Below are positions 1 through 64,000 of a stretch of DNA of 64,000 nt, piece by piece (within the stretch, counting starts at the first letter, position 1; every line of letters begins with the position of its first letter). The translations under genes were made by a program, and so were the position numbers. The DNA comes from Cloacibacterium normanense (GTDB lineage Bacteria > Bacteroidota > Bacteroidia > Flavobacteriales > Weeksellaceae): positions 186,001 to 250,000 of the forward strand of contig NZ_CP034157.1 in assembly GCF_003860565.1 (NCBI RefSeq), in the 5' to 3' direction. A model generated the notes under the pieces. That model did not search any database. It worked only from the letters and a program-made list of their open reading frames with translations, and was not told where the DNA came from.

Positions 1-141
1 AACGTCAAAAGCAATTTTGGCATTATTATCATCTGAGTTTTGGTCTATATGCACACGAATTTCTCCGGTAGAATGGTCTTCCGCTTGTTGAATGGCCTCC
101 ACAAGGGAAGCCATTTGAATATTGTTTAAAAAATTACTCAT
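1..141 (-). CDS. TPM-domain protein (N-terminal part, runs off the window)
   Basis: Only the first 47 codons are present; the gene continues past the left edge. The peptide starts MSNFLNNIQMASLVEAIQQA and continues with a TGEIRVHI stretch, which matches the start of the TPM (TLP18.3/Psb32/MOLO-1) domain, an envelope-associated domain of poorly defined role. Its ATG overlaps the TAA of lemA by one base (TAATG), so the two are translationally coupled. LemA-TPM pairs are common in bacteria, which supports the call. No signal peptide is visible in this part; families of this pair usually come as one secreted and one short cytoplasmic TPM gene, and this looks like the short kind (inference). Confidence 0.75.
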   Translation of the reverse strand, partial: MSNFLNNIQMASLVEAIQQAEDHSTGEIRVHIDQNSDDNNAKIAFDV

Positions 142-749
142 TATTCAGTGAAAACTTCAGGAGCTTTTTCAGCACCTGCATCTGCTTTAAATAAAGGTTT
201 TTCTTTGAAATTAGAGAAATTTGCGATGATGTTATTCGGGAAAACTTTAATAGAAGTATTGTATTCTTTCACCGCTGCGTTATAGTTTACGGTTTCTGCT
301 CTTATGCTGTTTTCAATCGCGGTATATTCTCTTTGGAAATCGATAAATTGTTGGTCAGCTTTTAGATTAGGATATTGTTCTACCACTGCCATTAATCTGC
401 TCAAAGCACCAGACAATTCACCTTGTGCTGCTTGGAATTTTGCCAAATCAGCTTCGGTCATATTAGTTGGGTCGATGGTTACTTGAGTTGCTTTAGAACG
501 TGCTTCGATTACTTTGGTTAAAGTTTCTTGCTCGAATTTAGCATAAGATTTTACGGTTCTTTCTAAGTTAGGAATAAGGTTTGCTCTTTTTTGGTAAACG
601 GTTTCTACATTTGCCCATTTTTCGTTTACGTTTTGTTCGCTTCCTACAAAACCATTTCTAATGCCAATTCCCCAAAATATTACCAATGCAATTACGCCAA
701 TCAGCACCAAACCTATTGTTCCAATGCCAAAACATCCTTTGTTGTTCAT
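141..749 (-). CDS. lemA: LemA family protein
   Basis: A 202-residue protein with one N-terminal membrane segment (about residues 8-29) preceded by a short tail, then a long helical domain. The segment NEKWANVETVYQKRANLIPN and the following EARSKA are characteristic LemA sequences. LemA proteins are membrane-anchored helical bundles with the bulk outside the cytoplasm; their biochemical function is not settled. The gene is first in a unit with the TPM-domain gene, which overlaps its stop codon. A TAnnTTTG promoter element lies upstream at 792-799 on this strand, back to back with the folA promoter. Confidence 0.9.
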   Translation of the reverse strand: MNNKGCFGIGTIGLVLIGVIALVIFWGIGIRNGFVGSEQNVNEKWANVETVYQKRANLIPNLERTVKSYAKFEQETLTKVIEARSKATQVTIDPTNMTEADLAKFQAAQGELSGALSRLMAVVEQYPNLKADQQFIDFQREYTAIENSIRAETVNYNAAVKEYNTSIKVFPNNIIANFSNFKEKPLFKADAGAEKAPEVFTE

Positions 750-791
750 AGTTTAATTTTTTTTAATTGTGTATTAAGTGATTCAGTAAAC

Positions 792-799
792 CAAATATA
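792..799 (-). promoter_or_regulatory. Candidate -7 promoter element for lemA
   Basis: TATATTTG on the minus strand, matching the Bacteroidetes TAnnTTTG consensus, about 43 bases before the lemA ATG. No clear -33 TTG was seen. Confidence 0.5.
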
Positions 800-811
800 C
801 AAATATTATGC

Positions 812-819
812 TAATTTTG
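812..819 (+). promoter_or_regulatory. Candidate -7 promoter element for folA
   Basis: TAATTTTG matches TAnnTTTG and lies 16 bases before the folA ATG, giving a very short leader. It is divergent from the lemA element just upstream. Confidence 0.55.
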
Positions 820-835
820 TAAAATATAACTTAAA

Positions 836-1330
836 ATGATTACAATAGTAGTAGCAATGGGGAAAAACAGAGAAATTGGTGTTGATAACCAGTTGCTTTG
901 GCATTTACCTAAAGATTTAAAACATTTTAAAGAACTTACGAGTGGTCACCCAATTATTATGGGCAGAAAAACCTACGAAAGTATTGGTAAACCGCTTCCT
1001 AATCGTACAAATATTGTGATTAGTAGAAAAAATGATTGGTTCGAAGAAGGAATTCTTATTGTAGGAAGTATCAAAGAAGCACTGAAATTTGCCAAAAAAA
1101 TAGACGAAAATGTTTTTGTCATTGGTGGAGGTACTATTTATGAACAAACGATAGATTTGGCAGATCAATTAGAGATTACTTTGGTAGATGCTACTTTAGA
1201 TGCTGATACTTATTTCCCAAAAATAGACGAGAAAATTTGGCAGAAAATTCAAGAAACTTGCCATGAAAAAGACGAAAAAAATCAATATGATTTTTGTTTT
1301 CAAACTTTTACAAAAAAGACTAGCGTCTAA
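836..1330 (+). CDS. folA: Dihydrofolate reductase
   Basis: A 164-residue enzyme that reduces dihydrofolate to tetrahydrofolate with NADPH. The N-terminus carries the substrate loop with WHLPKDLKHFK, placing the catalytic acid at Asp27 as in E. coli. The cofactor-binding IIMGRKTYESIGKPLPNR and VIGGGTIYEQ motifs follow. Length is normal for the family. The last codons and stop (ending TSV, then TAA) lie in a run of short repeated words (1325-1351), so the extreme C-terminus may have been reshaped by that repeat. Transcribed from a nearby TAnnTTTG promoter. Confidence 0.97.
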   Translation: MITIVVAMGKNREIGVDNQLLWHLPKDLKHFKELTSGHPIIMGRKTYESIGKPLPNRTNIVISRKNDWFEEGILIVGSIKEALKFAKKIDENVFVIGGGTIYEQTIDLADQLEITLVDATLDADTYFPKIDEKIWQKIQETCHEKDEKNQYDFCFQTFTKKTSV

Positions 1331-1351
1331 TGTCTGAAATCTAACATCTAA
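1325..1351. repeat. Degenerate short-word repeat (gtctaa/atctaa type)
   Basis: A run of near-copies of a 7-9 base word (gtctaat, gtctgaa, atctaac, atctaat) that begins in the last folA codons and includes its stop codon. It is one of many such runs between genes here; see findings. Confidence 0.6.
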
Positions 1352-1355
1352 TTTT

Positions 1356-1363
1356 TATATTTG
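1356..1363 (+). promoter_or_regulatory. Candidate -7 promoter element
   Basis: TATATTTG, 18 bases before the ATG of the TPR-like membrane protein gene at 1382. Confidence 0.5.
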
Positions 1364-1381
1364 CACACTTAATTTTAAGAG

Positions 1382-1948
1382 ATGAATAAGTACATAAAAT
1401 TTTTAATTGCTGGCTTAATGATTGCTGCGGGAGTTTACCTGATGATGAACCGTCAAATAGGATGGGGAATTGTAGTAATATTCTTTTCGCTGAGTCCTAT
1501 TTTATTATTTTTCAAAAATGAATACATCTTATTGGCTTTTTGGCAAATGAGAAAACAGAATTTTGTTAAAGCTGCACATTGGTTAACTTACATTAAAAAT
1601 TACCAATCTCAGTTGCACAAATCTCAATATGGTTATTTCCATTATTTGCAAGGGTTAACTCTAGCGCAAGAACATCCCGCAAAAGTAGAACCATTAATGA
1701 AAAAAGCTTTAGAATATGGCTTAAATATGAAGCACGATAGAGCAATGGCTACCTTAAATATAGCTGCAGCAGCACTTTCTAAAGGAAGAAAAGCAGAAGC
1801 TCAAAAATTATTAGAAGAAGCTAAAAGATTAGACGATCAAGGAATGATGGCAGATCAAATAAAAATGATGAAAGACCAATTGAAAATGCCTTCTATGCAA
1901 AAACACATGCATAATCCACAAATGAGACACAGAGGAAAATTCTTCTAA
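1382..1948 (+). CDS. Membrane protein with tetratricopeptide-like region, function unknown
   Basis: A 188-residue protein. Two closely spaced hydrophobic segments (about residues 5-22 and 27-50) form an N-terminal membrane anchor. The rest is helical and looks like two or three degenerate TPR units (LQGLTLAQEHPAKVEPLMKK, then ALSKGRKAEAQKLLEEAKRL), followed by a Met/Gln/His-rich tail (MQKHMHNPQMRHRGKFF). The domain probably faces the cytoplasm and binds another protein (inference from the TPR likeness). It has its own promoter element and a terminator-like hairpin downstream at 1998-2031. The Met/His tail might bind metal, but this is only a composition remark. Confidence 0.7.
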   Translation: MNKYIKFLIAGLMIAAGVYLMMNRQIGWGIVVIFFSLSPILLFFKNEYILLAFWQMRKQNFVKAAHWLTYIKNYQSQLHKSQYGYFHYLQGLTLAQEHPAKVEPLMKKALEYGLNMKHDRAMATLNIAAAALSKGRKAEAQKLLEEAKRLDDQGMMADQIKMMKDQLKMPSMQKHMHNPQMRHRGKFF

Positions 1949-1980
1949 AGAGCCAAGTTAAAAGTAAAAAGAGCCAAGGA
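1949..1980. repeat. Short-word repeat, agagccaag family
   Basis: Two copies of agagccaag (1949-1957 and 1970-1978) separated by an A-rich agtaaaa stretch. An inverted relative is at 56112-56139 and a weaker one at 63181-63198. It begins at the stop codon of the preceding gene. Confidence 0.55.
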
Positions 1981-1997
1981 ACTGGCATGTTATAAAT

Positions 1998-2031
1998 AAA
2001 ACTTTTGAGAAATCTTTCAGAAGTTTTTTTA
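1998..2031 (+). terminator. Probable terminator
   Basis: A hairpin with arms AAACTTTTGA and TCAGAAGTTT followed by a run of T, downstream of the TPR-like membrane protein gene. Confidence 0.6.
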
Positions 2032-2049
2032 TGGTTTGTCTTGTTATTC

Positions 2050-2102
2050 AGAGAGTTGCGAGATATAGGTTTTTTACTTACGACTTCGGACTTCCAAACT
2101 TC
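2050..2102. repeat. Short-word repeat (gagttgcgag / acttcggacttcc)
   Basis: Degenerate words GAGAGTTGCGAG and GACTTCGGACTTCC between convergent genes. Related words occur at 54013-54031 (inverted), 57771-57837 and 58920-58941. Confidence 0.5.
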
Positions 2103-2735
2103 CTACATTTCTGCATCATTGAAATTTCCGTAGAATTTTGGCATTTGCCAATGGTATTTTACCGCTAGTGTTCTAATGCTTACAATAAGAAGAATGGTTA
2201 AGATTTGATTAATTTCTTCAGACAAACCACTGAAATTTTTCAGAAGTATGTAGACTATTCCACCTGCAATTGCTGCGGTAGCATAAATTTCTTTTCTGAA
2301 AATCAAAGGAATTCTGTTTAGCAAAATATCTCGGATAATTCCACCAAAACAACCAGTAATTGTGCCTAAAACGACTCCAATAACGGGATGTAAATCGGCA
2401 TTTAATCCTTTTTGAACTCCAATAATTGTAAAAAGTCCCAATCCAAGACTATCAAAAATAAATAGCGTTACCTGAAATTTTTTCTCAATTAATTTGAATA
2501 TCATCGTAAAAATAGCAGTGAAAAAAATCAAACTCACGGCTAATAAATCGTGCATCCAAAAAACAGGGACATCTAGTAATAAATCTCTTACGGTTCCGCC
2601 ACCTACAGAAGTTACAAATGCAATAATAAGAACGCCAAAAGGATCAAAACGCTTTTGCATAGCCGCAAAACTTCCCGACATCGCAAAAGATACCGTACCA
2701 AGGACTTCTATTAAAAAGGTAAAATCTGGAAGCAT
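2103..2735 (-). CDS. Trimeric intracellular cation channel (TRIC/UPF0126, YicG-like) protein
   Basis: A 210-residue inner-membrane protein with about seven hydrophobic segments arranged as two similar halves. Each half carries the hallmark glycine-rich kink: GGGTVRDLLLD near residue 45 and GGIIRDILLNRIP near residue 133. Bacterial TRIC homologues form homotrimeric monovalent-cation channels. Length matches the family. The start is the ATG at 2735, 45 bases downstream of the coaD stop, so the two may be co-transcribed from the ddl-coaD side. The gene ends against short-word repeats. Confidence 0.9.
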   Translation of the reverse strand: MLPDFTFLIEVLGTVSFAMSGSFAAMQKRFDPFGVLIIAFVTSVGGGTVRDLLLDVPVFWMHDLLAVSLIFFTAIFTMIFKLIEKKFQVTLFIFDSLGLGLFTIIGVQKGLNADLHPVIGVVLGTITGCFGGIIRDILLNRIPLIFRKEIYATAAIAGGIVYILLKNFSGLSEEINQILTILLIVSIRTLAVKYHWQMPKFYGNFNDAEM

Positions 2736-2780
2736 GGGTAGAAAAAGTTTAAAAAAAAATCGAGTGAAAATTAAAAAATT

Positions 2781-3239
2781 CTAAACTCTCACTGCATCAG
2801 GAACAAATAATTGATATTCTCCTTTGTTAGAAATAATTTCTCTTACAATACTGCTACTGATAAATGATTTTCCAGAAGAGGTAAGTAAGAAAACGGTTTC
2901 TAATTTTCTTCTCGCCAAAGTTCTGTTGGTATGAGCAATTGCTTTTTCAAATTCAAAATCGGCAGGATTTCTGAGACCTCTCAGTATAAATTGAGCTTCT
3001 TTTTTGATGCAATAATCGATGGTTAATCCTTCAAAATAATCTACTTCTACATTGGGGAAATGTGCTACAGATTTTTGAATAAATTCCATGCGTTTTTCTA
3101 GCGGAAACATATATTTTTTCTGAGAATTCTGTCCGATAGCGATGATGAGTTTATCAAACAGAGGAACAGCTCTTTCAATAATGTCAAGATGTCCTAAAGT
3201 AATCGGGTCAAAAGATCCTGGAAATACAGCGATTTTCAT
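2781..3239 (-). CDS. coaD: Phosphopantetheine adenylyltransferase
   Basis: A 152-residue enzyme of coenzyme A synthesis that transfers AMP from ATP to 4'-phosphopantetheine. The nucleotidyltransferase signature is clear: FPGSFDPITLGHLDIIERA near the start (TxGH motif) and ISSSIVREI near residue 130 for the phosphate-binding loop. It acts in the cytoplasm as a hexamer in known members. It lies downstream of ddl with an inverted word-repeat hairpin in the gap (3253-3330), and upstream of the TRIC gene. All key motifs are intact. Confidence 0.97.
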   Translation of the reverse strand: MKIAVFPGSFDPITLGHLDIIERAVPLFDKLIIAIGQNSQKKYMFPLEKRMEFIQKSVAHFPNVEVDYFEGLTIDYCIKKEAQFILRGLRNPADFEFEKAIAHTNRTLARRKLETVFLLTSSGKSFISSSIVREIISNKGEYQLFVPDAVRV

Positions 3240-3252
3240 TTTTTTAAGCTTT

Positions 3253-3330
3253 CTGCAGTCAGCAATCTGCCTTCTGCTATTGTTTTTTATAATTTTTTGC
3301 TGAAAGCCAAATGCCGACAGCAGATTGCAA
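3253..3330. repeat. Inverted pair of short-word arms between coaD and ddl
   Basis: Left arm 3253-3277 (ctgcagtcagcaatctgc and a second ctgc word) and right arm 3299-3330 contain the exact inverted 9-mers GCAATCTGC (3262-3270) and GCAGATTGC (3320-3328). The 20-base spacer is T-rich. If transcribed with ddl it would fold into a long imperfect hairpin. Confidence 0.6.
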
Positions 3331-3331
3331 T

Positions 3332-4315
3332 TTACTTTTTAAGTGCTTTTTCTACTTCGTTTCCACAAAGGTCTTTGATAGAAATTCCGTAAATTTTTGC
3401 TTGTTGAGGTAAGATAGAAGCTGGTGAAAATCCAGGATTGGTATTCATTTCTAGCATGTAAGGCGTTCCATCCATAATGATGTATTCACTTCTAGAAAAA
3501 CCGCTCATTCCCAAAGATTCATAGGCATGTTTTGCGATTTTTTCTACTTTATATCTGGTTTCTTCGTCTAATCTAGCGGGTGTAATTTCTTCGGAAGCAC
3601 CTTCATATTTCGCTTCGTAATCGAAAAACTCTTTGTGTGGAACAATTTCTGTAATTCCCAAAACAATGGTTTCTCCTTTGTAATCGATTACACCTACAGA
3701 AACCTCCATTCCGTTTAAGAAAGATTCTATTAAAATTTCATCATCTTCTTTGAAGGCAAATTCTATCGCTGCTGCCAATTCAGATTTGGCTTTAACTTTA
3801 GAAATTCCGAGTGAAGAGCCACTTTGATTGGGTTTTACAAATAAAGGAAGTCCTAATTCTTCTACAATTGTGTCTTCATTAATATTTTCTCCTTTTCTCA
3901 GGTAAAAACTTTTTGCAGAAGGAATTCCGTATTTTGCTAAAACGGCAAGAGTATCTTTTTTGTTGAAAGTAAGAGCGCTTTTATAGAAATCACAGCCTGT
4001 ATATTTTTGACCAATAGCATTCCAATAGCCTTGTAATTCACCATTTTCGCCAGGAGCACCGTGAATAATGTTGAAACAAACGTCAAATTTTAAAATTGCT
4101 CCGTCTGAAAGCGTTACAGAAAAATCTCCTTTGTTAATGGGAAGTTTTTCTTCATTTTCGTTTAAAAAGTACCATTCTTCTTTTAGAATTACTACTTTAT
4201 AAACATTATATAAATCTCTGTCTAGAGAGTCATAAATTAATTGGCCACTTTTCAGAGAAACCTTGTATTCATCAGAGAAGCCACCCATTACTACGGCTAC
4301 ATTTTTCTTGCTCAT
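3332..4315 (-). CDS. ddl: D-alanine--D-alanine ligase
   Basis: A 327-residue ATP-grasp enzyme that joins two D-alanines for peptidoglycan precursors. The N-terminal domain starts with VAVVMGGFSDEYKVSLKSG, the family's first substrate loop. The ATP-grasp core has LPLFVKPNQSGSSLGISKV, and the C-terminus has EMNTNPGFSPASILPQQA with the metal-binding Glu and Asn. The gene is first in a unit with coaD and shares its upstream region with the divergent PASTA-protein gene; both have TAnnTTTG elements there. murI at 9.2 kb serves the D-glutamate side of the same pathway. Confidence 0.97.
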   Translation of the reverse strand: MSKKNVAVVMGGFSDEYKVSLKSGQLIYDSLDRDLYNVYKVVILKEEWYFLNENEEKLPINKGDFSVTLSDGAILKFDVCFNIIHGAPGENGELQGYWNAIGQKYTGCDFYKSALTFNKKDTLAVLAKYGIPSAKSFYLRKGENINEDTIVEELGLPLFVKPNQSGSSLGISKVKAKSELAAAIEFAFKEDDEILIESFLNGMEVSVGVIDYKGETIVLGITEIVPHKEFFDYEAKYEGASEEITPARLDEETRYKVEKIAKHAYESLGMSGFSRSEYIIMDGTPYMLEMNTNPGFSPASILPQQAKIYGISIKDLCGNEVEKALKK

Positions 4316-4338
4316 ACTTTTTAAAAAACTAATAAACG

Positions 4339-4346
4339 CAAATGTA
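4339..4346 (-). promoter_or_regulatory. Candidate -7 promoter element for ddl
   Basis: TACATTTG on the minus strand, 23 bases before the ddl ATG. Confidence 0.55.
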
Positions 4347-4383
4347 ATTATTTTTCAACTTAAATATTTCATAATTTTATATT

Positions 4384-4391
4384 TATATTTG
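4384..4391 (+). promoter_or_regulatory. Candidate -7 promoter element for the PASTA gene
   Basis: TATATTTG, 29 bases before the ATG at 4421; divergent from the ddl element. Confidence 0.55.
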
Positions 4392-4420
4392 CGTTTATAT
4401 TTCGAATAAATAAAAAATTT

Positions 4421-5404
4421 ATGCTTCGATCTTTTTTCCACTGGAAAGTTTTTGTAAACTTAATAGTAGCACTTGTAATTTTTGTAGGAGTAGTTTGGCT
4501 TACCTTTCGATGGCTAGAATTTCACACCAATCACGGTGAAGAAATTCAGGTTCCGAATGTTGTCAATATGAAGGTACACCAAGCAATAGAGGTTCTAGAT
4601 GACCAAGGCTTAGAATATGAAGTAGATAGCTTTAAGTACGATCCAAAATTTAAACCATATCAAGTTCTGCAAATTTATCCATCACCTGGTTCTAGAGTTA
4701 AAGATGGAAGAACTATTGTATTAAAAGTAAATCCTAAAACTTATGCACCAGTTGCGGTTCCAGATGTTTTGGATAGATATAAGTATTTGGCTTTCAGGAA
4801 GTTTGATTTATTAGGTTTGAAAGTAGGAGATACTATTTATGAGCCTAATATTCAGAAAGATGCTGTCATTAGAATGATGTTTAATGGCAGAGTGATCAAA
4901 CCGGGAGAAAAAGTGCCAATGTTTTCTACGCTTGATTTAGTCATTGGTTCTGGACCGATGAGAAACGTAGTGATTCCTAATTTGGTAGGAAGAACTGTGG
5001 CAGAAGCGAAAGCTATTATTGCTCAAAATTACTTTGAAGTAGGATTGGTAGAATATGAAGACGGACAAAATAATGATTCTGATATTATTTACTATCAAGA
5101 TCCTGCAAGTGGTTCTGTAAGAGACCAAGGAATGCAAATAGATTTGTGGGCAAGTAAAAAAACACCTGCCGAAATGCAGTCTAAAATTCAAGAACTGAAT
5201 AGTATTTATAGAACTACAGATATTAATACCATGCCAGAACCTTCTGACAATGAATTTATCCCAGTTCCAAGTGAAGAACCCGTAAATACTACACCAAAAC
5301 CACCTGTAGAAAAACCTAAAACCACTACCAATACAAATAATACAAAACCTGCGGAAACAAAACCAGCAGAAGAAAAACCTGCAAAAAAGGTAATTGTAGA
5401 GTAG
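4421..5404 (+). CDS. PASTA domain protein, membrane anchored
   Basis: A 327-residue protein with one N-terminal membrane segment (about residues 9-29) and three PASTA repeats outside the cytoplasm: one starting at IQVPNVVNMKVHQAIEVLDD, a divergent one around VAVPDVLDRYKYLAFRKFDL, and one at VVIPNLVGRTVAEAKAIIAQ. PASTA domains bind peptidoglycan stem or muropeptide parts in kinases and PBPs. No kinase domain is present, as usual for the stand-alone PASTA proteins of Bacteroidetes. The last 60 residues are low complexity, rich in Pro, Thr, Lys and Glu. A strong terminator follows at 5432. Confidence 0.9.
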   Translation: MLRSFFHWKVFVNLIVALVIFVGVVWLTFRWLEFHTNHGEEIQVPNVVNMKVHQAIEVLDDQGLEYEVDSFKYDPKFKPYQVLQIYPSPGSRVKDGRTIVLKVNPKTYAPVAVPDVLDRYKYLAFRKFDLLGLKVGDTIYEPNIQKDAVIRMMFNGRVIKPGEKVPMFSTLDLVIGSGPMRNVVIPNLVGRTVAEAKAIIAQNYFEVGLVEYEDGQNNDSDIIYYQDPASGSVRDQGMQIDLWASKKTPAEMQSKIQELNSIYRTTDINTMPEPSDNEFIPVPSEEPVNTTPKPPVEKPKTTTNTNNTKPAETKPAEEKPAKKVIVE

Positions 5405-5431
5405 TTTTTTAGAAATTAAAATAATTTATAG

Positions 5432-5465
5432 AACTTTGCCGAAAATTTTTTGGCAAAGTTTTTTT
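5432..5465 (+). terminator. Intrinsic terminator after the PASTA gene
   Basis: Perfect 9-bp arms AACTTTGCC and GGCAAAGTT followed by seven T. The next gene's ATG is only 8 bases after it. Confidence 0.85.
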
Positions 5466-5472
5466 GAATAAT

Positions 5473-6537
5473 ATGAGCGAAAAAGAAGATTTTTTAGAAG
5501 AAGATTTATTGTTAGAAGACGAAAATTCTAATGACGAAGAAAACTCAGGGTTGTTTGAACATCTCAATATTACCGTGGATAAAAAGCAAGAACCTTTGAG
5601 AATAGATAAATTTCTTTTGATTTATCGCCAAAATTCTTCTAGAAATAAAATTTCGCAAACGTGTAGAGCAGGAAACGTCATCGTAAATGGTAATCCTGTA
5701 AAACAAAATTATCGTGTAAAGCCGGGAGATGAAATTTCGGTATTATTAACGCATCCTCCGCGTGAAAATGTTATTATTCCAGAAGATATTCCTTTTAAAA
5801 TTGTCTATGAAGATGAAGATGTCTTAGTGGTAGACAAAGAACCGGGAATGGTAGTACATCCAGGTTTTGGGAATTGGCAAGGAACATTGGTGAATGCAGT
5901 TGCATTTCATTTTCAGAAAAATGGATTTACTTCAGATTTAGATAGAGTAGGCTTGGTTCATAGAATTGATAAAGATACTTCTGGGTTAATCGTTTTAGCC
6001 AAAAATGAATATGCATTGAGCTTTTTGGCCAAGCAATTTTTTGACCGAAAAACCAAACGTTTGTATTGGGCTTTTGTTTGGGGAAATTTAGAAAATGACG
6101 AAGGAACAATCAGAGGACACATCGGAAGACATCAGAAAAACCGAATGCAAATGGCAGTTTATGAAGATGGAAGCCAAGGAAAACATGCCGTAACGCATTA
6201 TAAAGTTCTAGAAAGATTCAAATACATGACTTGGGTAGAATGTAAATTGGAAACGGGAAGAACTCACCAAATTAGAGCGCATTTTAAACATATTGGTCAT
6301 ACGCTTTTTAACGACGAAAGATATGAAGGTCATCAAATTTTGCGTGGGGTAAACTTACCAAAATACAAGCAATTTGTAAAAAATGTCTTCGAAGTTTTAC
6401 CTAGACACGCTTTACACGCTCATACTTTAGGCTTCATTCATCCTACTACAAAAAAAGAAATGTATTTTGAGTCACCGATGCCAAAAGATATGCAAGATGC
6501 GGTAGAAAAATGGAGAAATTACTTGCAAAATTCTTAA
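5473..6537 (+). CDS. RluA family pseudouridine synthase (RluD-like)
   Basis: A 354-residue enzyme that isomerises uridines, most likely in 23S rRNA. It has an acidic N-terminal tail, an S4 RNA-binding domain (about residues 30-95, with KISQTCRAGNVIVNGNPVK), and the catalytic domain with GLVHRIDKDTSGLIVLAK; the catalytic Asp is near residue 166. GRTHQIRAHF is the second conserved motif. I chose ATG at 5473 rather than the in-frame TTG at 5464 because the TTG lies in the preceding terminator's T-run. The exact target (RluD-type is most likely by length and order of domains) is inferred. Confidence 0.93.
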   Translation: MSEKEDFLEEDLLLEDENSNDEENSGLFEHLNITVDKKQEPLRIDKFLLIYRQNSSRNKISQTCRAGNVIVNGNPVKQNYRVKPGDEISVLLTHPPRENVIIPEDIPFKIVYEDEDVLVVDKEPGMVVHPGFGNWQGTLVNAVAFHFQKNGFTSDLDRVGLVHRIDKDTSGLIVLAKNEYALSFLAKQFFDRKTKRLYWAFVWGNLENDEGTIRGHIGRHQKNRMQMAVYEDGSQGKHAVTHYKVLERFKYMTWVECKLETGRTHQIRAHFKHIGHTLFNDERYEGHQILRGVNLPKYKQFVKNVFEVLPRHALHAHTLGFIHPTTKKEMYFESPMPKDMQDAVEKWRNYLQNS

Positions 6538-6596
6538 TTCAAATCGTTTTCGGTCTGGTTTAAGACAAAGAAATTTTCAATTCCATACTTTTTACT

Positions 6597-6604
6597 TAAA
6601 TTTG
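6597..6604 (+). promoter_or_regulatory. Candidate -7 promoter element
   Basis: TAAATTTG, 20 bases before the ATG of the PorP/SprF gene. Confidence 0.55.
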
Positions 6605-6624
6605 AAGTTTAGAAATTCACGACC

Positions 6625-7575
6625 ATGAAAAAAATATTATTCACATTTTTTGCTGCTTTTTCAGGATTGAGCTATGCTCAAGAAACTATTCCTATGTATC
6701 AGCAGTATTTATTTGATAGTGAATTTCTCTTTAATCCAGCGCATATTGGTAAAACAGATGATGTAAATTTGGTTGCCAACTATCAAAAACAATTTTCAAA
6801 ATTTGATGAATCTCCCAATGTACAATCGGTAGGAATTCATGCCAATGCTTTTGATAGAGTAGGAATAGGCGCTTATTTTTTCCGTGACCAAAACGGGCCA
6901 ATTTCTGCAAACGGAATTGCAATTGGTGCTTCTTACTTTGTTCCACTCAGTGATGAAGATGGCAGAAAAGACCAATTTTCTTTCGGGACATCAGTAAATT
7001 TTTACAATCAGAACTTTGATGTTTCTAAAGTAAATGCGCAAGATCCAAATGATCCTTTGCTTTACGAAAATAACAACAGTATTTTCATTGCTTATGCTAA
7101 CTTAGGATTACAAGCTACTTATAGCAGAGCTTTTGCGGGGATTTCTGTTGCAGATATTCCATTGAGTAACAATACACCAGTGGTAAATGGTATAGAACCG
7201 TCGCCAACCAGATTTTACCTTAATGCAGGATATGACTGGGAAATTACCGAAGGATTTTCGGTAGAACCTTCTGTGATGATGAATTTGAATACCAATTCAT
7301 CTAGAATGTTTGACATCAATGTTCTGATGAAATTGTATGGTGAAAGTGATTATTTTGCTGCGGGAATCAATTACAGAACGGCAAAAAGTGCTGTGGGAAG
7401 CCAACAGTTAAGCATGTCACCTATTATTAAATTTAAACTCAATAAACTCCATTTCGGAGCTTCTTATAATTTAGGATTGTCTGATATTCAAGAATACGGC
7501 GGAAATTCGTTCATGCTCAGTTTAGGTTATGATATTCCTAATTTTATCAATCAAAGAGGATTTAGATATCGTTAA
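6625..7575 (+). CDS. PorP/SprF family type IX secretion system membrane protein
   Basis: A 316-residue outer-membrane protein with a signal peptide (MKKILFTFFAAFSGLSYAQ, cleavage near residue 18). The start of the mature part, IPMYQQYLFDSEFLFNPAHI, and the following repeated beta-strands match PorP/SprF. Members of this family are accessory outer-membrane components found with type IX secretion and gliding genes; many genomes hold several copies, often next to a cargo adhesin. No such partner is adjacent here, so which substrate it serves is not visible. It has its own promoter element. Confidence 0.92.
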   Translation: MKKILFTFFAAFSGLSYAQETIPMYQQYLFDSEFLFNPAHIGKTDDVNLVANYQKQFSKFDESPNVQSVGIHANAFDRVGIGAYFFRDQNGPISANGIAIGASYFVPLSDEDGRKDQFSFGTSVNFYNQNFDVSKVNAQDPNDPLLYENNNSIFIAYANLGLQATYSRAFAGISVADIPLSNNTPVVNGIEPSPTRFYLNAGYDWEITEGFSVEPSVMMNLNTNSSRMFDINVLMKLYGESDYFAAGINYRTAKSAVGSQQLSMSPIIKFKLNKLHFGASYNLGLSDIQEYGGNSFMLSLGYDIPNFINQRGFRYR

Positions 7576-7576
7576 A

Positions 7577-7608
7577 TTTGCTGGAAGCATGATGCTGGAA
7601 GTTTGATG
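7577..7608. repeat. Left short-word arm flanking the four-helix-bundle gene
   Basis: Contains gctggaag twice (7580-7587 and 7594-7601) with catgat between. Its reverse complement, with CTTCCAGCATCAT, resembles the right arm at 7977-8005. Confidence 0.6.
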
Positions 7609-7622
7609 TAATTTAATTGAAG

Positions 7623-7976
7623 ATGAGCTTTAAATTTGAAAAATTAACAATTTGGCAAGACTCCATGAGTTATGGAGAAAAGATATTTAAATTGTCTTTT
7701 AATTTTCCAAAAGATGAAATATTTAATCTAACTTCTCAGATTAGAAGAGCTTCTGATTCAATCGCTCTTAATATTTCAGAAGGAAGTATTTTACAAAGTA
7801 ATACTGAATTTAAAAAATTTCTAGGATATTCAATTCGTTCATTAGCAGAAGTGGTAACTTGTCTTTATAAAGCGAAGGATAGGAACTATATTGATGAGAG
7901 TGATTTTAAAGAATTATATCAAGAAGCATATAAATTAATGAATTCTATAATTGCATTTAGAAATAAACTCAATTAA
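7623..7976 (+). CDS. Four-helix-bundle protein (S23 / intervening-sequence protein family)
   Basis: A 117-residue protein with the family hallmarks: KFEKLTIWQDSMSYGEKIFK at the start, QIRRASDSIALNISEG near residue 40, a FLGYSIRSLAEVVTCL helix, and a final helix with LMNSIIAFRNKL. Relatives are encoded in 23S rRNA intervening sequences or stand alone; the fold is also that of the Avd accessory protein of diversity-generating retroelements. The function is unknown. ATG 7623 is preferred over the in-frame TTG at 7617. The gene is enclosed by inverted short-word arms at 7577-7608 and 7977-8005, which suggests a unit of gene plus arms that arrived together (inference). Confidence 0.93.
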   Translation: MSFKFEKLTIWQDSMSYGEKIFKLSFNFPKDEIFNLTSQIRRASDSIALNISEGSILQSNTEFKKFLGYSIRSLAEVVTCLYKAKDRNYIDESDFKELYQEAYKLMNSIIAFRNKLN

Positions 7977-8005
7977 CTTCCATCATCCAACACCTAACAC
8001 CCAAC
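7977..8005. repeat. Right short-word arm flanking the four-helix-bundle gene
   Basis: Starts directly after the stop codon: CTTCCATCATCCAAC, then further caac/cccaac words. A close relative, including the final cacccaac, is the right arm at 24390-24418. Confidence 0.6.
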
Positions 8006-8009
8006 AAAA

Positions 8010-9134
8010 TTGATTTACCTCCATATTCCTTTTTGCAAGCAGAAATGCAGTTATTGTAATTTTCATTTTTCTACTTCATTGAAGCAGAAAGACGAAATGA
8101 TTTCGGCAATAAAAAAAGAAATTTTTCTAAGAAAAGAGGAGCTGGAAAACAAAACACTTTCGTCGCTTTATTTTGGTGGCGGAACTCCTTCTATTCTTTC
8201 TGTAGATGAAATCAAATCTTTAATAGATGAGGTTTTAAAGTATTTTGATTTTGAGAAGAATATTGAAATCACACTAGAAGCTAATCCTGATGATTTAGAT
8301 AAAAATTTTCTGAAAGATTTAGCCAAAACCGAAATCAATCGACTTTCTATAGGAACACAAAGTTTTTTTGAAGAAGATTTAAAGCTCATGAATCGTGCTC
8401 ATAATGCTTCTGAAGCCGAAAGCTCTATCAAAAGAGCACAAGATTTTGGCTTTGAAAATCTGAGTATTGATTTAATTTATGGTTCGCCGACTTCCAATTT
8501 TGAAATCTGGAAAGAAAATCTTCAGAAAATCATAGAGCTTCAAGTTCCTCACGTTTCTTCTTACGCATTGACCATCGAGCCCAAAACAGCTTTGAATGCT
8601 TGGATTAAGAAAAATAAAATCGCAGAACCGAAAGAAACAGAGCAAAATAAAGAGTTCTATTATATGTCTGATTTTCTAAAAGACAACGGGTTTATACACT
8701 ACGAAATTTCTAATTTTGCTAAAATAGATTTTGAATCGAAGCACAATTCAGCGTATTGGAAATACAAAGAATATCTGGGAATCGGGCCTTCTGCACATTC
8801 CTATAACGGTAGAAACGAACGCAGTTGGAATGTTGCGAATAACACTCTTTACATTAAAAATTTAGCAGAAAATATTCTTCCCAAGGAAACCGAAAAACTT
8901 TCTGAAAAAGACCAGTACAATGAAATGCTCATGATTGGTCTCAGAACGATTTGGGGTGTAGATTTAGAAAAACTCCACGAAAAATTTTCTGGTGAAATTT
9001 TAGAAATTTTTAAAAACAGCATTCAGTCAAAATTAAAAGAAGGAATTCTTGTGATAGAAGAAAATCACTTAAAAATTCTAGAAAAACATTGGTTTTTAGC
9101 CGATGGAATCGCTTCAGATCTCTTTATTCTTTAA
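8010..9134 (+). CDS. hemW: Radical SAM haem chaperone HemW (coproporphyrinogen oxidase-like)
   Basis: A 374-residue radical SAM protein. Cys9, Cys13 and Cys16 (PFCKQKCSYC) bind the 4Fe-4S cluster; GGGTPSIL and the SIGTQSF segment follow, and the C-terminal HemN domain is present. Proteins with this length and CNFHF after the cluster motif are HemW, which carries haem to membrane targets, rather than the true oxidase HemN. The start is TTG: the in-frame upstream stop is only four codons away and no ATG precedes the cluster motif. The right word arm of the four-helix unit abuts the start. Five tandem aaaatct copies follow the gene. Confidence 0.93.
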   Translation: MIYLHIPFCKQKCSYCNFHFSTSLKQKDEMISAIKKEIFLRKEELENKTLSSLYFGGGTPSILSVDEIKSLIDEVLKYFDFEKNIEITLEANPDDLDKNFLKDLAKTEINRLSIGTQSFFEEDLKLMNRAHNASEAESSIKRAQDFGFENLSIDLIYGSPTSNFEIWKENLQKIIELQVPHVSSYALTIEPKTALNAWIKKNKIAEPKETEQNKEFYYMSDFLKDNGFIHYEISNFAKIDFESKHNSAYWKYKEYLGIGPSAHSYNGRNERSWNVANNTLYIKNLAENILPKETEKLSEKDQYNEMLMIGLRTIWGVDLEKLHEKFSGEILEIFKNSIQSKLKEGILVIEENHLKILEKHWFLADGIASDLFIL

Positions 9135-9169
9135 AAAATCTAAAATCTAAAATCTAAAATCTAAAATCT
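9135..9169. repeat. Five tandem copies of aaaatct
   Basis: An exact 7-base unit repeated five times directly after hemW and just before the murI promoter element. It is the most regular of the short-word runs. Confidence 0.9.
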
Positions 9170-9173
9170 TTAG

Positions 9174-9181
9174 TATTTTTG
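9174..9181 (+). promoter_or_regulatory. Candidate -7 promoter element for murI
   Basis: TATTTTTG, 16 bases before the TTG start codon of murI. Confidence 0.5.
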
Positions 9182-9197
9182 TAAAAATTTCAAGCCT

Positions 9198-10019
9198 TTG
9201 AAACCAGATTATTCTCATCTTTCATCATCACAACCGATAGGGATTTTTGATTCCGGTGTTGGTGGACTTACCGTAGCCAAAGAAATAAAACGATTAATGC
9301 CGCACGAAAATTTTATTTATTTCGGTGACACTGCTCATTTACCTTATGGCGAAAAATCTAGAGAAGCGATTATCGGTTTTTCTTTAAAGATTACCCAATT
9401 TTTATTAGAAAATAATTGTAAAGCCATCGTAATTGCTTGTAACACAGCCACTGCAAATGCTTTGCAAGAGGTGAAAGAATTGGTGGGAAATCAAGCTTTG
9501 GTTTTTGATGTGATTAATCCAGTTGCAGAAAAAGTAGCTTTCGAGATTCACCAAAATGTTGGAGTTATTGCGACTAAAGCAACGGTAAATTCTGGTTTGT
9601 ACAGAAAATCTATCCGAAAACTGAATAAATATATTCAAGTAGATGAATTGGCGACCCCTTTATTGGTTCCTGCCATCGAAGAAGGTTTTGTAAATCATCC
9701 AATTACACACGCGATTATTTATAACTATTTGAGCGACAAAAAGTTAAAGAATATTGAAACGCTTATCCTTGGTTGTACCCATTATCCGCTTCTAATTGAA
9801 GAAATTAAAAAATATTACGGAACCAGAGTAAGAGTCATTGATTCTCCTAAAATTGTAGCGAGTTATATAAGGGATATTTTGAGTAAAAATGACTTGCTTA
9901 ATCCTCAACACGAGGAAGGAAACTCAGAATTTTATCTTTCTGACATCACGAAAAACTTCGAGAAAATTTCGAAAAAATTCTTCGGGAATAAAATTAGTCT
10001 AGAGCTGAAAAAACTTTAG
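9198..10019 (+). CDS. murI: Glutamate racemase
   Basis: A 273-residue cofactor-independent racemase that supplies D-glutamate for peptidoglycan. Motifs: IGIFDSGVGGLTV near residue 14, IACNTATANA with the first catalytic Cys near residue 81, and ILGCTHYPLL with the second catalytic Cys near residue 193. Starting at TTG is forced: the DSGVGG motif is just inside the N-terminus and the first internal Met is beyond it. The gene ends 9 bases from the convergent rsmD stop. Confidence 0.97.
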   Translation: MKPDYSHLSSSQPIGIFDSGVGGLTVAKEIKRLMPHENFIYFGDTAHLPYGEKSREAIIGFSLKITQFLLENNCKAIVIACNTATANALQEVKELVGNQALVFDVINPVAEKVAFEIHQNVGVIATKATVNSGLYRKSIRKLNKYIQVDELATPLLVPAIEEGFVNHPITHAIIYNYLSDKKLKNIETLILGCTHYPLLIEEIKKYYGTRVRVIDSPKIVASYIRDILSKNDLLNPQHEEGNSEFYLSDITKNFEKISKKFFGNKISLELKKL

Positions 10020-10028
10020 AATCGAAAA

Positions 10029-10604
10029 TTAAGCTTCAGAGGTTTCCTCATTTGCTTTCGCTTCAAAGAAAGAAAAGCTCACATTTCCGTATTTTCTGGT
10101 TTCGATTAATTGAGGATGCTCTAATTTCATTTTAGACTGATGTTCTAAAACAAAAGTTCCGTTTTCTTTTAAGAAATTATTATTGAGAACCAAAGAAATC
10201 AGTTCATTGTATTTTTTTTCTTCTAATTCAAATGGCGGATCTGCAAAAACAATGTCAAAAGTTTTCTTGGTTCTGTTTTTCTTTAACCATTCGAAAACAT
10301 CACCACGTTGTACATTAATTTGAAGCGCCATTTCTAGTTCTGCGGCAGTAGAATTAATGAAAGCAGCATGTTTAGGATTCATTTCTACAGCGGTAACGTC
10401 TTTGCAATCTCTAGAAGCAAATTCTAAACTGATAGAGCCAATTCCTGCAAAAAGGTCTAAAACTGAGCAAAATTCTACCTCGTGACGATTCGCCAAAATG
10501 CTGAAAAGTGCTTCTTTAGCAAAGTCTGTGGTAGGTCTTACATCGAAATTTTTCGGCGCAGAAATTCTTTTTGCTTTCCATTTGCCACTTATAATTCTAT
10601 ACAT
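10029..10604 (-). CDS. rsmD: RsmD family 16S rRNA (guanine-N2)-methyltransferase
   Basis: A 191-residue SAM-dependent methyltransferase. The SAM-binding loop is DLFAGIGSISLEFASR (about residue 49), and the catalytic DPPF motif appears as FADPPFE near residue 121. E. coli RsmD modifies G966 of 16S rRNA; the same role is expected. Upstream on this strand is a small membrane gene that seems to have been inserted between rsmD and the DUF3822 gene; without that insert, the two would be about 60 bases apart. Confidence 0.92.
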   Translation of the reverse strand: MYRIISGKWKAKRISAPKNFDVRPTTDFAKEALFSILANRHEVEFCSVLDLFAGIGSISLEFASRDCKDVTAVEMNPKHAAFINSTAAELEMALQINVQRGDVFEWLKKNRTKKTFDIVFADPPFELEEKKYNELISLVLNNNFLKENGTFVLEHQSKMKLEHPQLIETRKYGNVSFSFFEAKANEETSEA

Positions 10605-10662
10605 AATTGATTTTTGATGATTGATAATTGATTAAAAAATCTGCAAAATCAGCGAGATTTAA

Positions 10663-10679
10663 TAAGAAAGAACAAAATT
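10663..10679. repeat. 17-bp direct repeat, copy 1
   Basis: TAAGAAAGAACAAAATT, identical to 11208-11224, where it is the last five codons and stop region of the DUF3822 gene. The two copies enclose the hypothetical membrane gene at 10706-11173. Confidence 0.85.
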
Positions 10680-10705
10680 TTTTTGCATTTTCTTGATTTT
10701 CAAAA

Positions 10706-11173
10706 TTAATTCTTAAATTTAAAAATAAGTTTGTCAATTCTTCTTTTATTCTGTTGTTGTAGTAAAGAAGGATATAAATTCATTGCAATATTTACTAACA
10801 ACATTACTGTTGCAAATAAATAATTTTGCTTAAAGTAAAGGATTGTAATAAAAATTAATACAAAAACAAATGCAAAAAGGTGATCTATTTCAGATTTAGT
10901 CATTTCGTTTCGAATATTTTTCAAATCAGTGATGTTTATTTTTCTCTCAATTTTAATTTTTTGATTTAAAAACTTAAAAAAAGTATTTCTTACAATCCAT
11001 TTTATAACCCCAATTCCAATTATGTTGTTTGTTAATTCATTTTTAATGAAATTTAGATTTGATAATTGGTTATTATAAAAATTTGTCTTTTTAATTAGCG
11101 CAGTTATTATCATTCCTACAATAAAAGAGAAGAAAACAATTGAAATACTAAAACTTATATATTTAATAATCAT
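10706..11173 (-). CDS. Small membrane protein, function unknown
   Basis: A 155-residue protein I do not recognise. Hydrophobic segments lie at about residues 5-27, 95-112 and 115-133; the part between is Lys/Asn/Ile-rich and probably cytoplasmic. It is richer in A and T than its neighbours. It separates rsmD from the DUF3822 gene, and the segment is bounded by a 17-bp direct repeat copied from the 3' end of the DUF3822 gene, so it looks like a recent insertion (inference). The start ATG at 11173 is 33 bases past the DUF3822 stop. No transposase or integrase is nearby. Confidence 0.6.
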   Translation of the reverse strand: MIIKYISFSISIVFFSFIVGMIITALIKKTNFYNNQLSNLNFIKNELTNNIIGIGVIKWIVRNTFFKFLNQKIKIERKINITDLKNIRNEMTKSEIDHLFAFVFVLIFITILYFKQNYLFATVMLLVNIAMNLYPSLLQQQNKRRIDKLIFKFKN

Positions 11174-11206
11174 GAAATTTATATTAGATTATTTTTCGTT
11201 AAAATT

Positions 11207-11923
11207 TTAAGAAAGAACAAAATTCTTTTTCGGAGCGTTGTCAAAATGAACTTTAATATTTTTAACAAACTTTCTCAATTCTGAAATAAAGGTTTCGTTT
11301 TCGTGAGTTTCTCCATAAATATGAAAATGCGTTTCTGCGAATCCAAAATTTATTTTGCTCAAAGAAAACATAATGAAATACAAGAAATCTACTTCAGAAT
11401 CAGCATCTAAGTTATTGTAAAGTACCACTTTTTTATTTTCAAAAGCGAAAAACTCTACTTGATGATGATATAGATTGATGTGGATTTCTTTGTGGTTTTT
11501 AACAGTTAAAGCATTTAAAAACTTTTCGCCAGAAAAATTAAATTTCGTGGGTAATTTTTTTGCTTTAATTTTTTGGTAAAAATACTTTGGAAAAGTGTAG
11601 TAAAATTGCACCGCAAATTTTTTGTTCACAGAAAGCATCAATTCTTCGTTGGCTTCGTCTACAGGAGCGTTATAAGAAATCAGTTTATAGCCTAATTCGT
11701 GCTCTGCAAAAGTATCTGGAGTAAGCGAAAAATGATTGAGTGCAGAAATCACTTCTATTTCTTTGTAGTCATCAAATTTTAACACATCATCTAGTTTTTC
11801 TTCTACTAAATGAGGCGAAGTTTCTTCTGTTACGAAATGAAATGCTTCTTCTAGCACTGTTTTTCCTTTAGAAATGTGCCATTGTAAACCATCTTTGGTG
11901 AAAAGTAAAGAAAGTTTTTTCAT
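11207..11923 (-). CDS. DUF3822 family protein
   Basis: A 238-residue protein matching the DUF3822 pattern known in Bacteroidetes: an N-terminal stretch LLFTKDGLQWHISKGKTVLE, a middle PVDEANEELMLSV, and an actin-like-fold feel with a C-terminal FHIYGETHENETFISELRKF. Function is unknown. Such genes are usually next to rsmD, and here they are on the same strand separated by one inserted gene. A promoter element lies at 11943-11950. Its last codons are duplicated at 10663-10679. Confidence 0.8.
   Translation of the reverse strand: MKKLSLLFTKDGLQWHISKGKTVLEEAFHFVTEETSPHLVEEKLDDVLKFDDYKEIEVISALNHFSLTPDTFAEHELGYKLISYNAPVDEANEELMLSVNKKFAVQFYYTFPKYFYQKIKAKKLPTKFNFSGEKFLNALTVKNHKEIHINLYHHQVEFFAFENKKVVLYNNLDADSEVDFLYFIMFSLSKINFGFAETHFHIYGETHENETFISELRKFVKNIKVHFDNAPKKNFVLS
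11208..11224. repeat. 17-bp direct repeat, copy 2 (end of the DUF3822 gene)
   Basis: Same 17 bases as 10663-10679. This copy encodes the last residues FVLS and the stop, so it is probably the original. Confidence 0.85.
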
Positions 11924-11942
11924 AGTTTTTTACCAATAAATG

Positions 11943-11950
11943 CAAAGGTA
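11943..11950 (-). promoter_or_regulatory. Candidate -7 promoter element for the DUF3822 gene
   Basis: TACCTTTG on the minus strand, 19 bases before the ATG at 11923. Confidence 0.5.
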
Positions 11951-11963
11951 TTGATTTTTAAAC

Positions 11964-11971
11964 TATTTTTG
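11964..11971 (+). promoter_or_regulatory. Candidate -7 promoter element for the DUF6370 gene
   Basis: TATTTTTG, 18 bases before the ATG at 11990; divergent from the DUF3822 element. Confidence 0.5.
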
Positions 11972-11989
11972 AAAGATAGTTAATGTAAT

Positions 11990-12307
11990 ATGAAAAATCT
12001 AGTTTTATTTATTGCACTTTTGAGTTTCACTTTTGGATTTTCTCAAGAGAAAAAGAAGCAAGTTGTAGAAGTAGCTTGCGGACAATGTCAATTCAAAATG
12101 AAAGACAAAAAAGGTTGTGATTTAGCAGTAAGAATTGACGGGAAAAGCTATTTTGTAGAAGGTACTAAAATAGATGAACACGGTGATGCACATGCTGATG
12201 ACGGTTTTTGCAATGCAATCAAAAAAGCAGAAGTCATCGGTGAAGTGAAGGATGGAAAATTTGTGGTAAGTTATTTCAAATTGCTGCCAAATTCTACAAA
12301 AAAGTAA
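11990..12307 (+). CDS. DUF6370 family secreted protein
   Basis: A 105-residue protein with a signal peptide (MKNLVLFIALLSFTFGFSQ). The mature part has VEVACGQCQFKMKDKKGCDL, an evenly spaced set of cysteines (CGQC, GC and a later GFC), and an HGDAHADDGFC segment rich in His and Asp. This pattern is that of DUF6370, small periplasmic Bacteroidetes proteins of unknown function. The Cys and His/Asp residues suggest metal or disulfide chemistry (inference). Its 3' end overlaps the convergent Smr gene by 14 bases. Confidence 0.85.
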   Translation: MKNLVLFIALLSFTFGFSQEKKKQVVEVACGQCQFKMKDKKGCDLAVRIDGKSYFVEGTKIDEHGDAHADDGFCNAIKKAEVIGEVKDGKFVVSYFKLLPNSTKK

Positions 12308-12788
12308 CCAAGACATTTCCCGTGCTGTGATAGAAAAAATCATGGTCTTCGTACTCTATTCCCGCGAAACCTTGTAAAACTTCGTGTACCATATTTTGTA
12401 AAACGCCATCCCCAATTCCGTGGATGATGTTCAGTTTTTTTATGTTATTGTTTCTGCAATATTCTAATTTTTCAATCAGTTTTTCACGCTGAATCATCAA
12501 TCTTTCCCAAGATTCAAAATCCTTTGGATTATTGACCAATTTTTCAAAATGTAAATCGATGGACTGCGGTTGAGTTTGATTTTTTTTAGAAATTTTGGTA
12601 GAGGTTTCCTTTTTTGCGGTGATAGAAATATCGTCATAAATATTATGATTGTGGAGTACGACTTTGCTTTTTTCAATGTCATAATGAAAACCGTGTTCGT
12701 CTTCTATTTGCACTAGATTTCCTTTGAAAGCAGAAATTTTCCCTTTCAAATCATCATCTATCACCGAAATCAAATCGCCTATTTTCAC
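12294..12788 (-). CDS. Smr domain protein
   Basis: A 164-residue protein. The N-terminus (KIGDLISVIDDDLKGKISAF) looks like a small beta-barrel of the kind found before Smr domains in Bacteroidetes DUF2027-type proteins. The C-terminal half is an Smr domain: SIDLHFEKL contains the DLH motif and LNIIHGIGDGVL contains the HGxG motif. Smr domains are often DNA or RNA nucleases. It is not MutS: the ATPase and mismatch domains are absent. It overlaps the convergent DUF6370 gene by 14 bases. An inverted word-repeat pair follows the gene's start at 12806-12905. Confidence 0.88.
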   Translation of the reverse strand: MKIGDLISVIDDDLKGKISAFKGNLVQIEDEHGFHYDIEKSKVVLHNHNIYDDISITAKKETSTKISKKNQTQPQSIDLHFEKLVNNPKDFESWERLMIQREKLIEKLEYCRNNNIKKLNIIHGIGDGVLQNMVHEVLQGFAGIEYEDHDFFYHSTGNVLVTFL

Positions 12789-12805
12789 AATTTTTCATTT
12801 TTAAA

Positions 12806-12905
12806 CATTAAGATTTTCATTTAGATATTAAGTTTCATTAAGTTTTTTGAAAATTTGAAGAATTTTCATCTTAAATTTCTTAATTCCTTACTTGAAACTT
12901 AATGG
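12806..12905. repeat. Inverted pair of short-word arms (attaag / cttaat)
   Basis: Left arm 12806-12842 repeats cattaag and atattaag; right arm 12870-12905 repeats cttaaat, cttaatt and cttaatg, the inverse of the left words. The 27-base spacer is AT-rich. It lies between the Smr and phosphoesterase genes. Confidence 0.55.
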
Positions 12906-12906
12906 T

Positions 12907-13401
12907 TTATTTTAATCCCAATTCCACCACTTCTAAATTTTCAATTTTATCACCAATAATTTCAAATCTCAACATGGTTCTCATTTTATGCCAACCATGT
13001 TTTCCAGCAGCGCCAGGATTTAGATGCAGTATTTCTAGCTCTTTGTCATACATCACTTTTAATATGTGAGAATGTCCAGAAATAAAAATTTGAGGTTTTT
13101 CTTCCTTTAATATTTGTTTTACTCGTGGTGCATATTTATTTGGATATCCGCCAATGTGAATCATCGCTACTTTTACTTTTTCACACTCGAAAATATTTAC
13201 TTCTGGGAATTCAGCTCTTATTTTTGCCTCATCGATGTTCCCGAAAACACCACGTAATGTTCCTATTTTTTTCAGTTCGTCTATAACTTCTAAATTTCCA
13301 AAATCACCAGCATGCCAAATTTCATCAGCATTTTTGGCATATTCTAAAATTCTGTCGTCTATATAAGAATGGGTGTCGGAAAGTAGAAGGATTCTTTTCA
13401 A
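12907..13401 (-). CDS. YfcE/MJ0936-type metallophosphoesterase
   Basis: A 164-residue calcineurin-like phosphoesterase. Metal-binding motifs appear in order: LLLSDTHS (DxH), WHAGDFG (GD), GVFGNID (GN), and ISGHSHILK (GHSH). Homologues hydrolyse phosphodiesters with Mn or similar metals. An ATG further upstream at 13524 gives a longer frame, but the extra residues are unconserved and would overlap truA by about 80 bases; the TTG at 13401 starts exactly at KRILLLSDTHS and is preferred. The gap to the divergent truA is only 42 bases and holds a promoter element on each strand. Confidence 0.9.
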   Translation of the reverse strand: MKRILLLSDTHSYIDDRILEYAKNADEIWHAGDFGNLEVIDELKKIGTLRGVFGNIDEAKIRAEFPEVNIFECEKVKVAMIHIGGYPNKYAPRVKQILKEEKPQIFISGHSHILKVMYDKELEILHLNPGAAGKHGWHKMRTMLRFEIIGDKIENLEVVELGLK

Positions 13402-13408
13402 AAAAATG

Positions 13409-13437
13409 TATTTTTGCAGTTGAATTCTACAAAAATA
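13409..13437. promoter_or_regulatory. Two opposed, overlapping promoter elements (truA and phosphoesterase)
   Basis: TATTTTTG on the plus strand (13409-13416) points at truA, and TATTTTTG on the minus strand (13437-13430) points at the phosphoesterase gene. The two predicted start points nearly coincide, so the RNA polymerase footprints would overlap. No -33 TTG is evident for either. Confidence 0.4.
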
Positions 13438-13443
13438 TAAAAA

Positions 13444-14175
13444 TTGCGCTACTTTATTGAGTTTTCCTATAATGGTTCTATGTTTTTTGGCTATCAAATT
13501 CAGCCAAATGAGATTTCTGTGCAAGAAGAATTAGAAAAAGCACTTTCTACGATTTTACGAATTGAAATTAAAACTACGGGAGCGGGCAGAACAGATACTG
13601 GAGTTCACGCCAAGAAAATGTTTGCACATTTTGATTTTGATGGAGAAATTTCTGAGAAATTGGTTCATCAACTGAATTCTTTCCTTCCGCCAAGTATTGC
13701 TGTGAAGAAGATTTTTGAGGTTAAAGAAGATTTTCACGCGAGATTTTCAGCAAAATACAGAACGTACGAATATTATATTTCACTAGAGAAAAATCCTTTT
13801 TCTGAAAAATTTGCTTGGCAACACTGGAGAAAATCTCTGGATGTAGAAAAAATGAATGAAGCGTGCAAAATTCTCTTTGAGTACGAAGATTTCGGGAGTT
13901 TTGCAAAAGTGGGAGCAGATAATAAAACCAATATTTGTAAAATCTATCACGCAAATTGGGAACAAAACGGAAATGAACTTAAATTTACCATCTCAGCAGA
14001 TAGATTTCTCAGAAATATGGTTCGTGCGATTGTAGGAACTATGGTAGAAATAGGCAGCGGAAAACTAAAACCTGCCGATTTAAGGAATGTGATAGAAGCT
14101 AAAAATAGAGGTGTTGCAGGTACTTCTGCACCAGCTCACGCACTATTTTTAGTAGATGTAGGATACGATTTTTAA
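13444..14175 (+). CDS. truA: tRNA pseudouridine(38-40) synthase
   Basis: A 243-residue enzyme that makes pseudouridine at positions 38-40 of the tRNA anticodon arm. The catalytic Asp51 lies in GAGRTDTGVHA. The N-terminus RYFIEFSYNGSMFFGYQ and the C-terminal FLRNMVRAIVGTMVEIG are standard. Translation starts at TTG; no ATG is available before these conserved residues. It is followed after 6 bases by the ABC exporter gene, likely one operon. Confidence 0.97.
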   Translation: MRYFIEFSYNGSMFFGYQIQPNEISVQEELEKALSTILRIEIKTTGAGRTDTGVHAKKMFAHFDFDGEISEKLVHQLNSFLPPSIAVKKIFEVKEDFHARFSAKYRTYEYYISLEKNPFSEKFAWQHWRKSLDVEKMNEACKILFEYEDFGSFAKVGADNKTNICKIYHANWEQNGNELKFTISADRFLRNMVRAIVGTMVEIGSGKLKPADLRNVIEAKNRGVAGTSAPAHALFLVDVGYDF

Positions 14176-14181
14176 AAAATT

Positions 14182-15933
14182 ATGAACAAAAAACCAACCA
14201 CCAGCAATATCATTCAGCGTCTTTTTTTCATAGGAATGAAATTTAGAACGTGGTTTATTTTAGCCCTAATTATTTCTATTATTTTAGCGATAGTTTCGGT
14301 GTATAGACCTATTCTTACTCAGCAGATTGTAGATATTGATATCTTGAAACTGAAAGACAATAGCGTCTTGATGAAAGATATTTATTTCTTAATTGGTTTG
14401 GTAGTAGCAGAAACTATTTTGAATTTCTTTCTTGTTTTTCTTTCTAATTATATCGCCCAAAATGTTATTAGAGACATTAGAGAAAGACTTTATCATAAAC
14501 TCATTTATTTCAAAACTTCATTCTTTGATAAAACTGCTATCGGGAATTTGGTGACCAGAGCGGTTGGAGATGTGGAAACCATTGCTACGGTTTATACGGA
14601 TGGATTCTTGATGGTTTTCGGAGATATTTTGAAAGTGGTTTTCGTTTTGGTAGCGATGTTTCAGGTGAATACCGAGCTAAGTTATATTTCGCTTACCATT
14701 TTGCCTATCATGTTGGTGATTACAAGGTTTTTCCAGAAAAAATTAAGAAAAGCATTTGGCGATGAAAGAGCGTGGACTTCTACTCAAAACAGTTTCGTAC
14801 AAGAAAGACTTTCGGGAATGTCACTCATTCAAGTTTTTAATAGACAAGAAGCAGAATTTAAGAAATTTGATGATATTAATGTCAATTTAAAGGCAGCTTT
14901 ACTGAAAACGGTTTTCTATTTTTCATTGTTTTTTCCTGTGGTGGAACTGATTTCTTCTGTTTTCATTGGGCTGATTCTTTTTGTAGCAGGATATAATGCA
15001 TTGACGGCGAGAGATATTTCTCCGGGACAAGTGATTGCGTTTATTTCTTATATTAATATGTTGATTCGTCCGCTTCGTCAGATTGCAGATAGATTTAATA
15101 ATATTCAGCGTGGTTTGGTAGGTGCAGAAAGAGTTTTAGGAATTATGGACGAAGAAAACTCGATGCCGAATCTCGGAACCATCAAAAAAGAGCACATCGA
15201 AGGAAAAATAGAATTCAGAGATGTGCGATTTTCTTATGACGAAAAGCAAGAAGTTCTGAAAGGAGTAGATTTCAAAGTAAATCCGGGTGAAACAGTGGCG
15301 ATAGTAGGAGCAACTGGTGCTGGAAAATCTACCATTATTCAGTTGATTACAAGATTTTATGATATTAACTCAGGTAAAATTTTACTGGATGATATTGATA
15401 TCAGAGATTATGAATTGTACGATTTGCGAAGCAAAGTAGGGGTAGTTCTACAAGATGTTTTCCTTTTTCATGGTAGGATTTATGAAAATCTTACTTTGGG
15501 AGATACTATTCCGCTCGAAAAAATTAAAAAAGTTGCTCAAGATATTGAAGTAGATGAATTTATTGAGCGATTACCGGGAGGTTATGACTTTGTAGTAAGC
15601 GAGAGAGGAAGTAGTATTTCTCTTGGTCAGCGACAGTTGTTATCTTTCTTAAGAGCTTATCTTTCTGATCCTAAGATTTTGATTTTAGACGAAGCCACTT
15701 CTTCTATAGACCCAGAAAGTGAAAAATTGATACAGAAAGCTACTGAGAAAATTACTCAAAACAGAACTTCAATTATCATTGCGCATAGATTGTCAACCAT
15801 AGAAAAAGCCGACAAAATTCTCGTGATGGATTCTGGTAAAGTAGTAGAAGAAGGCAAACACGAAGAGCTATTGGCGAAAAATGGATATTATGCAAATTTG
15901 TATAAAGCACAACTTCACAAAGAAATTTTTTAA
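14182..15933 (+). CDS. ABC exporter, fused membrane and ATPase domains (MsbA-like)
   Basis: A 583-residue half-transporter. The first 300 residues form six membrane segments (exporter fold). The ATPase domain has Walker A GATGAGKST (about residue 376), a signature motif SISLGQRQL in place of LSGGQ, and Walker B/D-loop ILILDEATSSID. It should work as a homodimer in the inner membrane. Similar proteins move lipids or drugs; the substrate cannot be told from sequence. It starts 6 bases after truA. The gene ends shortly before the rpsU promoter. Confidence 0.92.
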   Translation: MNKKPTTSNIIQRLFFIGMKFRTWFILALIISIILAIVSVYRPILTQQIVDIDILKLKDNSVLMKDIYFLIGLVVAETILNFFLVFLSNYIAQNVIRDIRERLYHKLIYFKTSFFDKTAIGNLVTRAVGDVETIATVYTDGFLMVFGDILKVVFVLVAMFQVNTELSYISLTILPIMLVITRFFQKKLRKAFGDERAWTSTQNSFVQERLSGMSLIQVFNRQEAEFKKFDDINVNLKAALLKTVFYFSLFFPVVELISSVFIGLILFVAGYNALTARDISPGQVIAFISYINMLIRPLRQIADRFNNIQRGLVGAERVLGIMDEENSMPNLGTIKKEHIEGKIEFRDVRFSYDEKQEVLKGVDFKVNPGETVAIVGATGAGKSTIIQLITRFYDINSGKILLDDIDIRDYELYDLRSKVGVVLQDVFLFHGRIYENLTLGDTIPLEKIKKVAQDIEVDEFIERLPGGYDFVVSERGSSISLGQRQLLSFLRAYLSDPKILILDEATSSIDPESEKLIQKATEKITQNRTSIIIAHRLSTIEKADKILVMDSGKVVEEGKHEELLAKNGYYANLYKAQLHKEIF

Positions 15934-15949
15934 TTTTTGTAATTAAATT

Positions 15950-15979
15950 TTGTGGAGTTTAAAAATTTTTATACTTTTG
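15950..15979 (+). promoter_or_regulatory. rpsU promoter
   Basis: TTG at 15950-15952 and TACTTTTG at 15972-15979, 19 bases apart: a textbook Bacteroidetes -33/-7 pair. The predicted 5' leader is about 20 bases and contains the SD-like box. Confidence 0.75.
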
Positions 15980-15986
15980 CAACCAC

Positions 15987-15997
15987 AAAATGAGATG
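15987..15997 (+). promoter_or_regulatory. Alternative Shine-Dalgarno box for rpsU
   Basis: AAAATGAGATG, with TGAGA ending 8 bases before the rpsU ATG. It is not complementary to the usual CCUCC anti-SD, but is complementary to a CAUCUCAUUUU 16S tail of the kind known in a subset of Flavobacteriia. Other genes in the window have no comparable box. The 16S gene itself is outside the window. Confidence 0.7.
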
Positions 15998-16003
15998 TAA
16001 TAT

Positions 16004-16201
16004 ATGTTAATAATTCCAGTAAAAGACGGAGAGTCTATCGACAGAGCACTTAAGAAGTATAAAAGAAAATTTGATAAAACTGGTGTTGTAAGAGCGTTAA
16101 GATCTAGACAACAGTTTACAAAACCTTCTGTGACTTTAAGACAATCAAAACTTAAAGCAGCTCATAAGCAAAGAGAATTAAGCAAAGAAGAACAAGCTTA
16201 A
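16004..16201 (+). CDS. rpsU: Ribosomal protein bS21
   Basis: A 65-residue basic protein of the small subunit platform: LIIPVKDGESIDRALKKYKR, then FDKTGVVRALRSRQQF. In Flavobacterium, bS21 with bS18 and bS6 covers the 16S anti-SD tail, and rpsU is one of the few genes with a strong SD, which suggests autogenous control. The SD-like box here fits that model. The gene has its own -33/-7 promoter and a terminator-like hairpin after it at 16226. Confidence 0.97.
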   Translation: MLIIPVKDGESIDRALKKYKRKFDKTGVVRALRSRQQFTKPSVTLRQSKLKAAHKQRELSKEEQA

Positions 16202-16225
16202 TTAGTTTTTCTTTAAAAAATATCG

Positions 16226-16266
16226 AAATCACTTTTCAAATTCTTATATTTGAGAAGTGATTTTTG
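16226..16266 (+). terminator. Terminator after rpsU
   Basis: Nearly perfect 16-bp arms (AAATCACTTTTCAAAT with ATTTGAGAAGTGATTT) followed by T. The right arm also contains TATATTTG (16245-16252), so it may double as a promoter for the Xer gene. Confidence 0.8.
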
Positions 16267-16286
16267 TTTTATATACCTATTAATTC

Positions 16287-17171
16287 ATGATTAACAAGTT
16301 TCTAGATTATATTTCTGTTGAGAAGCGTTATTCTCAGAATACGCTGGTGAGTTATAAAAAAGATTTAGAAGACTTGCTGCTGTTTATTTCTGAAACCGAA
16401 GGAACTGAAGATTTAAAAAAGGTAGATAAAAAAATAATTCGTAATTTCATCGTCTCACTTTCTGAGAAAAAAATCCAAAAAAGAAGTATTAACCGTAAAC
16501 TTTCTAGTTTAAGGAGTTTTTATTTATATCTTCTGAAAATAGGTGAAATTCAAGTTTCTCCTTTAGAAACGATACCTTCACTTAAATTTTATGCCGAAAA
16601 GCAAATTCCTATTTCTGAAGAAGAAATGGAAAATTTAGGAGAAATTTTAGAAAGTGACTCAGGTAATTCTTTAGAAAAGCTTATTATAGAAACGCTTTAC
16701 CAAACTGGAATGAGAAAATCGGAACTCTGCAATATATTATTAGACCAAGTAGATTTTTCAAAATCCGAAATTTCCATCAAAGGAAAGGGAAATAAACAAA
16801 GAGTAGTTCCCATTTCTGAAAATCTGCTAAAACAGATGCGGGAATACATAGCAATTAGAAAGCCTAATGAAGATTCTGGTATTTATTTTTTCGTTCGTGA
16901 AAATGGAAAAAAACTATCCGAAAAATTTGTGTATTCAGTGGTAAATCGCTACCTTAGTCTTATAACTTTAAAGAAAAAAAAGAGTCCACATATTTTAAGG
17001 CATAGCTTTGCTACTCATGTTTTGAATAATGGTGCGGAAATTTCTAAAGTTAAAAAAATCTTAGGTCATTCTAGTTTAGCTTCTACACAAGTTTATACGA
17101 ATGGCAATATAGAGCAATTAAAAAGAGTGTTTAATCAGGCTCATCCTAGAGCCTATAAAAAAGAAGACTAG
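16287..17171 (+). CDS. XerC/XerD-type tyrosine recombinase
   Basis: A 294-residue recombinase. The N-terminal core-binding domain starts FLDYISVEKRYSQNTLVSYK. Catalytic residues: Arg in GMRKSEL (about 142), HxxR in HILRHSFATH (about 235), His in LGHSSL, and Tyr in STQVYTNG (about 270). Length and placement between rpsU and hpf are usual for the housekeeping Xer protein of Flavobacteriia, which resolves chromosome dimers at dif; it is not a phage integrase. Whether it is the XerC or XerD member cannot be fixed from one sequence. Confidence 0.93.
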   Translation: MINKFLDYISVEKRYSQNTLVSYKKDLEDLLLFISETEGTEDLKKVDKKIIRNFIVSLSEKKIQKRSINRKLSSLRSFYLYLLKIGEIQVSPLETIPSLKFYAEKQIPISEEEMENLGEILESDSGNSLEKLIIETLYQTGMRKSELCNILLDQVDFSKSEISIKGKGNKQRVVPISENLLKQMREYIAIRKPNEDSGIYFFVRENGKKLSEKFVYSVVNRYLSLITLKKKKSPHILRHSFATHVLNNGAEISKVKKILGHSSLASTQVYTNGNIEQLKRVFNQAHPRAYKKED

Positions 17172-17205
17172 TTTTTCTTTTTTTAATTAAAAAAATGTTA
17201 GCGTT

Positions 17206-17496
17206 ATGAAAATTACAGTACAATCAATCGGTTTAACACCACATGCACCACTAGAAGAATATTTAGACAAAAAATTAAATAAGTTAGAAACCTTTTATGA
17301 TAAAATTATCGAGTGCGAAGTTTTCTTAAAAGTGGAAAATTCTTCTGAAAAAGAAAACAAGACTGCTGAGATTAGATTACATGTTCCAGGTGATGATATT
17401 GTGGTAAAGAAGACAAGTGCTAGTTTTGAAGAAAGTTTAGACCAGTGTTATGATACTGCTAAGAAACTGTTAATCAAGAAAAAAGAAATGGCATAG
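17206..17496 (+). CDS. hpf: Ribosome hibernation promoting factor, short form
   Basis: A 96-residue protein starting MKITVQSIGLTPHAPLEEYL with the single S30AE domain and no C-terminal dimerisation domain. Short HPF/RaiA proteins bind the small subunit in stationary phase and keep ribosomes inactive. Its place directly before the tRNA-tuf cluster fits a translation role. The next promoter starts about 30 bases after its stop. Confidence 0.9.
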   Translation: MKITVQSIGLTPHAPLEEYLDKKLNKLETFYDKIIECEVFLKVENSSEKENKTAEIRLHVPGDDIVVKKTSASFEESLDQCYDTAKKLLIKKKEMA

Positions 17497-17526
17497 AAAA
17501 ATAATTAAAAATTTTTTAAAAAATAT

Positions 17527-17558
17527 TTGTGGATTTCAAAAAAACTGTCTTATATTTG
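17527..17558 (+). promoter_or_regulatory. Promoter of the tRNA cluster
   Basis: TTG at 17527-17529 and TATATTTG at 17551-17558 with 21 bases between. It precedes tRNA-Thr(TGT) by 45 bases. Confidence 0.65.
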
Positions 17559-17603
17559 CACTCGCAAAAAGGGAATAACAGTTCTTTTGAAATCTCAAAT
17601 TTT

Positions 17604-17677
17604 GCCTCCATAGCTCAGTTGGCCAGAGCACGTGATTTGTAATCTCGGGGTCGTGGGTTCGAATCCCTCTGGAGGCT
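17604..17677 (+). tRNA. tRNA-Thr (anticodon TGT)
   Basis: Acceptor arms GCCTCCA and TGGAGGC pair; D-arm GCTC/GAGC; anticodon loop TTTGTAA gives TGT; T-arm contains GGTTCGAATCC. No CCA is encoded. One mismatch is seen in the anticodon stem. Confidence 0.95.
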
Positions 17678-17698
17678 CATAATTTATAAAAAACAAGC

Positions 17699-17781
17699 GG
17701 GGAGATTCCAGAGTGGCCAAATGGATCAGACTGTAACTCTGCTGTCTTACGACTTCGCAGGTTCGAATCCTGCTCTCCCCA
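17699..17781 (+). tRNA. tRNA-Tyr (anticodon GTA)
   Basis: Acceptor arms GGGGAGA and TCTCCCC pair; anticodon loop CTGTAAC gives GTA; a long variable arm is present, as expected for bacterial tRNA-Tyr. Confidence 0.95.
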
Positions 17782-17799
17782 CTTTTTTATAAATTTAAT

Positions 17800-17829
17800 T
17801 TGCAGGTTTAAGAAAATTTCATAAATTTG
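17800..17829 (+). promoter_or_regulatory. Second promoter inside the tRNA cluster
   Basis: TTG at 17800-17802 and TAAATTTG at 17822-17829, exactly 19 bases apart, 37 bases before tRNA-Gly. Confidence 0.7.
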
Positions 17830-17866
17830 CACACCGTTTACCAACAATAATTTGTAAACACAAATT

Positions 17867-17939
17867 GCGGAAGTAGCTCAGTTGGTAGAGCGTCAGCCTT
17901 CCAAGCTGAATGTCGCGGGTTCGACCCCCGTCTTCCGCT
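17867..17939 (+). tRNA. tRNA-Gly (anticodon TCC)
   Basis: Acceptor arms GCGGAAG and CTTCCGC pair perfectly; anticodon loop CTTCCAA gives TCC; D- and T-arms are standard. Confidence 0.96.
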
Positions 17940-17943
17940 CTAG

Positions 17944-17982
17944 AAAATCACATTCCAATTAAGCGGTATGTGATTTTTTTTT
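17944..17982 (+). terminator. Terminator-like hairpin between tRNA-Gly and tRNA-Thr
   Basis: Arms AAAATCACAT and ATGTGATTTT followed by more T. It ends 4 bases before the next tRNA, so read-through or a processing role is needed for that tRNA to be made from the same transcript. Confidence 0.75.
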
Positions 17983-17986
17983 CCAA

Positions 17987-18058
17987 GCCGACTTAGCTCA
18001 GGGGTAGAGCGCTTCCTTGGTAAGGAAGAGGTCGTGAGTTCAAATCTCATAGTTGGCT
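17987..18058 (+). tRNA. tRNA-Thr (anticodon GGT)
   Basis: Acceptor arms GCCGACT and AGTTGGC pair with one G-T pair; anticodon stem CTTCC/GGAAG encloses TTGGTAA, giving GGT. Confidence 0.96.
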
Positions 18059-18064
18059 CAAAAT

Positions 18065-18098
18065 AAAAGTCTCTCAAAATATTTTGAGAGACTTTTTT
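18065..18098 (+). terminator. Terminator after the tRNA cluster
   Basis: Long perfect palindrome with AGTCTCTCAAAA and TTTTGAGAGACT arms followed by T. Confidence 0.85.
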
Positions 18099-18200
18099 AT
18101 TTAAAATAAATTCTTAAATTTGTACCCTCAAAAATAAGATAATATCATAGCGTCAAACGTATTGAAACTGAATATTGAAATTTTTTTTAATAAAAAGATT

Positions 18201-18227
18201 TTGATATTCAAAAAATCACTATATTTG
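18201..18227 (+). promoter_or_regulatory. tuf promoter
   Basis: TATATTTG at 18220-18227 with a TTG at 18201-18203 (16 bases between). The leader to the tuf ATG is about 40 bases. Confidence 0.65.
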
Positions 18228-18270
18228 CGCACTGAAAATTTCAATAGTTAATAAATTAAATATTAAAATC

Positions 18271-19458
18271 ATGGCAAAGGAAACGTTTAATCGTAACAAA
18301 CCACACTTAAACATTGGTACTATTGGTCACGTTGACCATGGTAAAACTACCCTTACTGCTGCTATTACTAAAGTATTAGCTGAGAAAGGATTAGCTGAAA
18401 TGAAAGACTTCTCTTCAATTGACTCTGCTCCAGAAGAAAAAGAAAGAGGTATTACTATTAATACTGCTCACGTAGAGTATGAAACTGTAAATAGACACTA
18501 TGCTCACGTAGACTGTCCAGGTCACGCCGATTATGTTAAAAACATGGTTACTGGTGCTGCTCAAATGGATGGAGCTATCTTAGTAGTTGCTGCTACTGAT
18601 GGTCCAATGCCACAAACTAGAGAGCACATCCTACTTTGCCGTCAGGTAAACGTACCAAGAATCGTTGTTTTCATGAACAAAGTTGACATGGTAGACGATG
18701 CTGAATTATTAGAATTAGTAGAATTAGAAGTAAGAGATTTATTATCTTCTTACGAATATGATGGTGATAACTCTCCAGTAATTCAAGGTTCTGCTCTAGG
18801 TGCACTTAACGGTGAGCCAAAATGGGTTGAAACTGTAGAAGCTCTTATGGATGCTGTTGATAACTGGATTGAATTACCAGTTAGAGATCAAGATAAGCCT
18901 TTCTTAATGCCAATCGAAGACGTATTCTCTATTACAGGTAGAGGTACTGTAGCAACTGGTAGAATTGAATCAGGTGTTATCAATACAGGTGATCCAGTAG
19001 ACATCGTAGGTATGGGTGATGAGAAGTTAACTTCTACTATCACTGGTGTTGAGATGTTTAGAAAAATCTTAGATAGAGGTGAAGCTGGTGATAACGTAGG
19101 TCTATTATTAAGAGGTATCGAGAAAACTGACATCAAGAGAGGTATGGTAATCGCTAAGAAAGATTCTGTGAAACCACACAAGAAATTCAAAGCTGAGGTT
19201 TACGTTCTTTCTAAAGAAGAAGGTGGTAGACACACTCCATTCCACAACAAATATCGTCCTCAGTTCTATGTAAGAACTACTGACGTAACAGGTGAAATCT
19301 TCTTACCAGAAGGTGTAGAGATGGTAATGCCTGGTGATAACTTAACGATCACAGTAGAATTGTTACAACCAATCGCTCTTAACGTAGGTCTTAGATTTGC
19401 GATCAGAGAAGGTGGTAGAACAGTTGGTGCTGGTCAGGTTACTGAAATCTTAGATTAA
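18271..19458 (+). CDS. tuf: Elongation factor Tu
   Basis: A 395-residue GTPase that brings aminoacyl-tRNA to the ribosome. GHVDHGKTT (P-loop, about residue 19), [12 protein letters not shown] (G3) and NKVDM (G4) are intact, followed by the two beta-barrel domains. Codon use is strongly biased, as expected for one of the most abundant proteins. It sits between tRNA genes in the same order as tufB in E. coli (tRNA Thr-Tyr-Gly-Thr, tuf, then secE-nusG). Confidence 0.99.
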
Positions 19459-19474
19459 TCATCTTAAATAAATA

Positions 19475-19507
19475 AAGCTTCCGTAAGGAAACTTACGGAG
19501 CTTTTTT
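19475..19507 (+). terminator. Terminator after tuf
   Basis: Arms AAGCTTCCGTAAG and CTTACGGAGCTT around a GAAA tetraloop, then a T-run. It ends 4 bases before tRNA-Trp. Confidence 0.85.
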
Positions 19508-19511
19508 AACT

Positions 19512-19582
19512 ACGGGCATCGTCCAATGGTAGGATACCGGTCTCCAAAACCGTTGATCAGGGTTCGAATCCTTGTGCCCGTG
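19512..19582 (+). tRNA. tRNA-Trp (anticodon CCA)
   Basis: Acceptor arms ACGGGCA and TGCCCGT pair; anticodon loop CTCCAAA gives CCA. It lies between the tuf terminator and secE, 12 bases before the secE ATG. Confidence 0.96.
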
Positions 19583-19594
19583 CAAATATAAATT

Positions 19595-19801
19595 ATGAAC
19601 TCACTTATCAATTTTTTAAAAGATTCTTATTCAGAATTTAGATATAAAGTAGAATGGCCAAAGTGGGCTGATTTACAATCTTCTACAATAGTAGTGGCTG
19701 TAGCTACTGTTATATTAGCATTGTTTACTTTCGGAGTAGATTCATTATTTAGCACAGCTATTAAAAATATATTAGCAATTTTCATAGGTTTCTTTAATTA
19801 A
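19595..19801 (+). CDS. secE: Preprotein translocase subunit SecE
   Basis: A 68-residue single-span membrane protein: an amphipathic N-terminal part with KDSYSEFRYKVEWPKWADLQ, then one membrane helix. SecE clamps SecY in the Sec translocon. The short form is normal outside the enterobacteria. It is followed by nusG after 10 bases, the near-universal arrangement. Confidence 0.96.
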   Translation: MNSLINFLKDSYSEFRYKVEWPKWADLQSSTIVVAVATVILALFTFGVDSLFSTAIKNILAIFIGFFN

Positions 19802-19811
19802 AAATTTTTCC

Positions 19812-20354
19812 ATGAGCGATTTAAAATGGTATGTATTAAAAGCTATTAGTGGCCAGGAAAATAAAGTTAAGGCCTACATTGAGAGCGAAGTTAAAAGATT
19901 AAATCTTGAAGCTTATGTTACTCAAGTAGTTATTCCTATGGAAAAAGTAATCCAAGTAAGAAATGGTAAAAAAGTGCCTAAAGAAAAGCCTTTTTACCCT
20001 GGTTACTTAATGGTAGAAGCTAATTTGATAGGGGAAATTCCACATATTATTAAAAATTTACCTGGTGTAATTTCTTTTTTAAGTCTTACAAAAGGAGGTG
20101 ATCCTGTTCCGATGCGTAAATCTGAAGTAAACAGAATGCTTGGTAAAATGGATGAACTTTCTGAATTTGCTACAGAAATGGAAATTCCATTCGTAGTAGG
20201 AGAAAGTGTAAAAGTAATCGATGGTCCTTTCAATGGATTCAATGGTACTGTAGAAAAAATCTTAGAAGACAAGAAGAAATTAGAAGTTTCTGTAATGATT
20301 TTCGGTAGAAAAACTCCTATGGAACTTTCTTACATGCAAGTAGAAAAATTGTAA
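19812..20354 (+). CDS. nusG: Transcription termination/antitermination factor NusG
   Basis: A 180-residue protein with the NGN domain (KWYVLKAISGQENKVKAYIE and PFYPGYLMVEANL) and a C-terminal KOW domain (VIDGPFNGFNGTVEKI). It binds RNA polymerase and links it to ribosomes or Rho. In most bacteria rplK follows directly; here a terminator and a UmuC-type polymerase gene intervene. Confidence 0.97.
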   Translation: MSDLKWYVLKAISGQENKVKAYIESEVKRLNLEAYVTQVVIPMEKVIQVRNGKKVPKEKPFYPGYLMVEANLIGEIPHIIKNLPGVISFLSLTKGGDPVPMRKSEVNRMLGKMDELSEFATEMEIPFVVGESVKVIDGPFNGFNGTVEKILEDKKKLEVSVMIFGRKTPMELSYMQVEKL

Positions 20355-20375
20355 AATTTATCATACAATATAATG

Positions 20376-20404
20376 AGCCACTCTATTTAGAGTGGCTTTT
20401 TTTG
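20376..20404 (+). terminator. Terminator after nusG
   Basis: Arms AGCCACTCTA and TAGAGTGGCT around TTT-rich loop bases, followed by seven or more T. Confidence 0.9.
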
Positions 20405-20501
20405 TGGATAAGTCTTTCTGAAAACGCCCTCTTTTGTCGTACAATCTTTCTAATTTTACGTTCTCATTTTTAGCGTTTAATTCTTCTAAATTTCTTCTAT
20501 T

Positions 20502-21773
20502 ATGTTTGCGCTATTAGACTGTAATAATTTTTTTGTGAGTTGCGAAAGAGTTTTAGACCCTTCTTTACAGGAGGTTCCAGTAGTGGTTTTGTCTAATAAT
20601 GACGGTTGTGTAGTGTCTAGAAGTAACGAGGCAAAAGCTTTAGGAATTCCTATGGGAGCACCAGTTTTTAAGTATAGAGAATTATTTGAGCAACATGGAG
20701 TGAAATGCTTCTCCGCTAAATTTGAATATTATAATTTCAAAAGTCAACAAGTTTCTGCTATTGCCAGTGAGTTTTCTCCCAATTTTGAAATTTATAGTAT
20801 AGATGAACTATTTCTAGATTTTCATGGGTTCAAATATTTTAATTTGGAAGAGTATTCGCAAAATATCAAAGACCTTATTTTACAAAAAACAAAAATTCCC
20901 GTGAGTATAGGAATTGCGCCTACGAAGACATTGGCAAAAGTAGCCAATAGAATTGCCAAGAAATATCCAGAAAAATTTCAAGGAGTTTGCACACTTGATA
21001 CTCCAGAAAAAATAGAAAAAGCACTTCAGTGGTTAGAGATTGGTGATGTTTGGGGAATTGGCAGAAGATTGGGGAATAAGATGAAAGATGCGGGAGTGTA
21101 TAAAGCGGCAGATTTGCTTAAGAAACCAGAAATTTGGGTTAGAAAATTGATGGGAATTCACGGCGTGAGAATGATTAATGAATTAAAAGGAATTAAACAA
21201 TTAGAACTTGATTCTCCTTCTAAAAAACAATCCATTGCTACTACCAGAAGTTTTATGGAGATGATATCTGATAAAGAAATGCTGAGAGAACGCGTAGAAA
21301 CTTTTGCTTTCTCTTGTGCCGAAAAGTTAAGGAAACAAAATAGTTGTTGTAAAGTCATCTCCGTATTTCTGCAAACGAATAGATTTAGAAAAGATTTACC
21401 AGAATATAAAAACGGATTTTCTGTGGTTTTACCTAACCCAAGTAGTTCTTCCATTGTTTTGTCTAAAGCCGCAAATGCTATTTTTGAAGCCATTTATAAA
21501 GATGGTTTTTTGTATAAAAAGGCTGGTGTAATTGTTTCTGATTTTGTGCCTGAAAATCAACGATTGATTAATATTTTTGAAGAAGATGTAGAAGAAAAAC
21601 ACCTTCCGATTATGAAGGCCATGGATTCTCTGAACAAGAAATATGGCAAAAATAAAATAAGATTGGCCTCACAAAACGGAAAGCCTACCTACGAAAGAAA
21701 ATTGCTTTCGCCAGAATATGAGGAATTTCTGAAAAGCAATACTTTACCCGAAGCTAATTTTAGGTTTCATTGA
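20502..21773 (+). CDS. Y-family DNA polymerase, UmuC type
   Basis: A 423-residue translesion polymerase. The N-terminus [17 protein letters not shown] is the UmuC signature, the catalytic [10 protein letters not shown] motif is intact, and the C-terminal UmuC-specific region (about residues 350-423) is present. UmuC needs UmuD' in E. coli; no umuD-like gene is adjacent. It stands between nusG and rplK, which are usually neighbours, with a terminator before it and a separate rplK promoter after it, so it is its own unit inserted in a conserved cluster (inference). A second Y-family enzyme, dinB, is at 41.5 kb. Confidence 0.93.
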
Positions 21774-21811
21774 AAATATTAAATATCTTTTTAAATTTCA
21801 GCGATTTACAC

Positions 21812-21841
21812 TTGTTAGTTAAGAAATTTTTCTTAATTTTG
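21812..21841 (+). promoter_or_regulatory. Promoter of the rplK operon
   Basis: TTG at 21812-21814 and TAATTTTG at 21834-21841 with 19 bases between. The leader to rplK is about 90 bases. Confidence 0.75.
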
Positions 21842-21853
21842 CACCCACAAAAA

Positions 21854-21885
21854 GTAAGTTAGGAAGGTGAGATAATCTAACTTGC
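21854..21885 (+). promoter_or_regulatory. Leader hairpin upstream of rplK (possible L1 control site)
   Basis: Nine-base-pair stem GTAAGTTAG/CTAACTTGC (one G-T pair) enclosing gaaggtgagataat. In other bacteria L1 represses the L11-L1 mRNA through a leader structure resembling its 23S site; this is a candidate by position only. Confidence 0.45.
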
Positions 21886-21938
21886 TGATTTATAAATGCT
21901 TCCACATTCATAAATTAAAAATTTTTAAAAATTAAAAA

Positions 21939-22382
21939 ATGGCTAAAAAAGTCTTTAAAATGGTGAAACTCCAAGTGAAAGGTGGCGCTGCTAACCCTTC
22001 ACCACCAGTTGGTCCTGCTTTAGGTTCTGCTGGGGTAAACATTATGGAGTTTTGTAAACAATTTAATGGAAGAACACAAGACAAGCCAGGGCAAGTTTTA
22101 CCGGTTCTAATTACTGTTTACGAAGATAAGTCTTTCGAATTCGTAATTAAAACTCCACCAGCTGCAATCCAATTAATGGAAGCTGCTAAGGTAAAAGGAG
22201 GTTCTGGAGAACCAAACAGAGTAAAAGTAGGTTCTGTAACCTGGGAACAAGTGAAAAAAATCGCTGAAGATAAAATGGCTGATTTGAACTGCTTTACAAT
22301 GGATTCTGCATTATCAATGGTTGCAGGAACTGCAAGATCTATGGGATTGAGAGTAACTGGAACTAAACCGTCTAACGCTTAA
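21939..22382 (+). CDS. rplK: Ribosomal protein uL11
   Basis: A 147-residue large-subunit protein that, with L10 and L7/L12, forms the GTPase-associated stalk base. [20 protein letters not shown] at the N-terminus is the strongly conserved proline-rich start, and the C-terminal rRNA-binding domain ends with [10 protein letters not shown]. First gene of the rplKAJL-rpoBC group. Confidence 0.99.
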
Positions 22383-22393
22383 AACTTATTGAA

Positions 22394-23086
22394 ATGGCAA
22401 AATTAACGAAAAAGCAAAAAGAAGTTGCGAGCAAAGTAGAGAAAAACAAGGTGTATAACCTTGATGAAGCTTCTGCATTAGTAAAAGAATTAAACTATGC
22501 TAAGTTTGATGCTTCTGTTGACCTTGCAGTTAGATTAGGGGTAGATCCTAGAAAAGCAAACCAAATGGTAAGAGGTGTAGTATCTCTTCCTCACGGAACT
22601 GGTAAAGATGTTAAAGTATTAGCATTAGTAACTCCAGATAAAGAAGCAGAAGCTAAAGAAGCTGGTGCTGATTATGTAGGTCTTGATGAATATTTACAAA
22701 AAATCAAAGACGGTTGGACAGATGTAGACGTAATCGTTACTATGCCTGCTGTAATGGGGAAATTAGGTCCATTAGGAAGAATTTTAGGTCCTAGAGGTTT
22801 AATGCCAAACCCTAAATCAGGTACTGTAACTATGGAAGTAGGTAAAGCTGTTGCAGAAGTGAAAGCTGGTAAAATTGATTTCAAAGTAGATAAATACGGT
22901 ATTGTACACGCTGGTATTGGTAAAGTTTCTTTCTCTCCAGAACAATTGAAAGAAAACGCTGCTGAATTAATTCACACATTAATTAAGCTTAAGCCTACCG
23001 CTGCTAAAGGTACTTACGTAAAATCTATCTATCTTTCTTCTACAATGAGTCCGGGGATTGCAATTGATACTAAATCTGTTAACTAA
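22394..23086 (+). CDS. rplA: Ribosomal protein uL1
   Basis: A 230-residue protein of the L1 stalk, also a translational repressor of its own operon in other bacteria. The signature [19 protein letters not shown] is clear. It starts 11 bases after rplK; a hairpin in the rplK leader may be its regulatory target. Confidence 0.99.
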
Positions 23087-23099
23087 AATCTGAAAGACA

Positions 23100-23708
23100 A
23101 TGACAAAAGAAGAAAAAGTATTAGTAATACAAGAGATTAAAGATATGTTACAAGACGCTAAAGTAGTGTATGTAGCAAATCTTGAAGGATTGAATGCTGC
23201 TCAGACTTCAGATTTTAGAAGACAAGCATTTAAAAATAATATAAAGCTTAAAGTAGTAAAGAATACTTTATTACAAAAAGCTATGGAGCAAATTGAAGGT
23301 GTAGATTATTCAGAAATGTTCCCAACTTTCAAAGGGAATACTGCTGTAATGATTGCAGAAACTGCAAACGCTCCTGCTAAATTAATTCAAGGATTCAGAA
23401 AGAAAGAAGCTTTCCCAGCTCTTAAATCTGCTTACTTACAAGAAACTTTCTATGTAGGTGATGAAAACCTAGATGCATTAGCAAACATTAAGTCTAGAGA
23501 AGAAATGATTGGTGAAATCATCGGATTACTTCAATCTCCAATCCAAAGATTGATTTCTGCTTTAGAAAACAAAGAAGAGGCTAAAGGTGCTAAAACTGAG
23601 GAGGCTCCAGCTGTAGAAGCTGCTCCAGAAGTAGTAGCTGAAGCTCCTGCAACAGAAGAAACTCCAGAAGCTCCTGCAGCTGAAGGTGAAGCTCCTGCTG
23701 CGGAATAA
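23100..23708 (+). CDS. rplJ: Ribosomal protein uL10 with acidic Ala/Pro-rich tail
   Basis: A 202-residue stalk protein. The rRNA-binding N-terminal domain (KEEKVLVIQEIKDMLQDAKV, then KVVKNTLLQKA) and the helix that binds L7/L12 dimers are normal. From about residue 163 the protein has an extra tail made almost only of Ala, Glu, Pro, Thr and Val, about 40 residues beyond the E. coli length. The tail's role is unknown. It begins 13 bases after rplA; a 6-bp hairpin (23721-23741) lies between it and rplL. Confidence 0.97.
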   Translation: MTKEEKVLVIQEIKDMLQDAKVVYVANLEGLNAAQTSDFRRQAFKNNIKLKVVKNTLLQKAMEQIEGVDYSEMFPTFKGNTAVMIAETANAPAKLIQGFRKKEAFPALKSAYLQETFYVGDENLDALANIKSREEMIGEIIGLLQSPIQRLISALENKEEAKGAKTEEAPAVEAAPEVVAEAPATEETPEAPAAEGEAPAAE

Positions 23709-23802
23709 TAACAAAAAATTGTTTGCAGAAAAAAAGCAAACATAGAGTAAAGACACTCAAAAAAAATAATATAAATCGTTCAACAATTTAAACATTAATA
23801 CA

Positions 23803-24171
23803 ATGTCAGATTTAAAAAATTTAGCTGAAACGCTAGTAAACTTAACTGTAAAAGACGTAAATGAACTTGCTGCTATCCTTAAGGATGAGTACGGAATTGA
23901 GCCTGCTGCTGCTGCTGTAGTTGTAGCTGCTGGTGGAGCTGCTGATGCTGCTGAAGAAAAAACTGAATTCGACGTAATCCTTAAAGCTGCTGGTGCTTCT
24001 AAATTAGCTATCGTTAAATTAGTAAAAGATTTAACAGGTGCTGGTCTTAAAGAAGCTAAAGATATGGTAGATGGTGCTCCAACTGCTATTAAAGAAGGTG
24101 CTTCTAAAGACGAAGCTGAAGCTCTTAAGAAACAATTAGAAGAAGCTGGTGCAGAAGTAGAATTGAAATAA
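23803..24171 (+). CDS. rplL: Ribosomal protein bL12 (L7/L12)
   Basis: A 122-residue acidic stalk protein: N-terminal dimerisation helix, an Ala-rich hinge ([20 protein letters not shown]) and the C-terminal domain [20 protein letters not shown] that contacts elongation factors. Multiple dimers bind L10. A hairpin at 24190 follows it, then a 308-base gap before rpoB. Confidence 0.99.
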
Positions 24172-24189
24172 TCTATTTACACCAAATAA

Positions 24190-24225
24190 GACTTAGACCT
24201 TCCCAATTATGGGTAGGTCTATGTC
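24190..24225 (+). terminator. Hairpin after rplL, possible attenuator
   Basis: Imperfect stem AGACCT-CCCA with TGGG-AGGTCT, extended by GAC/GTC. Only a weak T-run follows, so it may act as a partial terminator setting the ratio of ribosomal to polymerase transcripts. Confidence 0.5.
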
Positions 24226-24355
24226 TATTTTAAGAGTTAAATTTTTCAAAACATTTAACTTGTTGATTTTCAATTATTTGAAAATTGTAAATTTCTAAAA
24301 GAAGAATATTTTGCACTACACTGTGAAAAGATATACCAGTGTTGCAGTTAGAAAT

Positions 24356-24418
24356 GTAGGAAGCTAGATGCGGTAGGCTAGATGTAAAACATCTGACATC
24401 CAACATCAAACACCCAAC
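24356..24418. repeat. Inverted pair of short-word arms without a gene between
   Basis: Left arm (gtaggaagctagatg, then ggtaggctagatg) and right arm (catctgacatccaacatc, then aaacacccaac) are separated by 5 bases. The words resemble the arms that enclose the four-helix-bundle gene at 7.6 kb, including the final cacccaac. Confidence 0.65.
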
Positions 24419-24479
24419 TATTCTGATATTTTTTAAAATAAAGTAAAATATTTTTTAACCCAACTTTTCTTACCATTTT

Positions 24480-27400
24480 ATGAGTAAATCAAAAGCTATT
24501 ACAAGCGCTCAGGAAAATCAAAGAATTAACTTTTCATCTGCGAAAGGTAACGTTGTAACACCAGATTTCTTAGATATCCAGTTACAATCTTTCAAAGAGT
24601 TTTTTCAGTTAGATACACTTCCTGAGGACAGATTGAATGAAGGTCTTTACAAGACTTTTCAAGAAAATTTTCCTATCACAGACTCTAGAAACCAATTCGT
24701 TTTAGAATTTCTAGATTATTTGGTAGATTCTCCTCGTTATTCTATTGACGAATGCGTGGAAAGAGGACTTACCTATTCAGTTCCTCTAAAAGCAAGACTT
24801 AAACTATACTGTACAGACCCGGAACACGAAGATTTCCAAACTGTAATTCAAGATGTATATTTAGGTCCAGTTCCTTATATGACGCCTTCTGGTTCATTCA
24901 TTATCAATGGTGCAGAACGTGTAATTGTAACACAGTTACACAGATCTCCAGGTGTTTTCTTCGGGCAAACTTATCACGCTAACGGAACTAAATTGTACTA
25001 TTCAAGAATTATCCCTTTCAAAGGATCTTGGATGGAATTTACTACGGATATCAATAACGTAATGTATGCGTATATTGACCGTAAAAAGAAATTACCACTT
25101 ACTACTTTGTTAAGAGCAATTGGTTATGAATCTGATAAAGAAATTCTTCAGATTTTCGACCTGGCAGAAGAAGTAAAAGTATCTAAAGCGAATCTTAAAA
25201 AAGTTCAAGGTAGAACTTTAGCAGCTAGAGTATTAAATACTTGGTTCGAAGATTTCGTAGACGAAGATACAGGTGAAGTAGTTTCTATCGAAAGAAATGA
25301 AATTATCCTTGACAGAGAAACTGTTCTTGAAAAAGAACACTTAGACCTTATTTTAGATGCTGGTGTTAAGTCTATCTTAATCCACAACGAAAATAGCGGT
25401 GAATTCTCTATCATTCAAAATACATTACAAAAAGACCCTACCAACTCAGAAAAAGAAGCGGTAGAATACATTTATCGTCAGTTACGTAACGCAGATCCAC
25501 CAGATGAAGAAACAGCAAGAGGAATTATTGAAAAATTATTCTTCTCAGAACAAAGATATTCATTAGGGGAAGTTGGTCGTTACAGATTGAACAAAAAATT
25601 AGGTCTTAACATCCCTACTACTACAGAAGTTCTTACTAAAGAAGATATTATCTCTATCGTTAGACACTTAATAGAATTAGCTAATTCTAAAACTGAAGTA
25701 GATGATATTGACCACTTATCAAACAGAAGAATTAAAACTGTTGGTGAGCAATTAGCTGGTCAGTTTGGTGTAGGTCTTTCTAGAATTGCGAGAACAATTA
25801 AAGAAAGAATGAACGTAAGAGATAACGAAATCTTTACGCCACTAGACTTAGTAAATGCTAAAACATTAACATCAGTAATCAACTCATTCTTTGGTACCAA
25901 CCAGCTTTCTCAGTTCATGGACCAAACCAACCCACTATCTGAAATCACTCACAAGAGAAGACTTTCAGCTTTAGGACCTGGTGGTTTATCAAGAGAAAGA
26001 GCAGGTTTCGAGGTGCGTGACGTTCACCATACTCACTACGGAAGAATTTGTCCGATTGAAACTCCTGAAGGACCAAACATCGGTTTGATTTCTTCATTAG
26101 GATGTTATGCTAAAATCAATACTTTAGGTTTCATCGAAACTCCGTATAGAAAAGTAGAAAATGGTAAAGTAGATTTCTCTGCAGCACCAATCTATTTAAA
26201 TGCAGAAGATGAAGAATCTAAAATCATTGCTCAGGCAAACGTAGATTTAGCAGATGATGGTACCTTCAATACAGAAAGAGTTATCGCTCGTCTTGATGGT
26301 GACTATCCAGTAGTAGAGCCTAATCAAGTAGATTTATTAGATATTGCACCTAACCAGATTGCTGGTATTTCTGCATCTTTAATTCCTTTCTTGGAGCATG
26401 ATGATGCGAACCGTGCATTGATGGGATCTAACATGATGCGTCAGGCTGTTCCATTGTTAAAACCAGAAGCTCCAATCGTAGGTACAGGTTTAGAAAAACA
26501 AGTGGCTACAGATTCTAGAATCTTAATTAATGCTGAAGGAAATGGTGTAGTAGAATATGTAGATGCAGACAAAATCGTAATTAAATACGAAAGAAGCGAA
26601 GATGAGGATTTAGTACAATTCGAATCTGCTACTAAAACATATAACTTAACTAAGTTCAGAAAAACCAACCAATCTACTACCATTACTCTTAGACCAAACG
26701 TGAGAGTGGGTGATACCGTAGTAAAAGGACAAGTGCTTTGTGATGGTTACGCTACCGAAAAAGGAGAATTAGCTATTGGTAGAAACCTTACTGTAGCCTT
26801 CATGCCTTGGAAAGGGTATAACTTCGAGGATGCGATTGTAATCAACGAGAAAGTAGTAAGAGAAGACTGGTTTACTTCTATCCACGTAGATGAGTATTCA
26901 CTAGAGGTAAGAGATACCAAACTAGGTATGGAAGAACTAACTGCAGATATTCCTAACGTTTCTGAAGAGGCTACGAAAGACCTTGATGAAAACGGTATGA
27001 TTAGAATTGGTGCAGAAGTGAAGCCTGGTGATATCTTAATTGGTAAAATTACTCCAAAAGGTGAATCTGATCCTACTCCAGAAGAAAAACTATTGAGAGC
27101 AATCTTTGGTGACAAAGCTGGTGATGTAAAAGATGCTTCATTAAAAGCAGACTCTTCACTAAGAGGTGTTGTTATCAACAAAAAATTATTCTCAAGAAAC
27201 ATCAAAGACAAGAAAAAAAGAACTGAAGAGAAGTTAAAACTTGAAGAAATCGAAAACAGATACAAAGCTCAATTCGATGAATTAAGAAATACCCTTCTTG
27301 AAAAATTAAATACTCTTGTTAATGGTAAAACTTCTCAAGGTGTTAATAATGACTTAGAAGAAGAAATCATTCCAAAAGGAGCTAAGTTTACGCTTAAACT

Positions 27401-28307
27401 TCTTCAATCTGTAGAAGATTATGTAAACGTAAGTGGTGCAGATTGGACTGTAGATGCTGATAAAAATGATTTAATTAAACAATTAATTCATAATTATAAA
27501 ATTAAATATAATGATATTCAAGGGGTTAAAAACCGTGAGAAATATGCTATTTCTATCGGAGACGAACTACCAGCAGGTATCATTAAACTAGCTAAAGTAT
27601 ACATCGCTAAAAAACGTAAATTAAACGTAGGTGATAAAATGGCAGGTCGTCACGGTAACAAAGGTATCGTGTCTAGAATCGTAAGAGAAGAAGATATGCC
27701 ATTCTTAGAAGACGGAACTCCTGTAGATATCGTATTGAATCCACTAGGTGTACCTTCTCGTATGAACATCGGTCAGATTTACGAAACCGTTTTAGGATGG
27801 GCTGGTAAAAAATTAGGATTAAAATTTGCTACTCCTATCTTTGATGGTGCAAGCTTAGAACAAATCACAGAATACACCGAAAAAGCAGGTCTTCCTATCT
27901 ACGGAAGTACTTATTTATATGATGGTGGTACTGGTGAGAGATTTACTCAGCCTGCTACAGTTGGGGTAATTTATATGTTGAAACTAGGACACATGGTAGA
28001 TGATAAGATGCATGCACGTTCTATCGGTCCTTATTCATTAATTACTCAGCAACCATTAGGAGGTAAAGCACAATTCGGTGGACAGAGATTCGGAGAGATG
28101 GAGGTTTGGGCTCTAGAAGCATTCGGAGCGTCTAATATCTTGAGAGAAATCTTAACCGTGAAATCAGACGACGTAATCGGTAGAGCGAAAACGTATGAAG
28201 CAATCGCAAAAGGTGAGGCTATGCCAGAACCTGGTATTCCAGAATCTTTCAACGTATTGTTACACGAATTACAAGGTCTAGGTCTTGATATAAGATTGGA
28301 AGAGTAA
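24480..28307 (+). CDS. rpoB: DNA-directed RNA polymerase subunit beta
   Basis: A 1275-residue subunit. The rifampicin region (about residue 471) reads [20 protein letters not shown] and LSALGPGG, with Asp, His and Ser at the classic resistance positions, so it looks like a wild-type sensitive form (inference). The C-terminal region has [16 protein letters not shown] and the switch region [19 protein letters not shown]. It is followed after 33 bases by rpoC. Confidence 0.99.
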
Positions 28308-28340
28308 TCCTCAATTTTTTAATTTTTATTTGAACAGATT

Positions 28341-31300
28341 ATGTCAAAAAATAAAACAAGTAGATTTAGTAAAATCACCATCGGTTTAGCTTCTCCTGAA
28401 GTCATTCTTCAAGAGTCAAAAGGAGAGGTACTAAAACCAGAAACGATTAACTATAGAACTCACAAACCAGAAAGAGATGGTTTATTCTGCGAGAAAATCT
28501 TCGGTCCTGTAAAGGATTACGAATGTGCTTGTGGAAAATATAAGAGAATTCGATACAAAGGCATCGTTTGTGACCGTTGTGGTGTAGAAGTTACCGAGAA
28601 AAAAGTACGTAGAGAGAGAATAGGGCACATTAACTTAGTGGTTCCAGTTGCTCACATCTGGTATTTCCGTTCACTTCCAAACAAAATTGGTTACCTTTTA
28701 GGATTACCTTCTAAGAAATTAGATATGATTATCTACTACGAAAGATATGTAGTAATCCAACAAGGTATCGCTAAAAAAGCAGACGGTTCTGATTTCGAAG
28801 ACAAAGAATTCTTAACAGAAGAAGAATATCTAGATGTTTTAGAAACCCTTCCTATCGAAAACCAATATTTAGAAGATACAGACCCTAATAAATTTATTGC
28901 TAAAATGGGTGCTGAAGCTGTGGAAGAATTGTTAAAGAGAATTGATTTAGATGCTCTTTCTTACGATCTTCGTCACAAAGCTCACAATGAATCTTCTAAA
29001 CAAAGAAGAACTGAAGCATTAAAAAGATTATCTGTAGTAGAAGCTCTTAGAGGTGCTAATACCAGAATGATTAACCGCCCAGAATGGATGGTAATGCGTG
29101 TTCTTCCTGTAATTCCACCAGAATTAAGACCATTAGTTCCACTAGACGGTGGTAGATTCGCTACATCAGATTTAAATGATTTGTACAGAAGAGTTATCAT
29201 TAGAAACAACCGTCTAAAGAGACTTTTAGAGATTAAAGCTCCAGAAGTTATCTTGAGAAACGAGAAGCGTATGCTTCAGGAAGCGGTAGATTCATTATTT
29301 GATAACACTAGAAAATCATCTGCTGTAAAATCAGAATCAAACAGACCATTGAAATCACTTTCAGATTCATTGAAAGGTAAGCAAGGTCGTTTCCGTCAGA
29401 ACTTATTAGGGAAAAGGGTAGACTACTCTGCACGTTCGGTTATTGTTGTAGGTCCTAACTTACAATTACATGAGTGTGGTATCCCTAAAGATATGGCAGC
29501 AGAACTTTACAAACCATTTATCATTAGAAAGCTAATTGAAAGAGGTATTGTAAAAACAGTAAAATCTGCAAAAAGAATTATTGATAGAAAAGAACCAGTA
29601 GTTTATGATATTCTAGAAAACGTGATGAAAGGTCACCCAGTTCTATTGAACCGTGCACCTACCCTTCACAGATTGGGTATCCAAGCGTTCCAGCCTAAAA
29701 TGATTGAAGGTAAAGCTATCCAACTTCACCCGTTAGTAACTACGGCATTCAACGCCGACTTCGATGGTGACCAGATGGCGGTACACTTACCATTAGGCCC
29801 AGAAGCGATTCTAGAAGCTCAGTTATTAATGCTAGGTTCTCAGAATATCTTGAACCCTGCAAATGGTTCTCCTATTACCGTACCTTCTCAGGACATGGTT
29901 CTTGGTCTATATTTCATGACCAAAGAAGCGCATTCCACAGAAACGCACAAAGTAAAAGGTGAAGGTTTAGTTTTCTATTCTCCAGAAGAAGTAGAAATTG
30001 CTTACTCTGAAGGTCAAGTTTCTCTTAACGCTAAAGTAAGATGTAGACTTCCATTTAAAACAGAAGAAGGAGAAATCGTAACTAAACTTCAAGATACTAC
30101 AGTTGGTAGAATTTTATTTAACCAAATTGTTCCTAAACAAGTAGGTTATATTGATGAATTATTGACTAAAAAATCATTAAGAAACGTAATTGGTAAAATC
30201 TTAGCAGATACAGATTTCCCAACTACCGTGAAGTTCCTTGATGATATGAAAAATCTTGGTTATATGAACGCTTTCAAAGGCGGTCTATCTTTCTCACTGG
30301 CTGATATTGTAGTACCAGCAGAAAAGAAAACCATGATTGCTCAAGCAATTGAAACAGTAGACGAGATTAAAGGGAACTATAACATGGGTCTTATCACAGA
30401 TACAGAACGTTATAACCAAGTAATTGACGTTTGGACTAATACCAACGCTGGTCTTACTGAGATGATTATGAGCAGAATGAAATCTGACCAAGGTGGATTC
30501 AACTCTGTATATATGATGCTAGATTCTGGAGCGAGGGGTTCTAAAGAACAGATTCGTCAGTTATCTGGTATGAGAGGTTTGATGGCAAAACCACAAAAAG
30601 CTGGTGCAGTAGGAGCAGAGATCATCGAAAACCCAATTATTGCGAACTTTAAAGAAGGTTTATCAATTTTGGAATACTTTATCTCTACCCACGGTGCTCG
30701 TAAAGGTCTTGCGGATACCGCTCTTAAAACTGCGGATGCTGGTTACTTAACAAGAAGATTAGTAGACGTAGCTCAAGACGTAATCATTACAGAAGATGAT
30801 TGTGGTACATTAAGAGGTACAGAAGTAGCTGCATTGAAGAAAAATGATGAAATCGTAGAAAAACTATCAGAAAGAATTCTAGGTAGAGTTTCTCTTCACG
30901 ACATCTATAATCCAGAAAACGACGAAATTTTAGTTCACGCAGATGAGTTAATTAACGAAGAGCTTGCTAAAAAAGTAGAAGAAGCGGGTATAGAAACCGT
31001 AGAAGTTCGTTCACCATTAACTTGTGAAGCTAAAAAAGGTATCTGTGCTAAATGTTACGGTAGAAACCTAGCTACAGGTAAGATGATTCACATGGGAGAA
31101 GCTGTAGGTGTAATTGCTGCACAATCAATTGGGGAACCAGGTACTCAGCTTACACTGAGAACTTTCCACCAAGGGGGAACTGCAGGAAACGTTTCAGAAA
31201 ATCCTACTATTGTTGCTAAGAGAGATGGTATCGTAGAATTTGACGAATTAAGAACGATTATTTCTGAAGATGAAAACGGTAATGAAGCAGATATCGTCAT

Positions 31301-32606
31301 TTCTCGTTCTACAGAATTCCGCTTAGTAGCAGATAATGCAGCTAGAACTCCATTGATGGTAGCAAACGTACCTTATGGTTCTGCACTTTCTGTAAAACCT
31401 GGTGATAAAGTGAAAAAAGGAGACCTTATTGCAAAATGGGATCCATATAACGCGGTTATCATCGCAGAAACTGCTGGTAAAGTAGAATACGAAGATATTA
31501 TTCAAGGGGTTTCTTTCCAATTAGAAATCGACGAACAAACAGGTTTCGAAGAAAAAGTAATCTCAGAATCTAGAAATAAGAAAGCCATTCCTACCTTGAA
31601 AGTGGTAGATTCTAAAGGAGTTGAGCAAAAAGCATACAACTTACCAGTAGGAGCCCACTTAATGGTAAATGATGGTGAAAAAATTAAGGCTGGTAAAGTC
31701 TTAATCAAAATTCCTAGAAAATCTGCAAAAGCAGGGGATATTACAGGAGGTTTACCAAGAGTAACCGAATTATTCGAAGCGAGAAATCCTTCTAATCCTG
31801 CTGTAGTTACAGAAATTGACGGGGTAGTTTCTTATGGTAAAATTAAGAGAGGTAACCGTGAATTAATCGTAGAATCTAAAACAGGTGAGATTAAGAAATA
31901 TTTAGTAAAACTTTCTAATCAAATCTTAGTTCAAGAAAACGACTTTGTGAGAGCTGGTTCGCCACTTTCTGACGGTTCTGTAACACCAGATGATATCTTA
32001 AGAATCAAAGGTCCAACAGCTGTTCAAGAGTACTTAGTAAACGAAATTCAAGAAGTTTACCGTTTACAAGGGGTAAAAATTGACGATAAGCATTTCGAAA
32101 TCATCGTAAGACAGATGATGACTAAAGTAGAAATTGTAGACGGAGGTGATACCCAATTCCTTGAAAACAGTCTAGAACATAAATATGATTTCCTTGAAGA
32201 AAACAACAGAGTTTTCGGATTGAAAGTTGTAACAGAACCAGGAGATTCTAAAATTTTCAAAGCTGGTCAAATGATTACCGCTAGAGAATTGAGAGACGAA
32301 AATTCTAAACTGAAGAGAGAAGACCTTCAATTAGTAGAAGTTCGTGAAGCACTTACTGCAACTGCAACGCCTGTATTACAAGGTATTACCAGAGCAGCTT
32401 TACAGACTAAGTCTTTCATGTCTGCAGCATCATTCCAGGAGACTACTAAAGTTCTAAACGAAGCAGCAGTGTCTGGTAAAGTAGACGAACTAAACGGTCT
32501 TAAAGAAAATGTAATCGTAGGTCACAGAATTCCTGCAGGTACAGGTCTTAAAGATTATCAAAGTGTAATCGTGGGTTCTAAAAAAGAATTCGAGGATTTA
32601 AATTAA
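28341..32606 (+). CDS. rpoC: DNA-directed RNA polymerase subunit beta'
   Basis: A 1421-residue subunit. The N-terminal zinc site ([20 protein letters not shown], about residue 62), the catalytic metal motif NADFDGDQM (about residue 470), and the second zinc site with [13 protein letters not shown] (about residue 895) are intact. The trigger-loop region GLMAKPQ and the C-terminal jaw follow. A strong terminator comes at 32616. Confidence 0.99.
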
Positions 32607-32615
32607 TATGAATGT

Positions 32616-32660
32616 AAGGTTTAAAGACAGTTTTACTGTTCTTTAAACCTTCTTTTTTTT
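32616..32660 (+). terminator. Terminator after rpoC
   Basis: Arms AAGGTTTAAAGA and TCTTTAAACCTT with an inner ACAGT/ACTGT pair, then eight T. Confidence 0.92.
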
Positions 32661-32695
32661 GAATGTAAAAAATTAACTTATTAAAACTTATACAA

Positions 32696-32998
32696 ATGGA
32701 TAACAACCAAAACCAAGATCAAAACATTAATATTCAATTAAACGAAATGGTAGCAGCTGGTGCTTATTGCAACCTTGCATTAGTAAACCACTCTCCATCT
32801 GAGTTTGTATTAGATTTTATTCAATTAATGCCAGGAGTTCAGCAAGCTCAAGTAAGAAGCAGAGTAATCCTTGCTCCTCTTCATGCAAAAAGAGTTTTAG
32901 CTGCTCTTCAACAAAATATCCAAAACTATGAAGCTCAATTCGGAGAAATCAAAGAAGTTGAACCTTTCGTAGTAGGTGCTGGTAATGCTCAAGCATAA
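32696..32998 (+). CDS. DUF3467 family protein
   Basis: A 100-residue protein, INIQLNEMVAAGAYCNLALV then SPSEFVLDFIQLMPG, matching DUF3467. These small proteins follow rpoC in many Bacteroidetes; the function is unknown. The rpoC terminator lies between, so it may be transcribed separately or by read-through. A strong terminator follows. Confidence 0.9.
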   Translation: MDNNQNQDQNINIQLNEMVAAGAYCNLALVNHSPSEFVLDFIQLMPGVQQAQVRSRVILAPLHAKRVLAALQQNIQNYEAQFGEIKEVEPFVVGAGNAQA

Positions 32999-33020
32999 TC
33001 AAAACTTAAAATAATATTCT

Positions 33021-33056
33021 AAATCCTAGTCTTTTAAAGGGCTAGGATTTTTTTTT
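33021..33056 (+). terminator. Terminator after the DUF3467 gene
   Basis: Arms AAATCCTAG and CTAGGATTT followed by a long T-run. Confidence 0.9.
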
Positions 33057-33070
33057 GCAAAAAAAGTCTT

Positions 33071-33078
33071 TATCTTCG
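33071..33078 (+). promoter_or_regulatory. Candidate -7 element, TATCTTCG variant
   Basis: TATCTTCG, 14 bases before the ATG at 33093. The same variant occurs before the partial gene at the right end (63940-63947). Confidence 0.45.
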
Positions 33079-33092
33079 TAAAAAATATTCAA

Positions 33093-35894
33093 ATGAAAAA
33101 AAATTACCTATTTACTTTTTTGATTTTATTATTTGTAAGTAATATGAAAGCTCAGACGCTTAATGAAAAGAGAGCAGTTCTAGAAAATCACATTCAAAAT
33201 ATTAAAGACAATGCCAGTAAATTAAAATCTGATGGGCAAGTTCCACCAAAAGAATATAACATCAGAGATTTAAAAAATACGATTGATCCAGTAACTGGCG
33301 AGAATAAGTTTCAGAGTTTAGTGAAACTAAATAATGAAATTAAATCTGGAAAATATGCCCCAAAACAAAATATCTCTTTACTAGGAAATATTATTTCTAA
33401 TTCCAATCAAAGAATTAATTCTATTAATAACACACAATGGTTTGAGAGAGGACCATATAGTGTAGGAGGAAGAACTAGGGCAATTTTATTTGATCCAAAT
33501 GATGCTACTGGAAAAAGAGTTTTTGCCGGTGGAGTTTCTGGAGGACTTTGGGTAAATAATGATATTACCAATGCCTCTTCTGAATGGTCACCAATTAATG
33601 ATTTTTGGGCAAATACATCAATATCTTGTATCGCTTCAGACCCAAATAATCCCCAAGTTATATATGTAGGTACTGGTGAATCATGTACTAATGATGCTAT
33701 TGGTTCAGGAGTATGGAAGACAACAAATGGAGGAACAACTTGGACTCAAATTTTTAATCCTGCAATAACTTATACTGCTAATGGAAGAAGGAATGGTATT
33801 TTTTATGTTAATGATATTAAAGTAAGAAATAATGCAGGTACTTCTGAATTGTATGTTGCTGTTAGTGGTGGATCTGTAGATGGTACATTAAGTGGTTATT
33901 ATGATACAGGTTTGTATAAATCTACAGATGGTGGTTCAAATTTTACAAGATTAAATACTTTTTATCTAACAACAAGTGGAAGTACAGGTTTACCAATACA
34001 TCATTCAATCCAGCAAATAGAAATTGCTTCTGATAATGCAATCTGGGTATCCACTAGAACTTCTGGATTTACAGGAATTAATTCTGGCGGTAAAATTTTT
34101 CGTTCTACAGATGGTACTACTTTTACCAATGTTTATAACGCAAATTTACCAGGCTCTAGAGTTCAGATTGCGCTTTCTAAAACCAATGGTGCTGTAGCTT
34201 ATGGGTTACTTCAGGGAAGTGGGACTACAGAACCTGTGAGAATCATTAAAACTACAGATACAGGTGCTACATGGGCAGCTAGTAATGTAGTGAATTCTGG
34301 TGTTACTCTTCCACAAGATAAAGATACAGGAATTCCTGCCAATGATTTTACCAGAGGCCAAAGTTTCTATGATTTGGTAATTGTAACAGATCCTACCAAT
34401 GATGCTACAGTTTATGTAGGAGGTATTGATTTATTTAGAAGTACCAATTCTGGTTCTACTTGGACTCAAATTTCTAAATGGTCTAATAATAATCAATTGG
34501 CTACCCTTTCGGTTTCTCAAGTTCATGCTGACCAACATGCTATAGTTTTCAATCCTAAAAATAGTAGCCAGATTGCATTTGGAAATGATGGTGGAATTTA
34601 TTTCTGTGCTAATAAAACTAATATTGCTACTACAACAGGTATTCCAGTAAGAAACAATAGGTATAATGTTACCCAATTCTATGATGCAAAAATGAATCCT
34701 ACTAAGACTAATTCTACTGAAGAAATTTTAGCAGGTGCACAAGATAACGGAACCAGAAGATTTACAGGAGCTCCATTAGCAAATAATCTTTACTCAGATG
34801 CTTATTATGATGGTGGAGACGGAGCGTTTGTAGAGTTTGATGATAATAACCTTTATAAAATTAATAGCTATGTTTATAATAATCATTATCTATATCACGC
34901 TGCAAGTAATAGTTATGTAGACTTATTATTAGCTCCTGATAATGATTTAGGACATTTTATAAATGAAGCTGCATTAGATAGAAATTTAGATATATTTTAT
35001 TCTTACGGAAATAAAGATAATACTACAAAAGAGATTACATTAAATAGAGTTGATGGTTTATCAACTAATCCGCTTAATTTGGGAAGAAGTAAAATTATAT
35101 TAGGTAATTTTACAGATGAAGATGTTTCTTATTTAGCTACTTCACCTTATCAAACAGCATATACAACACTTATGGTAGGATTTGATAATGGTAGACTTTT
35201 TAAAATTACTTATGCTAATACAGGAATTTATCAAATTTCAGAACTCACAGTTCCCTTCGTAGGAGCCATTTCTGATATTCAGTATGGTACCAATGATAAT
35301 GAAATCATCGTTACCATTTCTAACTATAACACTATTAGTGTTTTCTATACTACAGATGGAGGGACAACTTGGAATAGTAAAGAAGGAAACCTACCAGATA
35401 TGCCAATTAGAAGTGCTTTGATGAATCCAGAAAATAAAAATGAAGTGATTCTAGGTACAGAATTAGGAGTTTGGGGAACTACCAACTTCCTAAGTGCTAC
35501 ACCAACTTGGTCTCAATATACAAATGGTTTAGGAAACGTAAGAGTCACCAATTTAGACTATAGACCAAGTACGAGAACTGTCTTAGCTTCTACTTATGGT
35601 AGAGGTATATTCACAACTATGAATGATACCAATCTTGCAACTACAGAAACTTCAGTAGAAGAAATCTATAGAGTATATCCTAATCCTACAAGAGGAGATT
35701 TCTACTTAAAAATGAATGCAAAACACAAGAACGTTACCGTAAATGTTTTTGATATTTCAGGAAAATTAGTTTTCACTAAAAATGGAGTGAATCCAGAAGA
35801 AAAAATCTCACCGAGTTTACCAAAAGGACATTACATCGTAAAAGTTGAAAAAGAAGGTGAGTACATTTTCTCTTCTAAACTTATTGTAAGATAA
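33093..35894 (+). CDS. Secreted beta-propeller protein with T9SS sorting domain
   Basis: A 933-residue protein. A signal peptide (ending NMKAQ, about residue 21) is followed by a propeller-like body with at least six Asp-box motifs such as KTTNGGTTW, KSTDGGSNF, KTTDTGATW, RSTNSGSTW and YTTDGGTTW, as in sialidase/sortilin-type propellers. The last 75 residues, starting YRVYPNPTRGDFYLKMN and ending KLIVR, form a type A C-terminal sorting domain for type IX secretion. The catalytic residues of sialidases were not identified, so no enzyme activity is claimed. The PorP/SprF protein at 6.6 kb belongs to the same export system. Confidence 0.9.
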   Translation: MKKNYLFTFLILLFVSNMKAQTLNEKRAVLENHIQNIKDNASKLKSDGQVPPKEYNIRDLKNTIDPVTGENKFQSLVKLNNEIKSGKYAPKQNISLLGNIISNSNQRINSINNTQWFERGPYSVGGRTRAILFDPNDATGKRVFAGGVSGGLWVNNDITNASSEWSPINDFWANTSISCIASDPNNPQVIYVGTGESCTNDAIGSGVWKTTNGGTTWTQIFNPAITYTANGRRNGIFYVNDIKVRNNAGTSELYVAVSGGSVDGTLSGYYDTGLYKSTDGGSNFTRLNTFYLTTSGSTGLPIHHSIQQIEIASDNAIWVSTRTSGFTGINSGGKIFRSTDGTTFTNVYNANLPGSRVQIALSKTNGAVAYGLLQGSGTTEPVRIIKTTDTGATWAASNVVNSGVTLPQDKDTGIPANDFTRGQSFYDLVIVTDPTNDATVYVGGIDLFRSTNSGSTWTQISKWSNNNQLATLSVSQVHADQHAIVFNPKNSSQIAFGNDGGIYFCANKTNIATTTGIPVRNNRYNVTQFYDAKMNPTKTNSTEEILAGAQDNGTRRFTGAPLANNLYSDAYYDGGDGAFVEFDDNNLYKINSYVYNNHYLYHAASNSYVDLLLAPDNDLGHFINEAALDRNLDIFYSYGNKDNTTKEITLNRVDGLSTNPLNLGRSKIILGNFTDEDVSYLATSPYQTAYTTLMVGFDNGRLFKITYANTGIYQISELTVPFVGAISDIQYGTNDNEIIVTISNYNTISVFYTTDGGTTWNSKEGNLPDMPIRSALMNPENKNEVILGTELGVWGTTNFLSATPTWSQYTNGLGNVRVTNLDYRPSTRTVLASTYGRGIFTTMNDTNLATTETSVEEIYRVYPNPTRGDFYLKMNAKHKNVTVNVFDISGKLVFTKNGVNPEEKISPSLPKGHYIVKVEKEGEYIFSSKLIVR

Positions 35895-35914
35895 ATTTTT
35901 TAAAAAATTAGAAC

Positions 35915-36328
35915 TTGAAAAAGCTATTTTTATTTCTTTTGATCAATCTACTCTTTTCTTTTTCTTGTCAAAAAGATATTATCATCGTAGAAGCTTATTA
36001 CACCAATTGGTTTGGTGGAGTAAAAGACGTGAGAGGAAAGGATTTTATAATGGTAATTGACAAAGAAACTTCTAAAAATCTACAGATAAAACATTTTTTG
36101 ATTAATGATAAAAAATTCAATGTAGAAGTAGAAGAAAAGGGAAATACAATAGAAATAAAATCCAGAATTTCTGAAGGAATTGATAAAGAAATTGAACTCA
36201 AGAATCCTATTGAAAAAAATAGTTTTGGGATAGAATATTATAATACAAAGACTAACAAAACAAAAGTTTTTAAGTTGAAAAAATTACAATATAAACCCCG
36301 TTCTAATCAACAAGATAAAGTTTCATAA
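35915..36328 (+). CDS. Small lipoprotein, function unknown
   Basis: A 137-residue protein with a lipoprotein signal peptide (LINLLFSFSC, lipid attachment at the Cys near residue 18). The mature part is charged and predicted to be mostly beta strands and is not recognised. Translation starts at TTG, directly before the KKLFLFLL signal core; no upstream ATG fits. It lies 20 bases after the T9SS-sorted protein gene and ends in a terminator, so the two probably form one transcript. A link in function is possible but not shown. Confidence 0.7.
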   Translation: MKKLFLFLLINLLFSFSCQKDIIIVEAYYTNWFGGVKDVRGKDFIMVIDKETSKNLQIKHFLINDKKFNVEVEEKGNTIEIKSRISEGIDKEIELKNPIEKNSFGIEYYNTKTNKTKVFKLKKLQYKPRSNQQDKVS

Positions 36329-36333
36329 ATCAT

Positions 36334-36362
36334 AAAGAGAGGTTTCTAAGCCTCTCTTTATT
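36334..36362 (+). terminator. Terminator after the lipoprotein gene
   Basis: Arms AAAGAGAGG and CCTCTCTTT followed by a T-rich stretch. Confidence 0.8.
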
Positions 36363-36435
36363 TCTTTTATCAAGATTCGAAGAAATAATCAATATTATAT
36401 CCAATATTTTAATCAGTTTTAACCGATAGATTTTA

Positions 36436-38586
36436 ATGAAAAAGACTTTATTAGCAGTGATTGTATTGTTTGCACAATATAGTTATGGACAAACTTCTGC
36501 TACAGAAAGAAACATCGAACAAATTACTTTAAAAGCACGTAAAAAAGTAAATCAAGAGCGAAATGAATTCGCTAAAAATGCTCAAGCGACAGAAATTCTA
36601 TCAGATGAAGATCTTAATAGAAATAATTCTGCGCTTATAGAACAATCTCTTTCTACCATTTCGGGTGTTCAAGTAGATAAAAGGACAAATATTGGCGGAC
36701 AGAGAATTGTCATCAGAGGATTTGGGAATGACCAAAAATTTAACAATTGGGGCGTAAAAGTTTATTGGAACAATATGCCATTGACCAATGCAGAAGAAGT
36801 TACATTATTAGATGATGTAGATTTTTCTTACGTCAATAATATTGAAGTGATTAAAGGTCCTGCTTCTACCTTTTACGGAGGCGGAATTGGCGGAACTGTA
36901 AAATTTTATACAAGACCAGGTTTCGAAAAAGGAACTTCTATTGCTCAAAATACCATGTTGGGTTCTCACAAATATTTTCAGTCGATAACACAGCTTAATT
37001 CTTCTGACACCAACTATTCTTTGAATGTAAACTATGGTCACATAGAAACTGACGGTTACAGACCAAGTGGAAATGGTTTGAAAAATTTTGTGAATATTAA
37101 TGGCGAATATAAATTAAACCCGAAACAGCGCATAACTTTATTCGCAAGTCAAGGCTTTTCCCACGAAAAAGTATCAGGACAAATTTCCTATAACGATTAC
37201 TATGCAGGAATTGATAACGGAAATCCTTCTTACATAATCAAAGGTTCTGGCAGTAAAATTCACTCTACTAGAGTAGGATTAGGTCATATTTGGGAAATTT
37301 CTAAAAATTTTAAAAATTCCACCACTGTTTTCTATTCTTCCATCAGTCAAGACAGAATTGCAGACAAAGCTTTCGAGGTTTCTAGCAGTCCTAATGTAGG
37401 TTTTAGAACGACTTTCCAACATTCTTATACATGGAGAAATTTTTCAAATCAATTAGATTTTGGTGCAGAAGTTCAAAATTCTCGCTCACAGATTTCTAAT
37501 TATCGTTTTACAGGAACCAATCCCAATAATCCGCTAGAAATGTCGCCTATTTCTAAAGGTTCTTATCTTAAATATAACAATAACCAAAGCAATTATTTTG
37601 CAATCGAAAGACTCACCTACAAACCATGGGATTTTACTTTTTTGGCTGGGGTAAGTTTGAACAGAATAAATTATGACCGAGAAGATCTTTTGGCTTTTGG
37701 CGGTTTAGTTCCTGGATATAATAAAGATTTGTCTTTCAGTAAAGATTATAAAATGGTGGCAACTCCTCATTTTGCCGTTCAAAAAAGATGGAAAAATCAA
37801 ATTTTTAATTTGAGTTACAGCGAAGGTTATAATGCACCTACTGCTTCTACTTCTTTTGTTTCTGGCGGAACTATTAACACCGTAAATGATGATTTAGAAG
37901 CCGAAAAAGCTAAAATGTGGGATTTCAGTGTACATGGTTTATTGATGAAAACCAAATTTGATTATCAAATTTCATTGTTTAATATCAATGTTAATAATAA
38001 ACTCACACAGTTAAACGGAACAGATTCTAGCAATAATGTGTACAGTTATTGGGCTAATACAGGAAATCAAAAAAACAAAGGTTTAGAACTTAGTTTAGGA
38101 TATAATTATACTAATGAATCTGCTTTTATTTCTAAAATTACACCATTTGTCAATTATTCACATTATGATTTTAAATACACTGATTTTGTAAATAGCGGAA
38201 CTGATTTTTCGGGCAAAAAAGTAGTTGGAGTTCCTGATGATAAATATGCTATCGGAATTGATTTCAATACTAAATATGGAATTTATCTGAACAATACTTT
38301 CAATTATTTAGGCAAAGTTTATTCGGATTTTGCTAATGAAAATTTGGTTAAAGATTATTCATTACTGAACATGAAATTAGGTTACAAAAAAACATTCGGG
38401 AAATATGATGTAGATGTTTTTGCCATCGGAAATAATCTCACCAATCAAAAAAACTATACTTTTTTATTTGTAGGAAATAATACCAATGATAACAAAGCGA
38501 CCAATTTGCTTAATTATGCAGATGTAAATCCTGGGCCTAAAAAAGCTTACTTCTTCTTCGGATTGAATTTAAAATATCATTTATAA
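36436..38586 (+). CDS. TonB-dependent outer membrane receptor
   Basis: A 716-residue receptor: signal peptide ending SYGQ (about residue 19), a short stretch ITLKARKKVNQERNEFAKNA, a plug domain (about residues 45-160) with VQVDKRTNIGGQRIVIRGFG and IEVIKGPASTFYGGGIGGTV, then a beta-barrel ending in LNLKYHL with a C-terminal hydrophobic residue. No CarboxypepD-like or SusD partner is present, so this is an iron-siderophore or cofactor type rather than a SusC type (inference). The ligand is unknown. A terminator follows at 38593. Confidence 0.92.
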   Translation: MKKTLLAVIVLFAQYSYGQTSATERNIEQITLKARKKVNQERNEFAKNAQATEILSDEDLNRNNSALIEQSLSTISGVQVDKRTNIGGQRIVIRGFGNDQKFNNWGVKVYWNNMPLTNAEEVTLLDDVDFSYVNNIEVIKGPASTFYGGGIGGTVKFYTRPGFEKGTSIAQNTMLGSHKYFQSITQLNSSDTNYSLNVNYGHIETDGYRPSGNGLKNFVNINGEYKLNPKQRITLFASQGFSHEKVSGQISYNDYYAGIDNGNPSYIIKGSGSKIHSTRVGLGHIWEISKNFKNSTTVFYSSISQDRIADKAFEVSSSPNVGFRTTFQHSYTWRNFSNQLDFGAEVQNSRSQISNYRFTGTNPNNPLEMSPISKGSYLKYNNNQSNYFAIERLTYKPWDFTFLAGVSLNRINYDREDLLAFGGLVPGYNKDLSFSKDYKMVATPHFAVQKRWKNQIFNLSYSEGYNAPTASTSFVSGGTINTVNDDLEAEKAKMWDFSVHGLLMKTKFDYQISLFNINVNNKLTQLNGTDSSNNVYSYWANTGNQKNKGLELSLGYNYTNESAFISKITPFVNYSHYDFKYTDFVNSGTDFSGKKVVGVPDDKYAIGIDFNTKYGIYLNNTFNYLGKVYSDFANENLVKDYSLLNMKLGYKKTFGKYDVDVFAIGNNLTNQKNYTFLFVGNNTNDNKATNLLNYADVNPGPKKAYFFFGLNLKYHL

Positions 38587-38592
38587 ATTATG

Positions 38593-38617
38593 AAACCACT
38601 TTTCGATGTGGTTTTTT
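38593..38617 (+). terminator. Terminator after the TonB receptor gene
   Basis: Arms AAACCAC and GTGGTTT followed by T. Confidence 0.75.
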
Positions 38618-38652
38618 AATTTTTAGTTCAATTGTATTTCGACAAATCTGAG

Positions 38653-38660
38653 TATTTTTG
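38653..38660 (+). promoter_or_regulatory. Candidate -7 element for the phosphodiesterase gene
   Basis: TATTTTTG, 16 bases before the ATG at 38677. It lies inside a longer in-frame ORF, which supports the shorter gene start. Confidence 0.55.
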
Positions 38661-38676
38661 TAGCAAATCATCTGTA

Positions 38677-39954
38677 ATGAAAAAAATATTTTCGGGTTTC
38701 ACTGTTTTTCTGTTTTCTCTCTTTTTTGCTCAACATAATCTCGCGGTTGATACAGCCCAAGTTATTACTCCGAACAGATTTAATTCAGCAGAAGCATTGG
38801 AAAAACCATATCTTATTTTTATTTCTGCAGACGGTTACAGATATGATTACACCGAAAAATATAATGCCCAAAATCTTCAAAAATTTTCAAATGAAGGTGT
38901 AAAAGCAAAAGCCATGTTGCCAAGTTACCCAAGCATCACTTTCCCGAATCATTGGTCTATTATTACAGGTTTATATCCTTCTCATCACGGTTTGGTAGAT
39001 AATTTTTTCTATGATTACTCCAGAAAAGAAGCGTATGCAATGAATAAAAAGGAAAATGCAGAAGATGGCTCTTGGTACGGTGGAATTCCGCTTTGGAGTT
39101 TAGCAGAGCAACAAGGAATGGTTACCGCTTCTTTACAATGGGTTGGTTCTGCAAGTGACGCTGGCAAAACCCGACCAACTTATTATTATCACTACCACGA
39201 AAAATTTTCACCAGAAGAGAAAATTAATAAAGTAGTGAACTGGTTAAAATTACCAGAAAATGTTCGTCCTCACTTTATTTCACTGTATTTTCCAGAAGTA
39301 GATGGAGCAGGTCATCGATTTGGACCAGAATCTCCAGAAGCCGAAAAATCTGTACAATTGGTAGATAACGCCATCGGTAATTTGGTGGAAAAAGTGAATC
39401 AATTGGGTTTGAAAAATGTGAATTTCATCTTCGTTTCAGATCATGGAATGATTAAAGTTGATAAAGAAAATCCGCTTTCTATTCCAGAAATGCTTCTCAA
39501 TAAAGAAAGATTTGATATTTATAATTCTCAAACCTTACTCAGAGTGGTGGTTAAAAATCCTGATGAGGTAAAATCTACATTTCGTGAATTAAAAAATTCA
39601 AAAACTGAAGATTACCAAGTTTTTTTGACCAAAAAATTTCCTAGAAAACTTCATTATGGAACAAAAGATGACAAATATAACCGTATCGGTCAGATTTTAT
39701 TAGTGCCAAATGCGCCAAAAATATTTTTAGAAAAAGGAAAATCTACTTCTTCAGGAAAACATGGCTACAATTCTAGAAAAACACCAGAAATGAAAGCTGC
39801 TTTTTACGCTTGGGGAAATGTTTTCAGAAACCAAACAGAAATCGATGAATTTCAGAATGTGAGTGTTTATCCTTTGGTTGCGGAAATTCTCGGTTTAAAA
39901 ATTTCAGAACCTATTGATGGGAAATTTTCAGAGGTTAAAAAAGCTTTGAAATAG
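38677..39954 (+). CDS. Ectonucleotide pyrophosphatase/phosphodiesterase family protein
   Basis: A 425-residue exported protein. The signal peptide is MKKIFSGFTVFLFSLFFAQ. Metal and nucleophile motifs of the NPP branch of the alkaline phosphatase superfamily are present: ISADGYRYDY (first Asp), PSITFPNHWSIITGL (nucleophile Thr), VDGAGHRFGPES, VSDHGM and GKHGYN. Such enzymes hydrolyse nucleotide or phosphodiester bonds in the periplasm. The frame is open back to 38632, but ATG 38677 starts the signal peptide and follows a promoter element. The gene ends 1 base from the convergent amylase stop, with no terminator seen. Confidence 0.92.
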   Translation: MKKIFSGFTVFLFSLFFAQHNLAVDTAQVITPNRFNSAEALEKPYLIFISADGYRYDYTEKYNAQNLQKFSNEGVKAKAMLPSYPSITFPNHWSIITGLYPSHHGLVDNFFYDYSRKEAYAMNKKENAEDGSWYGGIPLWSLAEQQGMVTASLQWVGSASDAGKTRPTYYYHYHEKFSPEEKINKVVNWLKLPENVRPHFISLYFPEVDGAGHRFGPESPEAEKSVQLVDNAIGNLVEKVNQLGLKNVNFIFVSDHGMIKVDKENPLSIPEMLLNKERFDIYNSQTLLRVVVKNPDEVKSTFRELKNSKTEDYQVFLTKKFPRKLHYGTKDDKYNRIGQILLVPNAPKIFLEKGKSTSSGKHGYNSRKTPEMKAAFYAWGNVFRNQTEIDEFQNVSVYPLVAEILGLKISEPIDGKFSEVKKALK

Positions 39955-39955
39955 A

Positions 39956-41434
39956 CTATTCAGGAATCCAAACGCTTACATTTCCAGCGGAAACAGTAAA
40001 ATTTCCCCAGCCATTTTCATCAATTTGAACAGTATGTTCGAATCTTCCTAATGCGTCATAAAAATACTGACCAGCATATTGCGTTCCCATTTCCATAGGT
40101 TTTTCGTATTGTTCTTTATTGCTGATGACAACTGCACAACCTTTATGTTCGCCATCACCTTCTCGAGTCCAACCGATGCAATTAGCATCTTCGAAATAAT
40201 CTCTTTGCATTCCGTAAGCATTATTTTTTCTCAACTTCAAAAGTTCTTCTATTTGGTCTACTTTTTCTAAGAAAATTTCGTGTTCATTGCCATCACTTCC
40301 ATAATCTTTGTAAGTGGCTCCAAATAAATCTGGATAAAAAACACAAGGAAAACCTTCTTGTCTCAGCAAAATTAATGCATAAGCAATCGGTTTAAACCAA
40401 GGTTCTACAGGAGCTTCTAAAGCTTGCAAAGGTTGAGTGTCATGGTTATCAACTACTGTAACTGACAAATTGGGTTGAGATTGAACCAAAGTGTTGTCAA
40501 AAATAGTTCGCAAATCAAATTCGCTTCCCGATTGTGATGCAGTATGCAAATTATGATGCAAAGAAGCATCAAAAAGGCTCATACAACCTTCGGTTTCTTC
40601 AATGTATTTTTCTAAAAGTGGCAATTCACCAGGAGCCCAAAATTCTCCTACTGCAAAGAGGTTTTTACCAGTATTGGCTCGTAATAATTGAAGCCATTCT
40701 TTATAAAATTCTGGCGATTGATGTTTCACAGCATCTAAACGAACACCTTCAAAACCGACGGTTTCATGATACCATTTTCCCCAATAATTCAGCTCTTCTC
40801 TTACATGAGGATTGCGATGTTCGATGTCATTGTACATCAAAAAATCGTAATTTCCTTTTTCATCGCTGGTCATTTCTTCCCAACCATCACCATGTTCATT
40901 AATGATTTGATAAATAAAATCTCCTTCTTCACCTTCGGCAAAATCGACGCCTGTAAAACAAGTGAAATTCCATTCGAAATCTGAATATTTTTTATTTCTT
41001 CCCGGGAAAGTAAATTTAGTGTAACTTTCTATTTCAAAAGGTTCAGAAATGAAATTTTGTCGATTGTTTGGGTCTACTTTGTACACTTGGAAACGTTCTT
41101 TTTCATCACCGCCAGCTTTGTGATTTAGCACAATATCTACAATTGTTCCAATTCCTTTTTCTCGGAGCGTATTGATGGCAGAAATATATTGTTCTTTGGT
41201 TCCATATTTGGTGGGAGTTCCACCTTTTTGGTCAAATTCTCCCAAATCAAATAAATCATAGGGATCATAACCCACAGAGAATCCGCCACCATTAGCTTTG
41301 TAAGCAGGTGGTAACCAAACCATTGTAATGCCAAGTTCTGCTAAATATTTTGCGTTATGTTGTACTTCTTCCCAAAGTTTTCCATCGCCTTCTGTGTACC
41401 AATGGAAATATTGAATCATAGTTCCGTTCATCAT
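39956..41434 (-). CDS. Alpha-amylase, GH13 family
   Basis: A 492-residue glycoside hydrolase. All four GH13 regions are seen: DIVLNHKAGGD, GVRLDAVKHQ with the nucleophile Asp, VGEFW with the acid Glu, and VTVVDNHDTQ with the transition-state Asp. There is no signal peptide, so it probably works in the cytoplasm on maltodextrins or glycogen, like AmyA of E. coli. It starts MMNGTMIQYFHWY; either of the two first Mets is possible. A TAATTTTG promoter element lies at 41452-41459. Confidence 0.94.
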   Translation of the reverse strand: MMNGTMIQYFHWYTEGDGKLWEEVQHNAKYLAELGITMVWLPPAYKANGGGFSVGYDPYDLFDLGEFDQKGGTPTKYGTKEQYISAINTLREKGIGTIVDIVLNHKAGGDEKERFQVYKVDPNNRQNFISEPFEIESYTKFTFPGRNKKYSDFEWNFTCFTGVDFAEGEEGDFIYQIINEHGDGWEEMTSDEKGNYDFLMYNDIEHRNPHVREELNYWGKWYHETVGFEGVRLDAVKHQSPEFYKEWLQLLRANTGKNLFAVGEFWAPGELPLLEKYIEETEGCMSLFDASLHHNLHTASQSGSEFDLRTIFDNTLVQSQPNLSVTVVDNHDTQPLQALEAPVEPWFKPIAYALILLRQEGFPCVFYPDLFGATYKDYGSDGNEHEIFLEKVDQIEELLKLRKNNAYGMQRDYFEDANCIGWTREGDGEHKGCAVVISNKEQYEKPMEMGTQYAGQYFYDALGRFEHTVQIDENGWGNFTVSAGNVSVWIPE

Positions 41435-41451
41435 TTCTGTTTTTTATGTTG

Positions 41452-41459
41452 CAAAATTA
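41452..41459 (-). promoter_or_regulatory. Candidate -7 element for the amylase gene
   Basis: TAATTTTG on the minus strand, 17 bases before the ATG at 41434. Confidence 0.55.
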
Positions 41460-41509
41460 GAACGATGAAGCGAAATTAATTTACAGATTTTCAGGGAATT
41501 ATTTTATAA

Positions 41510-42601
41510 TTATTCTTTTTCGAATTCTTCAAAAGGAATTTTGAGTTGTACCGAAATTTGTTTTTTCTCTTCTGTGTTGAGGTTAGAAAGTGATAAACCT
41601 AATAAACGAATAGCTTTATTGTAAGGTCTTAATTCCCAAAGTTTCTGAGCAGTTTCGTAGAAATCTTCAGCGTTTTCATAATACACTTCTTGTGTTTTGC
41701 TACGCGTGTATTGAGAAAAATCCTTGTATTTTATTTTTAAAGTCAAGGTTTTGCCTTTAATTTCTCTTTTCGAAAGTCTAGATTCTAGTTCTTCGCTTAG
41801 TGATTTTAGTTTTTGGTAAAGTTCTTCATCTTCGTTGATGTCATCCCAAAAAGTATGTTCTACACCTACACTTTTTTGAATTCGGTGAGGTTTTACTTCT
41901 CCATGATGAATTCCGCGAACCACATTGTAATAATAAATCCCAGATTTCCCGAAAAGTCTTGCCAGTTCTTCCATAGATTTTGCCTTCAAATCTTTGCCTT
42001 TGAAAATCTGTAAACTGTACATTTTATTGGCTGTGACTTTTCCGATTCCGTAAAATTTTTCAATCGGAAGTTCTTCTAAAAAATCTAAAATCTGAGTAGG
42101 ATGAATGGTTTTTTGTCCGTTGGGTTTATTGATATCCGAAGCTACTTTGGCCAAAAATTTATTCACCGAAATTCCTGCAGAAGCAGTGAGCCCTGTTTCT
42201 TCAAAAATTTTTTGACGAATTTCTCTTGCTATTTCATTGGCAGATTCTATGTTTTTTTTGTTTTCGGTAACGTCTAAATAGGCTTCGTCTAGAGAAAGCG
42301 GTTCTACCAAATCAGTATATTCATGAAAAATTTCTCTGATTTTTTGTGAAATTTCTTTGTAACGATGAAATCTTGGCTTTACAAAAATAAGATGCGGACA
42401 TTTTTCTTTGGCAATTTTGCTCGACATAGCAGAACGAACGCCAAATTTTCGGGCTTCGTAACTTGCTGCGGCAACTACACCTCTATGTTCACCGCCTACA
42501 GCAATGGGTTTTCCTTTAAGTTCAGGTTGGTCGTGCTGTTCCACAGAAGCGTAAAACGCATCCATATCTACATGTATGATTTTTCTCTGTGGGATTTGCA
42601 T
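41510..42601 (-). CDS. dinB: DNA polymerase IV
   Basis: A 363-residue Y-family translesion polymerase. IHVDMDAFYASVEQ and SLDEAYLDV carry the catalytic carboxylates; the little-finger domain follows. An in-frame TTG two codons upstream exists, but ATG 42601 begins MQIPQRKIIHVDMD, the usual start. The -7 element TATCTTTG ends only 3 bases before that ATG, so the mRNA is probably leaderless. It is the second Y-family polymerase in the window, besides the UmuC type. Confidence 0.95.
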   Translation of the reverse strand: MQIPQRKIIHVDMDAFYASVEQHDQPELKGKPIAVGGEHRGVVAAASYEARKFGVRSAMSSKIAKEKCPHLIFVKPRFHRYKEISQKIREIFHEYTDLVEPLSLDEAYLDVTENKKNIESANEIAREIRQKIFEETGLTASAGISVNKFLAKVASDINKPNGQKTIHPTQILDFLEELPIEKFYGIGKVTANKMYSLQIFKGKDLKAKSMEELARLFGKSGIYYYNVVRGIHHGEVKPHRIQKSVGVEHTFWDDINEDEELYQKLKSLSEELESRLSKREIKGKTLTLKIKYKDFSQYTRSKTQEVYYENAEDFYETAQKLWELRPYNKAIRLLGLSLSNLNTEEKKQISVQLKIPFEEFEKE

Positions 42602-42604
42602 ACA

Positions 42605-42612
42605 CAAAGATA
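42605..42612 (-). promoter_or_regulatory. dinB promoter element
   Basis: TATCTTTG on the minus strand, 3 bases before the dinB ATG; implies a leaderless or nearly leaderless transcript. Confidence 0.55.
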
Positions 42613-42626
42613 AGGAATTGGGGATT

Positions 42627-43343
42627 TTATAAATATTTCAAAAAAGGTTTTACTTTTTCGATTTGGTTTAGGTAGTTTTTCTGTGCTGATAAAGAATAAA
42701 ATATACCAAAAATAATTAAGTAAAATGACATGAAAACAAATACAATTTCAATAAAAATTGGTTTATCACTTTGGAAAGTGATGATTTTTTGATATTTCTC
42801 AGGATTATCTATTAACCTTGTGTAAATATTCAGTAATGGAGAAAAAATAATTAAAAAAATAAAAACAGAATGTTGATGTAAAGTGAGAACATACTTTTTA
42901 AATTTTTTAGCTAATTTGAAATCTTGGTAATGGGAAAAATATTTTATTAAAGTATAAAACGTCAATCCAAATACTATTGACAAGGTTAAATATCCAAAAG
43001 TTTCTGCTTTAAAATTGAAAGCAATGATAAAAATTAAAAGGGTAGGAATAGTTGAAAATTTTAATGCAAAAAACAAATTAGTCTTGTCAATTTCCTTATT
43101 AGTTTTAACCATAAAATCAGAAATATCCTCAAGATTTAAATTTCCTCTCCAGTATGGTTTCAATTCTTTGTCCCAACTTAATTTAGTTTTTTCAAAAGCT
43201 TCCTCAAAACTCAAATTTTCTTCTCTCTGCAAATCTGAAGTCTGAGAAACAAAATGGTCATTTACTTCGATGAGAATATCAATCGGCAGTTTTTTTGAGA
43301 GCAGATAATTTCGGATTTCTGAGAGTTGAGTTTCTGAAAGCAT
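42627..43343 (-). CDS. PadR-associated membrane protein, copy 3
   Basis: A 238-residue protein. The first 55 residues (LSETQLSEIRNYLLSKKLPI, then DILIEVNDHFVSQ and SFEEAFEKTK) form a helical cytoplasmic domain like the HAAS/DUF1700-type domain found beside PadR regulators. Four or more membrane segments follow. It ends KVKPFLKYL. It starts 1 base after the stop of the upstream paralogue. The first 131 bases or so are 97% identical to that paralogue and the last 30 bases nearly so, while the middle is unrelated. Function is unknown; the context suggests a PadR-controlled membrane response. Confidence 0.75.
   Translation of the reverse strand: MLSETQLSEIRNYLLSKKLPIDILIEVNDHFVSQTSDLQREENLSFEEAFEKTKLSWDKELKPYWRGNLNLEDISDFMVKTNKEIDKTNLFFALKFSTIPTLLIFIIAFNFKAETFGYLTLSIVFGLTFYTLIKYFSHYQDFKLAKKFKKYVLTLHQHSVFIFLIIFSPLLNIYTRLIDNPEKYQKIITFQSDKPIFIEIVFVFMSFYLIIFGIFYSLSAQKNYLNQIEKVKPFLKYL
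43204..43334. repeat. 131-bp near-identical 5' segment, copy A
   Basis: Differs from 43919-44049 at 4 of 131 positions by direct comparison; encodes the N-terminal domain of the PadR-associated protein. Confidence 0.9.
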
Positions 43344-43344
43344 T

Positions 43345-44055
43345 TTATAAATATTTTAAGAAAGGTTTTACTTTTTTTACAGTCTTTATGAGTTTTAAGT
43401 GATAAATTCCTGTATAAAGCATAATGGTATAAAAAGAAAAGAATAACAATAATTTTAATATAACTTCATATGAAAAATCATAAACTAAAATTTTTTGAAA
43501 AATAGGCTCAATTGGTTTTAAATATAATAGAATTAAATAACTAAAACTAAAAACCCCAGTAGTTCTCCATTGATAAACAGAAAACTTATATTCCTTGTGT
43601 TTTTCATTATACATAAATCTATTTTGTATTAAGTTAAAAAATACTATACTAATTGTAATAATGTACGAAGCAATTAATAACGATTTGTGAACATATTTGA
43701 ATGTGGCAAAATTAAATTTAAACAAAGAAGACAGATACACAAAAATCATTAAAATAATAATGAAAACTGATGTTTTAATGATTTCTCTATCATTCTGGTT
43801 TCTAATCTTTTTTTCAAAATTTGTGATGGCTCTTTTGTCTTTGTTGGCAACAACATTAAAAGGAACAGTAGTCTTAAATTCTTCTTTCCAATCATCTTTT
43901 ACTTTCTCAAAAGCCTCTTCAAAACTCAAATTTTCTTCTCTTTGCAAATCTGAAATTTGAGAAACAAAATGGTCATTTACTTCGATGAGAATATCAATCG
44001 GCAGTTTTTTTGAGAGCAGATAATTGCGGATTTCTGAGAGTTGAGTTTCGGTCAT
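43345..44055 (-). CDS. PadR-associated membrane protein, copy 2
   Basis: A 236-residue paralogue with the same N-terminal domain (TETQLSEIRNYLLSKKLPID) and the same KVKPFLKYL ending as copy 3, but different membrane segments in between. At the end of the N-terminal domain the identity stops abruptly (EKVKDDWKEEF here, EKTKLSWDKEL in copy 3). It lies 66 bases after copy 1 and is 1 base from copy 3, so copies 2 and 3 are almost certainly co-translated. Confidence 0.75.
   Translation of the reverse strand: MTETQLSEIRNYLLSKKLPIDILIEVNDHFVSQISDLQREENLSFEEAFEKVKDDWKEEFKTTVPFNVVANKDKRAITNFEKKIRNQNDREIIKTSVFIIILMIFVYLSSLFKFNFATFKYVHKSLLIASYIITISIVFFNLIQNRFMYNEKHKEYKFSVYQWRTTGVFSFSYLILLYLKPIEPIFQKILVYDFSYEVILKLLLFFSFYTIMLYTGIYHLKLIKTVKKVKPFLKYL
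43919..44049. repeat. 131-bp near-identical 5' segment, copy B
   Basis: Partner of 43204-43334 in the neighbouring paralogue. Confidence 0.9.
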
Positions 44056-44121
44056 TTTATTAGTTTTTTAGGAAAATTTCAAAAAGTAAAAATACAATGT
44101 ATAAGATAAAAGCAGACATTT

Positions 44122-44841
44122 CTAGAGTTTTAGATTTATTTTTTGTTGAAGTTCTTTAATTGTTTTTCTATAGTTTAAGAAATAGAATAAACCGAAAAGC
44201 CATAAAAAAACAAATATATAGGTAGAAAATATTGGAAAAAATTCAAAGTTTTTAAAATCTAAAAAATATATATCACTTATAGCTCTGTAAAACCTATCGA
44301 ATCTTTCATAGAAATCAACAAGATTAAAAATAAAAACATATAAACCTCCAAAGTAAAACAAGAATGAACCTCGCTGATAAATACTAATATTTCTCTTTTC
44401 ACTTTGACCAGAGGTTTTTAATATGTTATTAAAGTAGAAAGCTGTAACGATGCCAGATGTACCAATTATTGAATAAACAACTAAAAATATGTTTTGTGTA
44501 AGTTCTTTACTATAGAGAGATAATAATAAAGTTATAGCTAAAAATGGTAAAAAATATTTTAAGCTTTTTAATAATATTTCTTTTTCAGTTTTATGATTTA
44601 TTTTTTTGTGAAGAATTGTAATTTTCTTTCTAGGTAATCTGAAAGCATAAACCATTCTTAAATCTTTTTCCCAAGATTTTTTGACTTCTTCATAAGCAAC
44701 CTCAAAAGACTTGTTTTCAAAATCTATTTTGTGTTCTAGCTGCTCTTCCATATGGTCTTTTATTTCTACCAAGAGATCTAATGGGAGATTTTTTGCCAAT
44801 AAATCGTAAATGATTTTTTGTTTTTGTTCTTTGGTAATCAT
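44122..44841 (-). CDS. PadR-associated membrane protein, copy 1
   Basis: A 239-residue, more divergent member of the same family: KEQKQKIIYDLLAKNLPLDL, then LVEIKDHMEEQLEH and SFEVAYEEVKKSWEKDLRM, then about five membrane segments. It follows padR after 11 bases. Unlike the other two it lacks the KVKPFLKYL ending. The shared N-terminal pattern identifies the family; the task is unknown. Confidence 0.75.
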   Translation of the reverse strand: MITKEQKQKIIYDLLAKNLPLDLLVEIKDHMEEQLEHKIDFENKSFEVAYEEVKKSWEKDLRMVYAFRLPRKKITILHKKINHKTEKEILLKSLKYFLPFLAITLLLSLYSKELTQNIFLVVYSIIGTSGIVTAFYFNNILKTSGQSEKRNISIYQRGSFLFYFGGLYVFIFNLVDFYERFDRFYRAISDIYFLDFKNFEFFPIFSTYIFVFLWLFGLFYFLNYRKTIKELQQKINLKL

Positions 44842-44852
44842 GGTTGTTGTTT

Positions 44853-45176
44853 TTAAATATTAAAAATTGCATTCAGATTAAATAGGTAAGATTTCATTTC
44901 TTCTTCTTGTAAGGCTTGTTGTTTTTTGCCTTTTTCGGTCAGCAAATAATATTTTCTATCTCTACCATTTACTTGTTGCATTTCAGAATAAATAACTCCT
45001 TCATTTTCTAATTTGTGTAACAAAGGATAAAGCGCACCTTCTGTCATCTCTAGTTCACCTTTTGTCAGTTCTTTAGCACGTTGCGTCAACTGATAACCAT
45101 ACATTTTTACTTCTGAAGCGAGAAGTTTCAGAATAATATTTTGTAAAGTTCCTTTATATAATGCGTTTTTCTTCAT
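44853..45176 (-). CDS. PadR family transcriptional regulator
   Basis: A 107-residue winged-helix protein. KGTLQNIILKLLASEVKMYG, then LTEGALYPLLHKLENEG-type sequence (here MTEGALYPLLHKLENEGVIY) and GRDRKYYLLTEKGKK are standard PadR features; the C-terminal helix for dimerisation is short (PadR-s2 type). It is first in an operon with three membrane proteins that carry PadR-associated N-terminal domains. A perfect 8-bp inverted repeat overlapping its -7 element is a likely autoregulatory operator. Confidence 0.93.
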   Translation of the reverse strand: MKKNALYKGTLQNIILKLLASEVKMYGYQLTQRAKELTKGELEMTEGALYPLLHKLENEGVIYSEMQQVNGRDRKYYLLTEKGKKQQALQEEEMKSYLFNLNAIFNI

Positions 45177-45197
45177 ACCTATATAAATTATGCATTA

Positions 45198-45205
45198 CAA
45201 ATATA
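45198..45205 (-). promoter_or_regulatory. padR promoter element
   Basis: TATATTTG on the minus strand, 21 bases before the padR ATG. Confidence 0.6.
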
Positions 45206-45225
45206 TACATAATTTTCTTATGTAT
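45205..45225. promoter_or_regulatory. Candidate PadR operator
   Basis: Perfect inverted repeat ATACATAA-TTTTC-TTATGTAT, placed between the expected -33 and -7 positions of the padR promoter. PadR sites in other bacteria are palindromes with ATGT/ACAT halves. Confidence 0.6.
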
Positions 45226-45247
45226 GATAAATTTTTGAAAAATTTAA

Positions 45248-45277
45248 AACAAAAAAAACACCTCGAAAATCGAGGTG
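45248..45277 (-). terminator. Terminator of the small ORF unit
   Basis: On the minus strand CACCTCGA-TTT-TCGAGGTG followed by eight T. Strong intrinsic terminator. Confidence 0.9.
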
Positions 45278-45299
45278 CTTCCTATGAAAAATATTTAGA

Positions 45300-45371
45300 T
45301 TAGGTATAGTTATCTTTCCTTCTGAGAAGGAAATAGGCTACTTTAAAGGCAACTAATCTAAACGTATTCAT
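45300..45371 (-). CDS. Free-standing 23-codon ORF (hydrophobic, basic peptide)
   Basis: A 23-residue peptide beginning MNTFRLVAF, with a hydrophobic middle (KVAYFLL) and a basic end (RRKDNYT). It is not in the usual gene-length range, but it forms a complete unit: a TAATTTTG element 23 bases upstream (45395-45402), an A/G-rich leader, the ORF, and a strong terminator 22 bases after the stop. The preceding gene punA has its own terminator, and padR its own promoter. It might be a membrane peptide, a type I toxin, a leader peptide or a small RNA with a chance ORF; the sequence cannot decide. Confidence 0.5.
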   Translation of the reverse strand: MNTFRLVAFKVAYFLLRRKDNYT

Positions 45372-45394
45372 TTTTTTCCTTTTTTACTTTGAAG

Positions 45395-45402
45395 CAAAAT
45401 TA
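45395..45402 (-). promoter_or_regulatory. Candidate -7 element for the 23-codon ORF
   Basis: TAATTTTG on the minus strand. A possible -33 TTG is 25 bases further upstream (45428-45430), rather far. Confidence 0.5.
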
Positions 45403-45458
45403 GGCTAAGACTGCCATTTAGTTTTTACAAAATTTTATAGTAACGTTATAGAATTTTC

Positions 45459-45489
45459 ATAAAAAAACGCTCCAAAAAAATTGAAGCGT
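45459..45489 (-). terminator. Terminator after punA
   Basis: On the minus strand ACGCTTCAA pairs with TTGGAGCGT (one G-T pair), followed by seven T. Confidence 0.8.
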
Positions 45490-45524
45490 AATATTTTAAA
45501 AATTTACTGTGAATCAAAATTCAT

Positions 45525-46340
45525 TTATTGATAATTCTTCACCAAGCCTTTTACAATTTTAATCACATTTGGCATTGCTTTATTGGCGGCTTGTAAAACT
45601 TCTTCATGAGAAACGGTGAAAGCGATTTCTGGTCCGCCAACATCCGTAATGATAGAAATTCCGAAACAATCCATTCCCATGTGTTTTGCTACAATCACTT
45701 CTGGAACAGTGCTCATTCCTACTGCATCGCCACCAATTGCTCTTACCATTCCGTATTCTGCAGGCGTTTCGAAAGTTGGACCTTGAAGTGCAAGGTAACA
45801 ACCTTTGTGAACTTTAATTTCTAAATTTTTAGCCGTTTCTTCTGCTACTCCAATCATTTTTCGGTTGTAAGGTTCACTCATATCTACGAACCTTGGTCCT
45901 AATTCATCAATGTTTTTACCACGAAGCGGATGTTCTGGCATCATATTGATATGGTCTTCGATAATCATAATATCTGCAACTCTGAAATTAGGATTTACTC
46001 CTCCAGAAGCATTAGAAACGATTAAATTCTGAATTCCCAACAGTTTAAAAACTCTGAAAGGAAAAGTTACTGTTTCCATAGAATGACCTTCATAGTAATG
46101 AAATCTACCACTCATCATCAATACTTTTTTGCCTTCTAAAATCCCGTAAATGAGTTTTCCACCGTGTCCTACCACTGTAGTTTGCGGAAAATTAGGAATC
46201 TCATGATATTCTAAAGTGTGAATAGCCTCTACTTCTTCTTGTAATTTGCCTAAACCAGAACCCAAAACGATGGCGAAATCAGGAGTTTCTTGAATGATAT
46301 TTTGGATGAATTCGGCGGTTTGTTTAATTTTTTCTAACAT
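45525..46340 (-). CDS. punA: Purine-nucleoside phosphorylase, trimeric class
   Basis: A 271-residue enzyme that splits purine nucleosides with phosphate. Motifs: VLGSGLG (phosphate loop), GHGGKL, GRFHYYEGHS, and GPTFETPAEYGMVRAIGGDA with the substrate-binding Glu. At the position of the base-binding Asn of mammalian PNP (Asn243, in SLITN) this protein has Asp (SIITD), as in methylthioadenosine phosphorylases, which may widen use to 6-amino purines (inference). Its start overlaps the end of lpxK by 17 bases; a terminator follows at 45489-45459. Confidence 0.93.
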   Translation of the reverse strand: MLEKIKQTAEFIQNIIQETPDFAIVLGSGLGKLQEEVEAIHTLEYHEIPNFPQTTVVGHGGKLIYGILEGKKVLMMSGRFHYYEGHSMETVTFPFRVFKLLGIQNLIVSNASGGVNPNFRVADIMIIEDHINMMPEHPLRGKNIDELGPRFVDMSEPYNRKMIGVAEETAKNLEIKVHKGCYLALQGPTFETPAEYGMVRAIGGDAVGMSTVPEVIVAKHMGMDCFGISIITDVGGPEIAFTVSHEEVLQAANKAMPNVIKIVKGLVKNYQ

Positions 46341-47355
46341 AATCTTGAATGATTTGATTAAATTCTTCTGCGCGGTCTATTTCTACATTAATCGGCCAAT
46401 AATATAATTTTTCTCTTAAATAATCGAAGCCTTTTAAGCGAACATAATCTTTTTCTGTGGTTAAAATCAATTTATATTCTCCAAGTTTTTCGTATTCTTT
46501 TTTGATGAGAGAAATATCTTCTGTTGTGAAACTGTGATGGTCCTTGAATCGCAAGTGTTTTACATTTGAACTGTATCTTTTTACTTCTTCCACAAAGGTT
46601 TTTGGGTTGGCAATTCCTGTAATCAGGAGAATGTCATAATAACTCATGTTGTTATCTGGAAGTTTCAATTTTGGGTCAAAACAGAAAATTTCTTCATCAT
46701 AATTGATGGTTGAGAAGAACACTTTTTGGTAATATCTAGGTTTAATTCTAGAAATATAGAATTGTTTTTTTTCTTCGGTAATATTTTCTGGACACTTGGT
46801 TACTACAATGATGTCAGCACGTTTTGCTCCACGTCTTGATTCTCTAAGATTTCCAGCAGGTAAAACAAAATCTTTAAAATAAGGGTCATTATAATCGGTC
46901 AAAAGAATATTAAAACCGGGTTTTATTCTGCGGTGTTGGTAGCTGTCATCTAATAGAAGTACATCTAAATCCATGTCTTCGATGATTTTTTTTGCTCCAA
47001 AAACACGGTCTTCACAAACGCCGATGACAAATCTGTTTTTAAATCTTTCGAAGAGTTGCATGGCTTCATCACCCACCATTTTAAAATTACTGTCGTAATT
47101 TACAATACCATAACCTTTGGTTTTTCTTCCGTAACCACGAGAAAGAACGCCTGTTCTAAAATTTTTAGCAAGATAATCAGCCAAATACATTACCATAGGC
47201 GATTTTCCACTGCCACCTACAGATAAATTTCCTACGCCAATCATAGGAGTTTTAAATTTCGTAGAAGAAAAAATTCCCCAATCGTACATTCTGTTTCTGA
47301 GGGCAGTAACAAAATGATAAACCAAGGAAAAAGGGTAGAGATACCATCTTTTCAT
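46324..47355 (-). CDS. lpxK: Tetraacyldisaccharide 4'-kinase
   Basis: A 343-residue inner-membrane-associated kinase that adds the 4' phosphate to the lipid A precursor. The N-terminus has a hydrophobic segment and the P-loop GNLSVGGSGKSPMVMYLADY (about residue 43), with LLLDDSYQHRRI carrying the catalytic DDxxQH pattern. It belongs to a unit with punA, which overlaps its 3' end. A TAAATTTG element lies upstream at 47405-47412, divergent from yicC. Confidence 0.95.
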   Translation of the reverse strand: MKRWYLYPFSLVYHFVTALRNRMYDWGIFSSTKFKTPMIGVGNLSVGGSGKSPMVMYLADYLAKNFRTGVLSRGYGRKTKGYGIVNYDSNFKMVGDEAMQLFERFKNRFVIGVCEDRVFGAKKIIEDMDLDVLLLDDSYQHRRIKPGFNILLTDYNDPYFKDFVLPAGNLRESRRGAKRADIIVVTKCPENITEEKKQFYISRIKPRYYQKVFFSTINYDEEIFCFDPKLKLPDNNMSYYDILLITGIANPKTFVEEVKRYSSNVKHLRFKDHHSFTTEDISLIKKEYEKLGEYKLILTTEKDYVRLKGFDYLREKLYYWPINVEIDRAEEFNQIIQDYVRKN

Positions 47356-47404
47356 GCAATAAATTTTCTTTCTGACGACTGAAATTCGTCATTTAATAAA
47401 GGGG

Positions 47405-47412
47405 CAAATTTA
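47405..47412 (-). promoter_or_regulatory. Candidate -7 element for lpxK
   Basis: TAAATTTG on the minus strand, 49 bases before the lpxK ATG; a small hairpin (GACGA/TCGTC) lies in the leader. Confidence 0.5.
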
Positions 47413-47518
47413 CAAAATTTTTAAGGATTTTTTTGGGACTATTTCATCTACTTATTAACAATAAGAAGTCTTAGCGGTTTTAAGTTTTAAGAAAAAATTA
47501 ACTTTCAGCATCTTTTCT

Positions 47519-47526
47519 TATCTTTG
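47519..47526 (+). promoter_or_regulatory. Candidate -7 element for yicC
   Basis: TATCTTTG, 18 bases before ATG 47545. It overlaps the longer reading frame, supporting the shorter start. Confidence 0.55.
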
Positions 47527-47544
47527 TGCTTACATATACACATT

Positions 47545-48402
47545 ATGATTTTATCAATGACAGGCTTCGGAAGAGCCGAAGGTATTTTTGAAGGAAAAAA
47601 AATTAGCATCGAACTCAAATCGCTTAACAGTAAATCATTTGACTTGAATCTAAGAATTCCGCTTCGCTATAAAGAGAAAGAATTCGAAGTAAGAAAATTG
47701 TTAAATGACACCATTCTCAGAGGAAAAGTAGACTGCTATATCAATTGCGAAACCATCGATGACTGCAATGATGTAAAAATCAATCAAGATATTGTAAAAG
47801 CATATATGAATCAGCTTCGTGAGATTTCTCCCAATGCAGAAGAGTTTGAATATCTGAAAATGGCCATCAGAATGCCTGAAGCAATTAACGGAAAGCCTGC
47901 AGAATTAAATGAAGAAGAGTGGAAATCTTTGGAAAATTTGGTTAAAGAAGCTTTAGCAAAATTTGTAGATTTCAGAAAGACAGAAGGCGCAATTTTACAC
48001 GAAGAACTGGCAAAAAATCTTAAAAATATTGAAGAAAATCTTCTCAAAGTCATTCCTTACGAAGACGACAGAATGGTAGCGGTAAAAGAACGTTATCAGA
48101 ATACTTTGAAAGAATTTGAGAATGTAGACGAAACCAGATTCTATCAAGAACTGGCTTATTATACCGAAAAATTAGACATTTCCGAAGAAAAAGTACGTTT
48201 AACACAGCACTTGAAATATTACTTAGAAGTGATGCAAAACGAAACTTTCAACGGGAAAAAATTAGGATTTATCTCTCAAGAAATCGGCAGAGAGATCAAT
48301 ACATTAGGTTCTAAAGCCAATCACCACGAAATCCAAAAACTGGTAGTGATGATGAAAGACGATTTAGAAAAAATTAAAGAACAAACGTTAAACGTATTGT
48401 AA
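47545..48402 (+). CDS. yicC: YicC family endoribonuclease
   Basis: A 285-residue protein starting ILSMTGFGRAEGIFEGKKIS, the family signature, and ending with IGREINTLGSKANHHEIQKL. YicC proteins are endoribonucleases/adaptors that affect small RNAs in E. coli and B. subtilis. The frame is open to a TTG at 47524, but that lies in the promoter; ATG 47545 gives the standard N-terminus. As in many bacteria it is followed by gmk, here with an inverted word-repeat pair in the gap. Confidence 0.93.
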   Translation: MILSMTGFGRAEGIFEGKKISIELKSLNSKSFDLNLRIPLRYKEKEFEVRKLLNDTILRGKVDCYINCETIDDCNDVKINQDIVKAYMNQLREISPNAEEFEYLKMAIRMPEAINGKPAELNEEEWKSLENLVKEALAKFVDFRKTEGAILHEELAKNLKNIEENLLKVIPYEDDRMVAVKERYQNTLKEFENVDETRFYQELAYYTEKLDISEEKVRLTQHLKYYLEVMQNETFNGKKLGFISQEIGREINTLGSKANHHEIQKLVVMMKDDLEKIKEQTLNVL

Positions 48403-48482
48403 TGATGAGTTATAAGTCTTGAGTTATAAGTTGTTTTTGTAGTCTTTAAATAACTCATCATTCATAATTCATCACTCATAAC
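48402..48482. repeat. Inverted pair of short-word arms between yicC and gmk
   Basis: Left arm 48402-48430 (atgatgagttataag, cttgagttataag) and right arm 48451-48482 (aactcatcattcat, aattcatcactcataac) are inverse words: ATGATGAGTT against AACTCATCAT. The left arm starts at the yicC stop codon. Spacer about 20 bases. Confidence 0.65.
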
Positions 48483-48490
48483 TATTAAAA

Positions 48491-49054
48491 ATGAACAAAG
48501 TAATTATATTTTCAGCACCTTCAGGAAGTGGAAAAACCACTTTGGTAAAATATTGTTTAGGTGTTTTTTCTGAACTTCAATTTTCCATTTCTGCTACAAC
48601 CAGAGCATTGAGAGGTGAGGAAATTCATGGGAAAGACTATTTTTTTCTTTCGGTAGAAGAATTTAAAAAACTGATTGCAGAAAATGCTTTTGTAGAATAC
48701 GAAGAAGTTTATCAAGATAAATTCTACGGAACCTTAAAATCTGAAGTGGAAAGAATTTGGCAAGAAGGAAAAGTAGTCATCTTCGATGTAGATGTAAAAG
48801 GTGGCGTAAATCTGAAGAAGATTTTCGGAGAAAATGCCCTTTCTATTTTTATTGCACCACCTTCTATAGACGAATTGGAACGAAGATTGATATCTAGAGC
48901 TACAGATGATTTAGAAACCATCAAAACCAGAGTGGCAAAAGCCAAAGAAGAAATGACTTATGCTGAAGAATTTGACCAAATTATCATTAATGATGATTTA
49001 GAAACCGCTCAGAAAGAAATTGAGCGAATTGTAAGAAATTTTATTGAAGAATAA
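48491..49054 (+). CDS. gmk: Guanylate kinase
   Basis: A 187-residue enzyme that phosphorylates GMP to GDP. The P-loop is [13 protein letters not shown] (residues 7-19), followed by [20 protein letters not shown] for GMP binding. Length is normal. It ends 25 bases before the chosen nadA start; a co-transcribed yicC-gmk-nadA unit is likely. Confidence 0.97.
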
Positions 49055-49079
49055 AACCAACACCAAATACGATTACCAA

Positions 49080-50096
49080 ATGGAACAAGCATTAGATATA
49101 GCAAAAAATAACCTTCCTGTAAAAGGATTTTTGGATTTGAAAGATATTCAAATTCCGCAAGGTCAAGATTTAATTGATGCGATTTTAAAGCTCAAAAAAG
49201 AAAAAAATGCCGTGATTTTGGCACATTATTATCAGCCAGGAGAAATTCAAGATATTGCAGATTACTTAGGAGATTCCTTACAATTAGCAAGAGCTGCAAA
49301 AGATACAGATGCAGATATGATTGCTTTTTGTGGGGTACATTTTATGGCTGAAGCTGCAAAAATCCTTAATCCTACAAAAAAAGTAGTTCTTCCAGATACT
49401 TTGGCTGGTTGTTCACTTGCAGATGGTTGCAGTGGAGAAGGTCTTAGAAAAATGCGTGAACAGCATCCTGGAGCTTTGGTGGCAACTTATATTAATTGTA
49501 ATGCAGAAACCAAGGCAGAATCTGATATTATTGTTACCAGTTCTAATGCGGAAACCATTATCAATGCATTGCCAAAAGATCAACCGATTATTTTCGCACC
49601 AGATAAAAATTTGGGAAGATATTTGATGAAAAAAACGGGAAGAGACATGATTTTGTGGGACGGAAGTTGCATTGTTCACGAAGCATTTTCTATGGAAAGA
49701 ATTGCAAAACAATTGGCAGAAAATCCTGATGCCAAATTAATTGCACACCCAGAATCTGAAACTCCAGTACTAGAATTGGCGCATTTTATTGGTTCTACTT
49801 CAGCTTTGCTGAATTATGTGGAAAAAGATGATTGTCAGAAGTTTATCATCGCTACAGAAGAAGGAATTCTTCACGAAATGAAAAAGCGTGCTCCTCATAA
49901 AGAATTGATTCCGGCTTTGGTTTTTGACGAAAGTTGCAACTGTTCAGAATGTTTCTTCATGAAGAGAAATACACTAGAAAAGTTGTATTTGTGCATGAAA
50001 TACGAATTGCCAGAGATTACTATGGACGAAGAACTTCGTTTAAAAGCTTTAAAACCAATCGAAGCGATGCTGGAGTTGAGTAAAACTATTAAGTAA
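49080..50096 (+). CDS. nadA: Quinolinate synthase A
   Basis: A 338-residue 4Fe-4S enzyme of NAD synthesis that condenses iminoaspartate with dihydroxyacetone phosphate. The [20 protein letters not shown] motif and the three cluster cysteines ([12 protein letters not shown], then [11 protein letters not shown], then SCNCSECFF region) are present. An in-frame TTG at 49044, inside gmk, gives 12 more residues, but they are unconserved, so ATG 49080 is preferred. No nadB or nadC is nearby. A terminator follows at 50112. Confidence 0.95.
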
Positions 50097-50111
50097 TTTA
50101 AAAAATAATAG

Positions 50112-50142
50112 AGCGTTCGGAGATTTTCTGAACGCTTTTTTT
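50112..50142 (+). terminator. Terminator after nadA
   Basis: Arms AGCGTTC and GAACGCT with extra inner pairs, followed by seven T. Confidence 0.9.
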
Positions 50143-50225
50143 ATATCTAATTACATTTTTTCAATTGTTTGCAATTAATTAACACGATTTTTCGCAAAAA
50201 AGTTTTCGTTTTTAAAATAAATTTA

Positions 50226-50233
50226 TACATTTG
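50226..50233 (+). promoter_or_regulatory. Promoter element of the thr operon
   Basis: TACATTTG, 11 bases before the leader peptide ATG and 217 bases before the thrA ATG. Confidence 0.6.
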
Positions 50234-50244
50234 TCTTGCAAAAG

Positions 50245-50355
50245 ATGGAATACTCTCAAAACATACCTGTTTTTTTAACTTCTGAAATCAATTTTTCAGG
50301 AGCATTTTCTTGCATTATTTCTACAATTACTACAACTACAATTATTACCCCGTAA
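50245..50355 (+). CDS. thrL: Threonine operon leader peptide
   Basis: A 36-residue peptide starting MEYSQNIPVFLTSE and ending IISTITTTTIITP. The last 13 residues include six Thr and five Ile, much like the ThrL leader of E. coli. It begins a few bases after the predicted transcript start and ends about 95 bases before thrA. Hairpins that partly exclude each other follow. The natural reading is attenuation by ribosome stalling when charged tRNA-Thr or tRNA-Ile is scarce (inference from composition and position). Confidence 0.75.
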   Translation: MEYSQNIPVFLTSEINFSGAFSCIISTITTTTIITP

Positions 50356-50411
50356 TTGGGGTTCATTACTACATATCAACATTCGCAATGTTGCTCTTGG
50401 ATGAAGAGCAA
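50347..50411 (+). promoter_or_regulatory. thr leader hairpins (candidate attenuator)
   Basis: Three hairpins: ACCCC/GGGGT (50347-50362, over the leader stop), CAACATT/AATGTTG (50377-50393), and TTGCTCTT/AAGAGCAA (50391-50411). The last two share 3 bases. The last is not followed by a clear T-run, so the output may be translation of thrA or factor-dependent termination. Confidence 0.55.
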
Positions 50412-50450
50412 GAACAATCAGTTATTTAAATTTCCTTAAAAAAATACATT

Positions 50451-52892
50451 ATGAAAGTCCTAAAATTTGGAGGAACTTCGGTGGCAAACGCCCAAAACAT
50501 ACTTTTAGTAGAAAAAATAGTTAAAAAAGAATCGTTAGAAAATAGAGTAGTAGTGGTAGTTTCCGCTTTGTCTGGCGTTACCGATGGTTTAATTTCTGCC
50601 GCAGAATTGGCTTCTACTAAAAATGAAAAGTACACCGAAACCATTAAATCTCTAGAAGAAAAGCATTTAGAATTTGTTAAAAATCTACTGCCAATTACAG
50701 AACAAAGTTCTTGGTTGAGCTTCGTGAAAAAGAATTTCAATGATATCGAAGATATTTGCAACGGAATTTACGTTTTAGGTGAATTTACGCCAAGAATTAA
50801 AGATAAAATTACAGCTTACGGAGAATTTTTGTCTTCAAATATTATCGCTGCGAAGTTGAAATCAGATGGTTTAGATTGCGTTTGGTTAGATTCTAGAAAT
50901 TACATCAAAACCAACAGCAATTTTACAGATGCAAAGGTAGATTTCGAAAAAACAAATGCTAATTTTCAAAATTATTTTAAGGAAAACAAACAACAAGTTA
51001 CGCTTGCTCCGGGCTTCATCGCTTCGGATGTTGATGGTAATATTACCACTTTAGGACGTGGTGGTTCAGATTATACGGCTTCTATTATTGCAGCTGCTGT
51101 AAATGCTAAAGAATTACAAATCTGGACTGACGTTTCCGGAATGATGACGGCAGATCCTAGATTGGTTTCTAATGCCAAAATTATTCACAAAATTTCTTAC
51201 CAAGAAGCGATGGAATTGTCGCATTTTGGCGCGAAAGTGATTTATCCGCCTACAATTCAGCCTATTATGGATAAAAATATTGATTTGTGGATTAAAAATA
51301 CTTTTGCAGCCGATGATTTTGGAACGCTAATTTCTCATACAAAAACTGAAAATGACAACAACGTAGCAGTTGGAATTTCAAATCTAAGCAAAGTAGCACT
51401 TCTTACTTTAGAAGGCAGCGGAATGATTGGTATTCCAGGTGTTTCTGCGAAATTATTTCAATGTTTGAGCCAAGAAAAAATCAATGTTATTTTAATTACT
51501 CAGAGTTCTTCAGAGCATTCTATTACCGTTGCAATCAACGAAAGTGATGTGGAAAAAGCTCAAAAAGCTTTGAATTACGCTTTCGAAGATGATTTAAAAT
51601 TACACAAAATTGATCCTGTAAAAGTGGAAAAATCTTTGGCAATCATCGCTTTGGTTGGAGAAAATATGAAGAGCAGAAGCGGTGTAAGTGCGAAACTTTT
51701 TGGCGGTTTAGGAAATAACGGTGTGAATGTGAGAGCTATTGCGCAAGGTTCTTCGGAGAAGAATATAAGTGTGGTAATTTCTGATAAAGATGTAAAAAAA
51801 GCGGTAAATGTTCTTCACGAAGAGTTTTTTGAATCAGAAATTAAGCAAGTTCACCTTTATATTTGTGGTGTCGGAAATGTAGGTTCTAAACTGATACAAC
51901 AAATTTATTCTCAAAACAAATATTTGAACGAAAATCTTTTAATGAATCTTAGAGTTGCTGGTTTAACGAATAGTACCAAAATGGTTTTCAATGATCAAGG
52001 CATTCAAGAAGAGGATTTTAAAGACGCTTTACACAATGGCGAACCTTCTACTCCGCATAAATTTGCAGAAGAAATTATCAATAGAAATTTAAGAAATTCA
52101 GTATTTGTAGATGTTACGGCTAATGCAAAAGTGGTGGATATTTATGAAGATTTATTGAAAAAAAGCGTAAGTGTAGTTGCTTGTAATAAAATTGCTGCTT
52201 CTTCAAACTACGAAAATTATAAAAATTTAAAAAATTCTGCAAAAAATCATAACTGTAATTTCTTCTTCGAAACCAATGTAGGTGCAGGTTTGCCAATTAT
52301 CGGAACGATTAATGATTTGATGAGAAGTGGTGATAAAATTACATCAATTCAAGCGGTTTTAAGTGGAACTTTGAACTTTGTTTTCAATAATTATGACGGA
52401 AGCAGAACATTCTCGGAAGTGGTGAGACAAGCTCAAAAAGAAGGTTTTACAGAACCAGATCCAAGATTAGATTTAGCAGGAACAGACGTTGCGCGTAAAA
52501 TTTTGATTTTAGCACGTGAAGCTGGCTATCAGTTACAATTTGATGAAATAGAAAACGAAGCGTTCTTGCCAGCGAAATGTATGGAAGGAAGCGTGGAAGA
52601 TTTCTATCAATCGATGACGGAATACGAAGAGCATTTCAAAAAATTATTAGAAGAAGCAAAAGCAGAAGGTAAAATCTTGAAATACGTTGCTGATTTCAAA
52701 GATGGAAAAGCTAAAGTGGGCTTGCAAAAAATATCTCCTGAAAGCGATTTGTATCACTTGTACGGAAAAGATAATATTGTGATATTCAAAACATTAAGAT
52801 ATTCTGAGCAACCATTAGTGGTAAAAGGAGCAGGAGCAGGAGCAGAAGTTACTGCAAGTGGAGTTTTTGCAGATATTGTGCGTTCGGTATAA
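50451..52892 (+). CDS. thrA: Bifunctional aspartokinase / homoserine dehydrogenase
   Basis: An 813-residue fusion. The aspartokinase part (about residues 1-290) starts MKVLKFGGTSVANA and includes LGRGGSDYTASIIAAA; two ACT domains (about 310-450) hold the allosteric site, with GMIGIPGVSAKLF and RSGVSAKLFGGLG; the homoserine dehydrogenase part (about 465-813) has the NAD(P)-binding CGVGNVGSKLIQQI and the catalytic GTLNFVFNNY region. It catalyses the first and third steps from aspartate to threonine. Expression is probably controlled by the Thr/Ile leader upstream. Confidence 0.97.
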   Translation: MKVLKFGGTSVANAQNILLVEKIVKKESLENRVVVVVSALSGVTDGLISAAELASTKNEKYTETIKSLEEKHLEFVKNLLPITEQSSWLSFVKKNFNDIEDICNGIYVLGEFTPRIKDKITAYGEFLSSNIIAAKLKSDGLDCVWLDSRNYIKTNSNFTDAKVDFEKTNANFQNYFKENKQQVTLAPGFIASDVDGNITTLGRGGSDYTASIIAAAVNAKELQIWTDVSGMMTADPRLVSNAKIIHKISYQEAMELSHFGAKVIYPPTIQPIMDKNIDLWIKNTFAADDFGTLISHTKTENDNNVAVGISNLSKVALLTLEGSGMIGIPGVSAKLFQCLSQEKINVILITQSSSEHSITVAINESDVEKAQKALNYAFEDDLKLHKIDPVKVEKSLAIIALVGENMKSRSGVSAKLFGGLGNNGVNVRAIAQGSSEKNISVVISDKDVKKAVNVLHEEFFESEIKQVHLYICGVGNVGSKLIQQIYSQNKYLNENLLMNLRVAGLTNSTKMVFNDQGIQEEDFKDALHNGEPSTPHKFAEEIINRNLRNSVFVDVTANAKVVDIYEDLLKKSVSVVACNKIAASSNYENYKNLKNSAKNHNCNFFFETNVGAGLPIIGTINDLMRSGDKITSIQAVLSGTLNFVFNNYDGSRTFSEVVRQAQKEGFTEPDPRLDLAGTDVARKILILAREAGYQLQFDEIENEAFLPAKCMEGSVEDFYQSMTEYEEHFKKLLEEAKAEGKILKYVADFKDGKAKVGLQKISPESDLYHLYGKDNIVIFKTLRYSEQPLVVKGAGAGAEVTASGVFADIVRSV

Positions 52893-52901
52893 ATTTTATT
52901 C

Positions 52902-53029
52902 AACCGCAAAAGAAACAAAAGATTTGTAATATTTTTAAGTTGTTCAAAAGAAAAAAAAGGATTTTACTTTTCTTTTTTGTGCTTTTGTAAATCTTCTTTC
53001 CAATCATTTCTTTTGTGTCTTTTGCGGTT
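52902..53029. repeat. Long imperfect inverted repeat between thrA and thrB
   Basis: Outer arms 52902-52922 and 53009-53029 start AACCGCAAAAGA and end its inverse TCTTTTGCGGTT; about 20 of 21 positions pair. Inner A/G-rich and T/C-rich stretches extend the pairing. A related word (agcgcgatttgcg) follows at 53060. Confidence 0.75.
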
Positions 53030-53085
53030 AAAATAAATTATTTTCAAAAAATAAAAAATCTTAGCGCGATTTGCGTTTAAAAGAA

Positions 53086-54006
53086 ATGAAAAATATAAAA
53101 TTACAAGTTCCGGGAACGGTTGCCAATTTGGTTTGCGGGTTTGATATTCTCGGAATGGCGCTCAATGAACCGTTTGATGAAATGGAATTCAAATTGTTGG
53201 ACGAAAGAAAAATCATCATTCGCCACGAAGATGAGTTCCATTTGCCAACCGAACCAGAGAAGAATGTAGCAGGAGTTGTTTTACAGAAAATTTTAGAAAA
53301 ATTAGAAAATCAAAATATCGGTTTTGAGGTTACCATCAACAAGAAAATAAAACCTGGAAGTGGTTTAGGTTCTAGCGCTGCAAGTGCGGCAGGAGCTGCT
53401 TTCGGAGCAAATGAATTGTTGGGAAATATTTTTTCTAAAGAAGAGTTGGTGTATTTTGCGATGTTTGGCGAAGAATTGGCGTCTGGTTCTAGACACGCAG
53501 ACAACATTGCACCGTGTCTTTTCGGTGGAATTACCTTGGTAAAATCTTCTGAACCAATGGATATTATTCCGCTTTCTTCACCAGATTTGTACGTTTCGGC
53601 GGTGCATCCTCAAGTTGAGGTGAAAACTTCTGATGCGAGACAAATTCTCAAAAAAAATATCCAAATGAAAGATGCGGTAAAACAATGGGGAAATGTTGCC
53701 GGTTTGGTAGCGGGAATTTTAAAAAACGACAATAAATTGATTTCCAGAAGCTTAGAAGATGTTTTGGTGGAGCCAGTTCGCAGTATTTTGATTCCAAAGT
53801 TTGATGAGGTAAAAAAGCAGAGTTTAGTTTTAGGAGCTTTGGGCGGTGGAATTTCGGGTTCTGGACCTTCGATTTTTATGTTGAGCGAAACCAAAGAAAT
53901 TGCTGAAAAAGTGGCGGAAATTATGCAGAAAATATACAACGAAATCGGTATTGAAAACTATGTTTACGTTTCTAAAATTAATGACCAAGGAATAAGAATA
54001 GTCTAA
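53086..54006 (+). CDS. thrB: Homoserine kinase
   Basis: A 306-residue GHMP kinase that phosphorylates homoserine. The N-terminus is IKLQVPGTVANLVCGFDILG, and the ATP loop is PGSGLGSSAASAAGAAFGAN (about residue 91). LGGGISGSGPSIFML is the third GHMP motif. The frame extends five codons upstream to a TTG in the repeat; ATG 53086 is preferred. It belongs to the thrABC operon despite the 190-base hairpin gap after thrA. Confidence 0.96.
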   Translation: MKNIKLQVPGTVANLVCGFDILGMALNEPFDEMEFKLLDERKIIIRHEDEFHLPTEPEKNVAGVVLQKILEKLENQNIGFEVTINKKIKPGSGLGSSAASAAGAAFGANELLGNIFSKEELVYFAMFGEELASGSRHADNIAPCLFGGITLVKSSEPMDIIPLSSPDLYVSAVHPQVEVKTSDARQILKKNIQMKDAVKQWGNVAGLVAGILKNDNKLISRSLEDVLVEPVRSILIPKFDEVKKQSLVLGALGGGISGSGPSIFMLSETKEIAEKVAEIMQKIYNEIGIENYVYVSKINDQGIRIV

Positions 54007-54031
54007 AGACTGAAGTCCGAAGTCCGAAGAA
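54007..54031. repeat. Short-word repeat (gaagtccgaagtccgaag)
   Basis: Two and a half copies of gaagtcc directly after the thrB stop codon; the inverse word acttcggactt occurs at 2082-2092. Confidence 0.6.
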
Positions 54032-54071
54032 ATTTTGGCTTAATTGATTGAAATAAAAATCTAATTTGTAA

Positions 54072-54151
54072 GGTCTGAAAGACCGAAAATCAACAGGCAA
54101 GTGCAAAGCGCTTGGAAATAAATGAAGAAAAATAATGAGGTCTGAAAGACC
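54072..54151. repeat. REP-like composite of three hairpins before thrC
   Basis: GGTCTGAAAGACC at 54072-54084 and again, identical, at 54139-54151, with CAAGTGC-AAA-GCGCTTG (54098-54114) between. All three fold into tight hairpins. The layout resembles bacterial interspersed mosaic elements. Confidence 0.7.
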
Positions 54152-54170
54152 GAAATCCTAATTTAAAAAA

Positions 54171-55469
54171 ATGAATTTTTACAATTTAAAACATAAAGAA
54201 GAGCAGCTTAGCTTCAAAGAAGCAACGATAAAAGGACAAGGGAAAGATAAAGGTTTGTTTTTTCCAGAAGATATTTCAAAATTTAGTCCAGAATTTTTAA
54301 AAAATTTACCGAATCTTTCAGACGAGGAAATTGCGTATCAAGTGATGAAGGATTTTGCGGGAGACGAAATTCCAGAAGCTGAACTTAGAAAAATTGTTGC
54401 CGAAACTATCGCTTTCGATATTCCTTTGAAGAAAGTAACAGAAAATATTTCGGTTTTAGAACTTTTTCACGGGCCGACTTTGGCTTTTAAAGATGTTGGC
54501 GCAAGATTTATGAGCCGTTGTCTTGGTTATTTTCTAAAAAATGAAACTAGAAAGGTAACGGTTTTAGTGGCAACTTCTGGTGATACTGGTGGTGCTGTAG
54601 CGAACGGATTTTATGATGTGGAAGGAATAGAAGTGGTGATTTTATATCCAAAAAATAGAGTAAGTCCAGTTCAGGAAAAGCAATTGACGGCTCTTGGAAA
54701 AAATATTCACGCTTTGGAAGTAAATGGAAGTTTTGATGATTGTCAGGCTCTGGTAAAACAAGCGTTTTCTGATGATAGTTTAACCGAAAAATTACTGTTA
54801 ACTTCGGCTAATTCTATTAATGTATCTCGTTGGTTGCCTCAACAAATTTATTATGTTTTGGCCTTGAAACAATGGCTGAAAAACAATTCAGAAAGCCCAG
54901 TAATCTGTGTTCCGAGTGGAAATTTTGGGAATATTTGTGCTGGAATTTTGGCGCATCATCGTGGTTTGCCTGTTAAGCATTTTATTGCCGCTTGTAACGT
55001 AAATGATGTAGTGCCAGAATATCTTAGAACTGAAATTCTAAAGCCAAAAGAAACCGTTGCTACCATTTCAAACGCAATGGATGTAGGTGATCCAAGCAAT
55101 TTTGTGAGAATTTTAGAATTATTCGACAAAGAATTTAATCAAGTTAAAAACAAACTTTCGGGTTATACAATTGATGATGAGGAAACGCTTAAAACCATCA
55201 AAAGAGTAGAAAAAGATTATGGTTATGTTCTAGATCCTCACGGCGCAGTAGCATTTGTAGCTTTAGAAAAATATTTGGCAGAAAACGGAGGGAAAGGATT
55301 TTTCTTAGAAACGGCACATCCTGTAAAATTCCCAGATTCTGTAGAAAAGGCAACGGGAAAATCGGTAGAAATCCCAAAATCATTAGAAGAATTAATGAAA
55401 CAGGAGAAATTTACAACAGAAATTAATCCTCAATATGAAGAATTGAAAGAGTTTTTGTTGAAAAAATAA
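54171..55469 (+). CDS. thrC: Threonine synthase
   Basis: A 432-residue PLP enzyme that turns phosphohomoserine into threonine. The PLP lysine is in GPTLAFKDVGARFMSR (about residue 107); VATSGDTGGAVANGF binds the phosphate, and VPSGNFGNICAG follows. The start KHKEEQLSFKEATIKGQGKD resembles other bacterial short-type synthases. It is the last gene of thrABC and ends in a terminator at 55479. Confidence 0.97.
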   Translation: MNFYNLKHKEEQLSFKEATIKGQGKDKGLFFPEDISKFSPEFLKNLPNLSDEEIAYQVMKDFAGDEIPEAELRKIVAETIAFDIPLKKVTENISVLELFHGPTLAFKDVGARFMSRCLGYFLKNETRKVTVLVATSGDTGGAVANGFYDVEGIEVVILYPKNRVSPVQEKQLTALGKNIHALEVNGSFDDCQALVKQAFSDDSLTEKLLLTSANSINVSRWLPQQIYYVLALKQWLKNNSESPVICVPSGNFGNICAGILAHHRGLPVKHFIAACNVNDVVPEYLRTEILKPKETVATISNAMDVGDPSNFVRILELFDKEFNQVKNKLSGYTIDDEETLKTIKRVEKDYGYVLDPHGAVAFVALEKYLAENGGKGFFLETAHPVKFPDSVEKATGKSVEIPKSLEELMKQEKFTTEINPQYEELKEFLLKK

Positions 55470-55478
55470 TACTTATTT

Positions 55479-55507
55479 AAAACGGATTTTTAGTCCGTTT
55501 TTTTTTA
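55479..55507 (+). terminator. Terminator of the thr operon
   Basis: Arms AAACGGA and TCCGTTT followed by a long T-run. Confidence 0.88.
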
Positions 55508-55555
55508 TTTTTGTTAAAAACTTTAACTAGAAAAATTATAAAAAAATTGTCTAAA

Positions 55556-55915
55556 ATGTCCTCAAAAATTATACTAGAAAATATTAAAATTTATGCCTAT
55601 CACGGTGTTTTGCCAGAAGAGAAAATTTTGGGAACTTATTACATTGTGAACGCAGAGATTGTAGCAGATATTACCAAAGCTGCAGAGACCGATGACTTGA
55701 ATGATACCATTAACTATGCTTTAATCAACGATATTATTCATGCTGAGATGAAAATTTCTTCAGAATTATTAGAACATGTAGCAGGAAGAATTATTAGAAA
55801 AATAAAATCAGAATTTGCTCAAGTTCAGAAGGTTAAAGTAAAAATAACCAAAACCAAACCGCCAATGAAAGGCGAAATGAAAGGAGTAAGTGTAGAATTT
55901 GAAGAAAATTTTTAA
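55556..55915 (+). CDS. folB: Dihydroneopterin aldolase
   Basis: A 119-residue enzyme of folate synthesis. ILENIKIYAYHGVLPEEKIL contains the conserved YHG with the active-site residues, and INYALINDIIHAEMK and the late VKVKITKTKPPMKG follow. The frame continues 15 codons upstream to a TTG in the thr terminator region, but ATG 55556 gives the usual N-terminus. No other folate gene is adjacent; folA is at the left of the window. Confidence 0.95.
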   Translation: MSSKIILENIKIYAYHGVLPEEKILGTYYIVNAEIVADITKAAETDDLNDTINYALINDIIHAEMKISSELLEHVAGRIIRKIKSEFAQVQKVKVKITKTKPPMKGEMKGVSVEFEENF

Positions 55916-55955
55916 AAAATCTATTTCTAAAATTTTTAAAAATCTGAAAAATCCC

Positions 55956-55963
55956 TATATTTG
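55956..55963 (+). promoter_or_regulatory. tRNA-Cys promoter element
   Basis: TATATTTG, 15 bases before the tRNA. Confidence 0.6.
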
Positions 55964-55978
55964 CACTCCGAAACACAT

Positions 55979-56049
55979 GGTACTTTGGCCGAGCGGCTAG
56001 GCAGTGGTCTGCAACACCATCTACAGCGGTTCGAATCCGCTAGGTACCT
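55979..56049 (+). tRNA. tRNA-Cys (anticodon GCA)
   Basis: Acceptor arms GGTACTT and AGGTACC pair with one G-T pair; anticodon loop CTGCAAC gives GCA. It forms a single-gene unit with its own promoter and terminator. Confidence 0.95.
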
Positions 56050-56050
56050 C

Positions 56051-56085
56051 AAAATCCTGAAATTTTAAAATTTCAGGATTTTTTT
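56051..56085 (+). terminator. Terminator after tRNA-Cys
   Basis: Perfect palindrome with AAATCCTGAAATTTT arms followed by T. Confidence 0.9.
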
Positions 56086-56111
56086 ATGAAATAATTCTAA
56101 AATTATACACT

Positions 56112-56139
56112 TTTTTCTTTTTACTTTTTCCTTGGCTCT
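56112..56139. repeat. Short-word repeat, inverted agagccaag family
   Basis: Ends with cttggctct, the inverse of the word at 1949-1978, preceded by T-rich tttttactttttc matching its A-rich linker. Confidence 0.55.
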
Positions 56140-56162
56140 TAAAAAGTATTATCTTTACTTTA

Positions 56163-57770
56163 ATGTTAATCATTATACTTTCCATAATCATTATTATTCC
56201 TGTTTTAGCAGGTTTTGGCGAAATTTTTCAAAGAATTTTTGGGAAAATTTGGTCAGGACTTTCTGCTCAGTTGTTTTCAGGGGTATTTTTCTTGGCAATG
56301 ATTTGGCAAGTTCTTGCTTTTTTTATTCCGCTGAATATTTGGGTAGAAAGTATAAGTTTAGGAATAGGAATTTTGGCATTTTTTTATTTTAAAAGCTACC
56401 AAAATTTTACTTCATTTACTAAAAATGAGATTTTTAAAATACTCTTACTTACCATAATTGTTGCTTTCGCAGGGAGTTATTATCCTTTTATTTTAGATCA
56501 TTTTGGTTATTATGTTCCGAGTGTGAATTGGCTCCATGAATTTGGTTTAACCAAAGGTTTGGCTAATTTAAATTTGATTTATGCACAAATGTCGGTTTGG
56601 CATATTTTTCAGGCTGGGTTTTCTAATATTTTGGATGTTCTTCTAAGAATAAACGTTGTTTTTCTGGTGATTTATCTGCTCTATATTTTTGAAAAAAAAG
56701 CATGGAGTTTACTTTTTATTTCACCTATTTTTCTGCTTTTTCTTCAATCTCCTAGTCCAGATTTACCAGCAATTGCGCTTTCGCTCATTATTTTAAATGA
56801 AATTCTCAAAGGAAATCAAAATGCTAAACTACTTTTTGCGTTTTCGGTTTTTGTTTTCAGTATAAAACCTACGATGGTGTGGTTGCCTATTTTTGTTTTT
56901 TTATATTTTTTAAAAAGAGAGCACTTCAAATTTTTGGGATTAGGACTTGTAGTTTTAGGAATTTATATTTTCAAAAATATTTGGGTTTTTGGCTATCCTT
57001 TTTTTCCAGTTCAGCTGTTTGATATAGGAGTTTCTTGGTTGCCTAATGCAGAGATTTTGAAACAATCTTCAGAAGTGGCTATTTTGAAAACCTATGATTT
57101 GAAATTTACCATTTCAGAGATTCAACAATTCACGATTTGGGATTACATTTACCATTGGTTCACACTCCATTCATACAAAAAATATATACATATTGCCTTT
57201 GTTTTATTGATGGTGATTTACACAATTTTTACTTTTGTGAAAAAACAGAAAACCCTTTATTTATTGTGGATTGCAATGCTTTTGAAAACGATTTTTGTGC
57301 TCTATTTTTCAGCACAATTCAGATTTTTTATTGATGTTTTTTTTGTGGCATTTGTAGTGATGGTTGGTTCAAAAGTAAAAGAGAAAATATCATTATTGAG
57401 TTTCAGTTTGGGCGCTGTAATTATTTTGTTTTTGATGAGTTTTCCTAAAATTTTGCAATCTCAAGTCCGTAGTTTCAAACTTGGACATTATATGCAAGGT
57501 TTTACCGTTACGCAATTGTATAAACCAGCGGTTTTTGAACTGAATTCTTATCAAACTTTCAAAATTGGAAATTTGGACTTCAATGTTCCGAATTACGATT
57601 TGAGTTTTGATACGCCTCAACCTTCAATTTCTCCTTATTCTGTAAAAAAATACTACGAAGCAGAAATTTTTCCTCAAAAAATCTCAGAGAATGTACAAGA
57701 TGGTTTCGTTTGGAAAAAACTTTCGCCCGAAGAAAAAGAAAAATTGAAAAAGATTATCTCTAAATTTTGA
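56163..57770 (+). CDS. Polytopic membrane protein, function unknown
   Basis: A 535-residue protein with roughly a dozen hydrophobic segments and a C-terminal soluble part of about 80 residues. The loop HFGYYVPSVNWLHEFGLTKG, then NLIYAQMSVWHIFQAGFSN, resembles the large periplasmic loops of glycan-type membrane proteins (LIC_10190-like or GT-C fold). The role is not recognised; a cell-surface glycan task is only a guess from architecture. It starts at the first ATG after tRNA-Cys and its stop codon runs into short-word repeats. Confidence 0.7.
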   Translation: MLIIILSIIIIIPVLAGFGEIFQRIFGKIWSGLSAQLFSGVFFLAMIWQVLAFFIPLNIWVESISLGIGILAFFYFKSYQNFTSFTKNEIFKILLLTIIVAFAGSYYPFILDHFGYYVPSVNWLHEFGLTKGLANLNLIYAQMSVWHIFQAGFSNILDVLLRINVVFLVIYLLYIFEKKAWSLLFISPIFLLFLQSPSPDLPAIALSLIILNEILKGNQNAKLLFAFSVFVFSIKPTMVWLPIFVFLYFLKREHFKFLGLGLVVLGIYIFKNIWVFGYPFFPVQLFDIGVSWLPNAEILKQSSEVAILKTYDLKFTISEIQQFTIWDYIYHWFTLHSYKKYIHIAFVLLMVIYTIFTFVKKQKTLYLLWIAMLLKTIFVLYFSAQFRFFIDVFFVAFVVMVGSKVKEKISLLSFSLGAVIILFLMSFPKILQSQVRSFKLGHYMQGFTVTQLYKPAVFELNSYQTFKIGNLDFNVPNYDLSFDTPQPSISPYSVKKYYEAEIFPQKISENVQDGFVWKKLSPEEKEKLKKIISKF

Positions 57771-57837
57771 TACGTGTTACGTGATACGAGTTCTTACGTT
57801 ACAAAAATCTCGCAACTCGCAACTCACAACTCGAACC
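57771..57837. repeat. Short-word arms before aroC (tacgtgat / aactcgca)
   Basis: Left words tacgtgttacgtgatacgag and right words aactcgcaactcgcaactc followed by acaactcg. The array starts directly at the preceding gene's TGA, which is part of the word gatacg. Related words lie at 2050-2061 and 58920-58941. Confidence 0.65.
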
Positions 57838-57844
57838 TTTTCAC

Positions 57845-57852
57845 TAACTTTG
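57845..57852 (+). promoter_or_regulatory. aroC promoter element
   Basis: TAACTTTG, only 5 bases before ATG 57858, so the aroC mRNA is probably leaderless. Confidence 0.55.
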
Positions 57853-57857
57853 CTTTT

Positions 57858-58919
57858 ATGAACAATTTAGGAAATTTTCTCACGCTTTCTACCTTTGGCG
57901 AAAGTCACGGAATAGCTTATGGTGGAATTATCACCAATTTTCCAGCAGGAATTGAAATTAATTTTGAAGAAATTCAGCATCAACTTGACCGCAGAAAGCC
58001 TGGTCAAAGTTCCATCGTTACCCAAAGAAAAGAAAGTGATACCGTACAATTTCTTTCGGGAACTTTTGAGGGGAAATCTACAGGAACTCCGATTGGATTT
58101 GTGATTTATAATGAAAATCAAAAATCGAAAGATTACGAACATATTGCCGCTGCCTACAGACCTTCTCATGCAGATTTTACCTACGACCAAAAATTTGGAA
58201 TTCGTGATTACAGAGGTGGCGGGAAATCTTCAGCGCGAGAAACCATCAATTGGGTTGCAGCAGGCGCTTTGGCGAAACATATTTTACCCTCAACTATAGA
58301 AATTCACGCTTATGTTTCTTCGGTGGGAGATATTTTTTGCATGAAACCTTATCAGGATTTAGATTTTTCTAAAATTGAAAGCAATGATGTTCGTTGTCCA
58401 GACGAAGAAACCGCTGAAAAGATGATTTCTAAAATCAAAGAAATCAAAAAAGAAGGAAATACCATTGGCGGAACCATTACTTGTGTTATCAAAAATCTTC
58501 CTATAGGAATTGGCGAACCAGTTTTTCTAAAATTACAGGCAGAATTGGCAAAAGCCATGCTGAATATCAATGCTGCAAAAGGTTTTGAGTACGGAAGCGG
58601 ATTTTGTGGAGCAACCATGACTGGAAAAGAGCATAATGATTTGTTCAATGAAGATTTTACTACGAAAACCAATCTTTCTGGAGGAATTCAAGGTGGAATT
58701 TCAAACGGAATGGACGTTTATTTCCGTGTCGCTTTTAAACCAATTGCTACGATTCTTAGACCTCAAGAAAGTGTAGATAAAGACGGAAATTTAGTTATTG
58801 TAGAAGGAAAAGGAAGACATGATCCTTGTGTTTTGCCAAGAGCAGTTCCCGTAGTGGAAAATTTGGCAGCATTTGTTCTTGCGGACTTGTTTTTGATGAA
58901 TCAGATTAGAAAAATTTGA
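57858..58919 (+). CDS. aroC: Chorismate synthase
   Basis: A 353-residue FMN-dependent enzyme for the last step of the shikimate pathway. Motifs: [16 protein letters not shown] near the start, [17 protein letters not shown] (about residue 46), and [20 protein letters not shown] (about residue 118). The reading frame is open 28 codons upstream, but those codons lie in short-word repeats; ATG 57858 gives the standard N-terminus and follows a promoter element by 5 bases. No other aro gene is adjacent. Confidence 0.96.
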
Positions 58920-58941
58920 TAAGAGTCGCGAGACACGAGTT
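58920..58941. repeat. Short-word repeat after aroC
   Basis: gagtcgcgagacacgag directly after the aroC stop codon, related to the words on the other side of aroC. Confidence 0.5.
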
Positions 58942-58973
58942 TTTTACGTACAGTTTGTCATTCTGAAATAATC

Positions 58974-58981
58974 TAAATTTG
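58974..58981 (+). promoter_or_regulatory. Candidate -7 element
   Basis: TAAATTTG, 7 bases before ATG 58989; a TTG lies 16 bases upstream of it. Confidence 0.5.
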
Positions 58982-58988
58982 GATAAAA

Positions 58989-59882
58989 ATGAATAGAGTG
59001 TTTGATAAAAATCTTTTTATTCTTGAAGAACTTTTTGGTAAAGAAGAAGTTTCAGTGAAGTTGGATAGATTAAAATATATTTTTGAAAATACAGAAGAAA
59101 AATGGGCGGAAAATTTGAAGTTGTTGAAAAATTCCGAAATAAGATATTTGTTAATTTGTGAAGCACCACCTTTTAGCGAAATAGAACCTCCAAAATATTT
59201 TTACAACTATCATAATAAAAATTTTAATAAAGAAATATGGAAGACCTTTTATCCAAATGAAATATTTCCAAATGATAAAGAATATTATTTTAATAAATTA
59301 GTAGAAGTAGGTTTTTTAATTATTGATACTCTACCTTTTTCAATGTTTTTTCAAAATAAGAGGAAGAATAAAAATTATTATAACTTATTAAAAAATTCTT
59401 TTGAATGGTTTATTGAAAAATTAAATCAAGAAGAATTGAAGTTGTCGAAAAATTTAAAAATTGCTTTTGGATTTAAAGTAAATGCTGAAAGATTCATTGA
59501 AATTACTAAAGGAAATCTGAAATTAAAAAATAATATAACTTTAAATTTTAATAAAGATAACATTGCTTATGATGGTTCAGGAGTTCCTCATGCTAAAGTT
59601 CTAAGAAAGATTTTTTTCAGTGAGAGTGAGTATTCAATTTATAAATATTTCAATGGTGAGGAAGAAAACCCTTATAAATTGGAAAATGATTTTGAGTTGA
59701 GTTTTCTAAATCCAAAATCTCTTTTTTGGCATTATGAAAAAAATCATTTTGTAGGTGAAAGAAATGGTGATAATGAAGATTATAAAAATTTTATTGAAAA
59801 TTTAATACATAATAAATTAAGTGAATATCATAGAAGTGATTATGAATTATGGCAAATGTATTTTGAAAATGCCGTAAAATAA
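58989..59882 (+). CDS. Unrecognised protein, possibly uracil-DNA-glycosylase-like fold
   Basis: A 297-residue soluble protein without signal peptide or membrane segment. It is unusually rich in Asn, Lys, Glu, Phe and Tyr and more AT-rich than its neighbours. Around residue 55 it has RYLLICEAPPFSE and then PPKYFYNYHN; around residue 140 come repeated charged helices; near residue 195 it has YDGSGVPHAKVLRKIFF. A hydrophobic strand followed by an E-A-P-P loop and a later S-G-x-P-H motif is reminiscent of the uracil-DNA glycosylase superfamily, but this is a weak resemblance. It has its own promoter and looks acquired (inference). Confidence 0.6.
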   Translation: MNRVFDKNLFILEELFGKEEVSVKLDRLKYIFENTEEKWAENLKLLKNSEIRYLLICEAPPFSEIEPPKYFYNYHNKNFNKEIWKTFYPNEIFPNDKEYYFNKLVEVGFLIIDTLPFSMFFQNKRKNKNYYNLLKNSFEWFIEKLNQEELKLSKNLKIAFGFKVNAERFIEITKGNLKLKNNITLNFNKDNIAYDGSGVPHAKVLRKIFFSESEYSIYKYFNGEEENPYKLENDFELSFLNPKSLFWHYEKNHFVGERNGDNEDYKNFIENLIHNKLSEYHRSDYELWQMYFENAVK

Positions 59883-59913
59883 TCTCTGTCAAAAAAAACA
59901 ATCTATATTTAAA

Positions 59914-60471
59914 ATGAAAAATTACTGGCAAAACGCAGTCACTTTTGACGAATATATCAAAGAAACGGAACGCAGAATTGAGGTTCAAAATCCTGAAGAC
60001 GACCATAATGAATATTATGAATTGGGGCTTCAGAGAATGAACAGAACTTTGAAAACTTATAAAGCAGATGAAGAGCAATTAAAAACGCTTAAATCTAAAA
60101 ACTTCAATGGTAAAATCCTTATCATCACAGAACCTTGGTGTGGAGATGCAAGCGCAACCGTTCCTGCGGTTTCTAAATTTTTTGAAGGACATAATGATGT
60201 GAGAATTTTCTATCGTGATTCTGATACTTCTTTAATTGACCAATTCCTAACGAACGGAACCCAATCTATTCCTAAAATTTTAATCTTGAATGAAGATTTT
60301 TCGCTGAAAAATGTTTGGGGACCAAGACCGCAATATGGAACAGAATTGTTGAAAAAATTCAAGGAAAATCCAGAAACATATCCTCGTGAAAAGTTTTATA
60401 ATGATTTACAAGTGTATTACGCTAAAAATAAAGGTAAAGACGCAATTCAAGAAATTTTAGAACTACTGTAG
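59914..60471 (+). CDS. Thioredoxin-fold protein with single-Cys WCGDA motif
   Basis: A 185-residue cytoplasmic protein. The thioredoxin strand ILIITEPWCGDASATVPAVS has one Cys where thioredoxins have CxxC, then TQSIPKILIL with the cis-Pro. This WCGD type is widespread in Firmicutes and Bacteroidetes as thioredoxin family proteins of unknown role, perhaps in low-molecular-weight thiol handling (inference). It lies 31 bases after the unrecognised gene. Confidence 0.85.
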   Translation: MKNYWQNAVTFDEYIKETERRIEVQNPEDDHNEYYELGLQRMNRTLKTYKADEEQLKTLKSKNFNGKILIITEPWCGDASATVPAVSKFFEGHNDVRIFYRDSDTSLIDQFLTNGTQSIPKILILNEDFSLKNVWGPRPQYGTELLKKFKENPETYPREKFYNDLQVYYAKNKGKDAIQEILELL

Positions 60472-60483
60472 TTAGAATAGTTT

Positions 60484-60526
60484 CCCTCTTTTAGAGGGGT
60501 GGCTTCGCAAAGCGAAGTCGGGGTGT
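60484..60526. repeat. REP-like double hairpin
   Basis: CCCTCT-TTT-AGAGGG (60484-60498) followed by GGCTTCGC-AAA-GCGAAGTC (60501-60519) and ggggtgtc. Paired hairpins with GC-rich heads in an AT-rich gap are a typical REP layout. Confidence 0.75.
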
Positions 60527-60576
60527 CAAAATAAATATTATCACATCAACAAATTATCACATCAACACATCAATTT

Positions 60577-61134
60577 ATGAACTTTTTAAGAAAAAACTGG
60601 CTCACGTTATTGCTTTCGGTGTTTCTGGTTTCTATGTTTCTGTTTCCAGATTTTAGAGCGTTTGTTCAGCGACAAATTTTGATGAAACCTTCTTTAGAAA
60701 AAGTAGAAAAAGACGTCACTTTTTCAGCTGAGGAAATGAATATTCAACTTAAAGGAGTGAATGTTCCTGATGCGAATTTGGCAGATTTTAAGGACAAAGT
60801 TGTTTTCTTAAATTTTTGGGGAAGTTGGTGTCCACCTTGTAGAGCAGAATATCCGAGTATTCAAAAATTGTACGATGCCAAAAAAGATAAAGTGGCTTTC
60901 GTACTGATTGCTATGCAGGATGAGGAAGAAAAGGTGAAAAAATTCTTAGCAGATAACAATTATACTACGCCGGTTTATTTTGCGACATCGCCACTTTCTG
61001 AAAAAATGCTGCCAAAAGTATTTCCTACGACTTTTATTTTGGGCAAAAATGGAAGGATTTTGATGAAAGAAGATGCTGCAAAAGATTGGAATTCTGAGTC
61101 TGTGCATCAGTTTTTGGATTCTGTAAATCCTTAA
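60577..61134 (+). CDS. TlpA-like membrane-anchored thioredoxin
   Basis: A 185-residue protein with an N-terminal membrane anchor (about residues 8-25) and a periplasmic TlpA/ResA domain. FLNFWGSWCPPCRAEYPSIQ holds the CxxC motif and VFPTTFILGKNGRIL the cis-Pro. Such proteins reduce disulfides in the periplasm, for example for cytochrome c maturation; the partner is not visible. Tandem tatcacatcaaca words lie just before the gene. Confidence 0.92.
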   Translation: MNFLRKNWLTLLLSVFLVSMFLFPDFRAFVQRQILMKPSLEKVEKDVTFSAEEMNIQLKGVNVPDANLADFKDKVVFLNFWGSWCPPCRAEYPSIQKLYDAKKDKVAFVLIAMQDEEEKVKKFLADNNYTTPVYFATSPLSEKMLPKVFPTTFILGKNGRILMKEDAAKDWNSESVHQFLDSVNP

Positions 61135-61252
61135 GAATTATTAAATAAAGTTAAAATCTATTAAAATAAAATATTGTGAGCGTTTTTAATTTAAATTGGC
61201 AAAGATTTTGAAATCTAAATTACAACACACCTAAAAAACTCAAAATATAAAA

Positions 61253-61576
61253 ATGAAAAAAATAACATTGTTGTTTCAAGCATTTAAAAAAGACGGATTG
61301 CTTTCTAAGTTTCCGAAAATTTTAAAAATGTTTAAAGCGTACAAAAAAGGCGAATTTCAAATGGACCTTAAGAATGTAATCATTCCACTGGCAGCATTTG
61401 TATATATCATTTCGCCATTAGATTTTTTACCGGGAATTTTCTTAGATGATTTAGGAATTCTAGCATTGGTTTTACCGATGGTTTTAAAAGAAGTAGACCG
61501 ATTTATCATTTGGGAAAACGAAAAAAATGCGGTAAAGAAAGATAATAAAGTTATCGATGCAGAAATAATAGAGTAA
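61253..61576 (+). CDS. YkvA family (DUF1232) membrane protein
   Basis: A 107-residue protein. The DUF1232 core is VIIPLAAFVYIISPLDFLPG then LDDLGILALVLPMVLKEV, with two hydrophobic segments and the conserved SPxDxxPD-like turn (here SPLDFLPG). Function is unknown. The tail is charged. It is followed by a terminator that lies just before miaA. Confidence 0.9.
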   Translation: MKKITLLFQAFKKDGLLSKFPKILKMFKAYKKGEFQMDLKNVIIPLAAFVYIISPLDFLPGIFLDDLGILALVLPMVLKEVDRFIIWENEKNAVKKDNKVIDAEIIE

Positions 61577-61603
61577 ATAAAATAATTTCATTTGTGTTTT
61601 TTT

Positions 61604-61639
61604 AAATCGTTCCGAGATTTTCTTGGGACGATTTTTTTT
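61604..61639 (+). terminator. Terminator before miaA
   Basis: Ten-base-pair stem AAATCGTTCC/GGGACGATTT followed by eight T. Confidence 0.9.
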
Positions 61640-61642
61640 GAA

Positions 61643-61650
61643 TAAATTTG
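61643..61650 (+). promoter_or_regulatory. miaA promoter element
   Basis: TAAATTTG, 4 bases before the miaA ATG, so the transcript is probably leaderless. Confidence 0.6.
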
Positions 61651-61654
61651 CACT

Positions 61655-62560
61655 ATGCAGAAAACACTCATTTCTATCATTGGCTCTACAGGAATTGGCA
61701 AGACAAAACTGGCCATAGAAATGGCAAAACATTTCGGTACAGAGATTATTTCTTGTGATTCTAGACAGTTTTTCAAAGAAATGAAAATAGGAACTGCAAC
61801 TCCTACAGATGAAGAATTAGCACAAGCTAAACATCATTTTATTGGTCATCTTTCGGTTCAAGATTACTATTCCATAGGTCAATATGAAGAAGATGCTTTG
61901 GGAAAAATTGAAGAAATTTTTGAAGAAAAAGATTTCGCAGTTTTGGTTGGAGGAAGTATGATGTACGAAAAAGCAGTTGTAGAAGGACTGAACGATTTGC
62001 CTGAAGCTAATGCGGAAAATCAAGAAAAGTTACAGAAAATTTGGGATGAAGAAGGTCTGGAAAAACTCCAAGAGATTCTCAAAAAGCTAGACGAAGAATA
62101 TTATAATGTAGTTCATAAAGAAAATCCCAGAAGATTATTACGAGCCATTGATGTGATTTGGCAAACAGGCAGAAAATATTCTGAAATTATTGCAGAACCT
62201 AAGCATAAAAGAGATTTTAAAGTAATAAGAATAGGAGTTACCGCACCCAGAGAAATCATGTACGAAAGAATTAATCTTCGAGTAGATAAAATGCTGGAAA
62301 AAGGTTTGATAGATGAGGTAAAATCTTTGACGGAATATCAAAAACTTGTTCCGCTACAAACCGTAGGTTACACCGAAATTTTTAAATATTTAGAAGGAAC
62401 TTGGGACTTAGATTTTGCTATTGAAGAAATCAAGAAAAACTCTCGCAGATATGCAAAAAGACAAGAAACTTGGAATAGAAAAGTAGAAAATGTAACTTGG
62501 CTTCCGTATGATTATTCAGAAGAGCAGCTTCATGAGATTTTATCGAAGATAGAAAAATAA
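61655..62560 (+). CDS. miaA: tRNA dimethylallyltransferase
   Basis: A 301-residue enzyme that adds the dimethylallyl group to A37 of tRNAs reading UNN codons. The P-loop is IGSTGIGKTKLAIEMA (about residue 9), then ISCDSRQFFKEMKIGTATPT and the LVGGSMMYEKAV segment. Length and motifs are normal. The -7 element immediately before the ATG suggests a leaderless mRNA. Confidence 0.96.
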   Translation: MQKTLISIIGSTGIGKTKLAIEMAKHFGTEIISCDSRQFFKEMKIGTATPTDEELAQAKHHFIGHLSVQDYYSIGQYEEDALGKIEEIFEEKDFAVLVGGSMMYEKAVVEGLNDLPEANAENQEKLQKIWDEEGLEKLQEILKKLDEEYYNVVHKENPRRLLRAIDVIWQTGRKYSEIIAEPKHKRDFKVIRIGVTAPREIMYERINLRVDKMLEKGLIDEVKSLTEYQKLVPLQTVGYTEIFKYLEGTWDLDFAIEEIKKNSRRYAKRQETWNRKVENVTWLPYDYSEEQLHEILSKIEK

Positions 62561-62566
62561 ATTCCG

Positions 62567-62574
62567 TAATTTTG
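62567..62574 (+). promoter_or_regulatory. Candidate -7 element
   Basis: TAATTTTG, 31 bases before ATG 62606. Confidence 0.5.
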
Positions 62575-62605
62575 CAGTCAATAAATTAATGATAAATCCA
62601 TAGTT

Positions 62606-63163
62606 ATGGCAAATACACCTTCAAATATGCTCGCTTTAGGAACTAGAGCTCCTTTTTTTGAGCTCCCAAATCCTTCTCATAGCAACGAAATTCAATCTTT
62701 AGAAGATTTAAAAGGAGAAAAAGGAACATTGGTGATTTTCATGTGCAATCACTGTCCGTTTGTGTTACACGTTATCGATAAATTGACGGAATTATACGAA
62801 GATTATCATACGCAAGGAATAGAATTTATCGCTATTAACGCAAATGATATAGAGAAATATCCAGCAGATTCTCCAGAAAAAATGATAGAATTTCAAATCG
62901 AAAAAAAATTTGAATTCCCTTATTTGTTTGACGAAAGTCAAGCAGTGGCAAAAGCTTATGACGCAGCTTGTACACCAGATTTTTATTTCTTTGACGAAAA
63001 GTTAGATTTGGTTTACCGTGGTCAAATGGATGATTCTAGACCAGGAAATCAAAAAGAAATTACAGGTGAAGACTTAATTATCGCTTTCGAAAATCTATTG
63101 TCAGGAAATCCACAAGAAGAATTACAAAAACCAAGCATGGGTTGTAATATCAAATGGAAATAA
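62606..63163 (+). CDS. Thioredoxin-like (AhpC/TSA-type) protein
   Basis: A 185-residue protein of the peroxiredoxin-like thioredoxin family. LVIFMCNHCPFVLHVIDKLT contains a CxxC motif (CNHC, about residue 49), followed by YDAACTPDFYFFDEKLDLVY with another Cys at the peroxiredoxin resolving position. The close relatives are annotated as thioredoxin family proteins in Bacteroidetes; substrate is unknown. No signal peptide is seen. A strong bidirectional terminator follows. Confidence 0.9.
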   Translation: MANTPSNMLALGTRAPFFELPNPSHSNEIQSLEDLKGEKGTLVIFMCNHCPFVLHVIDKLTELYEDYHTQGIEFIAINANDIEKYPADSPEKMIEFQIEKKFEFPYLFDESQAVAKAYDAACTPDFYFFDEKLDLVYRGQMDDSRPGNQKEITGEDLIIAFENLLSGNPQEELQKPSMGCNIKWK

Positions 63164-63185
63164 TTAAAATTACCTCATAAAAAGT

Positions 63186-63220
63186 AAAAGAGTCAAGCAT
63201 TAAACTTGACTCTTTTTTTA
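63186..63220. terminator. Bidirectional terminator between convergent genes
   Basis: Perfect 12-bp arms AAAAGAGTCAAG and CTTGACTCTTTT with T-rich flank on the plus side and A-rich flank on the other, so it can serve both genes. Confidence 0.9.
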
Positions 63221-63224
63221 TTTT

Positions 63225-63860
63225 TTAGAAAAACGGATTGTGTTTTTTCTCAAAGCATATTTGTGTTGCGTTTCCGTGACCGCTATACACTTCTGTTTCT
63301 TCGGGTAAAGTGAAAAGTTTCGTGCGAATGCTTTCTAGCAATTGCTCATGATTTCCTCTGTATAAATCTGTTCTGCCAATGCTTCCTTGAAAAAGCGCAT
63401 CGCCAGAAATTACAAATTTCTGCGCTTCATTGTAGAAAGCCAAACTTCCCGGCGAATGTCCTGGAACATGGAAAATTTCAAAACAATCTTCGTCTATAAA
63501 ATACTTTTCGCCTTCGTTTAAAAGTTCTATGTCGCCAACAAAAGGTTTGAAATCAAATCCATAATTTCTGGCAGACATTGGGTTTCTGTCGAGTACATCT
63601 TTTTCTTCTTCGTGCATTTTTATGGCAACTTTATACATGTCAAAAGCCCATTGTAAGCCTAAAACATGGTCTATGTGAGCATGAGTCAGTAAAATATTTT
63701 TGATAGAAATCTCTTTTTCTTTGATGAAATTTTCTAGAATTTCATTTTCTTTTTCGTTCCAATTTCCTGGGTCTATAATGACGCCATTTTTTTGGTCATT
63801 AAACAAAACATAAGTGTTTTCTGAAAAAGGATTGAATCGAAAAATATGAATATGGAGCAT
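63225..63860 (-). CDS. MBL-fold metallo-hydrolase (glyoxalase II-like)
   Basis: A 211-residue hydrolase. The zinc-binding THAHIDH motif (LLTHAHIDHVLGLQWA) is followed by HVPGHSPGS and SGDALFQGSIGRTDL, with a final SGHG. The group includes glyoxalase II-like thioesterases and persulfide dioxygenases; the specific substrate is unknown. An upstream ATG at 63899 adds 13 residues that lie in short-word repeats, so ATG 63860 (MLHIHIFRFNPFSENTYVL) is preferred. Confidence 0.9.
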   Translation of the reverse strand: MLHIHIFRFNPFSENTYVLFNDQKNGVIIDPGNWNEKENEILENFIKEKEISIKNILLTHAHIDHVLGLQWAFDMYKVAIKMHEEEKDVLDRNPMSARNYGFDFKPFVGDIELLNEGEKYFIDEDCFEIFHVPGHSPGSLAFYNEAQKFVISGDALFQGSIGRTDLYRGNHEQLLESIRTKLFTLPEETEVYSGHGNATQICFEKKHNPFF

Positions 63861-63865
63861 GTTTT

Positions 63866-63896
63866 GAAGTTTAGATTTTAAGATTTCAAATTTAAT
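63866..63896. repeat. Short-word repeat upstream of the MBL gene
   Basis: gaagtttagattttaagatt, then caaattt words (aagttt/aagatt type), placed between the chosen start and an alternative upstream ATG. Confidence 0.45.
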
Positions 63897-63939
63897 CATT
63901 TCAGCGTTTTAATTTTCAATATTTTGGCTCGATTTTCGT

Positions 63940-63947
63940 TATCTTCG
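63940..63947 (+). promoter_or_regulatory. Candidate -7 element, TATCTTCG variant
   Basis: TATCTTCG, 4 bases before the ATG of the partial gene at 63952. Confidence 0.45.
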
Positions 63948-63951
63948 TGAT

Positions 63952-64000
63952 ATGAAATTTCTAAAATTTACTTTTTTATTGCTTTCTGTTTTGGTTTTTG
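63952..64000 (+). CDS. Start of an exported protein (cut by the window edge)
   Basis: Only 16 codons are present: MKFLKFTFLLLSVLVF. This is a positively charged start followed by a hydrophobic stretch, that is, a signal peptide or membrane anchor. The promoter element just upstream supports a real gene. The function cannot be told. Confidence 0.6.
   Translation, partial: MKFLKFTFLLLSVLVF

Follow-up and report, generated by a model that had tools for sequence, protein, structure and literature searches.

An S23 gene between inverted heptad arrays in Cloacibacterium normanense points to a widespread, probably selfish or mobile, intergenic element

Introduction

Insertions into 23S rRNA (IVSs) that carry an S23 ORF together with heptameric repeats have already been described (PMC4990558). 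In Coxiella, tandem GACAGAT heptamers precede the S23 ORF, and the IVS is excised by RNase III (PMC4990558). Heptameric repeats have also been reported, separately and without a mechanism, from the intergenic DNA of several phyla: GGGAATC heptamers, often inverted, occur in Xanthomonas and GGGGATT in Nostoc (PMC4692102), TAACTGA heptamers in Beggiatoaceae, Cyanobacteria, and Bacteroidetes (PMC4679880), and heptads make up the cyanobacterial STRRs and are found in P6b of the trnL intron (PMC3488679). REPINs are inverted hairpins scattered through intergenic DNA (PMC3116915). For the S23/IVP proteins, crystal structures exist but a function is lacking.

In the literature searched, no paper was found that links S23 to heptad arrays outside rRNA; the subscription literature was thinly covered, and an earlier description is possible. 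The first-pass annotation of the DNA analyzed here had stated that no established description of such an element exists, which holds, within that literature, for the element as a whole, but not for its parts (PMC4990558, PMC4692102, PMC4679880).

Results

The window, that is, the whole 64-kb stretch of the C. normanense genome that was analyzed, contains a small four-helix-bundle gene between a PorP/SprF family gene and hemW (Table 1). Its product matches PF05635 (9e-32, 109.9 bits in Pfam) and TIGR02436, and its AF2 model (pLDDT 96.7) matches the crystal structures of Xcc0516 (2gsc, TM 0.95) and BT_0352 (2rld); the match to Avd (4dwl, TM 0.80), also as contained in DGR RNPs (8ub7), is a more distant one. 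Both arms of the gene are arrays of 7-nt words, the right one being the inverse of the left. The earlier claim of a gene between mutually inverse arms is thus borne out, although the two parts of the evidence differ in weight: the 7-nt periodicity was reached by 0/1000 dinucleotide shuffles, whereas the inverted match taken alone is modest (51/1000). Inverted repeats enclosing the S23 ORF are therefore weak at the window locus alone but, as described below, strong for the class. No rRNA was found in the window, where an Rfam search gave tRNAs only; the S23 unit occupies the porP-hemW slot, so it lies outside any 23S rRNA gene.

Table 1. Position of the S23 unit, its neighbors, and word pairs in the window.
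Feature	Position	Strand	Basis or remark
Upstream neighbor, PorP/SprF family gene	6625-7575	+	same strand as S23
Left arm, GCTGGAA-GCATGAT-GCTGGAA-GTTTGAT-G	7580-7608	+	lag-7 periodicity, 0/1000 shuffles
S23/IVP four-helix-bundle gene, 117 aa	7623-7976	+	PF05635, TIGR02436, AF2 model, structure matches
Right arm, AACTTCC-ATCATCC-AACACCT-AACACCC-AAC	7975-8005	+	overlaps the stop codon, stops just short of the next gene
Downstream neighbor, hemW	8010-9134	+	same strand as S23
Gene-less inverted pair of the window word class, GCTAGATG / CATCCAACATCAAACACCCAAC	24356-24418	+	rplL-rpoB slot; lag-7 3/1000
Gene-less inverted pair, CAGTCAGCAATCTGCC class	3249-3329	.	0/1000; class of S23 gene L002 (genome position 504961)
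Gene-less inverted pair, GATGAGTTATAAG / ATAACTCATCATTC	48404-48484	+	slot before gmk; 0/1000
Claimed word pair, unsupported as a heptad pair	12806-12905	.	81/1000 and 99/1000 shuffles

The C. normanense genome (2.76 Mb) carries eight S23 genes. As judged by eye, every one of them is flanked by inverted 7- or 8-nt word arrays, and the words vary between loci. The likeness of the two arms was expressed as an arm score (left flank scored against the reverse complement of the right flank), with arms swapped between loci, shuffles, and distal DNA 700-900 nt away as controls. For 69 independent Bacteroidota sites, the mean score was 38.7 versus 21.9 (swapped), 22.6 (shuffled), and 21.7 (distal; p = 2e-26). 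Within the genus, the threshold was reached by 65% of 23 S23 sites versus 1.4% of 148 size-matched ordinary genes in the same genomes. Far outside the genus the picture is the same: 79 loci from many phyla, retrieved with the sequence of Xcc0516, a protein of solved structure, gave a mean of 39.6 versus 20.8 for swapped arms (p = 2e-25). The arms belong to the S23 gene, a link that had previously been offered as an inference only and that the Bacteroidota sites, the cross-phylum loci, and the gene controls strongly support; the class of elements is wider than the first-pass annotation supposed.

The best arm period was 7 in 73/94 loci and 8 in 16/94. The short-word arrays recognized earlier are real, and the word is to be corrected to a degenerate one of 7 or 8 nt. 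On the S23 strand, words are C-poor and most have A/G-G at a fixed phase, the dinucleotide AG being more frequent than in column-permuted controls (z = 4.6). In the cyanobacterial S23 genes L135 and L139, word arrays on both sides are direct, not inverted. At locus L208 (G115:C14:219000-229000), from elsewhere in the phylum, four S23 genes stand within 6 kb in successive slots of apparently one operon, and their arm words differ from gene to gene.

Each S23 lineage has its own word. When S23 proteins encoded at different sites are ≥70% identical, 90% of the pairs have word content in common; below 50% identity, 2% or fewer do. The word-protein correlation was not reached by any Mantel permutation (0/2000), a statistic that leans on few classes, above all AAGAGCC, and is less independent than apparent because one class supplies many pairs. 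Several genera have the AAGAGCC class together with the S23 type that belongs to it, and GTTGTCGG words are met again in different families. The changing word content claimed for these loci stands insofar as words differ between loci; it is not free, but tied to the S23 lineage.

As GGGAATC heptamers are known from Xanthomonas (∼70 as inverted pairs in one genome; PMC4692102), GGGAATC arms were predicted around the S23 gene of this genus. The gene, located between accB and accC, indeed lies inside CGGGAATCGGGAGTGGAGAATCGGGAATCGG and its inverse. The doubled GGGAATC word is present in 188, 86, 140, and 19 copies in four xanthomonad-type genomes and in 0 copies in eight other S23-bearing genomes. 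Among 119 Xanthomonas-family genomes, GGGAATC is abundant in 30/54 with and 8/65 without an S23 gene (odds ratio 8.9, p = 5e-7, a statistic that ignores kinship). In eight genomes of this family the word is present and an S23 gene was not detected; in the word-free genomes, those S23 genes that show arms have other words. GTGAATC, taken as a second cross-genome word, has few copies and was uninformative.

The same words are found elsewhere without a gene. In the window, the gene-less arms of the window's word class and the pairs that had been placed at 3253-3330 and 48402-48482 hold, the latter two with adjusted limits (Table 1). The pair claimed at 12806-12905 was rejected as an element, since shuffles reached period 7 in 99/1000 and inversion in 81/1000 cases. 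The window word class, CATCNAACAYCNAACA, has 27 matches at about nine sites of the genome, more than in any other genome among 50 relatives, and the reversed pattern has no match there. These sites include the rplL-rpoB slot; most of the others are one-sided arrays, with lengths at one slot of 86, 51, and 16 nt between congeners. A fixed architecture of left words, spacer, and right words, as first proposed for all gene-less copies, does therefore not apply. For the CAATCAGC class, that of L002, the 464 kb examined contain four inverted pairs without a gene besides a single S23 gene. Gene-less inverted copies with the sequence of the cognate gene's arms are seen for GGGAATC (inverted pairs in PMC4692102) and the L002 class, whereas the window class is mostly one-sided.

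The 6-mer word scan used for gene-less copies works for GC-containing words only and fails on AT-rich classes. A plain hairpin score was dropped as a genome-wide detector because the background is too high in AT-rich DNA (at low thresholds, shuffled controls gave about half of the real counts), and intergenic z-scores were set aside as they mostly pick up terminators. Other intergenic structures came to light alongside. At 52901-53035 of the window lies a long imperfect hairpin, CAACCGCAAAAGAAACAAAAG ... CTTTTGTGTCTTTTGCGGTT, with an inversion reached by 0/1000 shuffles but no 7-nt period, and congener G003 has a different sequence in this slot. An array, TTATCACATCAACAAATTATCACATCAACACATCAA, occupies 60472-60576, a slot that is replaced in G001 and G006. 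A gene-less hairpin with telomere-like words, TTTAGGAAATAG / CTAAATCCTAAATCCTAAACCC, is found at L114:15974-16059. One genome contains a non-heptad interspersed inverted repeat, GTCATTCTGAAT...GAAGAATCT / AGATTCTTC...CAGAATGAC (L111:9574-9793, L111:10901-11029, and L114:19348-19507).

Turnover of the units was followed in five congeners, with flank identities of 84-98% that fall lower at a few sites. In the four nearer congeners, ordinary intergenic regions are mostly 0.93-1.00 identical; a word slot is either preserved or replaced in full (∼0.5 identity). The porP-hemW slot holds S23 in the window's genome only, and a gene-less hairpin with different words in the other congeners. In congener G002, the window's S23 unit (84% protein and 81% DNA identity, with the same words) occupies a different slot near hemW (L165), which in the window's genome holds a different small ORF and no S23, and in the others nothing. 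Near relatives show the same slots with different words and with the window's gene absent; the same slot holds other units or none. The near-hemW slot is a hotspot for small inserts. Congener insertions of ∼1.4-2.7 kb, which the window lacks, occur at its intergenic positions 1949-2102, 20355-20501, and 21774-21938.

At the rplL-rpoB slot, the left flank is 95.5% identical to that of G003 versus 93.75% to that of G001, while rpoB itself is nearer to G001. As the flank is nearer to G003 than to nearer relatives, homologous exchange from a related species appears to explain some of the replacements. The occupied/empty pairs that were inspected show no target-site duplication, which is a weak test because intergenic content is usually replaced; in the cleanest pair (L030/L173 vs L122), a 13-nt stretch is replaced.

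The S23 gene itself is under strong purifying selection (median dN/dS ∼0.11 over 18 sites). Units are sense-oriented between operon genes: S23 is on the strand of its neighbors in 58/61 and 47/53 co-directional slots, typically at 45-60 nt from each neighbor.

Discussion

The S23/IVP gene with its inverted arrays of 7- or 8-nt words is probably a widespread small intergenic element, selfish or mobile and IVS-like, in which S23 acts on its own word. Several observations speak against a mobile reading: the replaced 13-nt stretch, the exchange-like slot changes, the one-sided arrays, and the words in genomes without S23. S23, which has the fold of the pentameric ring protein Xcc0516, would recognize the word of its own lineage, most probably at the DNA level. 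The protein may thereby help copies of the word arrays, whether or not they contain the gene, to reach further intergenic sites, and maintain the likeness of the two arms. Since neither a nuclease nor a polymerase domain is seen in S23, these steps would depend on host enzymes of replication, repair, or recombination, and sense placement in a host operon would provide for S23 expression without a promoter of its own. For the DNA step, strand annealing or template switching at the word arrays is a first guess, which we regard as rather doubtful and as the least supported part of the proposal.

A function at the RNA level is unlikely, even though it accounts for part of the data. S23 would then bind hairpin RNA of the operon transcript, with the arms as RNase III-type processing or regulatory sites that serve the host and do not move. 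The sense orientation in operons, the strong purifying selection on S23, and the excision of the Coxiella IVS by RNase III (PMC4990558) are in line with such a role. Mismatches between the arms, however, show no bias to G-U-compatible changes (184 v 214), which favors matching at the DNA level over a selected RNA stem, and selection for an RNA stem was set aside on this ground. Neither would one expect a slot to have its unit exchanged or lost from one congener to another, the same S23 unit to sit in different slots, or arrays to be one-sided.

Still less probable is that S23 genes merely landed in slippage-prone heptad repeats that are spread and exchanged by homologous recombination. Array lengths that vary at one slot between congeners, the recombined appearance of the rpoB slot, and the eight genomes with words but without S23 fit this notion; the lack of arms around size-matched ordinary genes, words that track the S23 lineage across genera, the outcome of the GGGAATC prediction, and the association of S23 and word in 119 genomes do not.

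The tie between S23 lineage and word provides a concrete, testable ligand for the protein and a candidate cause for the repeats. The recurrence across phyla, including insertions in 23S rRNA, suggests a little-recognized class of self-spreading DNA element. We tentatively extend this to the possibility, which we rate somewhat lower than the element as such, that S23/IVP genes are the hallmark of a pan-bacterial class of DNA element, mobile or self-amplifying, which has no nuclease or polymerase and works through a protein that recognizes a 7-nt word specific to its lineage. From this class would derive the 23S rRNA IVSs, the xanthomonad GGGAATC, the cyanobacterial STRR heptamers, and other "orphan" intergenic heptad arrays alike. 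On cyanobacterial plasmids, S23 genes stand between cas10 and cmr3 (L137) and between cas6 and cas4 (L139). Where S23 genes are found in cas loci (PMC3936711), they may have come in as insertions of this kind and have no role in CRISPR, a possible reason for their presence between cas genes and other operon genes.

Among known systems, Avd of diversity-generating retroelements has the same four-helix fold (TM 0.80). A retroelement in which S23 assists a reverse transcriptase in the manner of Avd, and in which the hairpin RNA is copied back into DNA, would agree with the match of the model to Avd, alone and in DGR RNPs, but is very improbable: no RVT_1 reverse transcriptase was found in the window's genome (G000), for which reason this route was set aside, and none in 5/6 congeners, although all have S23 genes. 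REPIN/RAYT systems resemble the S23 units in their inverted intergenic hairpins and in a cognate gene with co-evolving specificity; their many gene-less copies have a counterpart in GGGAATC and the L002 class, less so in the mostly one-sided window class. It is just as hard to believe that an HUH transposase (RAYT/IS200) moves the hairpins in trans, with S23 as bystander or accessory; the scattered intergenic inverted word hairpins do resemble REPINs (PMC3116915), but the gene inside the arms belongs to PF05635 only, not to the HUH transposases, and it is S23 of which the lineage predicts the word. In addition, several S23 lineages are present per genome, and the repeated sequence is a tandem word of 7 nt, not a single REP palindrome.

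Intergenic heptamer arrays share with the window locus the tandem 7-nt words, the intergenic position, and the often inverted or hairpin-forming arrangement. The respective papers name neither gene nor mechanism, whereas here S23 is tied to a word (GGGAATC).

The 23S rRNA IVSs of Leptospira and Coxiella also contain an S23/PF05635 ORF enclosed by inverted repeats. They differ in that the window unit is intergenic in a protein operon and has its words in common with gene-less copies, and in that the IVS literature covers rRNA insertions only, the Coxiella ORF being thought to decay. A classic 23S rRNA IVS can nevertheless have the same anatomy as the intergenic units: an LSU rRNA gene (Rfam, 1516 bits) on a plasmid of Azospirillum contains the S23 gene L140, which has arms of the heptads ACAGAGG-ACGGATG-ACAGAGG-ACGGAGG-ACAGA. 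Because of these arms and of the GACAGAT heptamers of Coxiella, it is very probable that intergenic S23 units and rRNA IVSs are elements of a single kind, and the 23S rRNA gene would be one of the places where an element that generally dwells in operons has landed.
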